Source: Acidilobaceae archaeon
Lineage (GTDB): Archaea > Thermoproteota > Thermoprotei_A > Sulfolobales > Acidilobaceae
Direction: 5' to 3'
DNA: 42,544 nucleotides
Assembly (NCBI GenBank): GCA_028276165.1
Contig: JAPYWV010000002.1
Location: 1 to 42,544, forward strand
This document shows positions 1 through 42,544 of this stretch, piece by piece. The notes beneath the pieces are model-generated. The model was not told where the DNA came from, ran no database searches, and saw nothing but the letters and a program-made list of their open reading frames with translations. Within the stretch, counting starts at the first letter, position 1; each line of letters opens with the position of its first letter. The position numbers were made by a program, and so were the translations under genes.

Positions 1-528
1 TATAGCGGCTGGTATAGCTAGCACCAGGAATGCGAGCTTGTAGGATCCAGTGTCTCCTACAACGTAGGCTACGGCCAGGGGGCCGGCTACACCCCCAACC
101 TGGTCTAGGAGCTCATGTAACGCGAAGGCCTTACCGCTACCCACCCCCCTCGAAACCTCAGCTAGTATGGTATCCCTAATGGGGACCCTGAAGCCTTTAC
201 CAACCCTCTCCACGAGATAGAGTGTGAAGGCTAGCTCCCAGCTTCCAGCTAGAGCTAGCAGGGGTACTGCCACGAGGTTTACCATGTAGCCTAGTATCAG
301 GAGGGCCCAGTAGGCTTTACTAGATGCGAGTTTGAAGGCCACCAGGCCCCCGAGGAACCGTGCAAGGTAGGATACGAGCTCCCCAACACTCACACCCCCA
401 GCTATGATGAGCGTTGCCCCTAGGAGGTCGAGGTAGGGGCCTGAGACGCTCCTAGCACCCTCATAAGCTATGTCTGCGAAGAGCGATACAAAGCTTAGGA
501 GCAGGAAGGCTATAAGAGCTCTTCTCAT
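1..528 (-). CDS. MFS-type transporter, N-terminal part (runs off the left edge)
   Basis: The reverse strand is open from an ATG at 526-528 to the window edge, giving 176 residues with no stop. The protein starts with a short basic end (MRRAL) and a hydrophobic segment, then several more hydrophobic helices separated by short polar loops. A loop reading ERVGKGFRVPIRD is typical of the loop between helices 4 and 5 in major facilitator transporters, where a conserved basic cluster and PxRD motif occur. It would be an inner-membrane carrier of unknown substrate. It is divergent from the sugar-nucleotide dehydrogenase, with only about 45-85 bases between starts. Family assignment is good; substrate is unknown because the C-terminal half is outside the window. 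Confidence 0.75.
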   Translation of the reverse strand, partial: MRRALIAFLLLSFVSLFADIAYEGARSVSGPYLDLLGATLIIAGGVSVGELVSYLARFLGGLVAFKLASSKAYWALLILGYMVNLVAVPLLALAGSWELAFTLYLVERVGKGFRVPIRDTILAEVSRGVGSGKAFALHELLDQVGGVAGPLAVAYVVGDTGSYKLAFLVLAIPAAI

Positions 529-573
529 CAAACCTAAACCCCTAGGCTATCGGGGCTAAGTTAACCTTAAAAT

Positions 574-1872
574 ATGTGCATGAGCCTACTGTTACAAAGT
601 AACCTTAAAAGGATGGGGGTTCTCCACACTCCACGGTTGCCTGGGTTGAACGGAAGGCTAGCCGTCATAGGGGGTGGGTTCGTAGGCTTAAACGTTGCCG
701 TTCACGGTGCTCTCAGAGGGCTAGATGTGATAGTTGTCGACATTAACAGAAGGGTTGTTGAGTTGATCAACAGTGGTGTTCCAAGTGTTAGAGACGTCTA
801 CGTGGTTGAGAACTGGGTTAAGTCGAGGGACCATATAAGGGCTACCACTGAGTACCCCGAGGTTAACGATGCTATGTGGGTTGTGGTCGCCGTTAACACC
901 CCCATGAAGGTTTATGGTAGGAGGCTTGTGGATATGCTTGAATCCGATAGGGGGTCTATGGACGACTACATAGACTTCAACCCTGTTGAGGTAGCTGGTA
1001 GGAGGCTCGGTGAGGTTGTTAGAGCTGGTACGCTTGTATCCTCGGAGGTCACAATATACCCTGGAGGTACTGTTGAGAGGCTGGGTTCCGGTATTGAGAG
1101 CTCCTCGAAGCACAAGGTTGGAGAGACACTACAGCTTGTACACTCACCTGAGAGGATAAACCCTGGAGATAGGGTCTGGAACATATCAAACATACCAAGG
1201 GTCCTAGGGGGCCTCGGTGATGCTAGCGTTAAGGCTGGAATCAAGTTCTACAAGGAGATACTAGGCATACCAGTAGCAAAGGTAACCGGGCTGGTGGAGG
1301 CGGAGCTCTCAAAGCTCATAGAGAATGCCCAGAGGCTGATCAACATAACCCTAGTATCATCTGTAAAAGCTGTATCGGATACCGTTAAGGTTGACTTCTA
1401 CGAAGCCCTAGAGGGGGCTTCAACGAAGCCCTTCGGATTCCAGAAGTACAGGCCTGGATACGCTGGAGGGCCCTGCTTGGTTAAAGACACTTTAATGCTG
1501 TACCTGTGGATGAGGGATAGAGCTTCGAGAAGTCCGTTCAAGGAGCTTCTAAAACAGGCTATAGTGTTGAACGAGCTCTACCTAGAACACCTAGCATCAA
1601 GGGCGGAGGAGGTAGCCAGGGATAGGGGGGCTAAGAGGATACTATTCCACGGCCTAGGCTACAAGCCTAGATCACCGTTCTTCGTATCGGAGGATATAAA
1701 CGTGATATGGAGGCTTATGAGGGAGCTCGAAACAAGGGGATTCCATGTGAGGGCATACGATCCAGAAATACCGGAGAGGAGTAACTTCAAGAACTTCGAG
1801 GAGGCGAGAAACTGGGCAGACCTGGTAGTAGGATGGGGAAGGGAGGGTGATATAAACCTAGAACACCTCTAA
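574..1872 (+). CDS. UDP-glucose/GDP-mannose dehydrogenase family protein
   Basis: This is an NAD-dependent nucleotide-sugar dehydrogenase, which oxidises a C6 (or equivalent) alcohol of a nucleotide sugar to the acid for surface polysaccharide or glycan synthesis. An N-terminal Rossmann motif GGGFVG lies at residues 33-38, the catalytic cysteine is Cys301 in GGPCLVKD, and the C-terminal UDP-binding domain has GLGYKPRSPF and AYDPEI. Length (about 420-430 aa) is normal. The first 13 residues of the longest frame are not family-like; the ATG at 613 is the more likely start, and TATA-like CTTAAAATAT lies about 40 bases before it. Neighbours do not tell which sugar is used (UDP-glucose and UDP-ManNAc are both possible). 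Confidence 0.85.
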   Translation: MCMSLLLQSNLKRMGVLHTPRLPGLNGRLAVIGGGFVGLNVAVHGALRGLDVIVVDINRRVVELINSGVPSVRDVYVVENWVKSRDHIRATTEYPEVNDAMWVVVAVNTPMKVYGRRLVDMLESDRGSMDDYIDFNPVEVAGRRLGEVVRAGTLVSSEVTIYPGGTVERLGSGIESSSKHKVGETLQLVHSPERINPGDRVWNISNIPRVLGGLGDASVKAGIKFYKEILGIPVAKVTGLVEAELSKLIENAQRLINITLVSSVKAVSDTVKVDFYEALEGASTKPFGFQKYRPGYAGGPCLVKDTLMLYLWMRDRASRSPFKELLKQAIVLNELYLEHLASRAEEVARDRGAKRILFHGLGYKPRSPFFVSEDINVIWRLMRELETRGFHVRAYDPEIPERSNFKNFEEARNWADLVVGWGREGDINLEHL

Positions 1873-2056
1873 AATCAACACCAGGATGTTGTTGAGATGC
1901 AATCTTAAAGAGTGATTAAGGGGTGCTTTCAATATAACCCCTCCCCTTCTGGTTGGGTACAGGGTATACGGTAGTGGTTTAAGCCCACGTCTGTACTGCC
2001 TCGCATCATCCACATAACACACCTAGCATGTCTCCATGGAGTTCTCCCAGCCGATG

Positions 2057-4147
2057 TTACCGTCTTTCATAGCGTAGCGGTGCTCCCAGCGCCTTTGATA
2101 GCTTCTCTACACCTGTTATTGGGAGATCGCATGTCCTGTTCCTGCATATGTACACTGTTGGCCTCCCCTCTACTGCTACCATGTTCCTGGTGTAGGGTGC
2201 TAGCTCCCTCACCCTCCTGCTAGCCTCTGTTACATGTATTAGCACCTTGTTCGGCATGAACCTCCTCCAGATCTCTCCTATCAAGTCCAGGGCCTCCCTA
2301 TCACCCTCCCTTGAGGCTACTACTATCTCGTAGCTCACATCAACCCAGTAGTCTAGGGCTGTTGATAGCATGTATGTGAATGCTGATGGGTTTAGCTCCA
2401 CTAGCCCACCGACGTTCTTGAAAGCTCTTAGAGCTACATCCTCGAACCTAGGGTCTCCCGTGTACCTCGACGCTCTTGTTAGGACGTGTAACGCCATGGA
2501 GTAGCTTGAGGGCATAGACGTATCGTGTACATCCACTAGATCCCCTGTTATGCCACCCCCCTCCTTAAACTTTAGGATGCCTCTAGCCTCGTCCCAGAAC
2601 CTCTTGACTATGGAGTTTGCTAGTTCTAGTGAGAGCTCAAACCATCTATCCCTGAACGTGGTCTCGTAGAGCTCCATTAACCCCCATGCTAGGTTTGCGT
2701 AGTCAGCTAGCATTCCATCCACGTAGGCCTCCCCTAGCTTGTAGCAGTGGTATACCTTACCGCCATCAACAACCCTCCTCTCCAGGAATGAGGCTAGCCC
2801 CTCCGCTACCTGTAGAACCCTCTCATGGCCTAGAGCCCTGTAGGCCTTTGATAGAGCCGCTAGGATCAGACCGTTCCAGTCCGTTAACACCTTATCGTCG
2901 ACCGGAGGAGGCTCCCTACGATCCCTTACAGCCTTCAGCTTCCCCGCTAGCCTGTCTATGAGCTCTAGTAACCCCTCCAGGCTCATGTTGTGTAGTCTAG
3001 CTACATCCCTTAAGGGTAACCCTATGTATAGTATGTTCCTCCCCGTAAGCCTCCCTGTAGCCTCATCCCTGTAGTTACCCCTCTCGGATACGTTGAAGAG
3101 CCTCACCGCTACCTTGAACTCATCCTCGTCCAGAGCACTCCTAAGCTCATCGTAACTCCATGTGTAGAAGCCCCCCTCAACTCCACCACTCTCAGCGCTC
3201 AAAGCCGTATAGAATCCACCCTCAGGGCCTAGCATTGACTCCAAGAGGAAACCTATGGTCTTAAGCGAAGCCCACCTGTACGTTGGATCACCTGTTAGCT
3301 GGAATGACTCCACGAGTGCTACTAGGATTAGTGCTTGGTCGTAGAGCATCTTCTCGAAATGTGGTTGAAGCCATCTAGAGTCCACAGTGTACCTGTGGAA
3401 GCCTCCCCCCACTATGTCGTGTATACCACCTGCGACAATGTAATCTAACGTCCTAAGGGCCATTTCGATGGCATCTCCATCACCAGTCCTAGCCCAGTAC
3501 CTGAGGAGGAACATTATGTTGTGTGGTGTAGGGAACTTAGGCCCCCTACCGAAGCCACCGTAGACCGGGTCGTAGCTGTCCAGGAGCTCCCTGTAAGCCT
3601 TTGATATGAGGTCTCCTAGGCTAGCATCACCGGGCCTAGGGGCCCAGAGGTTTTGTAGAGCTTTTAGAGCCTCATCGCCAGCACCCTCAGCTAACCCCCT
3701 ATCACCACTATACCAGACCTTGGCGATCTGCAGTAGAATCCATATGAGCTCCTCCCTCCTAACATACGTTCTAACGTAGAACGGCTTACCATCAGGTGTC
3801 GCTATGACGTTAAGAGGCCAACCGCAGGAGCCTAGAGCCGCCATACAGTATGCCATGTAGAAGCTATCAACATCGGGCATCTCCTCCCTATCAACCTTAA
3901 CCGGGACATAGTACTCGTTAAGCACTGCAGCCACATCAGGGTCCTCGAACGACTCGCGAGCCATAACATGGCACCAGTGGCATGTAGAGTAGCCTATAGA
4001 TATGAACAAAGGCTTACCAAGAGCCTTAGCCTCCTCTAAAACCTCAGCACTCCAAGGCCTCCAATCAACAGGGTTACACGCATGCTGGAGGAGATACGGG
4101 CTCTTAGAGCCTGCAAGCCTATTAGGCCTAGCACAGCCTAGGGACAC
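2057..4147 (-). CDS. DUF255 thioredoxin-fold protein (YyaL/SSP411 family)
   Basis: A full-length (696 aa) member of the YyaL/SPATA20 family. The N-terminal thioredoxin-like domain carries the family's CHWCH motif at Cys56-His60 (in STCHWCHVM), preceded by the usual [14 protein letters not shown] block at residues 16-29. The rest is an alpha/alpha-barrel-like domain resembling N-acylglucosamine 2-epimerases and glycosidases (for example [20 protein letters not shown]). The biochemical role of the family is not firmly known; redox or sugar-related functions have been proposed. The start is GTG with the conserved N-terminus beginning about ten residues later. It is transcribed away from the aminotransferase upstream and seems monocistronic. 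Confidence 0.85.
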
Positions 4148-4394
4148 GAGAGCACCCCCATTAAACCCTTCTAGGGGTAAAGCTTAAACCCATGGGTATA
4201 AATGTTAGGTGTAGAAGATAGGCGGGGAAGCAATTGCAAGGTAGGAGCTTCAGCCGTCTAGCCTCCTATGAGATCGAATATGTTGAAAGGTCAGTAGAAG
4301 TGTTACGAGGGCCATCCCAATATGTGTGTAGACCCCCAGGATCACTGTTAAACCACCTAACAGCATCATCAGCCTTTTTACGGCCATGATCGGC

Positions 4395-4434
4395 TTTACG
4401 GGAGACGGAACACCCCTTTGTCTCGTCTCGTAAA
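4395..4434. terminator. imperfect hairpin in the 4148-4514 gap, possible terminator
   Basis: The 367-base gap between the DUF255 gene and the aminotransferase holds no recognisable gene. Near its right side the arms TTTAC..GAGACG and CGTCTC-GTAAA can pair around a 16-base loop. It lies about 80 bases past the aminotransferase stop (reverse strand), so it could end or stabilise that transcript. A terminator role is inference only. Confidence 0.3.
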
Positions 4435-4514
4435 GTCAGTCAACATCTTCATGTTGATGAAATGGTTTAGACCTTCGAGAACCCGGTAGCCTCCGAAGAT
4501 ACGAGGCTCTCGTG

Positions 4515-5699
4515 CTAAATCTTCGACCTAAGCTCCTTGAGGGATTCCAGTAGCTTCTCTGCATCCTCCATCGTGTTGTAGAAGTGTGGTGATACCCTGA
4601 CAAGTTTAGGTCTTGCTGATACCTTGATGCCCTTCTTTTCAAGCTCCTCTGCTAGCTTTAGGGGCCTCTCATGCCTGAAGGTTACTATGGCTGAGTGGTT
4701 TTCTCTTGGTGTGTACAGCTTATAGCCTAGATCCTCCAGGCCCTCCGCAATCCTATCAGCTACCCTCCACGTGTGGTTGTGGTAGAGCTCTGGTGCCTTA
4801 TGCTCTATTATGAATTTAAGTGACTCCCTTAGAGCTACGACTGCTATGAGGGGTAGCGTGCCCCACTCTAGCTTCAAAGCCCCCCGTGCTAGGTTGAGCC
4901 TACCGGTTTCTATCGGCCTCTCGAAGACAGGCTCCCCCCGTGTAAGCCTTTGTACTACAGAGTCCTCCACCGCCATCCAGCCAGCATACAGTGGTTGGAG
5001 TTCCTCCAGCAACTCACCTTTAATGTACGCTAGGGCTACACCGTGGATGCTCATAAGCCACTTGTAGGACCCCGTTATCAACACGTCTACATCCAGGCTC
5101 TTAACGTCCACTGGGAGGACTCCTACAGCGTGGAACGCGTCTGACACCAGGATGGCCCCGTGCTCGTGAGCTATCCTAGCTATCTCCCCGAGGTTCTCAA
5201 CGTGGCCTGATAGCCAGCCCACGTAGTCTGCCATCACTACACTCGTATTATCGTCGATAAGCCTCTCGTAGACCCCTAGGTCAACGGAGCCGTCACGGGC
5301 TTCAGCAACCCTAACCTCCCTCACAAGCCCCCTGGAGGCCATAGACCTGGCTATAAGGATGCTGGTTGGGAAGTTTAGAGAGCTCACGACAATGTTGGAA
5401 TCCCCCCTAAGCCTAAGGGATGATAGTATGACTGCGAGCCCGTAGGTTACACCTGGTAGTAGGGCGACCTCCTCGGGGGAGGCGTTGACAAGCTGTGAGA
5501 ACAACCTCCTACACTCAACCCCAGCTAGTACACCATCCTCCCAGGGCTCACCCTCAGAAGCCCACGCATCTACGAAACCCCTAACAGCATCGACTACGGG
5601 ATCAGGCAGGGGGCCTGAGCTAGCGTTATCCAGGTAAACGTACCTCCTCAGGATACCAATCTTAGACCTTGCACTTTCAACCAAGATCATGGCCTGCAA
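4515..5699 (-). CDS. class V aminotransferase (cysteine desulfurase/kynureninase-like fold)
   Basis: A PLP-dependent fold-type I enzyme of aminotransferase class V. The probable Schiff-base lysine is Lys213 in GSYKWLMS, and the PLP-pyridine aspartate is Asp187 in VSDAFHAVG; the N-terminal YLDNASSGPLP motif is typical of the class. The C-terminus lacks an obvious catalytic-loop cysteine of the IscS/SufS kind, so a desulfurase role is not supported; a transaminase or kynureninase/isopenicillin-epimerase-like reaction is equally possible. The frame opens with TTG; the ATG at 5690 (residue 4) follows an AGG and is a good alternative. No operon partner is visible. Confidence 0.8.
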   Translation of the reverse strand: MQAMILVESARSKIGILRRYVYLDNASSGPLPDPVVDAVRGFVDAWASEGEPWEDGVLAGVECRRLFSQLVNASPEEVALLPGVTYGLAVILSSLRLRGDSNIVVSSLNFPTSILIARSMASRGLVREVRVAEARDGSVDLGVYERLIDDNTSVVMADYVGWLSGHVENLGEIARIAHEHGAILVSDAFHAVGVLPVDVKSLDVDVLITGSYKWLMSIHGVALAYIKGELLEELQPLYAGWMAVEDSVVQRLTRGEPVFERPIETGRLNLARGALKLEWGTLPLIAVVALRESLKFIIEHKAPELYHNHTWRVADRIAEGLEDLGYKLYTPRENHSAIVTFRHERPLKLAEELEKKGIKVSARPKLVRVSPHFYNTMEDAEKLLESLKELRSKI

Positions 5700-5815
5700 C
5701 CCGGTTACCTAGAGAACCTACACCCTATAAGCGTTAGAGCCCCCCGGGAGGCTCCATTCTAGTACATACTCAGCCTTAATAGCCTAAGGTATCGTAGGCT
5801 AGGTGGTGTTGTAGC

Positions 5816-6175
5816 TTGGCTGAGGGCTTAGAGGTTAAATACACATCCCAGGTCTTCTACGTCAAGTTCGAGGACGGCTCCAAAGCATACCTAAGGTACA
5901 GCGTTGAAGGTGACAGGATGCACCTCATAGAGACCTATACACCACCACAGCACAGGGGTAAGGGGGTTGCTAAGGCCATGGTCGATAAGGCCGTCGAGGT
6001 TGCAAGAGAGAAGGGCTTGAAGATAGTACCCATATGCTCCTACTCAGTCTACTACTTCCTCAAAAACCCACAGCTAAGGGACATCCTAGCAGAACCCTAC
6101 AATAGGATGAGCGAAGAGGAGCTCAAGAAATACTACGAGGAGAGGCTCGCAGCAGAGAAAGCAAAAGAGAGCTAA
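5816..6175 (+). CDS. small GNAT-family N-acetyltransferase (YidJ/NATD1 type)
   Basis: A 119-residue minimal GNAT protein. The acetyl-CoA-binding motif is seen as YTPPQHRGKGVAKAMV (about residues 42-57), followed by a second block, KIVPICSYSVYYFLKNP, that is characteristic of the short YidJ/NATD1 group. The C-terminus is a charged helix (SEEELKKYYEERLAAEKAKES). The start is TTG at 5816, preceded by AGGTGGTG as a plausible ribosome-binding site. The acceptor substrate is not known for this group. It stands alone, divergent from the aminotransferase. Confidence 0.8.
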   Translation: MAEGLEVKYTSQVFYVKFEDGSKAYLRYSVEGDRMHLIETYTPPQHRGKGVAKAMVDKAVEVAREKGLKIVPICSYSVYYFLKNPQLRDILAEPYNRMSEEELKKYYEERLAAEKAKES

Positions 6176-6683
6176 ACCACCGAGCACCAAGGCGAACCCA
6201 ACATCTCACAATACAACAGAGCAAGGAATCCGCTATAGGGGGAGGTTACCTTAACCCTAGAAGCCCTAAGCACCCCTCAAGCCTCAACTCTGTATACCAG
6301 CATAGAGTACATTTAACCCCAGTTACAAGAGCACCCACTTGTGTTCCTGCATTTGTAGTAGCCCAGCATACCACAGCCTAAAGTAACCCCCCATCAAACC
6401 TCCAAGCCAGATTCCAAGTGACTGTAGGTAATTTAACGTCCTTAAGCTGAAGCCTTAGGCTTTAGCCTTAATGAGAGAGCTTGGGATCCTCTAGGTAACC
6501 TCCACATCTTTAACGGAGCCTACTATCGAGGAGCACCTTTAGGCTACGCGGGGAGCTCACAGCTAGGATCGCTTTTGAGATTTTAATGAAGCTCCCTCCA
6601 CTCACCCTCTAAACGTTGTATATTGTGAAGCAGTGGACTTCATTGATGAGGATTTTTAGAGTGTAGGGTTTAGGGGTTCCCAA
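6176..6683. other. 508-base gene-free stretch
   Basis: No frame here looks protein-like and no tRNA or known RNA is recognisable. It contains AGTAACCCCC at 6382, one member of a short motif recurring in other gaps of this window, and a small palindrome around AAGCCTTAGGCTT. Next to the decayed genes at 6684-7454 it is probably a graveyard of degraded sequence. Confidence 0.5.
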
Positions 6684-7003
6684 CTACTCTCGTTCGCTCG
6701 CCACTGTCATGTAGAAGCCTAGGCTTTTCACATAAACCCCCTTTGCGAAGAACCACTCGGAAATAGTGTTTGTTGTTAGATCTACTGTAAACCCGTAGCG
6801 TCCCTTGCCTACCACTGCTACAGCGTACACAATCCTACTGGAACCCTCCTCTACTACCGCTATCAACCCAACCCTCTCGAGCTCGTCACAGAGCCTTCAT
6901 GAACGCTTATATAAACTAGCTCCACAACCTTGGATACCACGTTATCAAACTCGGGAGGTACATCTTCTAGGTTGAACCCAGGGTAGGCTATGATCTCAGG
7001 CAA
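6684..7003 (-). pseudogene. frameshifted small gene of unknown function
   Basis: From a TTG at 7001-7003 a frame reads MPEIIAYPGFNLEDVPPEF and continues to about 6905, then loses sense. The next frame carries on immediately as RLCDELERVGLIAVVEEG and ends MTVASERE at 6684. One single-base shift near 6895-6905 would unite them into a protein of about 105 residues. The TTG overlaps the TGA of the HEPN-like frame, so the two were probably translationally coupled. I do not recognise the family; a toxin-antitoxin style partner of the HEPN gene is possible but unproven. A sequencing error is the alternative to true decay. Confidence 0.45.
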
Positions 7004-7454
7004 TGATTAAAGCCCTAGGCCCCCTGTAGTCAACTACTATCCACGTCGACTCCGGGTACCTATAGCCTATACACTCACGTGGGTGACGCTCTAGTGGGGT
7101 CCCGACAGTATTAGGGTTTAAGACCTTAATCTTTAAAAGCCTCGATGCATGATAGCGGAGTAGGGGGCGATGACTGGAACGCTGGGGGCTAACGCCGTGT
7201 GGGACTGGATGCCGTTCATGGCGGGACTGAAGCTGGTGAGGAAGGCCCTCATGCCCACAGGAATCCAGCACATGGAGTTGAAAGACACCCCATAGTAGGG
7301 CTTTTAGAGCCTTCTCGGCCGCCTGGTGGGATTTAAAGCATGCCCAGTTGTAGTCTCCACCATCGAGATCCCTTCTTGCCGACTCAAGCGTTCTCAAAGC
7401 ACTCCTCATCCACCTTTCAAACTCCCCTTCATCGAGATAGGACACTAAGGTCAC
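6996..7454 (-). pseudogene. decayed HEPN-domain gene
   Basis: The first half is a clear HEPN-type helical domain: LDEGEFERWMRSALRTLESARRD, then WACFKSHQAAEKALKALLWG. After that the frame stays open but turns low in hydrophobicity and rich in His/Arg/Ser, unlike the family, which normally continues with a GHSL segment and a YIPSRYP segment. Fragments of these (IPVG / GHEGLPHQL and LLRYHASR) can be seen in different frames, suggesting several indels. The likely start is the GTG at 7454 or 7445, placed about 30-45 bases after a TATA box at 7484-7493. HEPN proteins are often RNases in toxin modules; here any such activity is probably lost. Confidence 0.45.
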
Positions 7455-7483
7455 CTTCCACCAGACGTTACTACGTCGAGGTA

Positions 7484-7493
7484 ATTTATAGTG
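7484..7493 (-). promoter_or_regulatory. TATA box of the HEPN-like gene
   Basis: The reverse strand reads CTATAAATTA about 30 bases before the GTG at 7454, the spacing expected for an archaeal promoter of a nearly leaderless message. This argues that the longer upstream frame (to 7511) is not translated. Confidence 0.45.
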
Positions 7494-7608
7494 TTGGGTA
7501 GCTGTAAACATGTTATCGGTGGGCTTTAGCGTGTGGGGTCTGCAGTGGCTGAGCCTAAACTCTCTACCTGGCTAGGCTACGCCCCCACCCCTTACCTCGA
7601 TTAGACTT

Positions 7609-8463
7609 CTAAGCCCTCTCCCTTGATCTAGCCCATCTCCTCTTAATGCTGTCTACTAGCTCCTCCAGCTCTCTCTCGCTTAGGCTCTCCAACCTATCTA
7701 CCTTCGACTTTATGTCCTCGAGCTCGGGATCCCTTTGAGCCCTCGAAATCTGGGTTAGGGTTGCCGCTACTAGGCCTATGAAGGCTGAGTACACGCCTAT
7801 GCCTACCAGCATTGTTACCGCTCCGATAACTCTCCCAGCCGGGGTCTCCGGGACTACGTCTCCGTAGCCTACCGTTGTAATTGTCGCTAGAGCCCACCAT
7901 AGGGAGTCCCAGAAGCTCTTCACACTACCACTTCCACCAGCTGACTCCACAACATAGAATATGAAGGCCGAGGTTAGAGTTGTAAGAGCTAGCACTCCTA
8001 CTATTGTTGAAAACCGTAGGGTTCTAGCAGCTTCGAGTAAAGCCCTGGCTATGGTTGAGCCACGTAGGAATAGTAGGGTTAGCCTTAGCAGCCTAAGCAT
8101 CCTAAGGAGCCTGATAAGCCCAGCTAGGCTGGGAATCTGCTCTACCATGGCGAAAGCATATAAGGGTATGAGGGCTGGGATCTCATACCAGTTGCTAGCC
8201 AGGTACCCCAGGGGGCTCCCACTTCTAAGAGCTCTTACAACCAGATCTAGGAGTAGTAGGAGGACTACAATGGCGTCAACAGTGTAGAGTTGCCTCCTAA
8301 GATCACCGCCTAACGGTGTTGTGTAATCGATCAATGCTATGACGACAGATACTATGACAGCGTAGGCCATAGCTATCTCAACCAAGGGGTGGGAGGTGAC
8401 CTCCCCAACCCTACCCAGTGCCTTCACACCCAAAACCGAGCACCCCCTGGATGTAACCCACAC
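7609..8463 (-). CDS. voltage-gated potassium channel, KvAP-like
   Basis: A six-helix tetrameric K+ channel subunit of 284 residues. The selectivity filter TVGYGD lies at residues 197-202 between pore helix and inner helix. S4 is an arginine ladder, RLLRMLRLLRLTLLFLR, with Arg118, 121, 124, 127 and 134. The layout (N-terminal GCSV segment, EHPLVE-like block, YEIPALIP before S4, long inner helix, short charged C-terminal tail) closely matches my memory of KvAP of Aeropyrum pernix, including the ISRGS-like end of S4 (here FLRGS). It would sit in the cytoplasmic membrane and respond to voltage. The start is GTG at 8463. It is divergent from nucS. Confidence 0.9.
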   Translation of the reverse strand: MWVTSRGCSVLGVKALGRVGEVTSHPLVEIAMAYAVIVSVVIALIDYTTPLGGDLRRQLYTVDAIVVLLLLLDLVVRALRSGSPLGYLASNWYEIPALIPLYAFAMVEQIPSLAGLIRLLRMLRLLRLTLLFLRGSTIARALLEAARTLRFSTIVGVLALTTLTSAFIFYVVESAGGSGSVKSFWDSLWWALATITTVGYGDVVPETPAGRVIGAVTMLVGIGVYSAFIGLVAATLTQISRAQRDPELEDIKSKVDRLESLSERELEELVDSIKRRWARSRERA

Positions 8464-8497
8464 CCTGTTTAAAGCCGTAACGTGCTTCGAAGCTTAG

Positions 8498-9289
8498 GTG
8501 GAGGGTATAGGGGGGTTGGATGTAAGGGTTGTGGTACCAGAGAGCTTGGAGGACGCTAGAGCTCACATAGCTGAGGCTCTTGAGAGGAGGTATTGGATCA
8601 CCATGGCGGCCCTCTGCCGGGCGTGGTATGAGGGTAGGGGTGCTAGTGAGGCTACACTAGGGGATAGGATTGTCATGGTTAAACCTGATGGTAGCGTTAT
8701 AGTCCACGGGCATAGGGGGTTTAAGCCTCTTAACTGGCAACCCGAGACCAGCGCTATAACGGTTACCGTAGAGAATGAGATGCTGGTTCTAAGAGCTCTT
8801 AGGAGGACCCCTAGGGAGGTGCTGGTGTTGGAGTGTAGTAACGTTTACTCAATCCTGATAGCCTTGAACCCGGAGGAGGGCCAGTTCTGGATGTACATGA
8901 GCGAGGAGGAGCTAAGGGATATCATTGCAGGTAACCCCAGCATAGTGGAGGAGGGGCTTAGGATCATCGATGTAGAGAGGCCTGTGGAGCCCGGCTTCGT
9001 AGACCTGTACGCTAGGGATAGGGACGGTAACATTGTGGTTATAGAGGTTAAGAGGGTTAAGGCTGGGGAGGAGGCTGTGAAACAACTACTATCCTACATT
9101 GAAGCTCTGAAGGCTAGGGGTGTAAGGGCTAGGGGTATCCTGGTGGCACCCTCAGTGACGGAGAACGCTTTAAAGCTAATACACCTCTACAACCTAGAGT
9201 TCAAGCAGGTTGACTTGAGGAAGCTCTACATGGAGTCCGCTAAGAGGAGGGCTAGGTTTAGGCAGTTGACAGACTTCATCCAAAGCTAG
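8498..9289 (+). CDS. nucS: endonuclease NucS/EndoMS
   Basis: A mismatch- or branched-DNA-specific endonuclease of the NucS/EndoMS family (263 aa). The C-terminal restriction-like nuclease domain shows GFVD (Asp169) and EVK (Glu183, Lys185), followed by the QLLSYIEAL helix; the N-terminal half is the DNA-binding/dimerisation beta-domain with HRGFKPLNWQP. In archaea the enzyme cuts both strands at certain mismatches and interacts with PCNA; the extreme C-terminus (RQLTDFIQS) is a possible but not canonical PCNA-binding tail. Starts GTG at 8498, 34 bases from the divergent channel gene. Its stop directly abuts that of the convergent creatininase-family gene. Confidence 0.9.
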   Translation: MEGIGGLDVRVVVPESLEDARAHIAEALERRYWITMAALCRAWYEGRGASEATLGDRIVMVKPDGSVIVHGHRGFKPLNWQPETSAITVTVENEMLVLRALRRTPREVLVLECSNVYSILIALNPEEGQFWMYMSEEELRDIIAGNPSIVEEGLRIIDVERPVEPGFVDLYARDRDGNIVVIEVKRVKAGEEAVKQLLSYIEALKARGVRARGILVAPSVTENALKLIHLYNLEFKQVDLRKLYMESAKRRARFRQLTDFIQS

Positions 9290-9994
9290 CTATATCGAGT
9301 ACCCCAGGGGGTCTACAGTTGCCACCCTCCTAAGAGCACCTGCTAGGGCCTCCACTAGAGCCTCCAGGTCCAGGCTTACCCCCGTAGCCCCCATGGTGAT
9401 CCTAGATGGCTCCCTTGGAGCTCTAAGCAGTATCCTAGGCCTACCCTCGTAGCCTACGCTCGTACACTCACCTAGATCTATGTTGAAGCCTAGAGCTCTA
9501 ACAACAGCCTCCTCGAAGGGGCCTGCGTGGTCTAGCTTTGCGTTTAGGAGCTCCCAGTAGTTGATGAGGGCCAGTACTACGCCTTCATGTCTTGAGGCTA
9601 TGCTCCTCAGGACGGCCTCAGCTACCCCGACGTTGCCTCCGTGAGCGTTGATCAACGCTATCCTCCTAAAACCGCTTCTAATAACACCCTCTACCACTGC
9701 TTCGAGTAGCTCGGCGTAAGTGTGGAGTGGTATGCTTATGGTCCCCTTGACTCTACTCCACTCAGGTGAGTAGCCGTAGTTTAACGTTGGTAGTATCACA
9801 CATGTCACCTCACCCCTAGACTCAAGCCTCCTACAAGCCTCCTGGGATAGCCTCTCAGCTATCATCGAGTCGAGCCCTAGCGGCCCCTCACAGTGTTGCT
9901 CAATGCTACCAAGCGGTATTACTGCTATGACGTTCTGTTTCGAGGCTAGCTCCTCTAGGGCCCTGGTGGATAGCCTAGCGTACTCTACCGGCAC
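9290..9994 (-). CDS. creatininase/ArfB-family amidohydrolase
   Basis: A metal-dependent hydrolase of the creatininase superfamily (234 aa). Metal ligands are visible as Glu32 and His34 in GSIEQH, Asp42 in GLDS, and His118 in NAHGGN. In archaea one member of this family, ArfB, removes formate from a pyrimidine intermediate of riboflavin/F420 synthesis, and this protein has the right size. Its start overlaps the end of the hexulose-phosphate synthase gene by 10 bases, so they are translationally coupled. I infer a role in flavin precursor synthesis, but other creatininase-type amidases cannot be ruled out. Confidence 0.8.
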   Translation of the reverse strand: MPVEYARLSTRALEELASKQNVIAVIPLGSIEQHCEGPLGLDSMIAERLSQEACRRLESRGEVTCVILPTLNYGYSPEWSRVKGTISIPLHTYAELLEAVVEGVIRSGFRRIALINAHGGNVGVAEAVLRSIASRHEGVVLALINYWELLNAKLDHAGPFEEAVVRALGFNIDLGECTSVGYEGRPRILLRAPREPSRITMGATGVSLDLEALVEALAGALRRVATVDPLGYSI

Positions 9995-10686
9995 TTGAAG
10001 CCTGCCTCTCTCAACGACTCGAGGGCCTTGATGGCCTCGTTACGGGGGTTCTCAGCTCTCACTATGGCTGAGCCGACTATAACTATCTTAGCGCCAGCCC
10101 AGGCGAACTTTGCAACCTCACTAGGTTTAATGCCGCCAGCCACGGCTATAGGGCCCTTGAAGGTGTCAGATGCAACCCTAATGTAGCTCAACAACTCTGT
10201 AGCCCTGAATCCGGCCCTCCTCTGGACGTCAACGCCCACGTGTAGCAAGGCTACGTGGACCCCGAGGTCGCTCAGCTTCTTAAGGGTCCTCTCCATGTAG
10301 TAGTGGGGTATGTTCATGGTGTCAGCGTACACCATTAAACCGAACTCAGAGGCTTTAGCAACAGCCATCTCCAGGGTCTCCTCGCTTGCGAGAGCTAGGA
10401 CTGTGAAGGCATCACCCCCAGCCTCGTGGACTATTTTCGCCTCCACGTCAGCCGCATCGAATGTCTTTGTATCAGCTACGATCGGAGTTTCAGGTTTAGC
10501 TGATCTAAGCATCTTAACGGAGCTCATGCCAGCTGATTTAATCAGAGGGGTTCCAACCTCTAGCACTAGGAGTGGGTTATCCGGTATGGCCGATGCTATC
10601 CTGAAGGCCTCCAATGCATCCGTTACATCCAAGGCAACCTGTAGTAGTGCACCACACTCCTTGATGGCTCTCGCGAGCCTCGACAT
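9985..10686 (-). CDS. 3-hexulose-6-phosphate synthase / KGPDC-like
   Basis: A TIM-barrel enzyme of the orotidine-monophosphate decarboxylase superfamily. The signature DxKxxD is DTKTFD (Asp72, Lys74, Asp77), and VAGGIKPSEV plus IVGSAIVRA form the phosphate-binding end of the barrel. In archaea without an oxidative pentose pathway this enzyme, with an isomerase, makes ribulose 5-phosphate from fructose 6-phosphate. The isomerase is not fused here and is not in the window. Middle gene of a three-gene operon: aldo/keto reductase 2 bases upstream and creatininase overlapping downstream. Confidence 0.8.
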   Translation of the reverse strand: MSRLARAIKECGALLQVALDVTDALEAFRIASAIPDNPLLVLEVGTPLIKSAGMSSVKMLRSAKPETPIVADTKTFDAADVEAKIVHEAGGDAFTVLALASEETLEMAVAKASEFGLMVYADTMNIPHYYMERTLKKLSDLGVHVALLHVGVDVQRRAGFRATELLSYIRVASDTFKGPIAVAGGIKPSEVAKFAWAGAKIVIVGSAIVRAENPRNEAIKALESLREAGFKCR

Positions 10687-10688
10687 GC

Positions 10689-11687
10689 CTACAAACCCCC
10701 GATAGCAGTTAACACTAGTCTTTGAACAAGCCCGGGTACGAACCTCATAACCTTAAACCCCCTATGCCATCCACCCCACATGTGTACATATTTAGCTGAC
10801 ACTTCGTCAAGCAACCTTATGTCACCTTCACTTAACACTAGATCAGCTGCCCTAGCGTACTCCTCCACCCTCCTCGGATCCCTAAAACCAGGTATTGGTA
10901 TTGCACCCTTAAATATTAGCCATGCTAAAGCCACCTGAGCCTTCGAGGCTCCACTCCTCACAGCAACATCCTCCAGTACCTTCTGGAGCTCCTCATCAGC
11001 GCTGACAACCCTGAAGACACTATCACCCCTCTGGGCCGCTGTCGAGGCCTTCCTAACACCAGCTAAAGCACCCTTAGCCAGGGGGCTCCACGCTATCAGA
11101 GCCAGCCCCCTCTCCCTCATGTAGGGGATGAGGTCGACCTCGGGGGCTCTAAACGCTAGACTGTACTGGATCTGGTTGCTAACAGGCTCAACCCTCCTAG
11201 AGCATTGTAGGGCCTCCTCTAGCAGATCCCTGGGGAAGTTTGATAAACCATAGTAGCCCGCTAGCCCCCTAAGCACAGCCTCCTCCAGCCCCCTAATGGA
11301 CCAGCATAGGGGCCATGGGTGTGGTGGGGGCCAGTGCAACTGTATGAGGTCTACTTTGAAACCAAGCCTCCTATTAACACCCTCAACCCCCCTGATTATG
11401 GAGCCCCCTGTGGCCCTATAGCCTGCAACCTTACTTGCCACCACGAAGCCCTCCCTACCCAGGGCCCTGACAGCATCGCCTAGAACCTCCTCCGACAAGC
11501 CACCACCGTAAACCTCAGCTGTATCCAGGAAGTTGATCCCATGCGATGAGGCCGACTCAAGAGCCTCCCCCACCCTCCTACGTAGACTACCATCACGTGA
11601 ACCCCAAAGCCTTGAGCCAGCCTGCCAGAAGCCGAGGCCTACAACACTAACCCTAGGGCCCCCCTTGCCAAGGGTGGTGTACCTCAA
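10689..11687 (-). CDS. aldo/keto reductase
   Basis: An NAD(P)H-dependent aldo/keto reductase (332 aa). The catalytic tetrad is present: Asp55 and Tyr60 in NFLDTAEVYGGG, Lys86 in VASKVAG, and His118 in QLHWPPP; the cofactor-binding C-terminal part contains AIPIPGFRDPRRVEE. The substrate is unknown. It starts ATG at 11687 and is the first gene of an operon with hexulose-phosphate synthase (gap 2 bases) and the creatininase-family gene, so it may reduce a sugar-phosphate-derived aldehyde, but this is only contextual. Confidence 0.85.
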   Translation of the reverse strand: MRYTTLGKGGPRVSVVGLGFWQAGSRLWGSRDGSLRRRVGEALESASSHGINFLDTAEVYGGGLSEEVLGDAVRALGREGFVVASKVAGYRATGGSIIRGVEGVNRRLGFKVDLIQLHWPPPHPWPLCWSIRGLEEAVLRGLAGYYGLSNFPRDLLEEALQCSRRVEPVSNQIQYSLAFRAPEVDLIPYMRERGLALIAWSPLAKGALAGVRKASTAAQRGDSVFRVVSADEELQKVLEDVAVRSGASKAQVALAWLIFKGAIPIPGFRDPRRVEEYARAADLVLSEGDIRLLDEVSAKYVHMWGGWHRGFKVMRFVPGLVQRLVLTAIGGL

Positions 11688-11759
11688 CCCACCACCCTCC
11701 CTGGGGGAAACAGGATATAGTGATTTAATAAAGTTTAAGGGTTGGGGCTCCGCTACAAC

Positions 11760-12534
11760 CTATGTCCTGGAGAGCCTTAAAGCTATCTCGTTAGCCACCC
11801 TGATGACCTCGTCGTAGTCAGGTTCTACAAGCGGGTTCTCCGATACCCAGGAGTAGGCTACCCTACCCTCAGGTGGTGTTAGTATGAAGACGGACCTCTT
11901 AGCTATCATCCTAAGCTTGTTAGCTATCGGTAGCGGGAATGAATCGTGGTATACATCGTACAACTTTATAACCTCCCTGTTATAATCACTTAGCAGTATA
12001 AAGTTAAGCCTGTTCTCCTCCTTAAACTTCTTTAGAGCGAACGGGCTGTCAACGCTTATCCCAACAACTATAGCGTTAGCTTTCTCAAGCAAAGCCATCC
12101 TATCCCTGAAAGAACACATCTCCCTTGTACAAACTGATGTGAAGGCTATTACAAGTTTGACAATAAATGCAAATATCCATGCTTACCTGAATCACCGTTA
12201 GACTTATAAGTCTTAGTTGATACTACGTAGTATCGATGATGAGGTTGTGTAAGTACTGCACAAGCGGGTGCTATGATGATACTTGAGCACCCCCATAGAT
12301 GGGAGCCCCATGGCGTTGGGCTCGACGGGGGCCCATGAGGTGTGGGTGAAGCAAATGAACCCACACCAAGGCCCAACCCCGCTAACGGAAATACCGTTAG
12401 CGGGGAAACGCTCCGGGGAAGAATGCCAGGACAACAACCTTACCCTGAGCTAGGAGATCGCTAAGCCTAACGAGCCTGAGCTCCGTATCGTAGAGCTCAA
12501 AATCTGGAGCCTTATCCCCGACCTTCAAGGGCAC
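11760..12534 (-). pseudogene. peroxiredoxin gene split by an inserted element
   Basis: The N-terminal part runs from GTG at 12534 to about 12409 and reads VGDKAPDFELYD ... VVVLAFFPGA, the standard AhpC/TSA start. The C-terminal part resumes at 12143 with FTSVCTREMCSFRDR, containing the peroxidatic cysteine in the FTxVCT motif, and ends in a normal C-terminus at 11760. Between them lies the structured repeat (12144-12408). Joining the halves gives exactly the family motif FFPGAFTSVCT and a protein of about 169 residues, normal for a 1-Cys/BCP-like peroxiredoxin. No other inactivating change is seen, so the insertion looks recent. The downstream ATG (12119) could start only a fragment lacking the catalytic cysteine. 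Confidence 0.9.
12143..12412 (+). mobile_element. 270-bp structured repeat, copy A (inside peroxiredoxin gene)
   Basis: Nearly identical to 37627-37896 and of equal length. It has no coding capacity for a transposase. On the forward strand it can form, in order: stem 12266-12272 with 12286-12292; stem GTTGGGC 12315-12321 with GCCCAAC 12371-12377, enclosing perfect stem 12339-12347 with 12359-12367; and terminal stem CCCCGCTAACGG 12377-12388 with 12394-12405. Further left are palindromes GACTTATAAGTC and TACTACGTAGTA. Two ATGATGA boxes (12236 and 12273) are kept in both copies. The reconstructed empty site is TGTGAACGCTCC; no long target duplication is seen. This fits a non-autonomous IS200/IS605- or IS607-type element with an omega-RNA-like right end, but no transposase ties it to either. 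Exact ends are uncertain by a few bases. Confidence 0.75.
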
Positions 12535-12552
12535 CCTATATCACCAACAACC

Positions 12553-12564
12553 CCCTTATAAGGG
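12553..12564 (-). promoter_or_regulatory. promoter of the split peroxiredoxin gene
   Basis: A palindromic CCCTTATAAGGG lies with its TATA core about 27 bases before the GTG at 12534, matching an archaeal TATA box for a leaderless transcript. A second AT-rich box, CTTTTAAAG, lies about 12 bases further upstream. The promoter seems undamaged although the gene is split. Confidence 0.45.
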
Positions 12565-12590
12565 TAGTGACTTTAAAAGCGTGTATATAC

Positions 12591-12968
12591 CTAGTCTCCC
12601 GTCCTCCTCCTAAGGGCCGGTACTACAATGGCTACGAGTGCTGAGGCTCCACCACATGATACCATGTAGTATGCTAGCGGCACCAACGGCCCTATAGGGC
12701 CTAGAAGCTCCCTGTAGACGTTGAAGCCGAGAAGACCACCACCCCCTAGGCTGTATGCTACAAGGAAACCTGTTAAACCTGATACTAGGCCTGCGAGGAG
12801 GGCTGGCCCGGGTTTACCTGATAGGATTCCTACTAGTAGCCCGCATGCGATTACACCTAGTGATATCCCCAGTGGTGGCTCCAAGATGTATAGGGCTGAG
12901 GAGATTGCCAGGGAGCCTAGTATTATTGATGCTATGAGCCTAGCTAAGCTCATCTCAATCGCCTGCAA
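12591..12968 (-). CDS. small integral membrane protein of unknown function
   Basis: 125 residues (or 120 from the ATG at 12953), almost entirely hydrophobic. About four transmembrane segments can be seen: IIASIILGSLAISSAL-like near 12-27, LGISLGVIACGLLVGIL near 33-49, ALLAGLVSGLTGFLVAYSL near 56-74, and LVPLAYYMVSC..LVAIVVPAL near 95-119, with a basic tail RRRTGD. Glycine-rich loops suggest tight helix packing. I do not recognise a family. It is divergent from the penicillin-acylase-type gene and shares an AT-rich promoter stretch (about 12975-12995) with it. Confidence 0.6.
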   Translation of the reverse strand: MQAIEMSLARLIASIILGSLAISSALYILEPPLGISLGVIACGLLVGILSGKPGPALLAGLVSGLTGFLVAYSLGGGGLLGFNVYRELLGPIGPLVPLAYYMVSCGGASALVAIVVPALRRRTGD

Positions 12969-12976
12969 AAAGCGTC

Positions 12977-12995
12977 TGAGGCGAGTTTTATTTAA
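12977..12995. promoter_or_regulatory. divergent AT-rich promoter between membrane protein and Ntn hydrolase
   Basis: A run of TTTTATTTAAATTTTAA lies between the two divergent starts. Read forward its TATA-like core is about 40 bases before the GTG at 13025; read in reverse AAAATAAAA is about 30 bases before the other gene's start. It may serve both. Confidence 0.4.
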
Positions 12996-13024
12996 ATTTT
13001 AAGTGCTAGCCCTACACTCCAGCG

Positions 13025-15547
13025 GTGTTGGGTATGCGTGTTAGGCTTATAGGTGTTCTGCTACTTTCAACCTTCGTGCTCGCCCTCCTAGCAGCCCCCC
13101 TGGCTTACCCACCGCTTAACATAATCCTAGATCCAGTCCACGGTGTTAGCGGCTCCGGGCTCTACAGGTTACCTGAGGGGGTTTTGAGGGTTGAAGGCGT
13201 CCCCGGGGAGGCTAGGGTTCTATGGGATTCTGAGGGTGTCCCCCATATCTTCGCTTCAACCGATGAGGCTGGATTCTATGCTATGGGCTATGTAACGGCC
13301 TCCCTAAGGCTTTTCCAGGCAGATCTCTTCAGGAGGATCCCCCAGGGTAGGCTTGCAGAGCTTGTCGGAGAGGCGGGGTTGGGTAATGACAGGCTTGTGA
13401 GAGCTCTGGGGGTACACGAGGCTGTTAGGAGGTCCTGGGAGCTCCTCAGATCAAGTGATGACCCTGAGTTGAGGAGAATGGCTAAGCTCATAGAATACTA
13501 TGTTAAGGGTTTCAACGACTACATTTCAAAGCTTGATACGAGACTCCTACCCCCGGAGTACAGGCTGCTAGGGCTTAAACCAGAGCCTTGGAGGCCAGAG
13601 GATGTGGTAGCTATACAGAAGTTCTTCACCATGATGCTAGCGTGGGATACAGATGACCTCGTCCTAGGAGAACTTGTTAGGAGATGGGGTCTGGGTATAG
13701 TATTGGACCTAGACATAGTGGGTAGAGGGCGTACAACACCTCAAGCCCTCTGCTCCGATGCAGTTAAATGGGGTGATGTTACGGGGCTGAGGGTTGAAGG
13801 TGGAGCTGAGAGCAACGTTTATGGGACGACAGCTCTGGAGCTCCCAAGCTCCAAGGGTATTCTTAGAGCCCTCTCTAATGCAACCCTCAACTGGTACAAG
13901 CTAGGGTCCAACAACTGGGTTGTAGGCGGCCCCTACAGCTCTAGTGGTAAGCCGATAGTAGCGAACGACCCCCACCTGGCTCTAATAGCTCCAAGTCTCT
14001 GGATGTTAGTTCACATTGAGACACCTTCACTGAAGGTAGTCGGGGTTACAGTACCCGGGTCCCCTCTAGTGGTTATAGGTAGGAATGAGAGGGTGGCGTG
14101 GGGCTTCACCAACGTTATGGGTGATTTCACTGACTTCTACTACTACAAGTGGGATGGCGATAGATACCTCTATAAGGGCTCGTGGGTTGAAGCTAGGGTT
14201 AGGGTTGAGGAGATCAAAGTCTGGGATCCTGTGAGGAGAGCCTACAGGAGCTTCGAGCTAAGGGTCTTGGAGACTGTGCACGGCCCTGTTATAGAGGAGG
14301 GTGGTGAGAGGTATGCTGTAGCATTCACAGGCTCAACTCCAAGCCTTGAGCTAGCATTCATATGGGGTGTTAATAGGGCTACGAGCGTCGTGGAAGCTCT
14401 TAGAACTCAGAGGTTCTTCACAGCCCCCGTACAGAACTTTGTTGTAGCGGACTCCGATGGCAACATAGCGTACTCACCTGTAGGAGCGTACCCGGTTAGA
14501 GTTAACCTCCCAGTATATGAGGTCGATGGCGTGAAGGTTGTTAACAGAGGATTCCTACCATTCAACGGTAGTAATGGTGAGGGGGAGTGGGCTGGCTTCA
14601 TGAGCTACAGTGAGCTACCGATACTCTACAACCCGCCCAGGCCATTCGTGGTAACAGCTAACTCTAAGCCGTTTGATGGAGAGTGCGGCCTCCACATAGG
14701 GTGGAACTGGGCTGATAGGTTTAGACAGGATAGGATTACAAGCCTCCTAGAGGATACGTTGAAGACGAAGGGCTCTATTAGCTTAGAAGACGTTATGAGG
14801 ATCCAGACGGATGATAGCGTGGACTTAAGCCTCAAGACCTACATAGGCCTACTGCTAAAGTTGGCTGAGAGAGCTGGATACCATAACGAGATCCTCGAAG
14901 AGCTCAGGAAATGGCTTGGGGAGGGGGCTCCAACAAAACCTGATAGGTGGGAGCCCTCCGTAGCACTCTCGTGGTCCTGGCTGTTCCATAGGAGCTTGTG
15001 GGCTAGGCTTTACGGTAGCGAGGGTAACCTGGGGTTCTTCAGGGTAGAGCATGCTGAGAGGTTGCTAGAGCTCTACCTGGAGGGTGACGTTAGAGCCTAT
15101 AGGTACCTCAAACCGGGGGAGGCTGAGGACCTAGCCGTAAGGGCTTTCGAGAAAGCATTGGAGGTGCTCAGAGCATACTATGGGAGTGGCGATCACAAGA
15201 CCTGGCTTTACGGGAGGATACACTACTACAACCCACAACACCCCATAATCAAAGCCTATAGCTATAAAAGCGTTGAAGCAGGCGGGGGGCCCTACAGCGT
15301 TAACCCATCAGCGCCAGCAGAGCTAGGAGCCCGGGGAGCTCCTGTTAGGAGTGGAGCTAGCGTAAGACTAGTATCAGATCTGGCGACAAACAAGCTACAC
15401 GTAGCACTACCAGGAGGAAACCATGGGAACCCCTACAGCCCATACTACCAAAACCACTATACAAACTACTGGGCTAGGAAGACGTACTACACCATAGAAC
15501 TAGGGGTAGAACCACCAGCAGTAGCCCAGCTCACCATTAGAGGTTGA
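13025..15547 (+). CDS. penicillin-acylase-type Ntn hydrolase (peptidase S45)
   Basis: An 840-residue precursor of the penicillin amidase family, which matures by self-cleavage into alpha and beta chains and hydrolyses amides such as acylated amino acids, acyl-homoserine lactones or cyclic lipopeptides. A hydrophobic N-terminal segment (residues 7-27, LIGVLLLSTFVLALLAAPLAY) looks like a signal or anchor, so the enzyme is probably outside the membrane. The alpha chain has VLWDSEGVPHIFA and MGYVTASLRLFQADLFRR; the beta-chain nucleophile is Ser295 in KLGSNNWVVGG, followed by NDPHL and GFTNVMGDF. The GTG at 13025 or the ATG at 13034 may be the start. The natural substrate is not evident. Confidence 0.88.
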   Translation: MLGMRVRLIGVLLLSTFVLALLAAPLAYPPLNIILDPVHGVSGSGLYRLPEGVLRVEGVPGEARVLWDSEGVPHIFASTDEAGFYAMGYVTASLRLFQADLFRRIPQGRLAELVGEAGLGNDRLVRALGVHEAVRRSWELLRSSDDPELRRMAKLIEYYVKGFNDYISKLDTRLLPPEYRLLGLKPEPWRPEDVVAIQKFFTMMLAWDTDDLVLGELVRRWGLGIVLDLDIVGRGRTTPQALCSDAVKWGDVTGLRVEGGAESNVYGTTALELPSSKGILRALSNATLNWYKLGSNNWVVGGPYSSSGKPIVANDPHLALIAPSLWMLVHIETPSLKVVGVTVPGSPLVVIGRNERVAWGFTNVMGDFTDFYYYKWDGDRYLYKGSWVEARVRVEEIKVWDPVRRAYRSFELRVLETVHGPVIEEGGERYAVAFTGSTPSLELAFIWGVNRATSVVEALRTQRFFTAPVQNFVVADSDGNIAYSPVGAYPVRVNLPVYEVDGVKVVNRGFLPFNGSNGEGEWAGFMSYSELPILYNPPRPFVVTANSKPFDGECGLHIGWNWADRFRQDRITSLLEDTLKTKGSISLEDVMRIQTDDSVDLSLKTYIGLLLKLAERAGYHNEILEELRKWLGEGAPTKPDRWEPSVALSWSWLFHRSLWARLYGSEGNLGFFRVEHAERLLELYLEGDVRAYRYLKPGEAEDLAVRAFEKALEVLRAYYGSGDHKTWLYGRIHYYNPQHPIIKAYSYKSVEAGGGPYSVNPSAPAELGARGAPVRSGASVRLVSDLATNKLHVALPGGNHGNPYSPYYQNHYTNYWARKTYYTIELGVEPPAVAQLTIRG

Positions 15548-15562
15548 AACCCAATACGAGGC

Positions 15563-15766
15563 TTAAACTAACGCTCTACCCCCTAAAGAGCTAACACCAC
15601 ACCTCCTCCCCTTCAACCTCCTCACATACCTCCTACCAACATCAATCTTTAAGACTAAATCCTCCTCTAAGTACCCGTCCTCAAAGTGATACACATCAAC
15701 ATGACATACGGCATCCCCGATAACTAGCACCCTCCTACCTAGACCATCACCATACATATAACCCAC
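15563..15766 (-). CDS. small hypothetical protein
   Basis: A 64-67 residue frame with a protein-like composition: RRVLVIGDAVCHVDVYHFEDGYLEEDLVLKID, then a basic VGRRYVRRLKGRR tail. AGGTGG precedes the internal ATG (third residue in from the first start) by about six bases, making about 64 residues most likely. It converges with the Ntn hydrolase gene, 15 bases apart. No family is recognised, and with so short a frame chance cannot be excluded. Confidence 0.4.
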   Translation of the reverse strand: MGYMYGDGLGRRVLVIGDAVCHVDVYHFEDGYLEEDLVLKIDVGRRYVRRLKGRRCGVSSLGGRALV

Positions 15767-16027
15767 CTTTTAGCAAGGCGAAAACCCTATACCCCCAGGG
15801 TTACTATACCTTCTTATAGCCCTAAAAGTTCGATCCCCCAACCACCTAGCGTTAACACCCTAATCCGACCGGTTTGTAGGATTCCTGCTCGGAGGGGCCT
15901 CTCCCGGGGGTACGAGGAGAGCTTGAAGGGGTAGTCTCTCCAGTTGATTGAATAGTATCACTCTGGGGTCTCAGGCTTCCCTCACCACTCCTACCTTTAA
16001 ATCTTGCCCTTACATTACCAGCTGTAG

Positions 16028-16504
16028 GTGATTGGGTCTTTGAATAGCCTTGATGGTTTTGCTCTAAGGCTTATCCTAGAGCTTTACAGAGCCTCAGGTT
16101 TACCTGTTGGGGAGGGGTATAAACCTTCAACATTCTACTATGCTAGGAGGGGTTGGAGGAGGGAGGATGCTGGTGTTTATAGGAAGGGTTTGGAGCTTAG
16201 AGGTGGTGTTAGAATCAATAAGGTCTACTTAGACGATGGTGCGGGTGAGGTTGAAGTTGATGTTCTAAGCGAGAGTGGCGAGAGATGGTACAAGGTTAAA
16301 CTCATAATACCCCTAGATTTTGAGTGCAACTGCCCTTGGAGCTCCCGGAGATTCAACCCCTGTAAGCATGTATACGCAACAACACTTAGAGTGCTAGAGG
16401 ACGCTGGCATTAACATAGAAGATGGAATGCTAGAGCTCCTCGTATACGAAGGGCTCAATAGAGTAGCGTATCACAAAGCTAGAACAGCTTCCGCCATGGT
16501 TTAA
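16028..16504 (+). CDS. SWIM zinc-finger protein
   Basis: A 158-residue protein with a SWIM-type zinc site: Cys100-x-Cys102 in DFECNCPW and Cys112-x-His114 in NPCKHVYATTL, i.e. CxC-x9-CxH. The N-terminal half has a basic segment (YYARRGWRRE) and a beta-rich stretch. SWIM proteins bind DNA or protein partners; in archaea some act with Rad51-like recombination factors, but nothing here links this one to that. The start is GTG or TTG near 16028, preceded by a TATA-like CTTTAAATC about 30 bases upstream. It stands alone. Confidence 0.75.
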   Translation: MIGSLNSLDGFALRLILELYRASGLPVGEGYKPSTFYYARRGWRREDAGVYRKGLELRGGVRINKVYLDDGAGEVEVDVLSESGERWYKVKLIIPLDFECNCPWSSRRFNPCKHVYATTLRVLEDAGINIEDGMLELLVYEGLNRVAYHKARTASAMV

Positions 16505-16806
16505 CCTAAAAAGACAGCCTACATCAATCAAATGCTGTAACGGAGCTCTTAGATTGTAAAAGTAGCTCTCTCCAAAAATCTTAGCCATTATCTTTTCAAG
16601 CCTTCTAGTTAGGGTTTAAAGTCCGGCCTCTTCCAGGTAACCCCCTGTCATGGCACTAGATAATCGTAAGAGTTACCTAGGTCAACGATTAAAGTGTGAG
16701 TGTTCGTCAAAGTGGGGGAGTCTTGGCCTCCTCTTAGGAGAGTCGAGCTTAAACTTTGTTATGGAGGGAAGAAATAAGTAGAGGGTTGGGAGGGGTTTAT
16801 GGGGGT
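16505..16806. other. 302-base intergenic stretch
   Basis: No gene is recognisable between the convergent SWIM and symporter genes. It holds AGGTAACCCCC at 16635-16645, an exact copy of an 11-mer also found at 32854-32864. Otherwise nothing structured was found. Confidence 0.5.
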
Positions 16807-18255
16807 TTAACCGCTTAGTTCCTTGTATCTTCTAGCGAAGTCGTTTAGTAGTGCTATTGCTACTGGGGCTAATACTATTACTGCTATTAAGTTTGGTATC
16901 ATCATTAGACCGTTGGCCGTGTCTGCGAAGTCCCAGAATACGACGAAGTAGTCTTTGGCTAGGACTGCTGCTGGGAGTATTAGTATGACCCATATTATTC
17001 TCCAAATCCACCTCATAGGCTCCTCCGGTAGTTTTAGGACCTTGCACCAGAAGTAGACCCAGTTAACCTCACCATACCAAGCCCACGTTAGGAGTGTTGT
17101 GTAGGCGAAGAGTATTAATGCAACTCCTATAATGAGAGGTGCTAAGGGTCCGTAGGCTCTGGAGAACGCCTCCATAGCTAGGGGGGCTCCTGTAAGCCCT
17201 GTTGTGTAGGCTCCTGTTATGGTAACTGATATGCCTGTTATCATGCATATAACCAGGGTGTCCATGAAAACCTCGAACATCCCATAGAACCCCTGTCTAC
17301 CTGGGTGATCTGACTCTCCGTAAGCGTAGGCGTTTGGAGCGCTACCTAGGCCTGCCTCGTTGGAGAATAGCCCTCGTGCAACACCATACCTTATAGCCTC
17401 ATAAGTAGTCCAACCCAGTATACCGCCTGCTGCAGCCTCAGGAGATCCGGCCATTGTGGCAGCTGTTTTAGCAACCTCTAGTGGTGTGAAAGCCCCTCTT
17501 ATGATTGTGATTAATGTGTCTAGGAAGTTTCCAGCGAACATAAGCCATACGCCTAACCCCGCAAGTATATACCATGTGGCCATGAATGGTACTAGGTATG
17601 TGGCTGCCTCAGCAATCCTCCTAATACCACCGAGGACTACGAGAGCTGTAAGTATTGTCAGCACTATACCCACCAACCATTTAGCAATAGTGGGGTCGAA
17701 GCCGTAGCTCTCAGCTACAAAGCTAGCCCCGAAAGCTACGTTAGACGATTGAACCATGTTACCGATACCAGGTGCTGCTATGAAAGCGAAGAGGGCGAAG
17801 AGAGTTGCTAGAATAGGCCCTATGAATGGAACTTGCCTTATGTAGTATGGGGTTCCACCCTCAACGACCTTACCATCAGGTCTAACCCTCCTATACTTCA
17901 TCCCTAATGTTACCTCGACAGCCTTCAAAGCCATACCGAATAAACCTGTTAGGAACATCCAGAAGAGGGCTCCGGGGCCTCCAAGCGCTACTGCTGTACT
18001 AACACCAGCAATGTTACCTACACCAACAGTAGCCCCCATAACTGCAGCCCATATCTTGAACGGGTGTACCTCACCTCCACCCCTCCTACCCTTCCACCTC
18101 ATATTCCTAACTATGGTGCCAAAGTATCTTACCTGCATAAACCCAAGTAGTAGTGTTAGAGCGAGCCCGGTACCAAGCAACACTATTATAGCTGGTAAAC
18201 CCCAGACGAGGCCGTTAACGAAGTACATGAAGTTTATTAAGGTATCTAAGACCAT
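16807..18255 (-). CDS. sodium:alanine symporter (AGCS family)
   Basis: A 482-residue polytopic carrier of the alanine/glycine:cation symporter family, coupling Na+ to uptake of small neutral amino acids across the cytoplasmic membrane. Family hallmarks include VMGATVGVGNIAGVSTAVALGGPGALFWM near residues 73-101 and the ARGLFSNEAGLGSAPNAYA block near residue 290-310. About ten to eleven hydrophobic helices are visible, a full-length architecture. It begins 14 bases after the small membrane protein gene, so the two form an operon from the TATA box at 18609-18622. Confidence 0.9.
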   Translation of the reverse strand: MVLDTLINFMYFVNGLVWGLPAIIVLLGTGLALTLLLGFMQVRYFGTIVRNMRWKGRRGGGEVHPFKIWAAVMGATVGVGNIAGVSTAVALGGPGALFWMFLTGLFGMALKAVEVTLGMKYRRVRPDGKVVEGGTPYYIRQVPFIGPILATLFALFAFIAAPGIGNMVQSSNVAFGASFVAESYGFDPTIAKWLVGIVLTILTALVVLGGIRRIAEAATYLVPFMATWYILAGLGVWLMFAGNFLDTLITIIRGAFTPLEVAKTAATMAGSPEAAAGGILGWTTYEAIRYGVARGLFSNEAGLGSAPNAYAYGESDHPGRQGFYGMFEVFMDTLVICMITGISVTITGAYTTGLTGAPLAMEAFSRAYGPLAPLIIGVALILFAYTTLLTWAWYGEVNWVYFWCKVLKLPEEPMRWIWRIIWVILILPAAVLAKDYFVVFWDFADTANGLMMIPNLIAVIVLAPVAIALLNDFARRYKELSG

Positions 18256-18269
18256 GGAAAGCCCACCCC

Positions 18270-18578
18270 CTATGAGGCTAGCTCCCCGGGCTCACTTGTG
18301 ATAGTATACTCTCTAGACCTACTGTAGATGGCGACGTAGCCTACGACACCTAGAACGAGTATCAATCCTATGAAGACCACGTGGTATACAAGGTTACCGA
18401 AAACCTCACCAGATATCCTATCCCTTTTAGCCTTTGCAACCTCCTCATCACTAAACCTAACCCCTTGTTGTACAAAAGCAATTGAGAAGACGAACAAAGC
18501 GAACAACAAGACCACAGCACACCATACAGCAAGCTTACCTATATCCTGGCTAACAGCTAACTCCACCAACAGAACCAC
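18270..18578 (-). CDS. small two-helix membrane protein in operon with the symporter
   Basis: From the GTG at 18576-18578 the product is 102 residues: a hydrophobic helix (KLAVWCAVVLLFALFVFSIAFV), a polar charged loop (FSDEEVAKAKRDRISGE), a second helix (YHVVFIGLILVLGVVGYVAIY) and a polar tail. The longer frame reaches back to 18668, but a strong TATA box at 18609-18622 sits inside it, making the shorter start far more likely. No family is recognised; position directly ahead of the symporter suggests an accessory subunit, which is inference. Confidence 0.6.
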   Translation of the reverse strand: MVLLVELAVSQDIGKLAVWCAVVLLFALFVFSIAFVQQGVRFSDEEVAKAKRDRISGEVFGNLVYHVVFIGLILVLGVVGYVAIYSRSREYTITSEPGELAS

Positions 18579-18608
18579 CCTCTGTTTAGACAGGGACCTA
18601 GAGAGGGG

Positions 18609-18622
18609 ATATTTATATCTTA
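18609..18622 (-). promoter_or_regulatory. TATA box of the symporter operon
   Basis: The reverse strand reads AGATATAAATATCC, about 35 bases before the GTG at 18578. The position gives a short or absent leader and fixes the start of the small membrane protein. Confidence 0.5.
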
Positions 18623-18829
18623 ATCTGTACCTTACCATCAACAGTCTACCATGACACCATTGGCACACATGTTAGAGCTGAAAACAATAGAGTAGAGAGC
18701 AAGGGTTGACAGGCATCCTTTTAATCCTAGGTTAACAATCTTAGAATGCAAGGACGAGCTTAAAATTCAATATGCCGAGGAGGGGCTTTTAAAGGGAAAC
18801 CCTCTAGGGGTTACTCTGGAGTGATTTGG

Positions 18830-18907
18830 TGGTGGGCCCGCGGGGATTTGAACCCCGGACCTCCGCCGTGTGAGGGCGGCGTCCTATCCAGGCTAGACGA
18901 CGGGCCC
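18830..18907 (-). tRNA. tRNA-Val (anticodon CAC)
   Basis: On the reverse strand the acceptor arms GGGCCCG and CGGGCCC pair over seven bases, the D-arm is normal, the anticodon arm is CCGCC-CTCACAC-GGCGG with anticodon CAC, the variable loop has five bases, and the T-arm is CGGGG-TTCAAAT-CCCCG. The discriminator is A and CCA is genome-encoded (18830-18832). No intron is present. It reads GUG valine codons. Confidence 0.95.
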
Positions 18908-18935
18908 CCGGTTGGATAGTGTTAGTTGGTCTGGG

Positions 18936-18944
18936 GTTTATAGG
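18936..18944 (-). promoter_or_regulatory. TATA box of tRNA-Val
   Basis: The reverse strand reads CCTATAAAC about 30 bases before the tRNA 5' end. It overlaps the stop codon of the phosphoribosyltransferase gene just upstream on the same strand. Confidence 0.45.
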
Positions 18945-19678
18945 TGTTGTGCTATCCTCCTCTTAGCCTTTTCTATGTATTGTTTTGCTTCCTCATCGGT
19001 TACATCGTGCCATTCTCTGTAGGCGTCTGCTACTGCGTAGAATGGGCCTGTTCTCAGGTTTAGTAGTAGTAGTTTGTCCGCCTCCCTTGCCACCATTAGT
19101 GCCCCGTCTAGGCTTGCTGTTGGTGTTGCTACTACGACCTCTAGTGCTCCAGCTCTCCTCAGGAACCTTAATGCTACTACCATCGTGTACCCTGTTGCTA
19201 TCCCATCATCTACTAGTATGATCCTGCCACCCTTGATGTTACTGTAGTCTAGGCTAGCTCTAAGCTTCAACGTCCTAGCTACAACGTACTCGTGAACCCT
19301 CCTAGCCATCCTCTCAACATCGTCCAGGTCGAACCCAGCGTTTCTAGCAGCACTCCTATCGAAATCGTAGACTCCATCTGGTGCAACAGCCCCGAACCCC
19401 GCCTCGGTGGTCCAAGGGTATGTTATCTTCTTAACAACAACAACGTCCATGGGGGCCCCTAGCCTCTCTGATACAGCGTTTGCAACCGGAACCCCGCCTG
19501 CTACGAGGCCCACTACTACGTCGGAAACCCTCCCGACAACCTGTTCTATGAAGCCTGCTAGTATAACGCCTGCCTCAACCCTATCCTTGAACACGTTATA
19601 CCTCCAACTGTAATCCTCACAGTAGTACATGTTATCAACTGCAACCTCAACCGTAGAGCACACCTGGGTAGCCATCAA
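18938..19678 (-). CDS. phosphoribosyltransferase
   Basis: A type I phosphoribosyltransferase fold (246 aa). The PRPP-binding loop is ILVDDGIATGYT at residues 154-165. The N-terminal part contains GLVAGGVPVANAVSERLGAPMDVVVVKKI, the hood and first flexible-loop region of this family as seen in stand-alone PRT proteins often annotated as COG1926-like. The base acceptor is unknown. Starts ATG at 19678; divergent from the SelD-related gene across about 105 bases. Confidence 0.8.
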   Translation of the reverse strand: MMATQVCSTVEVAVDNMYYCEDYSWRYNVFKDRVEAGVILAGFIEQVVGRVSDVVVGLVAGGVPVANAVSERLGAPMDVVVVKKITYPWTTEAGFGAVAPDGVYDFDRSAARNAGFDLDDVERMARRVHEYVVARTLKLRASLDYSNIKGGRIILVDDGIATGYTMVVALRFLRRAGALEVVVATPTASLDGALMVAREADKLLLLNLRTGPFYAVADAYREWHDVTDEEAKQYIEKAKRRIAQHL

Positions 19679-19783
19679 GGCCTCCCTGGGGGGTACCCCT
19701 CTTGATGGGATGCTAGCAGGTGTTTTATAGGTTATAATCTATGCGTTAACCTATTAACCTTCGTTCACGCTGTTAAAGTAGGG

Positions 19784-21226
19784 TTGTATATGAGGGCTTA
19801 CGATACCCTAGCTAGGGAGTTCGCGGAGAGGATAGAGTATTACAGGAGTCTAGGTGTTAACCCCTTCTCCCTAGCTACAGGGTGTGCTGTTAAGGTTGAT
19901 CTCGTTGAAGTACTATACCCTGCTTTGAGGAGCATCCGGGGGGATCTTGAGGGTCTTGGTTTAAGGATAGCTCCTAGGAGGGATGCTGACGTCTTCGAGG
20001 CTAGAGTTGGGGATGTTAGGGTTATGAGGGGTATCTATGACGTCGATGATCCCCGTGTCGACTCAAGCGAGCTTAAGGGTTTTAAGCCGAGGAGGGCTGT
20101 TGTCCTAGCCCAGGTTCACCAGAGGATAGCCTCTAGCCCTGAGCCCTTCAGGGATGTTGTTTGGAGGTTCTATAGTAGGGTTGCAACAGCTGTAGGAGGT
20201 GGGGTTGTTGTCGGTAAGGGTCACTCCATAGTATCAGCTGATGTTAGGAGCCAGTTCTTCCTAGTAGATTTCATAAGCTACGATGATGGTGGGGGTTTGG
20301 TTGCAGCTAACAATGATACGATACAGATCATAGACCCTGCTGAGGACCCCGGTAGCTACCTGCAGGTGGCTGTAGCTCTAAGTAACTCCCTTAACGATCT
20401 ATTCACTGTTGGCGCCTGGCGTAACATAAGGATATACCCTGTATACGATGCACCTGATGGTAGGCTGGCTTCGAGGATATGGGGTAACATGGTCTCCTAC
20501 GCTGAAAGTATTGGGGCTACAGTGTATGATGTTAAACAACCTGGTAAGGGATTCCTACTGATGGGTGCTACTGTGCTAGCTGGGATGGAGAGGAAGCCGC
20601 CCTTCTTCTACGACCGTGTAGAGCCCGGGATGGAGGTCATGGTTACAAGGCCTATAGGGGAGCTCCCCGTTATAAACGTCTACATGCTAGTTATGCTCGA
20701 TAGGGAGATTGCCGAGGAGTTCGAGAGGCAAACGGGTATAAGTGTTGAGGAGCTCCTGGAGATCAAGTCCAGGATCATCAAGACAATGGCTGAACCAAAC
20801 GTGGAGGTAGCAAAGGCCATAGAGAGTAGGCTCCCAGACCTAGGGGAGGATTTCAACCCAAGGGAGCACATAGCCGTTACAACGGATGTAACAGGACCCG
20901 GCATATACGTGGTAAAGGAGATCGCGGAGCTCTCAAACACAGCCATAAGGCTAACCGATATACCTCTACTCGAGCCCAGGATCAGCGAGTTTGCAACAAG
21001 GAACTTCATAATACCAAATGCAACAGCTGGGACTAACGGGGCCATAGTAGTGGTAGCTAGACCTGAGGTCATAGAGGGTTTAGAAGAGGATCTAAGGAGG
21101 AGGGGTCTCCAGCCTACAGTGATAGGATATGTTGAGGGTAAAGGAGCCCCCCTTGTGAGGGCTCCATCGAGGCTCAAGAGGTACATAGCGGCTAAAACCT
21201 ATCTAAGGGAGTTCGAGCTGGTATGA
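19784..21226 (+). CDS. SelD-related protein (AIR-synthase/PurM superfamily)
   Basis: A 480-residue homologue of selenophosphate synthetase of the kind called SelD-related in Crenarchaea, which otherwise lack selenocysteine. The N-terminal active-site region reads FSLATGCAVKVDL, with Cys34 and Lys37 in the places of the Cys/Sec and catalytic Lys of SelD. A PurM-type ATP-binding core follows (GVVVGKGHS; NDTIQIIDP). The enzyme may phosphorylate a sulfur or other chalcogen species, but the product is unknown. The ATG at 19790, behind AGGGTTG, is a good alternative start. It overlaps the acylphosphatase gene by four bases and lies near a TusA-like gene. Confidence 0.8.
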   Translation: MYMRAYDTLAREFAERIEYYRSLGVNPFSLATGCAVKVDLVEVLYPALRSIRGDLEGLGLRIAPRRDADVFEARVGDVRVMRGIYDVDDPRVDSSELKGFKPRRAVVLAQVHQRIASSPEPFRDVVWRFYSRVATAVGGGVVVGKGHSIVSADVRSQFFLVDFISYDDGGGLVAANNDTIQIIDPAEDPGSYLQVAVALSNSLNDLFTVGAWRNIRIYPVYDAPDGRLASRIWGNMVSYAESIGATVYDVKQPGKGFLLMGATVLAGMERKPPFFYDRVEPGMEVMVTRPIGELPVINVYMLVMLDREIAEEFERQTGISVEELLEIKSRIIKTMAEPNVEVAKAIESRLPDLGEDFNPREHIAVTTDVTGPGIYVVKEIAELSNTAIRLTDIPLLEPRISEFATRNFIIPNATAGTNGAIVVVARPEVIEGLEEDLRRRGLQPTVIGYVEGKGAPLVRAPSRLKRYIAAKTYLREFELV

Positions 21227-21519
21227 TGGTAAGAGCTACCATCAGGGTCTACGGTGAGGTTCAAGGTGTTGGTTTTAGAGCATGGGTTGCTAGGAAAGCT
21301 TCAAAGCTAGGCCTAGCAGGTTATGTTGAGAATAGGCCTGAAGGCTACCTCCTCATCGTAGTTGAAGGTGATAGAGATAGGGTGGAGCAGCTCTTAGAGG
21401 AGTGTAGGAGGGGGCCTCCTCTAGCTAGGGTTGAGAGAGTTGATGTAGAGTGGGGTGAGTACAAGGGGGATTTTGAAGGATTCGAGGTGAGGTATAGCGA
21501 GTTAGAGCTCCCAAGGTAA
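21223..21519 (+). CDS. acyP: acylphosphatase
   Basis: A complete 98-residue acylphosphatase, which hydrolyses acyl phosphates. The phosphate-cradle motif GEVQGVGFRAW supplies the catalytic Arg19, and GYVENRPEG supplies the catalytic Asn37. The start ATG overlaps the stop of the SelD-related gene (ATGA), so the two are translationally coupled. A link to an unstable acyl- or carbamoyl-phosphate made by its partner is possible but only inferred; acylphosphatases are common stand-alone genes. Confidence 0.9.
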   Translation: MMVRATIRVYGEVQGVGFRAWVARKASKLGLAGYVENRPEGYLLIVVEGDRDRVEQLLEECRRGPPLARVERVDVEWGEYKGDFEGFEVRYSELELPR

Positions 21520-21521
21520 GC

Positions 21522-21761
21522 TTAGGAGCTCCTACCCATAACTATAACGTAGTACCCTTGACCCTCCTCAATGCTAACAAGCTCGAAGTCAAGATCCCTA
21601 CCATAGTCTGGTATAAACTTCAAGCAAGCCTCATCATCAGTTATAACCCTCACCCTAACCCTACCCCTGGTTCTCATGAAGACCTTAACCATCTCCACGA
21701 AAGGCTGGGGACACCTCTGACCTCTAGTATCGAGTGTTACCTCCTCAACCCCCTCGCTCAC
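21522..21761 (-). CDS. TusA/SirA-like sulfur carrier
   Basis: A 79-residue protein of the TusA fold. The sulfur-carrying cysteine is Cys17 in the CPxP motif (RGQRCPQPF), followed by the amphipathic helix and the beta-strands ending in YYVIVMG. Such proteins pass persulfide sulfur to tRNA-thiolation, molybdenum-cofactor or sulfur-oxidation enzymes. It converges with the acylphosphatase gene, only two bases apart. Nearness to the SelD-related gene hints at a shared sulfur role. Confidence 0.85.
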   Translation of the reverse strand: MSEGVEEVTLDTRGQRCPQPFVEMVKVFMRTRGRVRVRVITDDEACLKFIPDYGRDLDFELVSIEEGQGYYVIVMGRSS

Positions 21762-21866
21762 ACGTGCACACCCATTCCACCCTAATACCCCTAAACCCCT
21801 ATAAGCCCGTGTATGTTGAAGTTGTTTATAAATGCTCTTTGCCAGTCATACAGTGGGGTGGTGTAA

Positions 21867-23189
21867 GTGCACGTAGCCGGCTTTGATTTAATCTCGATAG
21901 CTAGATCCCTTGTTAACGATGTTGTAGAGCTATCAAGGCTAGATGGTAGGGTTAAAGGGTACCTTGAGAGGCTTGGTTGGCGTAGGGCTGTGGTAATAGC
22001 TATGGGTAAAGGCTCCATCCAGATGGCCCTCGGTGCCCTCAACGTCCTAGAGGTTGATGGTGGTGTCATAGTAACCCCTAGGGGTACTGGGAGGCCCGTT
22101 GATGGTTTGGAGGTTATCGAGTCCTCCCACCCCCTCCCCGATGAGAGTAGCCTTAAGGCTGGGGAGGCTGTCCTAGAGTGGGCTAGGGTTGCTGGGAGGC
22201 TGGGGAGGCTTCTAGTCCTAGTCTCTGGTGGTGCCTCAGCTCTCGTCGAGAAGCCTATCGACCCTCTAACCATAGATGATGTTAGGGAGGCTACAAGGCT
22301 ACTGTTAGGGTGTGGGGCTTCAATACACGAGATTAACGGTGTGAGGAAGCATCTATCCCTTGTTAAGGGGGGTAGGCTTGCTACCACAGCGTACCCGGCT
22401 GAGGTTAGAGGATTGTATGCTAGCGATGTTCCAGGTGATAGGCTTGATGTTATAGGCTCGGGGCCTACGGTCGCAGATCCAACAACGTACTGTGAAGCCC
22501 TTGAGGTTACAAGGAGGTATGGGGTTTACGAGAGGTTACCAGAGAGGGTCTCCAGGGTGCTTGAGGAGGGTTGTAGGGGTTTAAGGGAGGAGACACCTAA
22601 GCCTGGATTCCAGCTTCTATCAAGGACTGTTAACGAGCTGGTAGCAGCTAACATAGACGTGCTGAGAGGGCTTGAGGTTAAGCTTAGATCCATGGGGTTT
22701 AACACCTTGATACTAACTAGTAGGCTTGAGGGGGAGTCACGTGAGGTTGGGAGAGCTCTAGCATCCATAACAATGGACGTCATAGAGAGGGGAGTCCCCG
22801 TACAGCCTCCTGCAGCAATACTAGCTGGTGGTGAGACCACTGTTAGAGTCAGGGGTCGGGGGAGGGGTGGTAGGAATATGGAGCTTGCATTCTCATGGGC
22901 TCTCTCGATGAGATACTGGGGTTATAGGGGTGAAGCTGCAATCCTATCCATGGATACAGATGGGATAGATGGTTTCACCGACGCAGCAGGAGCTATCCTC
23001 GTACCAGGGCTCGTAGAAGAGCTTATATCCATGGGTGTAGACCCCTACAGGGTTCTAGAGGATAACGATACATACACTGCTATAAGCAGAGTAGGAGGTC
23101 TCATAGTGACGGGGCCTACGGGATCCAACCTGAATAGTATCCAGGTAATCCTAGTGAGTGGTAGGAGCTCCACTAGAGCCCCCTCCTAG
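21867..23189 (+). CDS. glycerate 2-kinase (GCK/MOFRL family)
   Basis: A 440-residue glycerate kinase of the DUF4147-MOFRL type, giving 2-phosphoglycerate in the archaeal non-phosphorylative or semi-phosphorylative Entner-Doudoroff route. The N-terminal domain has VIAMGKGS and LVSGGASALVEKP, plus VRKHLSLVKGGRLA; the C-terminal MOFRL domain has ILAGGETTVRVRGRGRGGRNMEL and STDTDG-like MDTDGIDGFTDAAG. The start is GTG at 21867 and length is normal. Its 3' end overlaps the convergent ASCH gene by 39 bases. Confidence 0.9.
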   Translation: MHVAGFDLISIARSLVNDVVELSRLDGRVKGYLERLGWRRAVVIAMGKGSIQMALGALNVLEVDGGVIVTPRGTGRPVDGLEVIESSHPLPDESSLKAGEAVLEWARVAGRLGRLLVLVSGGASALVEKPIDPLTIDDVREATRLLLGCGASIHEINGVRKHLSLVKGGRLATTAYPAEVRGLYASDVPGDRLDVIGSGPTVADPTTYCEALEVTRRYGVYERLPERVSRVLEEGCRGLREETPKPGFQLLSRTVNELVAANIDVLRGLEVKLRSMGFNTLILTSRLEGESREVGRALASITMDVIERGVPVQPPAAILAGGETTVRVRGRGRGGRNMELAFSWALSMRYWGYRGEAAILSMDTDGIDGFTDAAGAILVPGLVEELISMGVDPYRVLEDNDTYTAISRVGGLIVTGPTGSNLNSIQVILVSGRSSTRAPS

Positions 23190-23771
23190 CAATCCTCTCT
23201 CAACGAGCATCCTAAGAACCCTCCTTAAAACCCTTCTGACAGCCCTCCTATGCTTCAAGCTAAGGGATCCGTAGAGCCTGAGAGTAGCCTCCCTAAGGCT
23301 CCCCGTCCTGGTAACCTCCTCTAGAACCCTTACATCGCCTTGGGGGAGCTCCCTCCTAAGGTACCTGAGTCCAAGTCTAGCTACATCAACAGGGTTCAAC
23401 CCCATGTATGGATCGCTTTGATCAAGCTCTGTGAAGACCTTCTCAACCTCAAGCTCTATTATTGTAACCTCACTATCAGGGCTAATATCGTCGTAGGTGT
23501 CCTTTAGAGCTTTAAGGAGCTCGCTTAGACTATTGAACCCATCCCTTACAGCATCAGCTTCCGTAAGCTCCCCAACCTTCTTGTAGGTAACTTGTTTGAT
23601 CCTAGCCTTACACAGAGGCCTACCATGCCCGTGGACTATAACCTCCTCATACCTGGGGATGACGTGGCCAAGCCTAATAGTGGTCACCTTCCTACCAGAG
23701 AGTAGTAGGTCTGCAAACCTACCCTTAATCATTAAATGCCTCCCTATGAACTGCCTCCTTGAAGGCAACAC
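23151..23771 (-). CDS. ASCH-domain protein with C-terminal helical extension
   Basis: A 206-residue protein. The N-terminal half (about residues 10-120) is an ASCH domain, an RNA-binding PUA-like fold, with FADLLLSGRKVTTIRLG and KVGELTEADAVRDGFNSLSEL. The C-terminal half is helical and strongly basic (LRDATLRLYGSLSLKHRRAVRRVLRRVLRM-like), perhaps a second nucleic-acid-binding module. The last 39 bases are antisense to the end of the glycerate kinase gene. The function of this group is not established; an RNA-linked regulatory role is the usual suggestion. Confidence 0.75.
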   Translation of the reverse strand: MLPSRRQFIGRHLMIKGRFADLLLSGRKVTTIRLGHVIPRYEEVIVHGHGRPLCKARIKQVTYKKVGELTEADAVRDGFNSLSELLKALKDTYDDISPDSEVTIIELEVEKVFTELDQSDPYMGLNPVDVARLGLRYLRRELPQGDVRVLEEVTRTGSLREATLRLYGSLSLKHRRAVRRVLRRVLRMLVERGLLGGGSSGAPTTH

Positions 23772-23918
23772 TCCACCCTAGGATTTACCCGTTTAGAACC
23801 AAAACCACTTAAGTTTAAAAGAAGACCCGCTACCTAACCAGACCAACCATAAAGCATAAATACTCTAGCTGATAGCATCTAATGGGTCGCAAAGCCCCAT
23901 GATGTGGGGGTGTTATAG

Positions 23919-24194
23919 GTGAGGTTTTGCCCGAAATGTGGTAGTATCATGATGATGGTTAGGGTGGAGGAGAAGAGGTTACTTAAATGTAGTAAGTGTG
24001 GTTACGAGATGGAGATAACAGAGGGAGAGGCTAGAATGTACACGTCAACTGTAAAGGGGGAGCAGAAGGTGCTAACAACTAAGGCTATTTCGAGGAAGAG
24101 GCAGCTCGATGCTAGAAGGCAGGAGGAGCTAGAGCAGGCAAAGGACGCGTACTACGAGGTGGTACTAGATCAGATGGGGGAGTACGGGGAGTAA
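23919..24194 (+). CDS. TFS/RPB9-like zinc ribbon lacking the C-terminal cleavage domain
   Basis: The N-terminal zinc ribbon is typical of transcription factor S and RPB9: Cys4-x2-Cys7 in RFCPKCGS and Cys24-x2-Cys27 in LLKCSKCGYE. A linker follows, but the protein ends at residue 91 as EQAKDAYYEVVLDQMGEYGE. Normal archaeal TFS continues with a second ribbon bearing the acidic DE pair that triggers RNA cleavage; no such sequence follows in any frame before the next gene. It might therefore bind RNA polymerase without stimulating cleavage. Start GTG at 23919. A TATA-like GTTTAAAAG lies about 100 bases upstream. Confidence 0.8.
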   Translation: MRFCPKCGSIMMMVRVEEKRLLKCSKCGYEMEITEGEARMYTSTVKGEQKVLTTKAISRKRQLDARRQEELEQAKDAYYEVVLDQMGEYGE

Positions 24195-24335
24195 CGTCTA
24201 CGTCCTCTCCTATAAGGTAGACGGTCTTCGAACCGTGAAGTAACACCTCTACAGATGGTATGCCACCATGTGTAGCTTAGGCTTCCACCCTTTAACTGGG
24301 GGTTTGCGGGAGCTATTATGAGGGGTGCTTAGGTT

Positions 24336-24632
24336 TTGAGTGTTAAGCTTGAGCTTAGAGAGGTGGGGTTGTGTCCTAAGTGCTCCGCCCCCATAGAGTA
24401 CCTTTACACACTCTCGGGCCCCGAGGGGGAGGGTGGTGTTAGGGTTTACGTGGTGAGCGAGTGCCCTGTATGCGGTTTCAGGGATTCTAAGAACCTGCTG
24501 TTCCCACTGGATCCAGTCTACAGTATTAGGCATTTGTTCCAGCCTACCGTTAAGATATTCATTGAGAAGGTTAAACTAGCTAAGGAGCTTAAAAGGGTTG
24601 GGATGGCTAGAGCTGTAGGGGAGGCGCCTTGA
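24336..24632 (+). CDS. zinc-ribbon protein of unknown function
   Basis: A 98-residue protein with two CxxC pairs, Cys13/Cys16 in GLCPKCSAP and Cys43/Cys46 in SECPVCGFRD, which should form one zinc ribbon. A C-terminal helix-rich part follows (FIEKVKLAKELKRVGMARAV). The start is TTG at 24336 or GTG two codons on. Its stop overlaps the start of the next tiny ribbon gene (TTGA), so both are one unit, upstream of radA. I do not recognise the family. Confidence 0.65.
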   Translation: MSVKLELREVGLCPKCSAPIEYLYTLSGPEGEGGVRVYVVSECPVCGFRDSKNLLFPLDPVYSIRHLFQPTVKIFIEKVKLAKELKRVGMARAVGEAP

Positions 24633-24778
24633 CCAGGTGGGTTTTAAAATGTATTGAGTGTAATGTTGAGTGGAGGCTTGATGTCAGCTTTGATCTCTCA
24701 GAGTTCCCCAGGCTCTACCACTACTGTAGGAATTGTAGGAGGAACACATTCCACCAGATCCTGGGTAGAGAGGATTAG
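24629..24778 (+). CDS. tiny zinc-ribbon protein (49 aa)
   Basis: From TTG at 24629 the frame gives 49 residues with Cys8/Cys11 (LKCIECN) and Cys33/Cys36 (YCRNCRR), a complete single zinc ribbon with basic residues around the second pair. The start overlaps the stop of the preceding ribbon gene in TTGA, implying translational coupling. No family is recognised. Two well-spaced CxxC pairs in so short a frame make it unlikely to be chance. Confidence 0.65.
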   Translation: MTRWVLKCIECNVEWRLDVSFDLSEFPRLYHYCRNCRRNTFHQILGRED

Positions 24779-24930
24779 CTTCTACACCGATATTAGAGCA
24801 TGCGGGCACGACGCCTCCCCATCGTAGGAGCTCCTTGGAAAGCTACGCTACCCAATATATCATCCCCAGTGCCCCCTCCACGGGCTATGTTTTGTTATAG
24901 AGATTTAGCTTTAGATGTAGAGGTTTATAC

Positions 24931-25899
24931 TTGGAGGCGGTGGGTGTGGGTGAGAGGAGGATAAGGGATATAACTGATCTTCCAAACGTAGGCCCTAGTA
25001 CTGCTCAGAAGCTTATCGATGCTGGTTATACGACTATAGAGGCTATAGCCGTGGCCACCCCCCATGAGCTATCTCAGGTTACTGGCATCCCGTTACCTAC
25101 AGCTCAGAGGATTATTGAGGCTGCTAGGGAGGCTCTCGATATTAGGGTGAAGACAGCCTTGGATCTCAAGAGGGAGAGGATGAAGGTTAGGAGGATTACG
25201 ACTGGTAGTAAGAGCCTCGATGAACTCCTCGGTGGTGGAATCGAGACCAGGACTATAACGGAGTTCTTCGGCGAGTATGGTACCGGGAAGACTCAGATAT
25301 GCCACCAGCTATCTGTTAACGTGCAACTACCAGAGGATAAGGGTGGTTTGGCTGCTAAGGCATTCTACATAGACACTGAGGGTACCTTCAGGTGGGAGAG
25401 GATCGAGCAGATGGCTCGTGGCGTTGGCCTAGATCCCGATAAGGTTATGGAGAACATATACTGGGTTAGGGCTGTTAACAGCCACCACCAGATGGCTATT
25501 GTTGAGAAGCTCTTCGACCTGATGAGCAAGGAGAATATAAAGTTGGTGGTTGTAGACTCTCTTACAGGGCACTTTAGAGCAGAGTTCCCTGGGAGGGAGA
25601 ACCTGGCCATGAGACAACAGTTTCTAAACAAGCACTTACACCAGCTTATGAGGCTAGCTGAGATATACGATGCAGCCGTTGTTGTAACAAACCAGGTCAT
25701 GGCAGTACCTGAGATGTTCTTCGGTAGCCCTGATAGGCCTGTCGGAGGACACGTTGTAGGCCACGCTCCAGGTGTTAGGGTTCAGCTTAGGAAGAGTAAG
25801 GGTAATAGGAGGATTGCTAGGGTTGTTGATGCACCACACCTACCTGAGGGGGAGACACAGTTCGCCATAACAGAGTATGGGATTAGAGATGTTGAGTAG
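24931..25899 (+). CDS. radA: DNA repair and recombination protein RadA
   Basis: The archaeal RecA/Rad51 recombinase (322 aa), which forms filaments on single-stranded DNA for strand exchange. N-terminal helix-hairpin-helix domain (residues 13-70: [17 protein letters not shown]), linker, then ATPase core with Walker A GEYGTGKT at 114-121 and Walker [12 protein letters not shown]; the [28 protein letters not shown] loops are typical. The start is TTG at 24931, with an AT-rich TATA-like stretch about 25 bases upstream, so the message is probably almost leaderless. The prepilin peptidase begins 16 bases after its stop. Confidence 0.97.
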
Positions 25900-25915
25900 A
25901 GGGTGTTCAGCCTAG

Positions 25916-26587
25916 TTGCTGGAATGGATGCCAGCTGTTTACACGCTACTAGTGCTAGCCATAGCAGGCGTCCTAGACGTTAGGTCGAGGGAGATCCCCC
26001 CATGGTACTGGCTGGTAGCCGTAGCGGTGGGGCTCCCCATCACAGTAGCTGTTTACAGAGGGGATCTAGGGGTTCTCATAGCCTACCAGGTGCTATCACT
26101 TGTAGTAGTCATACCGTCCTACATCATGTACAGGTATTGCATGCTAGGCGGGGCTGACGTACTAGCTTTCCTCGTAATAGCAATACTATCACCGGTAAGA
26201 CCGGGTAGCATAATACCATTACTGTACCTAGCAGTACTCTACGCAGTAGCACCAGCCATAGCGTACCACCTCTACTCAGCCTGGATAGCCTGTAACGGGT
26301 TTAAGGTTGGATGCATGTCTAGGATGAAGTTTAAGGTTAAGGTTAGAACGATAGTCGAGGACCCGAGATTCAAATGGTGGCTTGTAGACGTTAAGGGGGA
26401 GTGTAGCGTGGAAGGGGATCCCAGAGCTCTAGCCTTAAAAGCAGGACAGGGGGATCTAGATGCATACATAGATGCCACGCCAGGACACCCGTACGTAGCA
26501 CACCTAGCCATAGGGTACCTTGTAGCTATAGCAATAGGGGATAGACCTATACTAGAGCTCGTGACAGCCCTAGCTAAGCTCGTGTAG
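25916..26587 (+). CDS. archaeal type IV prepilin peptidase (A24 family)
   Basis: A 223-residue membrane aspartic protease that trims class III signal peptides of archaellins and pilins. Catalytic Asp21 lies in GVLDVRSREIP and Asp81 in the GxGD-type motif, here GGAD (MLGGADVLAF). About five or six membrane helices are visible, with a soluble insert (residues about 133-185) containing KFKVKVRTIVEDPRFKWW, seen in crenarchaeal relatives. The start codon (TTG at 25916) lies close to the radA stop, suggesting co-transcription. Confidence 0.88.
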   Translation: MLEWMPAVYTLLVLAIAGVLDVRSREIPPWYWLVAVAVGLPITVAVYRGDLGVLIAYQVLSLVVVIPSYIMYRYCMLGGADVLAFLVIAILSPVRPGSIIPLLYLAVLYAVAPAIAYHLYSAWIACNGFKVGCMSRMKFKVKVRTIVEDPRFKWWLVDVKGECSVEGDPRALALKAGQGDLDAYIDATPGHPYVAHLAIGYLVAIAIGDRPILELVTALAKLV

Positions 26588-26609
26588 CGGGGGAGAGCGG
26601 TAGCACGTA

Positions 26610-27032
26610 GTGTGGTATATACGATCCTATAAAAGCAACGGCCATAAGGGGTCTCCTATTGGGTGTTATGGTTTGTGGGTTAGGTTCGCTAAAGAATCCA
26701 TAATACCTGAGGGTACGGGTAGGGTTAAGTTCTTCGGTGGGATACCAGTGATGGTCCTCAGGAGTAATGGTCAGCTCTACGCCTACGTAGCCTTATGCAA
26801 CCATAAGTACTATGTTCTATGCGAGAGGGCCATCAAGGATGGTAAGATCCTGTGCCCAGGCCACGGGGAGGTCTTCATAGCGACAACGGGGGAGCCAACC
26901 CAGCGTATGGCTAAGAGGAGTTTGATCAGGTTAAACCATGAGGTTAAGGACGGCTTTGTGTACGTCGAGCTCCCTCCAAGAGATGTTATAGAGAGCATAG
27001 CATCAGAATCCCTAGTGGAGGGTCAAGCCTAA
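26610..27032 (+). CDS. Rieske [2Fe-2S] protein, soluble
   Basis: A small Rieske ferredoxin-like protein: Cys63-x-His65 in LCNHKY and Cys82-x2-His85 in LCPGHGEVF bind the 2Fe-2S cluster. There is no membrane helix, so it is a soluble electron carrier or oxygenase-ferredoxin rather than a cytochrome bc subunit. The first 20-22 residues (WYIRSYKSNGHKG...) do not look family-like; a TTG at residue 22 (LWVRFAKESI) is the more probable start, giving about 119 residues. The partner enzyme is not evident. Confidence 0.85.
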   Translation: MWYIRSYKSNGHKGSPIGCYGLWVRFAKESIIPEGTGRVKFFGGIPVMVLRSNGQLYAYVALCNHKYYVLCERAIKDGKILCPGHGEVFIATTGEPTQRMAKRSLIRLNHEVKDGFVYVELPPRDVIESIASESLVEGQA

Positions 27033-27089
27033 CTAGCCTTAAAGCTAGTTAAGCTCTTTCACACCCCCTCCCCTCACGGGGCTCTGGTT

Positions 27090-27977
27090 TTGAGCTTAGA
27101 GTTGGTCCTCATAGGTTTCTCGACTGTAGAAGCTATACCATTGTACCACTTGTACCCTGGTGGGGTTGCTCTAAGGCTTCTCTCCAAGCCTATGAGGTCT
27201 CTTAACTGCGAGTACGATCTTGATGTGTGTGAGTGGGCTAGGGGGCCTGAGGTTTTCGTAAGCGTTAGTATACCCTTCAGTGTTGTTGAAAACCTTATGT
27301 CCAGGTGGGGTTGCGATATAGTGTTCCTCGATGGCCTCGAACCCCTGGAGTTCTTCAAGGTGGGGTATTTGAGGGAGCGTTTAGGCCCTCATGTCACCCT
27401 AGCTTCTAGAGCTCATGGTTTCACAGATGTTAGGGTTGAGGTCGACTACTACCTGGTCGAGGATCTATCTGTTATCGTGGGTGACGAGGTTATCCGGAGG
27501 AATGTGGTTAGGTTTGTTGAGGGCCTCCAATCCAAGGGTAAACCCTTCGAGCTCCACGTGTACATAGACAACCCCTACGTTGAAGAACTAGGGGATATAG
27601 TTGGTGTAGCTGAGAGCTCGGGAGCACCACTACACGTTACAGTACAAAACCCTAGGGGTGGGGGGCCTGTTAGGAGCCTCTACGAGCAGCTCAGGAGGAG
27701 GGTTGGAGTAGTCTACGTGCACACAAGGATATACGATGAGGTGGATACAAGATGCCCGAAATGCGATACAATACTACTCTACAGATCTGGAGGAGCCCTT
27801 AGAGGGGTTAACCTGAGGGATTCAACGTGCCCGAAATGCGGGACGAAGATACAGATCACAGGGGCTGTGAGAGGGAAGACTAGGGAGTCCCTGTTGAAGA
27901 TAGCTAGAGGTGGGGTCGTATGGTACAACCCGCTCTTCTACAAGAGCCTCCAGGCTGGTAGAGCCCACAGCCCCTAG
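27090..27977 (+). CDS. degenerate AmmeMemoRadiSam-type radical SAM protein
   Basis: The C-terminal part matches radical SAM proteins of the AmmeMemoRadiSam group, which end in two zinc-ribbon-like CxxC pairs: Cys222/Cys225 in TRCPKCDTILL and Cys247/Cys250 in STCPKCGTKI. The preceding domain could be the barrel (for example ELHVYIDNP and VYVHTRIYDE). However, the CX3CX2C site for the 4Fe-4S cluster is absent; the only N-terminal cysteines are Cys40 and Cys47 with the wrong spacing. The protein is therefore probably not a working radical SAM enzyme. Start TTG at 27090. Convergent with rnz. Confidence 0.55.
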   Translation: MSLELVLIGFSTVEAIPLYHLYPGGVALRLLSKPMRSLNCEYDLDVCEWARGPEVFVSVSIPFSVVENLMSRWGCDIVFLDGLEPLEFFKVGYLRERLGPHVTLASRAHGFTDVRVEVDYYLVEDLSVIVGDEVIRRNVVRFVEGLQSKGKPFELHVYIDNPYVEELGDIVGVAESSGAPLHVTVQNPRGGGPVRSLYEQLRRRVGVVYVHTRIYDEVDTRCPKCDTILLYRSGGALRGVNLRDSTCPKCGTKIQITGAVRGKTRESLLKIARGGVVWYNPLFYKSLQAGRAHSP

Positions 27978-27990
27978 ATCCTACACCATA

Positions 27991-28941
27991 TCATCTAACA
28001 CTGTGAGCTCCAAGGGTTACCCTTAGTAGGTCTCTCGCTAGTATAGTGTTAGGGAACACCCCCCGAGCCTCCTCTAGGAGCCTCCGAGCCTCGAAACCCC
28101 TATACCTAGAGCTTATGTGGGTTAGGGCTAGGAGCTCCACGTCAGCCTCCCTAGCTTTTAAGGCTGCATCCCTCGACGTACTATGCCCCCTGCTGGTAGC
28201 CTCTGATTCCAGCTCTGAGTGGAACGTCGAATCATGTATTAGGATTCTCGATCCTCTAACGCTCTCAACGTACACGTCACAGGGGGCTGTGTCACCTGTG
28301 TACGAGAGTTTAACGGTCACACCCCTAGCTTCAACTACATCCTCGAGTTTAACCCTGACATCACCCACCCTAACCTCCCCCCTCTCAATCAAATCCCTAA
28401 TCCAGGGTCCTGGTTTTAGACCGAGGGCCTCCACCCTCTCAATGCTAACCCTAGGTCTAAGCCTCCACTCTAAGGTGTAGCCGTAGGCTTCAACAGTATG
28501 GCATACGGGGAACCAGCCTAAGGTTAGGGTATCACCAGAGCTCCTACCCACCTCAATGGAGCCCCTACCCCTAGCTACCACAACATCCACCTCGAAGCCA
28601 AGCCCATCCTCTCCAGCGAGCGCCTCGCTGATAAACTGTGCTACGCTAGCTGGAGCAACAATCGTGAGCCTCCTGGATCTACCACTAACATACATGGACT
28701 GGAGTAACCCCGGGAGCCCGTTAACGTGATCGCCGTGCTCGTGGGTGATAGCTATAACGTCTATAGATGAGGGTGACACGTTGAGCTGAGCTAGCCTAAA
28801 CTGAGCACCCTCACCTACATCTAGCAGTATTACATCACCCATCCTATCCCTAACAAGTATGCCTGGTAGGAACCTCTCAGTAGTAGGTAGGGTGGCACCC
28901 GTCCCAAGGAATGTAATCTCAGCCAGGTACCCTAAGTTCAA
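27991..28941 (-). CDS. rnz: ribonuclease Z (tRNA 3' endonuclease)
   Basis: A metallo-beta-lactamase-fold nuclease that removes 3' trailers from tRNA precursors (316 aa). The metal-binding motif HxHxDH is His67, His69, Asp71, His72 in THEHGDHVNGL; the N-terminus has EITFLGTGATLPTTERF, and SYTGDTAPC plus LTHISSRY supply the remaining ligands. This is the short archaeal/bacterial form. Start TTG at 28941. It is the last gene of a reverse-strand group with trm-G10 and PRPP synthase. Confidence 0.93.
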   Translation of the reverse strand: MNLGYLAEITFLGTGATLPTTERFLPGILVRDRMGDVILLDVGEGAQFRLAQLNVSPSSIDVIAITHEHGDHVNGLPGLLQSMYVSGRSRRLTIVAPASVAQFISEALAGEDGLGFEVDVVVARGRGSIEVGRSSGDTLTLGWFPVCHTVEAYGYTLEWRLRPRVSIERVEALGLKPGPWIRDLIERGEVRVGDVRVKLEDVVEARGVTVKLSYTGDTAPCDVYVESVRGSRILIHDSTFHSELESEATSRGHSTSRDAALKAREADVELLALTHISSRYRGFEARRLLEEARGVFPNTILARDLLRVTLGAHSVR

Positions 28942-28994
28942 AAGGCCTACACCCCCATCTACGGGAGCTCTAACATCTAAAACTCTACGCCTAG

Positions 28995-30008
28995 CTAGAC
29001 CCTGGCTACAACGACCTCCCTTACGAGGGAGCCGTGAACGAACATATGGTGTCTTGATACAACCTCAAGCCCCACCCTCCGCGCTATAACCCATGGGCTC
29101 CTCTCGTAGGGCCCAGCGTAGACCACGTAGCCACCCCTCCTTAGGACTCTCCTAGCCTCCCTTAGGAATTCGAGTGCTAGCTCCTCGTAGCCAACACCTT
29201 TTGTTGAAGCTGATCTACCGTATGGAGGGTCTGTTGCTATAGCATCAACACTCTCATCAGCTAACGGTATCGCCATCGAGTTTGATCGCGCTACCAAGCT
29301 TACATTACACCCGTAGTGTTCGAGGTTCTTGAGAGCCCCTAGTGTAGCCTCACCATCTATATCACCACATATCACCCTCGACGCTCCTAGGAGGCATGCC
29401 TCGATAGCGAAGCCCCCGACGCCGCAGAAGGGGTCTAGGAACACGCCACCTCTTCTTAACCTCGATAGGTTTACGAAGAGCCTCGATAGCTTGGGTGAGA
29501 GGGTTCCAGGTTTAAAGTACGGCCTCCTCCTAGGCATTCTATCAACGAAGCCCCCCGCCTCCCTTGAAGCCAACCTAACCCCAGCTACTGATACACCCTC
29601 TGTCACCATAACCCTTAACATCCTATCGCTATCAAGACTACACCTGACGCCTAAGCCTGAGAGCATTCTAACGAGATCCGGCTCCGAGTAGAACCCGTAA
29701 CCCTTATACCTTGACACCTCGACCCTCACACTACCACCCCTTAGAGCCTGGGCAACCTCCTTAACCCATGAGGGTTCTAGGTGGTCTGAGCCTATCGTTA
29801 CGAGCTCCCCAACCTCCCTCACGTAGCCAGCCCTAGACACTACGACCCCGGGGTCCTCTAGTACGGCTTTGAATACTGCGACACCTTCAAAGACATGCTC
29901 TATGACGTAGCCCTTAGACTCGACTTCGAGTATGGCCTTAAGCTCCTCTAAAGCTAAACCCTCATAGTCGCCTGAGAGGATGGCATAGAATGATCTTAGC
30001 TCACCCAC
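28995..30008 (-). CDS. tRNA (guanine-10-N2) dimethyltransferase, Trm-G10 type
   Basis: A 337-residue methyltransferase with an N-terminal THUMP domain (about residues 45-150) and a C-terminal Rossmann methylase. FLDPFCGVGGFAIEA binds SAM, and ATDPPYGRS is the DPPY catalytic motif for N2-guanine methylation. In archaea the enzyme makes m2G/m22G at position 10 of tRNA, stabilising tRNA at high temperature. Its start overlaps the end of the PRPP synthase gene by 13 bases, and RNase Z follows after 53 bases, giving a tRNA maturation group. Confidence 0.9.
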   Translation of the reverse strand: MGELRSFYAILSGDYEGLALEELKAILEVESKGYVIEHVFEGVAVFKAVLEDPGVVVSRAGYVREVGELVTIGSDHLEPSWVKEVAQALRGGSVRVEVSRYKGYGFYSEPDLVRMLSGLGVRCSLDSDRMLRVMVTEGVSVAGVRLASREAGGFVDRMPRRRPYFKPGTLSPKLSRLFVNLSRLRRGGVFLDPFCGVGGFAIEACLLGASRVICGDIDGEATLGALKNLEHYGCNVSLVARSNSMAIPLADESVDAIATDPPYGRSASTKGVGYEELALEFLREARRVLRRGGYVVYAGPYERSPWVIARRVGLEVVSRHHMFVHGSLVREVVVARV

Positions 30009-30892
30009 CTGGCTATCTCACCTGCAACAAGCGGGGTTACATCGATAACCTTAAGGGCTTGGTGGTCTGGTTGTGGTAGCGTATTGGATGTTGTGATCCT
30101 CGATACACCAGCCCCTAGAACCCTCTCAAGAGCCCCTGGTAGGTTGAGGTTATGTACTACGATCACCTGGACACTCCTAGCACCCCTCTCCAGGAGGATC
30201 CTAGAGGCTTCAGCTAGGGTGCCACCAGTACTTAGTATGTCGTCTACGACCACCACATCGAGCCCCCTTGGGTCCAGGGAGCCTGCGTCCATCGAGATGA
30301 CACCTGTAACCCTATCCCTCACCTTGGCAATGTACGAGCTCCTAGCACCTAGAGCTTCAGCAACACCCCTAGCCCTACTAATGCCACCTAGATCGGGTGA
30401 TACTACGAGGACGTCGCCCCCGAGCCCTGAGAGTTTAGCCATGTAGGGTAGGGGGTTAACGTTTACAACGTAGCCTGGGAAGTGGGATAGAGCTCTCTCG
30501 CTATGAGCTTCAACAACAATAAGCCTCCTAACACCAAGACCGTGTAGGGTCTTGAGGATAGCTCTAACGCTAACAGGCTCCCCGGCCAGGAAAACCCTAT
30601 CCTGCCTCGCGTAGGGGAGGTAGGGTGCGAATAGGGTGATGTCACCGGCGCCAGCCTCGACAAGAGCGTCGACTAAGAGCATGAGCTCGACCAACGCATC
30701 ATTCTGAGGGGGCTCCATAGACTGTACTACAATGACATCCTCACCTTTAACACTAGAGGTAACTCTAACGTAGAGCTCACCATCAGGGAACCTCTTACCC
30801 TCAACAACCGTGAACCTCAGGTTAAGCCTTGAGGCTAGGAGCTCCCCCAGAAGCCTACTATGAGCTCTTGAACCGGAGACCACGATAGCCAA
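29996..30892 (-). CDS. prs: ribose-phosphate pyrophosphokinase (PRPP synthase)
   Basis: Makes PRPP from ribose 5-phosphate and ATP for nucleotide and histidine/tryptophan synthesis. Two phosphoribosyltransferase-like domains are present: KRFPDGELYVRV and FAPYLPYARQDRVF in the first half, and the PRPP loop VVVDDILSTGGT with the AKVRDR catalytic segment in the second. Length (298 aa) matches archaeal enzymes. First gene of an overlapping pair with Trm-G10. The phosphoribosyltransferase at 18938 is a potential user of its product elsewhere in the window. Confidence 0.93.
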   Translation of the reverse strand: MAIVVSGSRAHSRLLGELLASRLNLRFTVVEGKRFPDGELYVRVTSSVKGEDVIVVQSMEPPQNDALVELMLLVDALVEAGAGDITLFAPYLPYARQDRVFLAGEPVSVRAILKTLHGLGVRRLIVVEAHSERALSHFPGYVVNVNPLPYMAKLSGLGGDVLVVSPDLGGISRARGVAEALGARSSYIAKVRDRVTGVISMDAGSLDPRGLDVVVVDDILSTGGTLAEASRILLERGARSVQVIVVHNLNLPGALERVLGAGVSRITTSNTLPQPDHQALKVIDVTPLVAGEIARWVS

Positions 30893-30967
30893 GCTATCAA
30901 CCCCAATGTTCTACGGTGTGGCTAGCGGAATTTAAAGATAGATGTGAGAGCTCCCGTGTAACAGCTT

Positions 30968-31393
30968 TTAGCCCCTCTCCCCCCATAACAGCCTCATAAC
31001 ATCCTCAATGTACCTTCTAACCTTAACAACCTCCCTTCTAAGCATCTCAGCGTCAATCACGCCTTCGTAGAACGTCATCTCGTGTAGATACCTCTCCCTA
31101 GCCCCATACCTATCCCTCAACCCTAGGGCTTCAACGGTGGGATCCACGTCCTCCAGTCTTTCAAGAGCCTTCCTCCTCTCCCAATGGCTAGCTGGTATCA
31201 TGTTGAGCTTTGATAGGATTAGAGCGTTTGTAGCATTGATGATAGCGTTCCACAACTTCTCAGCTCCATCCCTAACCTTGATATCATCCTTCTCCCTCAA
31301 CCCCTCCTCTAGCTCCCTCCAACCTCTCTCGTAGAACTCCCATGCCATGTCTATTAGGAGTTTAACCTTACCCTCTAGGCTCACCCTCTGCAC
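30968..31393 (-). CDS. PaREP1-family (HEPN-like) protein
   Basis: A 141-residue all-helical protein like the PaREP1 family common in Thermoproteota: LIDMAWEFYERGWRELEEG, then KLWNAIINATNALILSK and a C-terminal VVKVRRYIEDVMRLLW. These are related to HEPN domains, many of which pair with nucleotidyltransferases, but no such partner is next to it. It lies 12 bases after the acyl-CoA dehydrogenase gene and 75 bases before prs on the same strand. Its function is unknown. Confidence 0.7.
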   Translation of the reverse strand: MQRVSLEGKVKLLIDMAWEFYERGWRELEEGLREKDDIKVRDGAEKLWNAIINATNALILSKLNMIPASHWERRKALERLEDVDPTVEALGLRDRYGARERYLHEMTFYEGVIDAEMLRREVVKVRRYIEDVMRLLWGERG

Positions 31394-31405
31394 CCTACAT
31401 TCGAT

Positions 31406-32602
31406 CTACTCTGGCCTAATCCTCCCTAGTAGCGATCTCACTATAACCATCCTCTGCACCTCGTTAGTCCCATCACCTATCTCGACCATCTTTATATCCC
31501 TGTACAGTCTCTCAACCACACTCTCCTTACTATAACCTATCCCCCCCATGACCTGCATTGCCATCCTCACCAGGTCTACACCCCTACTTGCGACGTACAG
31601 CTTGGCCATGCTAGCATACCTTACATAGTCGGGGTGCCCTTCATCAGCCTTCCTTGCCGCCTCGTATAGTATCAGCCTCGATGTTTCAAGTAGGATCGCC
31701 ATCTCCGATACAAGGTATTGGACTAGCTGGTGTTCTATTATCGGTACACCCATGCTAGTCCTCTGCCTTGCATAGTTGAATGCCTCCTCGAAGGCAGCCT
31801 GCATTATGCCTAGTGCTGTGGCGGAGGTCGTTATCCTGCCTTCGTTCAAAGTCATCATGACCTTCTTGAACCCCGTGTTAACCTCACCTATCAAGTTCTC
31901 CCTTGGAACCCTACAGTCCTCGAATACAACCTCCGATGTACCACTACCCCTATAGCCCATCATCTCGAGCTTTGAAACCTTAACACAAGGCTTCCTATCG
32001 ATTACGAGCAACGATATACCTTTATGCCTATCCTCAGGCCTCCCAGTCCTAACAGCTGTTATGAAGAAGTCGGCGTACTGCGCATTCGTTATAAAAGTCT
32101 TAACACCGTTAACTACAAACTCGTCACCATCAACCTCGGCCCTGGTCATTATAGCTGCTGCATCACTACCACAACAAGGCTCTGTTAGAGCGAAAGCCCC
32201 TATGGAGCCCTTAGCCAGCTTAGACAAATACCTCTCCTTCAACTCACGACTACCATACTTAACAATAGGGTAGGGTACCATGGAGCCACTAACAGTAGCC
32301 ATAACACCGATAGCGCTGGAGACGCGGGAGAGCTCCTCTACGACAATAACACTCTCGAGGACCGAGAGGCCTGGACCACCATACTCAACAGGAACCCTCA
32401 AGGAGAAGTAGCCCATACCAGCAACATCCCTAAGAACATCCTCTGGAACACTATTACTCTCATCAATAACCCTAGCAACACCCCTAAGCCTCCTCTCAGC
32501 AAACTCCCTAACACTAACCCTGATAGCCTCAATATCAACTCCCTTCAACTCACTCACCCACACTAGCATGCACCAAGGAGATTTAATAAACGTATATAGC
32601 AA
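31406..32602 (-). CDS. acyl-CoA dehydrogenase
   Basis: A FAD-dependent acyl-CoA dehydrogenase, catalysing alpha,beta-desaturation of acyl-CoA in fatty or branched-chain acid oxidation. Family signatures: ALTEPCCGSDAAAI (FAD/substrate), FITNAQYADFFI, and the C-terminal GTNEVQR with the RSLLGR end. Full length once trimmed: the first ten or so residues of the longest frame are not conserved and a TATA box (CGTTTATTAAATC, about 32578-32596) lies within them, so the true start is probably the ATG at 32569 or a GTG at 32563/32557. Its products could feed the acyl-CoA synthetase at 38356, but the two are far apart. Confidence 0.9.
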   Translation of the reverse strand: MLYTFIKSPWCMLVWVSELKGVDIEAIRVSVREFAERRLRGVARVIDESNSVPEDVLRDVAGMGYFSLRVPVEYGGPGLSVLESVIVVEELSRVSSAIGVMATVSGSMVPYPIVKYGSRELKERYLSKLAKGSIGAFALTEPCCGSDAAAIMTRAEVDGDEFVVNGVKTFITNAQYADFFITAVRTGRPEDRHKGISLLVIDRKPCVKVSKLEMMGYRGSGTSEVVFEDCRVPRENLIGEVNTGFKKVMMTLNEGRITTSATALGIMQAAFEEAFNYARQRTSMGVPIIEHQLVQYLVSEMAILLETSRLILYEAARKADEGHPDYVRYASMAKLYVASRGVDLVRMAMQVMGGIGYSKESVVERLYRDIKMVEIGDGTNEVQRMVIVRSLLGRIRPE

Positions 32603-33134
32603 CAGAGTACCAAAACCGGGTTCGAGGACTCCACAAGCTCATAGCCCAACTAAATGGAACCCTTTAAACCCTCAAGACACCCCCAACCTTAACCCCACAG
32701 TTATAATCGTAGACCCCCGAAGATGGAGGGATTCCAGGCTTCCCAACCGGAAACCTCGCCTCCCAAGACGGTGGGCAGCCAGCAGAATGCTAACCTACAC
32801 TCGCCCAGAATCAGTGTAAACTGGGGGGTTAACACATAGAATACCATTGTACCAGGTAACCCCCGCATCACATGTGATTAGCCATAGTAATGGATGGTAG
32901 CCTATCTCAGGTTACTCTGGAAGCTCTCTAGGTCAGCTAAGGGTTCTACATCAGGTAGCTGTCATAACGCTCCTAGGAGTTACCTTAGATAGCGCTATGA
33001 TCTCCACGTAGTCTCATTCCACTACCAACGCTATGTGGTTATGTGAGCGTGGTTCCGGGTTCTCCCATGTGAACCACGTTAACCGATCGAATGCTTTGAG
33101 TGGTGGTTTATTAGGGATCGCTTCTAACTCACCA
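32603..33134. other. about 530-base intergenic stretch
   Basis: No gene is recognisable between the divergent acyl-CoA dehydrogenase and AIR-synthase-like genes. It contains a stem GGGGGTTA 32824-32831 with TAACCCCC 32857-32864 and, right after it, the perfect palindrome ATCACATGTGAT (32867-32878), which could be an operator. A TATA-like TTTATTA at 33107-33113 lies 28 bases before the GTG at 33135. Confidence 0.5.
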
Positions 33135-34172
33135 GTGGGGTTTGGGTTGAAGCTTAGACCTGATGTTCTCGTTAACCTGGTGTTTGGTAGGGTTGGTGTC
33201 CGGGATCCTAATGTTGTTGTAGGCCCTGCTATTGGCGAGGATTCCGCTATAATAGATCTCGGTGGCTTCTACCTTGTAGCCCACTCAGACCCGATCACCG
33301 GGGCTGTTGCTAATATTGGTTGGCTCTCCGTCCACATTGCTGGTAACGATGTTGCTGTTAGGGGTGCTAGGCCTAGGTGGTTCCTCCCAGTCATCCTACT
33401 ACCTGAGGGTTCACCTCTGGAGCTCGTAGACTCCATAACATCCCAGATTGACTCAGCATTGAGAGAGCTAGGGGCTATGGTTGTTGGCGGTCACTCCGAG
33501 TACACCCCGGGCCTCGATAGACCCATAATCTCTATGACCTCCCTCGGCCTCGTGGAGAAGGATAAGCTTGTCTTGACCAGCGGAGCTAGGGTTGGAGACT
33601 ACGTTGTTATGACTAAGAGTGCCGCAGTAGAAGGTACATCGATTCTAGCTGTTGACTTCGAGGAGGAGCTCCTAAGCAAGGGTGTGCCCAGACGGATCTT
33701 AGAGAAGGCTAGAGGGTACTCTAGGATGATAAGTGTAGTGAGGGAGGCCCTGGAGCTAGCGGAGGGACGCTACGCAACGTCAATGCACGACCCAACGGAG
33801 GGAGGCCTCATAGGGGGTCTGACTGAAGTAGCTTATGCTTCGAGGAAGACAATAGAGGTGTGGGAGGACCACATACCCGTAGCAGAGGAGACTAGGATCA
33901 TATGTGGAGCTCTAAAAGTAGACCCGTTGAAGCTGGTAAGCTCCGGGGTCCTCATAGCAACAATATCGGAGGGTAGGGTGGAGGAGGCCCTAGCGAAGCT
34001 TAGAGAGGCAGGTGTGGAGGCAACAGTGATAGGGAGGGTTAAAGAGTATAACGGATCGCTACTAGAGCTCCACAGATTGGATGGGAGCGTGGAGAGGTTC
34101 GAGGAGGTGCATGTGGAGGACGAGCTTATGAGGATAGTTAGCGAGAGATACAGGTTAATGCAGACAAGTTAG
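33135..34172 (+). CDS. AIR-synthase/HypE-like protein (PurM superfamily)
   Basis: A stand-alone two-domain protein of the PurM/HypE/ThiL/SelD superfamily (about 345 aa). The ATP/phosphate region shows GPAIGEDSAIIDL and VAHSDPITGA, then HIAGNDVAVRGARPRWF; the second domain has SMHDPTEGGLIGGLTEVA. No hydrogenase genes lie nearby and the C-terminus lacks the HypE cysteine end, so a hydrogenase role is not supported; the phosphorylated substrate is unknown. The longest frame starts 34 codons earlier, but a TATA box within that part favours GTG 33135 or TTG 33147. It is a second PurM-type protein besides the SelD-related gene. Confidence 0.75.
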   Translation: MGFGLKLRPDVLVNLVFGRVGVRDPNVVVGPAIGEDSAIIDLGGFYLVAHSDPITGAVANIGWLSVHIAGNDVAVRGARPRWFLPVILLPEGSPLELVDSITSQIDSALRELGAMVVGGHSEYTPGLDRPIISMTSLGLVEKDKLVLTSGARVGDYVVMTKSAAVEGTSILAVDFEEELLSKGVPRRILEKARGYSRMISVVREALELAEGRYATSMHDPTEGGLIGGLTEVAYASRKTIEVWEDHIPVAEETRIICGALKVDPLKLVSSGVLIATISEGRVEEALAKLREAGVEATVIGRVKEYNGSLLELHRLDGSVERFEEVHVEDELMRIVSERYRLMQTS

Positions 34173-34402
34173 ACAAAACATTTAATATAATCTACCTTGA
34201 ACACCCACCCCCAACCCCATCTCCCAACCACCTTGTACAAGCATATCACCTAGAGGGAGTACAACATGTGGTTCCCCGAGTTCATCAAGCCTGGAGGGAG
34301 GAGTTCAACACGATTAGGATTGTACTGCTAGCTTAGTTATCGGAGCTCTACCCATCTCACCTACCTTGGCCCCCCAGCTCAGCCCAGTGAAGCTAAGGCT
34401 AA

Positions 34403-34735
34403 GCCTGCTTTCGAGCACTCCAATGTGCTAAATCCTGGGATGAGCTGTTCGCGGTAATGGCTGGATATGTGTTGGGAAGAAACCTGACGACCCTAGTGTT
34501 AAGGTGGTGGAGAGTTTCCTAGCATCACTCCTACAAGCACCGGAGGCTACGACACCACCTACAGTAACCCCTATGTCACCACCGCAGGTTACAACTCCAC
34601 AGGTTAAGACAACCCGCTCCTGAGGCTGTTAGGGGTGGGGAGAGGTTAACGTGGGGTGTGATTCTGGTAGCTGTAGCTGTAGCGGTCCTCGTATTAGGGG
34701 TTCTAATTGTGGGGCTACTCGTTGTAAGGCGGTAG
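34403..34735 (+). pseudogene. remnant of a cell-surface protein with Pro/Thr stalk and C-terminal anchor
   Basis: Three consecutive frames make one coherent protein end: WDELFAVMAGYVLG, then after a shift near 34477 KKPDDPSVKVVESFLASLLQ with a TTPPTVTPMSPPQVTTPQV stalk, then after a second shift near 34612 ERLTWGVILVAVAVAVLVLG with a membrane helix and basic VVRR end at 34733-34735. Such stalk-plus-anchor ends are usual for archaeal S-layer or solute-binding proteins. Upstream to 34173 only fragments remain (for example MWFPEFIKPGG near 34267). A TATA-like TTTAATATA at about 34180 may be its old promoter. It is a decayed gene; the ligand is unknown. Confidence 0.5.
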
Positions 34736-34779
34736 GCGCGAGGGCTCCTCCCTATAATTGAGACTTGGGGCTGTACGTG

Positions 34780-34950
34780 CTAGATTAGGCCTTTCTCCTT
34801 CTTAATCTTATACCTGTACTCAACGTACTTATCCTGTGGTGAGTACCTCGGCGGGTGGGGTACTATTAGCTCTCCACCACAGTAGGGGCATTTATCCCTC
34901 CTCAACGTGTATCTTCCACACCTAGAGCATTTCCTCAACAGCCATCTCAC
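34780..34950 (-). CDS. nop10: H/ACA ribonucleoprotein component Nop10
   Basis: From GTG at 34948-34950 the frame gives 56 residues: MRWLLRKCSRCGRYTL, CPYCGG, then PHPPRYSPQDKYVEYR and a lysine-rich end. The two CxxC pairs form the zinc ribbon of archaeal Nop10, which scaffolds Cbf5 in H/ACA guide RNPs for pseudouridylation. It follows the aIF2-alpha gene after 21 bases, the conserved archaeal arrangement. Length is typical. Confidence 0.95.
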   Translation of the reverse strand: MRWLLRKCSRCGRYTLRRDKCPYCGGELIVPHPPRYSPQDKYVEYRYKIKKEKGLI

Positions 34951-34971
34951 TTCTAGAACCTCCCCGGCCTC

Positions 34972-35796
34972 CTACTCCTTGAGCCTCTCGAAGCCGAACT
35001 CCACCCCCAGTTTTCTAGCCTCGCTCTGAGCCTCCTCTAAAACCCTTTTTAGCACAGACTCTAGGGTTTTGTAATCGTGGCCCTCAAGGTCCAACCTGTA
35101 TCTTGGGGCTCCTACAGTGTAGAGCCTTGCTTTAACCTTCCCCTCCCCCCCAAGCATATCCTTTACCTTGAGTAGTAGGCTTTTAACCCTGTAGAGGCCA
35201 TCGCTGGCCGTTGATCTAACAGTTAGTATGCCTGATATCCTCACGGTCTTAACCTCCACGTGCGTCCTAGCTATGTCGAGTAGGGGTTTAACCCACTCCT
35301 CTGGTATCCCAGCGTTAACGAGGGCCTGCTCCCCCTCAAGTACAGCTCTCTCAAGCCCCGTTAGTGGATCCCCGTAGGCATCCTCAAGCCTCCATATCAC
35401 ATCCCTGTAGGCCTCGTCAACGCTCTTACCAAGCTTCCCTGCAAGGAGTGTTATCAGGGTAACAGCCTTAACATACCTCTTGTAGAATGCCATCCTCCTC
35501 CTAGCCTCACCCTCCATAACCCTCTTAAGGCTCACATCAACATGCTTCTTAACCCTATCAACCCTGATAACCTTAACAACAACCTTCTGACCCTCCCTTA
35601 CAACATCCTCAATACTCCTAACAGACCTTGAGGTGGCCTCACTCCAGGGTAGGAAGGCTGGGAGCCCGTCATACTCGTCGAGGTCAAGGTAAGCTCCAAG
35701 ATCCATAACCTTCCTAACAGTACCTACAACGAGCTCCCCTACATCGGGCAGAGGCTTCCTAGGCTTAAGATTCAACCCTCCAACCTCCCCTTCCAA
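34972..35796 (-). CDS. translation initiation factor 2 alpha subunit (aIF2-alpha)
   Basis: The alpha subunit of the archaeal initiator-tRNA carrier aIF2. N-terminal S1 domain: VGELVVGTVRKVMDLGAYLDLDEYDG and DVSLKRV; then the helical domain and C-terminal alpha/beta domain ending VEFGFERL. The longest frame begins with TTG at 35796, but a TTG at 35772 (LNLKPRKPLPDVGEL) preceded by GGGGAGGTTGG fits homologues better, giving about 266 residues. It is co-directional with nop10 downstream; the usual ribosomal protein partners (L44e, S27e) are not next to it. Confidence 0.93.
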   Translation of the reverse strand: MEGEVGGLNLKPRKPLPDVGELVVGTVRKVMDLGAYLDLDEYDGLPAFLPWSEATSRSVRSIEDVVREGQKVVVKVIRVDRVKKHVDVSLKRVMEGEARRRMAFYKRYVKAVTLITLLAGKLGKSVDEAYRDVIWRLEDAYGDPLTGLERAVLEGEQALVNAGIPEEWVKPLLDIARTHVEVKTVRISGILTVRSTASDGLYRVKSLLLKVKDMLGGEGKVKARLYTVGAPRYRLDLEGHDYKTLESVLKRVLEEAQSEARKLGVEFGFERLKE

Positions 35797-35915
35797 AGGG
35801 ATGGCGGGTAGCTTAAAGCTTTTAAGTGAACGCTCTCAAATACAACCATCAACCCCGTGCTATAAAGCTTATATTACCTGGACTAAGCTCAAATAATATC
35901 CTGGGGGTGGTTCAA

Positions 35916-36191
35916 GTGTCTACGGACGTGCAGGCCGCTAATGAGGCTAAGATAAAGTATGCTATGACGTTACTAGCCTCGATTATAAACGATACTGGGA
36001 TCCCGAGGAACATTAGGAGGGCTGCGGTTAACGCTCTTACACAGCTTAGGGATACAAGGTTGTCTTTCGGTGTGAGAGCGGCTAACGCCATAAGCATACT
36101 AGACGATGTCAGCCAGGATCCCAACATGCCCTTCCACGCTAGGACCAAGATATGGCAGGTTATATCGGTGCTTGAAACTGTTAAGGATTAA
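35916..36191 (+). CDS. UPF0147 family protein
   Basis: A 91-residue helical protein conserved in archaea: [30 protein letters not shown], and [32 protein letters not shown]. The length and pattern fit UPF0147, whose function is unknown. The long frame opens at 35826, but the GTG at 35916 behind GGGGGTGG is the family-like start. Upstream a TATA-like CTATAAAGCTTATATT occurs at about 35861. Together with FAU-1 (53 bases on) it could form a unit. Confidence 0.85.
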
Positions 36192-36243
36192 CCCCACCTA
36201 ACCCCTTTAAACTCCACAGCCTAATGGTATGAGGGGTTAGACT

Positions 36244-37650
36244 TTGATTAGAGTTAGGGTCAGGGGTATATACGCTACAGCTCTCTCACAAATCCTACTA
36301 GACAGGGGGTTCATGCTAGCTGATGTTAGCGATGTTCTAAGGGATAGGCTTAGACAGCCTGTCATCGAGGGGCCGGCTGAGGTTACAGTTAAGAGTGTTG
36401 ACGACGACCCTGATACACTGTTAATCCTAGGTAACCCATGGGATTACGGGAGGGATGTTGAGGAGGCTGTTGTAGAGGAGCTTAGGTACGTTGGTGTAAG
36501 GAGGGGTAGGCTGGGGCTCTACACTATCGTAGATGCTCTAAGCCTAGGCGACTGTAGGGTCCTACTACCCGGTGGCTTTGAGGGCTTAGTTCAGGGGGGG
36601 TGCCCGCCTAGAGGTGAGCCTATTAGAGGCTATGTTGTTAAGGAGTCTCTATCCAAGGGCGACCCTGTTGTTATCAGGAGTGGTGTCGCGCTCGTAGGGT
36701 TGTATACCACCGTCTACACGCCAGGTGATGGTTTTAGTTTTAGTGAGCATGTTAGAGACGATGAGAGGAAGGTTGAGCTAGTAGACTCCATCAAGTCCGC
36801 TGTTGACCTAACAAGGGTTCACGTGAGGTTTAGGAGTAATAGTAAGTACGGTTCACCAGCTGAGATAGCAGGTGAGGCTAGCGACCTGGCAGCAAGGGCT
36901 TTGAAGATGGTGGAGGAGCCTCCCTCGAAGGAGCCTAGGATAGTAGCCCGGGGGGAGTACATATCGCTACTCTACATCACATCACCGGCTAAAAGGATAC
37001 TGGACAGCCATAGGTCCAGGGTGCACCCCACTGTGGAATACCACCACTCCCTGAAAGCTGGGGGGTTCGAGGAGTCAAGCCTTGTGGATTTCAGCGAGGA
37101 GTCCATAAGACTTGGGTACGCTACAAGCAGGATAGGCTTAGCGATAGTATCCTATATAGTCTCAAACCTTAGAGGTAGGAGGATAACCATAGACCATAGG
37201 GTCCCAGATGGTAGTAGGGTGAGCCTAGGCCCCTTCACAGTGGATAGCTATAGTGTAGAAGATGATGGGGTTAGGTTAGTGCTACTAAGAACATTCAAAA
37301 CACCTGGAATCCTAGACGGGCTCGGGGTTGAGAAGAGGCCTGGAGACTACTCTAGGACAATAGTGGATACGAGGAAATGGCATGTAATACACGAGTACTA
37401 CAGTAAAGATGGGAGGCTCCTAGGAGTCTACGCGAACATAAACACACCCCCGGAGGTAGGGTTCAAATCAATCAGATACCTAGACCTCTACGTAGACCTA
37501 GTCAAGAAACCCGGGGGAGACCCGGAGCTCAAAGACGTAAACGAACTGGAAAAAGCGCTACAGGAGGGTTTGATAACGAGAGAGCTCTACGAAAAAGCAT
37601 TAGAGGAGGTTGAAAGCCTAGCCAGGAGGCTATTACAAGTTTGTCAATAA
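36244..37650 (+). CDS. RNase FAU-1-like protein (S1 plus DUF402), C-terminus altered
   Basis: An archaeal RNase E/G-like protein of the FAU-1 type, which cleaves or binds AU-rich RNA and has been linked to 5S rRNA maturation. The N-terminal half includes an S1-like region (GLYTIVDALSLGDCRVLLPGG) and the C-terminal half is the DUF402 domain, with DHRVPDGSRVSLGP, VIHEYYSKDGRLLGVYANIN and RYLDLYVDLV. The end is a helix (ALEEVESLAR); the last seven residues RLLQVCQ and the stop come from the repeat element that starts at 37627. The original tail is lost but was probably short, since in-frame stops occur within about ten codons of the far side. Confidence 0.85.
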   Translation: MIRVRVRGIYATALSQILLDRGFMLADVSDVLRDRLRQPVIEGPAEVTVKSVDDDPDTLLILGNPWDYGRDVEEAVVEELRYVGVRRGRLGLYTIVDALSLGDCRVLLPGGFEGLVQGGCPPRGEPIRGYVVKESLSKGDPVVIRSGVALVGLYTTVYTPGDGFSFSEHVRDDERKVELVDSIKSAVDLTRVHVRFRSNSKYGSPAEIAGEASDLAARALKMVEEPPSKEPRIVARGEYISLLYITSPAKRILDSHRSRVHPTVEYHHSLKAGGFEESSLVDFSEESIRLGYATSRIGLAIVSYIVSNLRGRRITIDHRVPDGSRVSLGPFTVDSYSVEDDGVRLVLLRTFKTPGILDGLGVEKRPGDYSRTIVDTRKWHVIHEYYSKDGRLLGVYANINTPPEVGFKSIRYLDLYVDLVKKPGGDPELKDVNELEKALQEGLITRELYEKALEEVESLARRLLQVCQ

Positions 37651-37896
37651 ATGCGAATATCCATGCTTACCTAAATCACCATTAGACTTATAAGTCTCAG
37701 TTGATACTACGTAGTATCGATGATGAGGTTGCGTAATTGTTGCACGTGCGGGTGCTATGATGATACTTGAGCACCCCATAGATGGGAGCCCCATGGCGTT
37801 AGGGCTCGACCGGGGCCCATGAGGTGTGGGTGAAGCAAATGATCTCACACCAAGGCCCAACCCCGCTAACGGAGATACCATTAGCGGGGAAACGCT
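37627..37896 (+). mobile_element. 270-bp structured repeat, copy B (at the 3' end of FAU-1)
   Basis: Same length and nearly the same sequence as 12143-12412. The stems of copy A are kept, with differences that mostly keep pairing: in the inner stem a G-C becomes G-U, while the terminal stem has one C-A mismatch. The paired ATGATGA boxes are also kept. Its right end is followed, as in copy A, by ACGCT(A)CCG. It overlaps the last codons of FAU-1. No transposase, TnpB or TnpA lies near. Autonomous source and mode of movement are not visible. Confidence 0.72.
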
Positions 37897-38081
37897 ACCG
37901 AACATATACCCTTAACCTAGTGTAGCTGAATCCAACATCCACTATTAAAGCCTGCTATACTTAACCAGAGCTCTTGTGGAAAGGCGTGTTATGGTTGCTT
38001 TGAAATCGCTCAAGGAGGTTGAGAGATATAAGCTTTATGCTATGGTAGTAGCAGTGGTGTTTGGGTAGAGAGGTGTAGCTG

Positions 38082-38348
38082 ATGGTCGAGGGGCTAGTTA
38101 ACCCGCTGAAGTACCTTAGGGATGCTGTTAACTCGCCTATCTACGTTAAGTTGAAGGATGGTAGTGAGTATGTTGGTATCCTAAGGGTGTCTGATAACAC
38201 TATGAACCTCATACTCGAGGAAGTGGTTGAGGTTAAGGGTGGTAAGCAGGTTGTAGCTAAGCTTGGAAGGGCTATGATTAGGGGTAGCATGATACAATAT
38301 ATAAGCTTTAACCCCGAGCTGGCTGCCGAGCAAGCTCTAGTAGGTTAG
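38082..38348 (+). CDS. Sm-like archaeal protein (LSm)
   Basis: An 88-residue LSm protein forming heptameric RNA-binding rings. Sm1 reads VNSPIYVKLKDGSEYVGILRVSD with NLILEEV, and Sm2 reads AMIRGSMIQYIS, both complete. ATG at 38082 follows GAGGTGTAG. The acyl-CoA synthetase gene starts seven bases after its stop. A TATA-like AGATATAAG lies upstream at about 38024. Confidence 0.93.
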   Translation: MVEGLVNPLKYLRDAVNSPIYVKLKDGSEYVGILRVSDNTMNLILEEVVEVKGGKQVVAKLGRAMIRGSMIQYISFNPELAAEQALVG

Positions 38349-38355
38349 TATCTGA

Positions 38356-40461
38356 GTGTCCGTTATGCTAGATGTGTTCTTCAACCCAGCTAGCCTCGTT
38401 ATAGTAGGTGCTAGTGATAGAGCCGGCTCCCTGGGTAGAGGTCTTACCCTTAACGTCCTATCGAGCTTCAAAGGCCCAGTCTACCTTATCAACGTTAGAG
38501 GTGGATCTGTGCTAGGTAGGAGCGTCTATAGGAGGGTTTCAGAGGTACCCGGCCCCGTTGACCTAGCCCTCATCATAACACCTGCTACCAGCGTCCCAGA
38601 GGTTCTAGAGGATTGTGGTAGCGTGGGGGTTAGGGGTGCTATAGTCTACAGTGGTGGTTTTAGCGAAGCTGGTAGAGGTGATCTAGAGGATGAGGTTGTA
38701 AGAATTGCTAGGAGGCATGGTATAAGGCTCCTAGGCCCCAACTGTGTTGGCGTGATAGACACGGAGACCCCGTTGAACGCCACGTTTGTGTCGATGGAGA
38801 GACAGCTGCTACCACCAATAGGGGGGGTCTCGATAATATCACAGTCGGGAGCCCTGGGAAGCCTGATCCTAGATCTTATGGGTGAAAGGCTTGTAGGCCT
38901 TAGGAGGTTCGCTAGTGTTGGTAACGCCTCCGACGTCAAGATCTGGGAGTTGGTGGAGCTCCTAGCCTCAGATAACAGGACGAGGGTTATAGGGTTGTAC
39001 CTTGAGAGTGTAGGAGAGGGTAGGAGGCTACTTGAAGCTCTTAAGAGGGCTAGCATGGTTAAACCAGTTGTAGTCCTCGCTGGTGGTCTAAGCGAGAGTG
39101 GCTCTAGGGCGGCCTCAACCCACGTAGCAGCTCTAACAACAAAAGCTAGGATACTAAGGGGGGCTTTAAGGCAAACCGGGGTTCTCGCTGTCGAAAGCCT
39201 AGGGGAGTTCGTGGCCGTACTCGAAGCCCTGGATAGGGTTAGGGTTAAACCGGGGGGTGGTAGGATCTTCATTGTGACTAACACTGGTGGCATGGGGGTC
39301 CTCCTATCGGACTCCCTAGAACGTAGGGGTTTGAGGCCCGCCAGCCTCCCTGAAGAGCTGGCTGCTAAGCTTAGGAGCGTGGTGCCAGGCTACATGGCCT
39401 TAGGTAACCCCATAGACCTATCTGGCTCCGCTCCAACAAGCTTGTACGAGAGGGTTGTAGGGGAGCTCCTGGAGTCTAGGGCTGCCGACGTACTCATACT
39501 GGTTAACCAACCTCAGACAATAGCCATGGATGTAGAGAACTTCATCGACTACGCTGGACACCTAGGAGATAGCGGGGTCCCCGTAGTCCTCCTCATATCG
39601 GGTAGCGGGTACTCGAGAGATCTAGCTCTAAGGCTTAGACGGAAGGGGCTCCCTGTAGCCTACGATCCGGAGGAGGCTTCGGCCATGGTGCTAGCTTTAC
39701 TGGAGCTCTCGAAGCCTAGAGGCGGGGTTGGACTAGAGGTTACCATAGCGGGGGATGCTCTTGAAACAGCCAGGAGGGTCGTTGGGAGAGCTCTAGAGGA
39801 GGGTAGGGTTACTCTGTGGGAGCATGAGGCTAAGGGTTTGCTAGAAGCCTACGGTGTTGAGACTCCAAGATACGCTCTAGCCTTAGACTGCGAGGGGGCA
39901 CTGGAGGCCGCCGGGAGGATAGGGTACCCTGTTGTCCTGAAGATTCTGTCACCACAGGTAACCCATAGGAGTGACATCGGGGGGGTCCTAGTGGGGTTAA
40001 GGGATGAGGTGGAGCTAGCTAGAGGATGCTCTAAACTCCAGGAGCTCTCAAGGAGGAATGGTGTAACGCTAGCAGGCGTACTAGTGGAGGAGCATGTGGA
40101 CCACGTGGCCGAGATAGCCTTGGGGGCTCTTAGGGATAAACTGTTAGGCCCCATAGTGATGGTGGGGCTTGGAGGTTACATGGTGGAGCTCCTAGAAGAT
40201 GTGGCCTTCAGGCTAACACCAGTAACGCTAGAGGATGCAATGGACATGATGAGGGAGACCAGGGTGTGGAGGCTAGTAGAAGGCTACAGGGGGGTTAAAC
40301 TAGAGCCAGTAAAACTAGCAGAGGTGATAGCACGTATAGGGAGGATGGTGGAACACCTGGATGAATTGGAGGAGGTCGATGTAAACCCGCTAGCAGTAAC
40401 AAGGGATGGCAGGCTAGTAGCACTAGACGCGAAGATAAAGCTCAGACAACGAGATGGCTAG
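38356..40461 (+). CDS. ADP-forming acyl-CoA synthetase (fused alpha-beta)
   Basis: A 701-residue acetyl/acyl-CoA synthetase (ADP-forming), converting acyl-CoA, ADP and phosphate to acid, CoA and ATP; the main energy-saving step of archaeal peptide or sugar fermentation. Domains in order: CoA-binding Rossmann (FNPASLVIVGASD), two succinyl-CoA-ligase-like domains with the phosphorylated histidine probably His256 in AASTHVAAL, then an ATP-grasp domain with HRSDIGGV, GGYMVELLEDVAFRL and EEVDVNPLAV. Fusion of alpha and beta subunits is common in Crenarchaea. Start GTG near 38356 (the ATG at 38365 is possible). Confidence 0.9.
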   Translation: MSVMLDVFFNPASLVIVGASDRAGSLGRGLTLNVLSSFKGPVYLINVRGGSVLGRSVYRRVSEVPGPVDLALIITPATSVPEVLEDCGSVGVRGAIVYSGGFSEAGRGDLEDEVVRIARRHGIRLLGPNCVGVIDTETPLNATFVSMERQLLPPIGGVSIISQSGALGSLILDLMGERLVGLRRFASVGNASDVKIWELVELLASDNRTRVIGLYLESVGEGRRLLEALKRASMVKPVVVLAGGLSESGSRAASTHVAALTTKARILRGALRQTGVLAVESLGEFVAVLEALDRVRVKPGGGRIFIVTNTGGMGVLLSDSLERRGLRPASLPEELAAKLRSVVPGYMALGNPIDLSGSAPTSLYERVVGELLESRAADVLILVNQPQTIAMDVENFIDYAGHLGDSGVPVVLLISGSGYSRDLALRLRRKGLPVAYDPEEASAMVLALLELSKPRGGVGLEVTIAGDALETARRVVGRALEEGRVTLWEHEAKGLLEAYGVETPRYALALDCEGALEAAGRIGYPVVLKILSPQVTHRSDIGGVLVGLRDEVELARGCSKLQELSRRNGVTLAGVLVEEHVDHVAEIALGALRDKLLGPIVMVGLGGYMVELLEDVAFRLTPVTLEDAMDMMRETRVWRLVEGYRGVKLEPVKLAEVIARIGRMVEHLDELEEVDVNPLAVTRDGRLVALDAKIKLRQRDG

Positions 40462-40574
40462 AAGACCACCTAGAGCCTTAAACACCTCGTACTCCACAGT
40501 AACCCCCGGACATGATAGGGTTGGTGGGAGCTCCCACGTTGAACCCCATCAAAGCTCCTAACCATGTTAGACAT

Positions 40575-40620
40575 GGGGGTTACCATAGTGTTATGTAGAC
40601 GTATAACATCGTTAACCCCC
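40575..40620. terminator. nested stem-loop between convergent genes
   Basis: The outer stem GGGGGTTA/TAACCCCC encloses an inner stem TGTTAT/ATAACA (40589-40594 with 40603-40608). It lies in the 222-base gap between the convergent acyl-CoA synthetase and ATPase genes, so it may stop or protect both transcripts. The outer stem resembles that at 32824-32864. Confidence 0.45.
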
Positions 40621-40683
40621 CGGTTTACGAGGGCTCCTGAGCTCTACGAGATCATACTCACGTGATCAAAGCCCCTCCAACCT

Positions 40684-41811
40684 CTAGCTAAGACCCTCAA
40701 TTAAGCTCTCTGCTTTCAGCCTAACATCCCTCCTTTCATGTGCTAGCTTTAGTGCATGCTGGTATGCTGGCATCTGATACGCGTACCTCTCTCTAACCCA
40801 CCCTTCTCTCGGTAGCTCTGTTAGGTGTGTTGCCCCCGCCACGTATATGGCTATGTTATGTCTTAGCATTGATAGTTTTAGCCTGTAATCAGCCTCGTCA
40901 ACGTCCTCCACTGCTACCCCGATCTCATCCCAGAGTTTCTCTCCGAGCACCCCTCTAACCTCCTCTACCAAATCCCCTATCGGTCTCAACACCTCATCTT
41001 CAACCCACCTCTTTAACCCTCTAATCTTTATGTCTACTAGAGCTCTGGGATTACCCCCGGTTAGCCTCCACAGTAGCCTTGGATCCTCCCCTAGCTCTAG
41101 CTGCCCCGCTAGATCGACCATGGCCTCGTATGGTAGGTTCCAGAGGAGGGCCCAGACCACCTTCGAGCCCACCCTATTCCTAATCTCCCTCACCATAGCA
41201 TCGCTCGTTAAAGCTACAACAGCTATACTCCCACCCCTCTCCTCGTACCTGCTAGAGTGCTCTCTAAGGGTGTTAGCGAAACCCTCAAGCCACCCCCTGA
41301 ACTCAGCTAACCTAACCTCGCTATCACCTCTAACCTCATCCACCACTATAACAACCCTCCTACCCCTCCTAAGCCTGTAAGCGATATACCCGGCTAGCGT
41401 TCCAACAAACTTAGCGACATCAACAAAACCCCTAACCTCGCCTGAGGATAGAACCTCGAAGCCGAGGGAGCCTGCAACCCTAGACAGAGTACCCCTAAGA
41501 CCCCTAGGGGCTAGGAGCTCGTCAACCCTCCAAGCCTCCCTCTCACTCCTAACAATGACGAAGTCGACACCCTCAGCCCCTCGGCTGGCGTTGTAGAGTG
41601 CTCTGAAGAGCTCCGTCTTACCACAACCCTTAGGGCCGTAGATAACGGTGATCCAGCCACCCATAACGACGCCAGCGCTCACATCGAGGATAGCTCTAGC
41701 CTCACGCTCCCTATCAACAAACCTAAAGTTGAAACCAGGAACCCTAAAGCTAGAAAGCCTAGAAACTACCTCCTCGACAGCAGACAACCCCAAACACATC
41801 CCATCTAACAC
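40684..41811 (-). CDS. archaeal STAND-type/AAA ATPase
   Basis: A 375-residue P-loop ATPase of the kind abundant in Crenarchaea (archaeal ATPase family). Walker A is GPKGCGKT at residues 59-66 and Walker B is RRVVIVVDEV near 150-160, followed by VVALTSDA and LTGGNPRALVDI, the latter typical of the STAND/archaeal-ATPase sensor-2 helix. An N-terminal FVDREREA motif precedes the P-loop. No effector domain is fused. The target is unknown; members of this family sometimes sit with mobile or defence genes. ATG at 41799 is an alternative start. A TOPRIM-like gene lies 150 bases upstream on the same strand. Confidence 0.75.
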   Translation of the reverse strand: MLDGMCLGLSAVEEVVSRLSSFRVPGFNFRFVDREREARAILDVSAGVVMGGWITVIYGPKGCGKTELFRALYNASRGAEGVDFVIVRSEREAWRVDELLAPRGLRGTLSRVAGSLGFEVLSSGEVRGFVDVAKFVGTLAGYIAYRLRRGRRVVIVVDEVRGDSEVRLAEFRGWLEGFANTLREHSSRYEERGGSIAVVALTSDAMVREIRNRVGSKVVWALLWNLPYEAMVDLAGQLELGEDPRLLWRLTGGNPRALVDIKIRGLKRWVEDEVLRPIGDLVEEVRGVLGEKLWDEIGVAVEDVDEADYRLKLSMLRHNIAIYVAGATHLTELPREGWVRERYAYQMPAYQHALKLAHERRDVRLKAESLIEGLS

Positions 41812-41961
41812 TAGGCGAAAAACACCTATAACCCCAACGTGAACCCGATAACCCCGCTAGGCCCCAACACGCACCTCTAGCCGATTCACGCTCTCCCGGT
41901 CTGCTAAGCTAAACTAGTGTTAGGAGCCATGCTTGAACTCCCCACCTGTATAGTGTGCTCT

Positions 41962-42544
41962 CTAGGATTTACACTGTTGTTCTACGCAGTGAGCACTCAC
42001 TTCTCTAACAAGCTCGCCTAGCTGGCTAGGGAGCACTCTAACAAGCTCGTCCTTGGATCCCTTAGATCTCACGGCTTCAGGATAATCTCCGAGTTTCCCG
42101 CTCAGCTCCCTAACCATAAGGGCTGGTAGCATTCTCTTCAACGTCTCCTTTTCATATTTACCCTCATACCTAGATATGATGGCGTCGACGGCTTCACCGC
42201 ACGTCCCGCTGTAACAGCTGGCTATGCCCATCGCCTCACACAACCACGCCTCCAAGCAGGGATGAGCTATGAGTATCTTAACCCTCGATGAGCTCCCATC
42301 AACCTGCCCCACATGCTCTTCGAGGATGCGCTTGCGAACCACACTAGGATCTACTCCCTCGCTATCCACCAGTACTACGATGAGGTTGTAGTCGCCAACC
42401 GCTCCTTTCACGAACCTTCCCATCTTCTCGCTACACACGTTAACAGGGCTACTAATATCAATGCAGACACTACCACCTATGAGGCTGTATTCTTTTAAGA
42501 GCCTTACCAGTTCTTGTATGAGCTGCTTTGCATACCTATTGTCG
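41962..42544 (-). CDS. TOPRIM-like protein (RloB/DUF4276 type), partial at the right edge
   Basis: The frame is open to the window edge: upstream of the GTG at 42438 it continues as RYAKQLIQELVRLLKEY, SVCIDISSPVNVC and then SEKMGRFVK, so the gene begins outside. Visible motifs are VVLVDSEG (acidic metal-binding site) and IAHPCLEAWL, a P-C-x-E-x-W-L block as in RloB-type TOPRIM proteins. Such proteins are frequent in restriction-modification or abortive-infection loci together with an ATPase. The C-terminus is complete (CVEQQCKS). Exact subfamily is uncertain because the N-terminus is missing. Confidence 0.5.
   Translation of the reverse strand, partial: DNRYAKQLIQELVRLLKEYSLIGGSVCIDISSPVNVCSEKMGRFVKGAVGDYNLIVVLVDSEGVDPSVVRKRILEEHVGQVDGSSSRVKILIAHPCLEAWLCEAMGIASCYSGTCGEAVDAIISRYEGKYEKETLKRMLPALMVRELSGKLGDYPEAVRSKGSKDELVRVLPSQLGELVREVSAHCVEQQCKS

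Follow-up and report, generated by a model that had tools for sequence, protein, structure and literature searches.

The gene at 27,090 to 27,977 of the window (the whole 42,544-nucleotide stretch of Acidilobaceae archaeon DNA analyzed here) encodes what appears to be a pseudoenzyme derived by duplication of an AmmeMemoRadiSam enzyme, and the reading that we prefer, at a probability of about 0.5, is that its product serves as a non-catalytic partner subunit which would dock the substrate of the catalytic enzyme or activate it. In what follows, "working enzyme" denotes the normal AmmeMemoRadiSam radical-SAM enzyme (NCBIfam TIGR04337), and "short" denotes the gene, protein or family of the paralogue typified by the window protein. 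Families of organisms carry the labels f1, f2 and so on; we take f1 to include Aeropyrum, Acidilobus and Caldisphaera, f3 to be that of Ignisphaera, f7 that of Pyrolobus and f8 probably that of Fervidicoccus. Features are collected in Table 1.

Table 1. Location of the short gene, its sequence elements and its neighbours in the window
Feature	Position	Strand	Basis or remark
Putative pseudo-radical-SAM paralogue of the AmmeMemoRadiSam enzyme, 295 aa	27090..27977	+	Motif, profile, fold, dN/dS
STVEAIPLYHLYPGG, residues 11-25	27120..27164	+	Corresponds to DPIEKKPLxHFxPGS of working enzyme
Eroded iron-sulfur loop, C40-EYDLDV-C47	27207..27230	+	Alignments
DGLEPL, residues 81-86, degraded GGEPL / YTYNEPT at the GGE-type SAM-binding position	27330..27347	+	
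E154	27549..27551	+	Invariant in short family and aligned working enzymes
H182	27633..27635	+	From working enzyme; 30/30 f1 rows; absent in f3
Y209-V-H211	27714..27722	+	Y209 retained; H211 invariant in f1, G in working enzymes
Zinc-ribbon-like C-terminal module, C222/C225/C247/C250	27753..27839	+	Profile scans, alignment
Rieske protein, co-directional upstream neighbour, outside the system	26610..27032	+	
RNase Z-like metallo-beta-lactamase fold protein, convergent, conserved block	27991..28941	-	
TIGR01177-type methyltransferase, conserved block	28995..30008	-	
Ribose-phosphate diphosphokinase (PRPP synthetase), conserved block	29996..30892	-	

The window gene and its product

The reading frame opens with TTG and runs through 295 residues with zero internal stops. 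As the initial annotation had claimed, a scan of the full 295-residue sequence found no C-x3-C-x2-C motif; the seven cysteines lie at residues 40, 47, 75, 222, 225, 247 and 250, the last four as two CPKC pairs (222-225 and 247-250). Near the N-terminus, the segment STVEAIPLYHLYPGG retains E14, P17, H20 and G24 of the working enzyme. Scans for promoters and terminators gave no signal that clearly exceeded shuffled sequence.

We observed a dN/dS of 0.21 between the window gene and its nearest relative (G002) and of 0.11-0.15 in six further pairs of short genes, for an overall range of 0.11-0.21 in the seven of eight pairs that were computable; one pair (L001/L003) is near-saturated at a dS of 2.9 and carries little weight, and another (L010/L021) was fully saturated and yielded no value. 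The window gene is under purifying selection, and its product is almost certainly functional, in agreement with the original view of an intact gene.

Kinship with the working enzyme and predicted fold

Searches with the window protein as a single sequence revealed only its C-terminal part or next to nothing. Pfam detected a zinc ribbon only (best E 0.0011), TIGR04337 matched at E 0.012 over residues 200-255 only, with 14.5 bits against a curated cut-off of 220 bits, and a PDB sequence search returned a sole match at E 0.2. By hhalign, the profile of the short family aligned with that of five working enzymes over residues 8-270 (255 columns) with a probability of 99.3 and an E-value of 5.3e-20, the latter being that of a single comparison of two profiles, with no unrelated radical-SAM protein as a control. 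An intermediate sequence, an f4 member, matches TIGR04337 at 7.8e-16. When the f1 profile was run against the window's genome, it recovered itself and then only two AmmeMemoRadiSam-type proteins (5.1e-11 and 6.5e-11), with both matches confined to the C-terminal, zinc-ribbon part; because the f1 profile reaches only the ribbon, kinship of the barrel rests on the profile-profile comparison, the intermediate sequences and the fold.

An AlphaFold model of the window protein, built on a nine-row alignment, reached a pLDDT of 88.5 and a pTM of 0.88. The top structural match by VIA-align was the PFL activating enzyme (3c8f, Z 14.2, 2.9 Å, 198 residues aligned; also 3cb8), followed by QueE, NifB and viperin, and the best entries listed were all radical-SAM proteins. 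Foldseek gave modest E-values, the best being 3.9e-4 (BlsE). The likeness to the PFL activating enzyme lies in the partial barrel, whereas identity is 9%, and the window protein lacks the cluster motif and has an added C-terminal zinc ribbon. Modelling of the working enzyme gave a poor result, with a pLDDT of 66.7, and the Foldseek matches of this model were mostly radical-SAM proteins. As modelled, the window protein is a radical-SAM partial (beta/alpha)6 barrel. Structure prediction had been named beforehand as the test on which the assignment could fail, and the barrel was found.

We have little doubt that the window protein and the AmmeMemoRadiSam enzyme share a common descent, and the kinship first proposed is borne out by hhalign and by alignments. 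An unrelated zinc-ribbon protein was considered and rejected, since profile-profile comparison and fold reveal a barrel despite the ribbon-only or short matches in Pfam and PDB. The window's genome also encodes, on another contig, a normal working enzyme that scores above the cut-off (G000:C68:4666-5655), so that the window protein is a paralogue and not the AmmeMemoRadiSam enzyme itself. It shares with the TIGR04337 enzyme the fold, the four-cysteine C-terminal ribbon, the ExxPLxHxxPG element, E154, H182, Y209, T220, R232 and the genome slot, but it differs in lacking CX3CX2C and the N-terminal four-cysteine knuckle, and most SAM-site residues are gone. A dedicated AMMECR1/Memo operon around the window gene was also rejected, since the matches to Memo (G000:C127) and AMMECR1 (G000:C120) lie on other contigs of this genome.

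Distribution and phylogeny of the short family

Matches at E ≤0.001 were obtained in 76 of 98 related genomes, many of them to the working enzyme's zinc ribbon, and clear full-length homologues occur in many genera across the same family. We assembled 61 loci (54 from the related-genome search, four added by the 299-genome search described next, in G053, G072, G082 and G078, and three f8 loci from G054, G064 and G090), all of which fall in one archaeal order. With a profile that included motif-keeping members, a search of 299 genomes of the phylum gave 20 loci with at least 146 bits, all in the window's order, and the next matches scored at most 118 bits; two matches from below this gap that we examined (L129 and L130) are ordinary enzymes. 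Diverged members can nonetheless score below the gap, as an f8 member (G054, 88.6 bits) and a second copy in G008 (115.7 bits) do.

In a tree, the short family formed a single clade, and the working enzymes stood opposite it, with a support of 100 for each; f1 was one group (88), and the inter-family branches, at 83-90, leave the order of families weakly supported. This tree omits 11 rows that were redundant or nearly identical to others (L008, L013, L014, L024, L029, L071, L078 and the actives L034, L042, L046, L050), as well as G044, in which the gene is interrupted by N, G072, and family f8, which was found later; its 15 "active" rows were drawn from 30 loci, from a pair in the window's genome and from a pair found in the 299-genome search. 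The initial annotation had offered a pseudoenzyme or a sister family as alternatives, and the two merge here: the paralogues make up a sister family of their own, which apparently turned pseudoenzyme.

The short protein diverges faster than the working enzyme in 14 of 14 genome pairs. Identities between G000 and G017, for example, are 0.35 for the short protein and 0.71 for the working enzyme, and between G060 and G050, where the short protein has an intact CX3CX2C, they are 0.46 and 0.81. Such fast divergence, even where the motif is intact, could reflect an independent role.

Several observations concern individual lineages. One genus has a second, more diverged degenerate copy that lies close to the working enzyme in divergent orientation (L083 in G008, L084 in G020, L078 in G028), and G028 holds both this copy and one of the tandem type described below. 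AMMECR1 was unmatched in three f4 genomes (G060, G070 and G079, one of them 97% complete), two of which carry a short paralogue with intact CX3CX2C adjoining the working enzyme. AMMECR1 of the window's genus (G000-G005), where the short gene and the working enzyme are not linked, scores 134-154 bits, below nearly all of the others, which mostly reach 160-200.

Erosion of the iron-sulfur site

Of the 61 loci, nine keep CX3CX2C, six of them in f3 and three in f4, and 52, the interrupted gene of G044 among them, lack it; relatives that lack the cysteines, for which a search had been suggested at the outset, do exist, and the existence of others that keep the motif goes beyond what was first noted. 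The usual loss, outside f8 and parts of f1, is of cysteine 1, with cysteines 2 and 3 retained. Residual loops read GYTYRCEGCPW in f10, APWRCRYCSW in f7, GCATCPW in f5 and ECNTCSIG in a second f1 copy. Within f1, 31 of 36 rows have two loop cysteines at spacings from C-x3-C to C-x10-C; of those without a pair, four, from genus g10, keep one cysteine and L026 has none. The f8 loop has one cysteine or none.

In the window protein, alignment suggests that C40 and C47 correspond best to motif cysteines 2 and 3, with cysteine 1 lost and a longer intervening loop. C40 lies 26 residues past the conserved E, and is placed as cysteine 2 since that position is at 25 and cysteine 1 at 21. The spacing of C40 and C47 equals that of cysteines 1 to 3, and C40 could be read as cysteine 1; as a matter of alignment judgement we set this reading aside because relatives without the longer loop retain cysteines 2 and 3, which are invariant in a 13-row alignment. 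The proposal that the iron-sulfur site has been lost therefore holds for cysteine 1 but not for the whole site, of which C40 and C47 remain. The GGE-type position is GGEPL in f4, GAEPL in f10 and DGLEPL in the window protein, which retains the E and P of GGEP; among 30 f1 rows, E is found in 63% and P in 57%.

Invariant positions in an alignment of 22 members are G9, E14, H20, G24, E154, H182, Y209, H211, T220, C222, C225, R232, C247 and C250. Each of the 30 f1 rows in the tree retains E14, H20, G24, E154, H182, Y209, T220, R232 and the four zinc cysteines, and at least 80% of them retain P17, P23, D119 and P180; what the f1 rows have lost is cysteine 1, the N-terminal knuckle, QNWxISQ, TNG and DFKG. 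The knuckle columns (C48, C51, C55, C65) are missing from the window protein and present in most rows of f4, f7 and f10. By alignment, then, the cofactor side is lost in f1 and other conserved positions persist, and these retained positions may line a substrate pocket. Family f3 is a counter-example, in which the cysteines are kept but H20, H182 and Y209 are lost. The original suggestion that only the zinc module was kept did not stand, as the protein also has the barrel and several conserved residues away from the cofactor side. When regain was disallowed, four losses of the motif were counted on the tree (in f10, f7, f5 and f1), and an unconstrained count gave 2; a single loss was not rejected by an AU test (p 0.0965, tree without f8).

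Gene order

At 31 of 54 loci, in 13 of 19 genera and in families f1, f4 and f10, the short gene immediately precedes that of the working enzyme and is read in the same direction (adjacency being defined as same strand and ≤120 bp between matched sequences); three f8 loci have the same order, for 34 in all. This tandem arrangement had not been part of the initial annotation. Among 21 tandem loci read, some of them near-copies, a possible start codon of the working enzyme overlaps the stop of the short gene at an offset of -4 in six and -1 in two; the sole start ahead of the conserved region is such a codon in L075, L076, L080 (-13) and L149 (-28), and the listed reading frames overlap by 10 bases in L168 and by 8 in L169. 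Overlapping starts are accordingly a possible feature of these loci, as read from the sequence. The two genes are not adjacent in the window's genus, in genus g13, or in f3, f5 and f7, which weakens the case for their co-production where the window is concerned. Many relatives have a working enzyme without a short gene, so that the short protein is not generally required for its activity.

In the conserved block that surrounds these genes, RNase Z, a methyltransferase and PRPP synthetase form one flank and a GPN-type GTPase forms the other ("GPN" being our interpretation of Pfam ATP_bind_1). In f2 and f9, which lack the short gene, the working enzyme stands alone between PRPP synthetase and the GPN-type GTPase in all four loci that were read, and local duplication is therefore the simplest origin of the short gene. 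PRPP synthetase immediately adjoins the short gene at 20 of 44 distinct loci, and the relative orientation of the two genes varies. In G001 (L102) and G004 (L067) PRPP synthetase comes next after the short gene on the same strand, whereas in most relatives the two are divergent.

Upstream of the short gene, at 24931-27032, radA, an A24 prepilin-type peptidase gene and the gene for the small Rieske protein form a co-directional run, which recurs in G002 (L100). A lipoate-ligase-like gene occurs near the short paralogue in f7 and f8 (L115, L116, L117, L168, L169), identified by Pfam LplA-B_cat in L168 and by eye in the other four.

Origin and role of the short protein

In an ancestor that belonged to a single archaeal order, we propose, the gene for the AmmeMemoRadiSam enzyme was duplicated, probably as a tandem copy at the original locus. 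The barrel and the zinc ribbon would have been retained in the duplicate, along with several conserved residues not involved with the cofactor, and the side that binds the cluster and SAM would have been lost, namely cysteine 1, the N-terminal four-cysteine knuckle, QNWxISQ, TNG and DFKG. From its sequence, canonical radical-SAM catalysis by the window protein is very improbable. That the short protein became a partner subunit of the working enzyme, acting in substrate docking or activation, has in our estimate roughly an even chance. A bolder version, in which the two proteins form an obligate heteromer, with the pseudo-subunit holding the substrate and the two leftover cysteines contributing to a shared or remodelled metal site, we regard as improbable; if true, the archaeal AmmeMemoRadiSam enzyme would be a split, two-subunit radical-SAM machine, and the pseudo-subunit a direct handle on its substrate.

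The main rival is a later independent role in the window's genus. The short protein would use its zinc ribbon and former pocket to bind a metabolite or RNA, and might serve, for example, as a regulator tied to PRPP supply or tRNA processing; it would no longer act with a radical-SAM enzyme. In that genus the gene is indeed unlinked from the working enzyme and still beside the RNase Z, methyltransferase and PRPP synthetase genes, and both the recurrent contact with PRPP synthetase, including its same-strand downstream position in G001 and G004, and the rapid divergence of the family point the same way. The working enzyme itself adjoins PRPP synthetase in f2 and f9, however, which argues that the neighbourhood was inherited, and an independent binding protein leaves unexplained both the residues retained from the working enzyme and the gene overlap; we therefore consider this possible but unlikely. 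Rather less likely is an altered metal or redox protein, in which C40 and C47 would form a disulfide or bind a metal or another kind of cluster, a site that a partner might complete, so that redox chemistry persists. The constancy of cysteines 2 and 3 in the 13-row alignment and the two loop cysteines of most f1 rows are in its favor, yet the spacing in f1 is variable, five f1 rows lack the pair, and f8 has one cysteine or none although its genes are in tandem. Moreover, disulfides are common in hyperthermophilic archaea, and a disulfide is an ordinary reading of this cysteine pair. As for a non-functional, decaying gene or an assembly artefact, the fast sequence change, the stepwise loss of the motif and a stop near the 3' end in some relatives might be taken as signs of decay, but frames are intact in nearly all relatives in many genera, and the purifying selection recorded above (dN/dS 0.11-0.21) led us to reject this explanation, which is scarcely credible. 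The partner subunit remains the reading that we prefer.

Relation to known pseudoenzymes

Pseudo-SAM families such as TIGR04347 can pair with genuine radical-SAM genes. NCBIfam already names TIGR04347 a "pseudo-SAM/SPASM protein", and by that name it resembles the short family as a radical-SAM relative outside the catalytic set; the window protein, in contrast, belongs to a different family, with no match to TIGR04347 at E-values up to 5 in the NCBIfam scan, and one of 13 members of A5 touched TIGR04347 (2.1e-4). Radical-SAM pseudoenzymes are thus already known as a kind, of which the AmmeMemoRadiSam pseudo-paralogue is a new variant. In the open-licence literature that we searched, we found no paper on such a paralogue and no reaction assigned to the AmmeMemoRadiSam system.

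A parallel is provided by the trypanosome AdoMetDC prozyme and deoxyhypusine synthase pseudo-paralogue, for which complex formation and activation are described (PMC5201418, PMC3663545). They resemble the archaeal pair in that one genome encodes both a dead and a live paralogue, and in the proposed mode of action; the folds and organisms are unrelated, and complex formation and activation, established there, are proposed for the archaeal pair.

A partner that lacks the cofactor side but has the non-cofactor residues may mark which residues of the AmmeMemoRadiSam enzyme face its substrate, and may offer a handle for co-purification. The series from an intact motif to none, within one archaeal order, is a natural case of an iron-sulfur enzyme becoming a pseudoenzyme.
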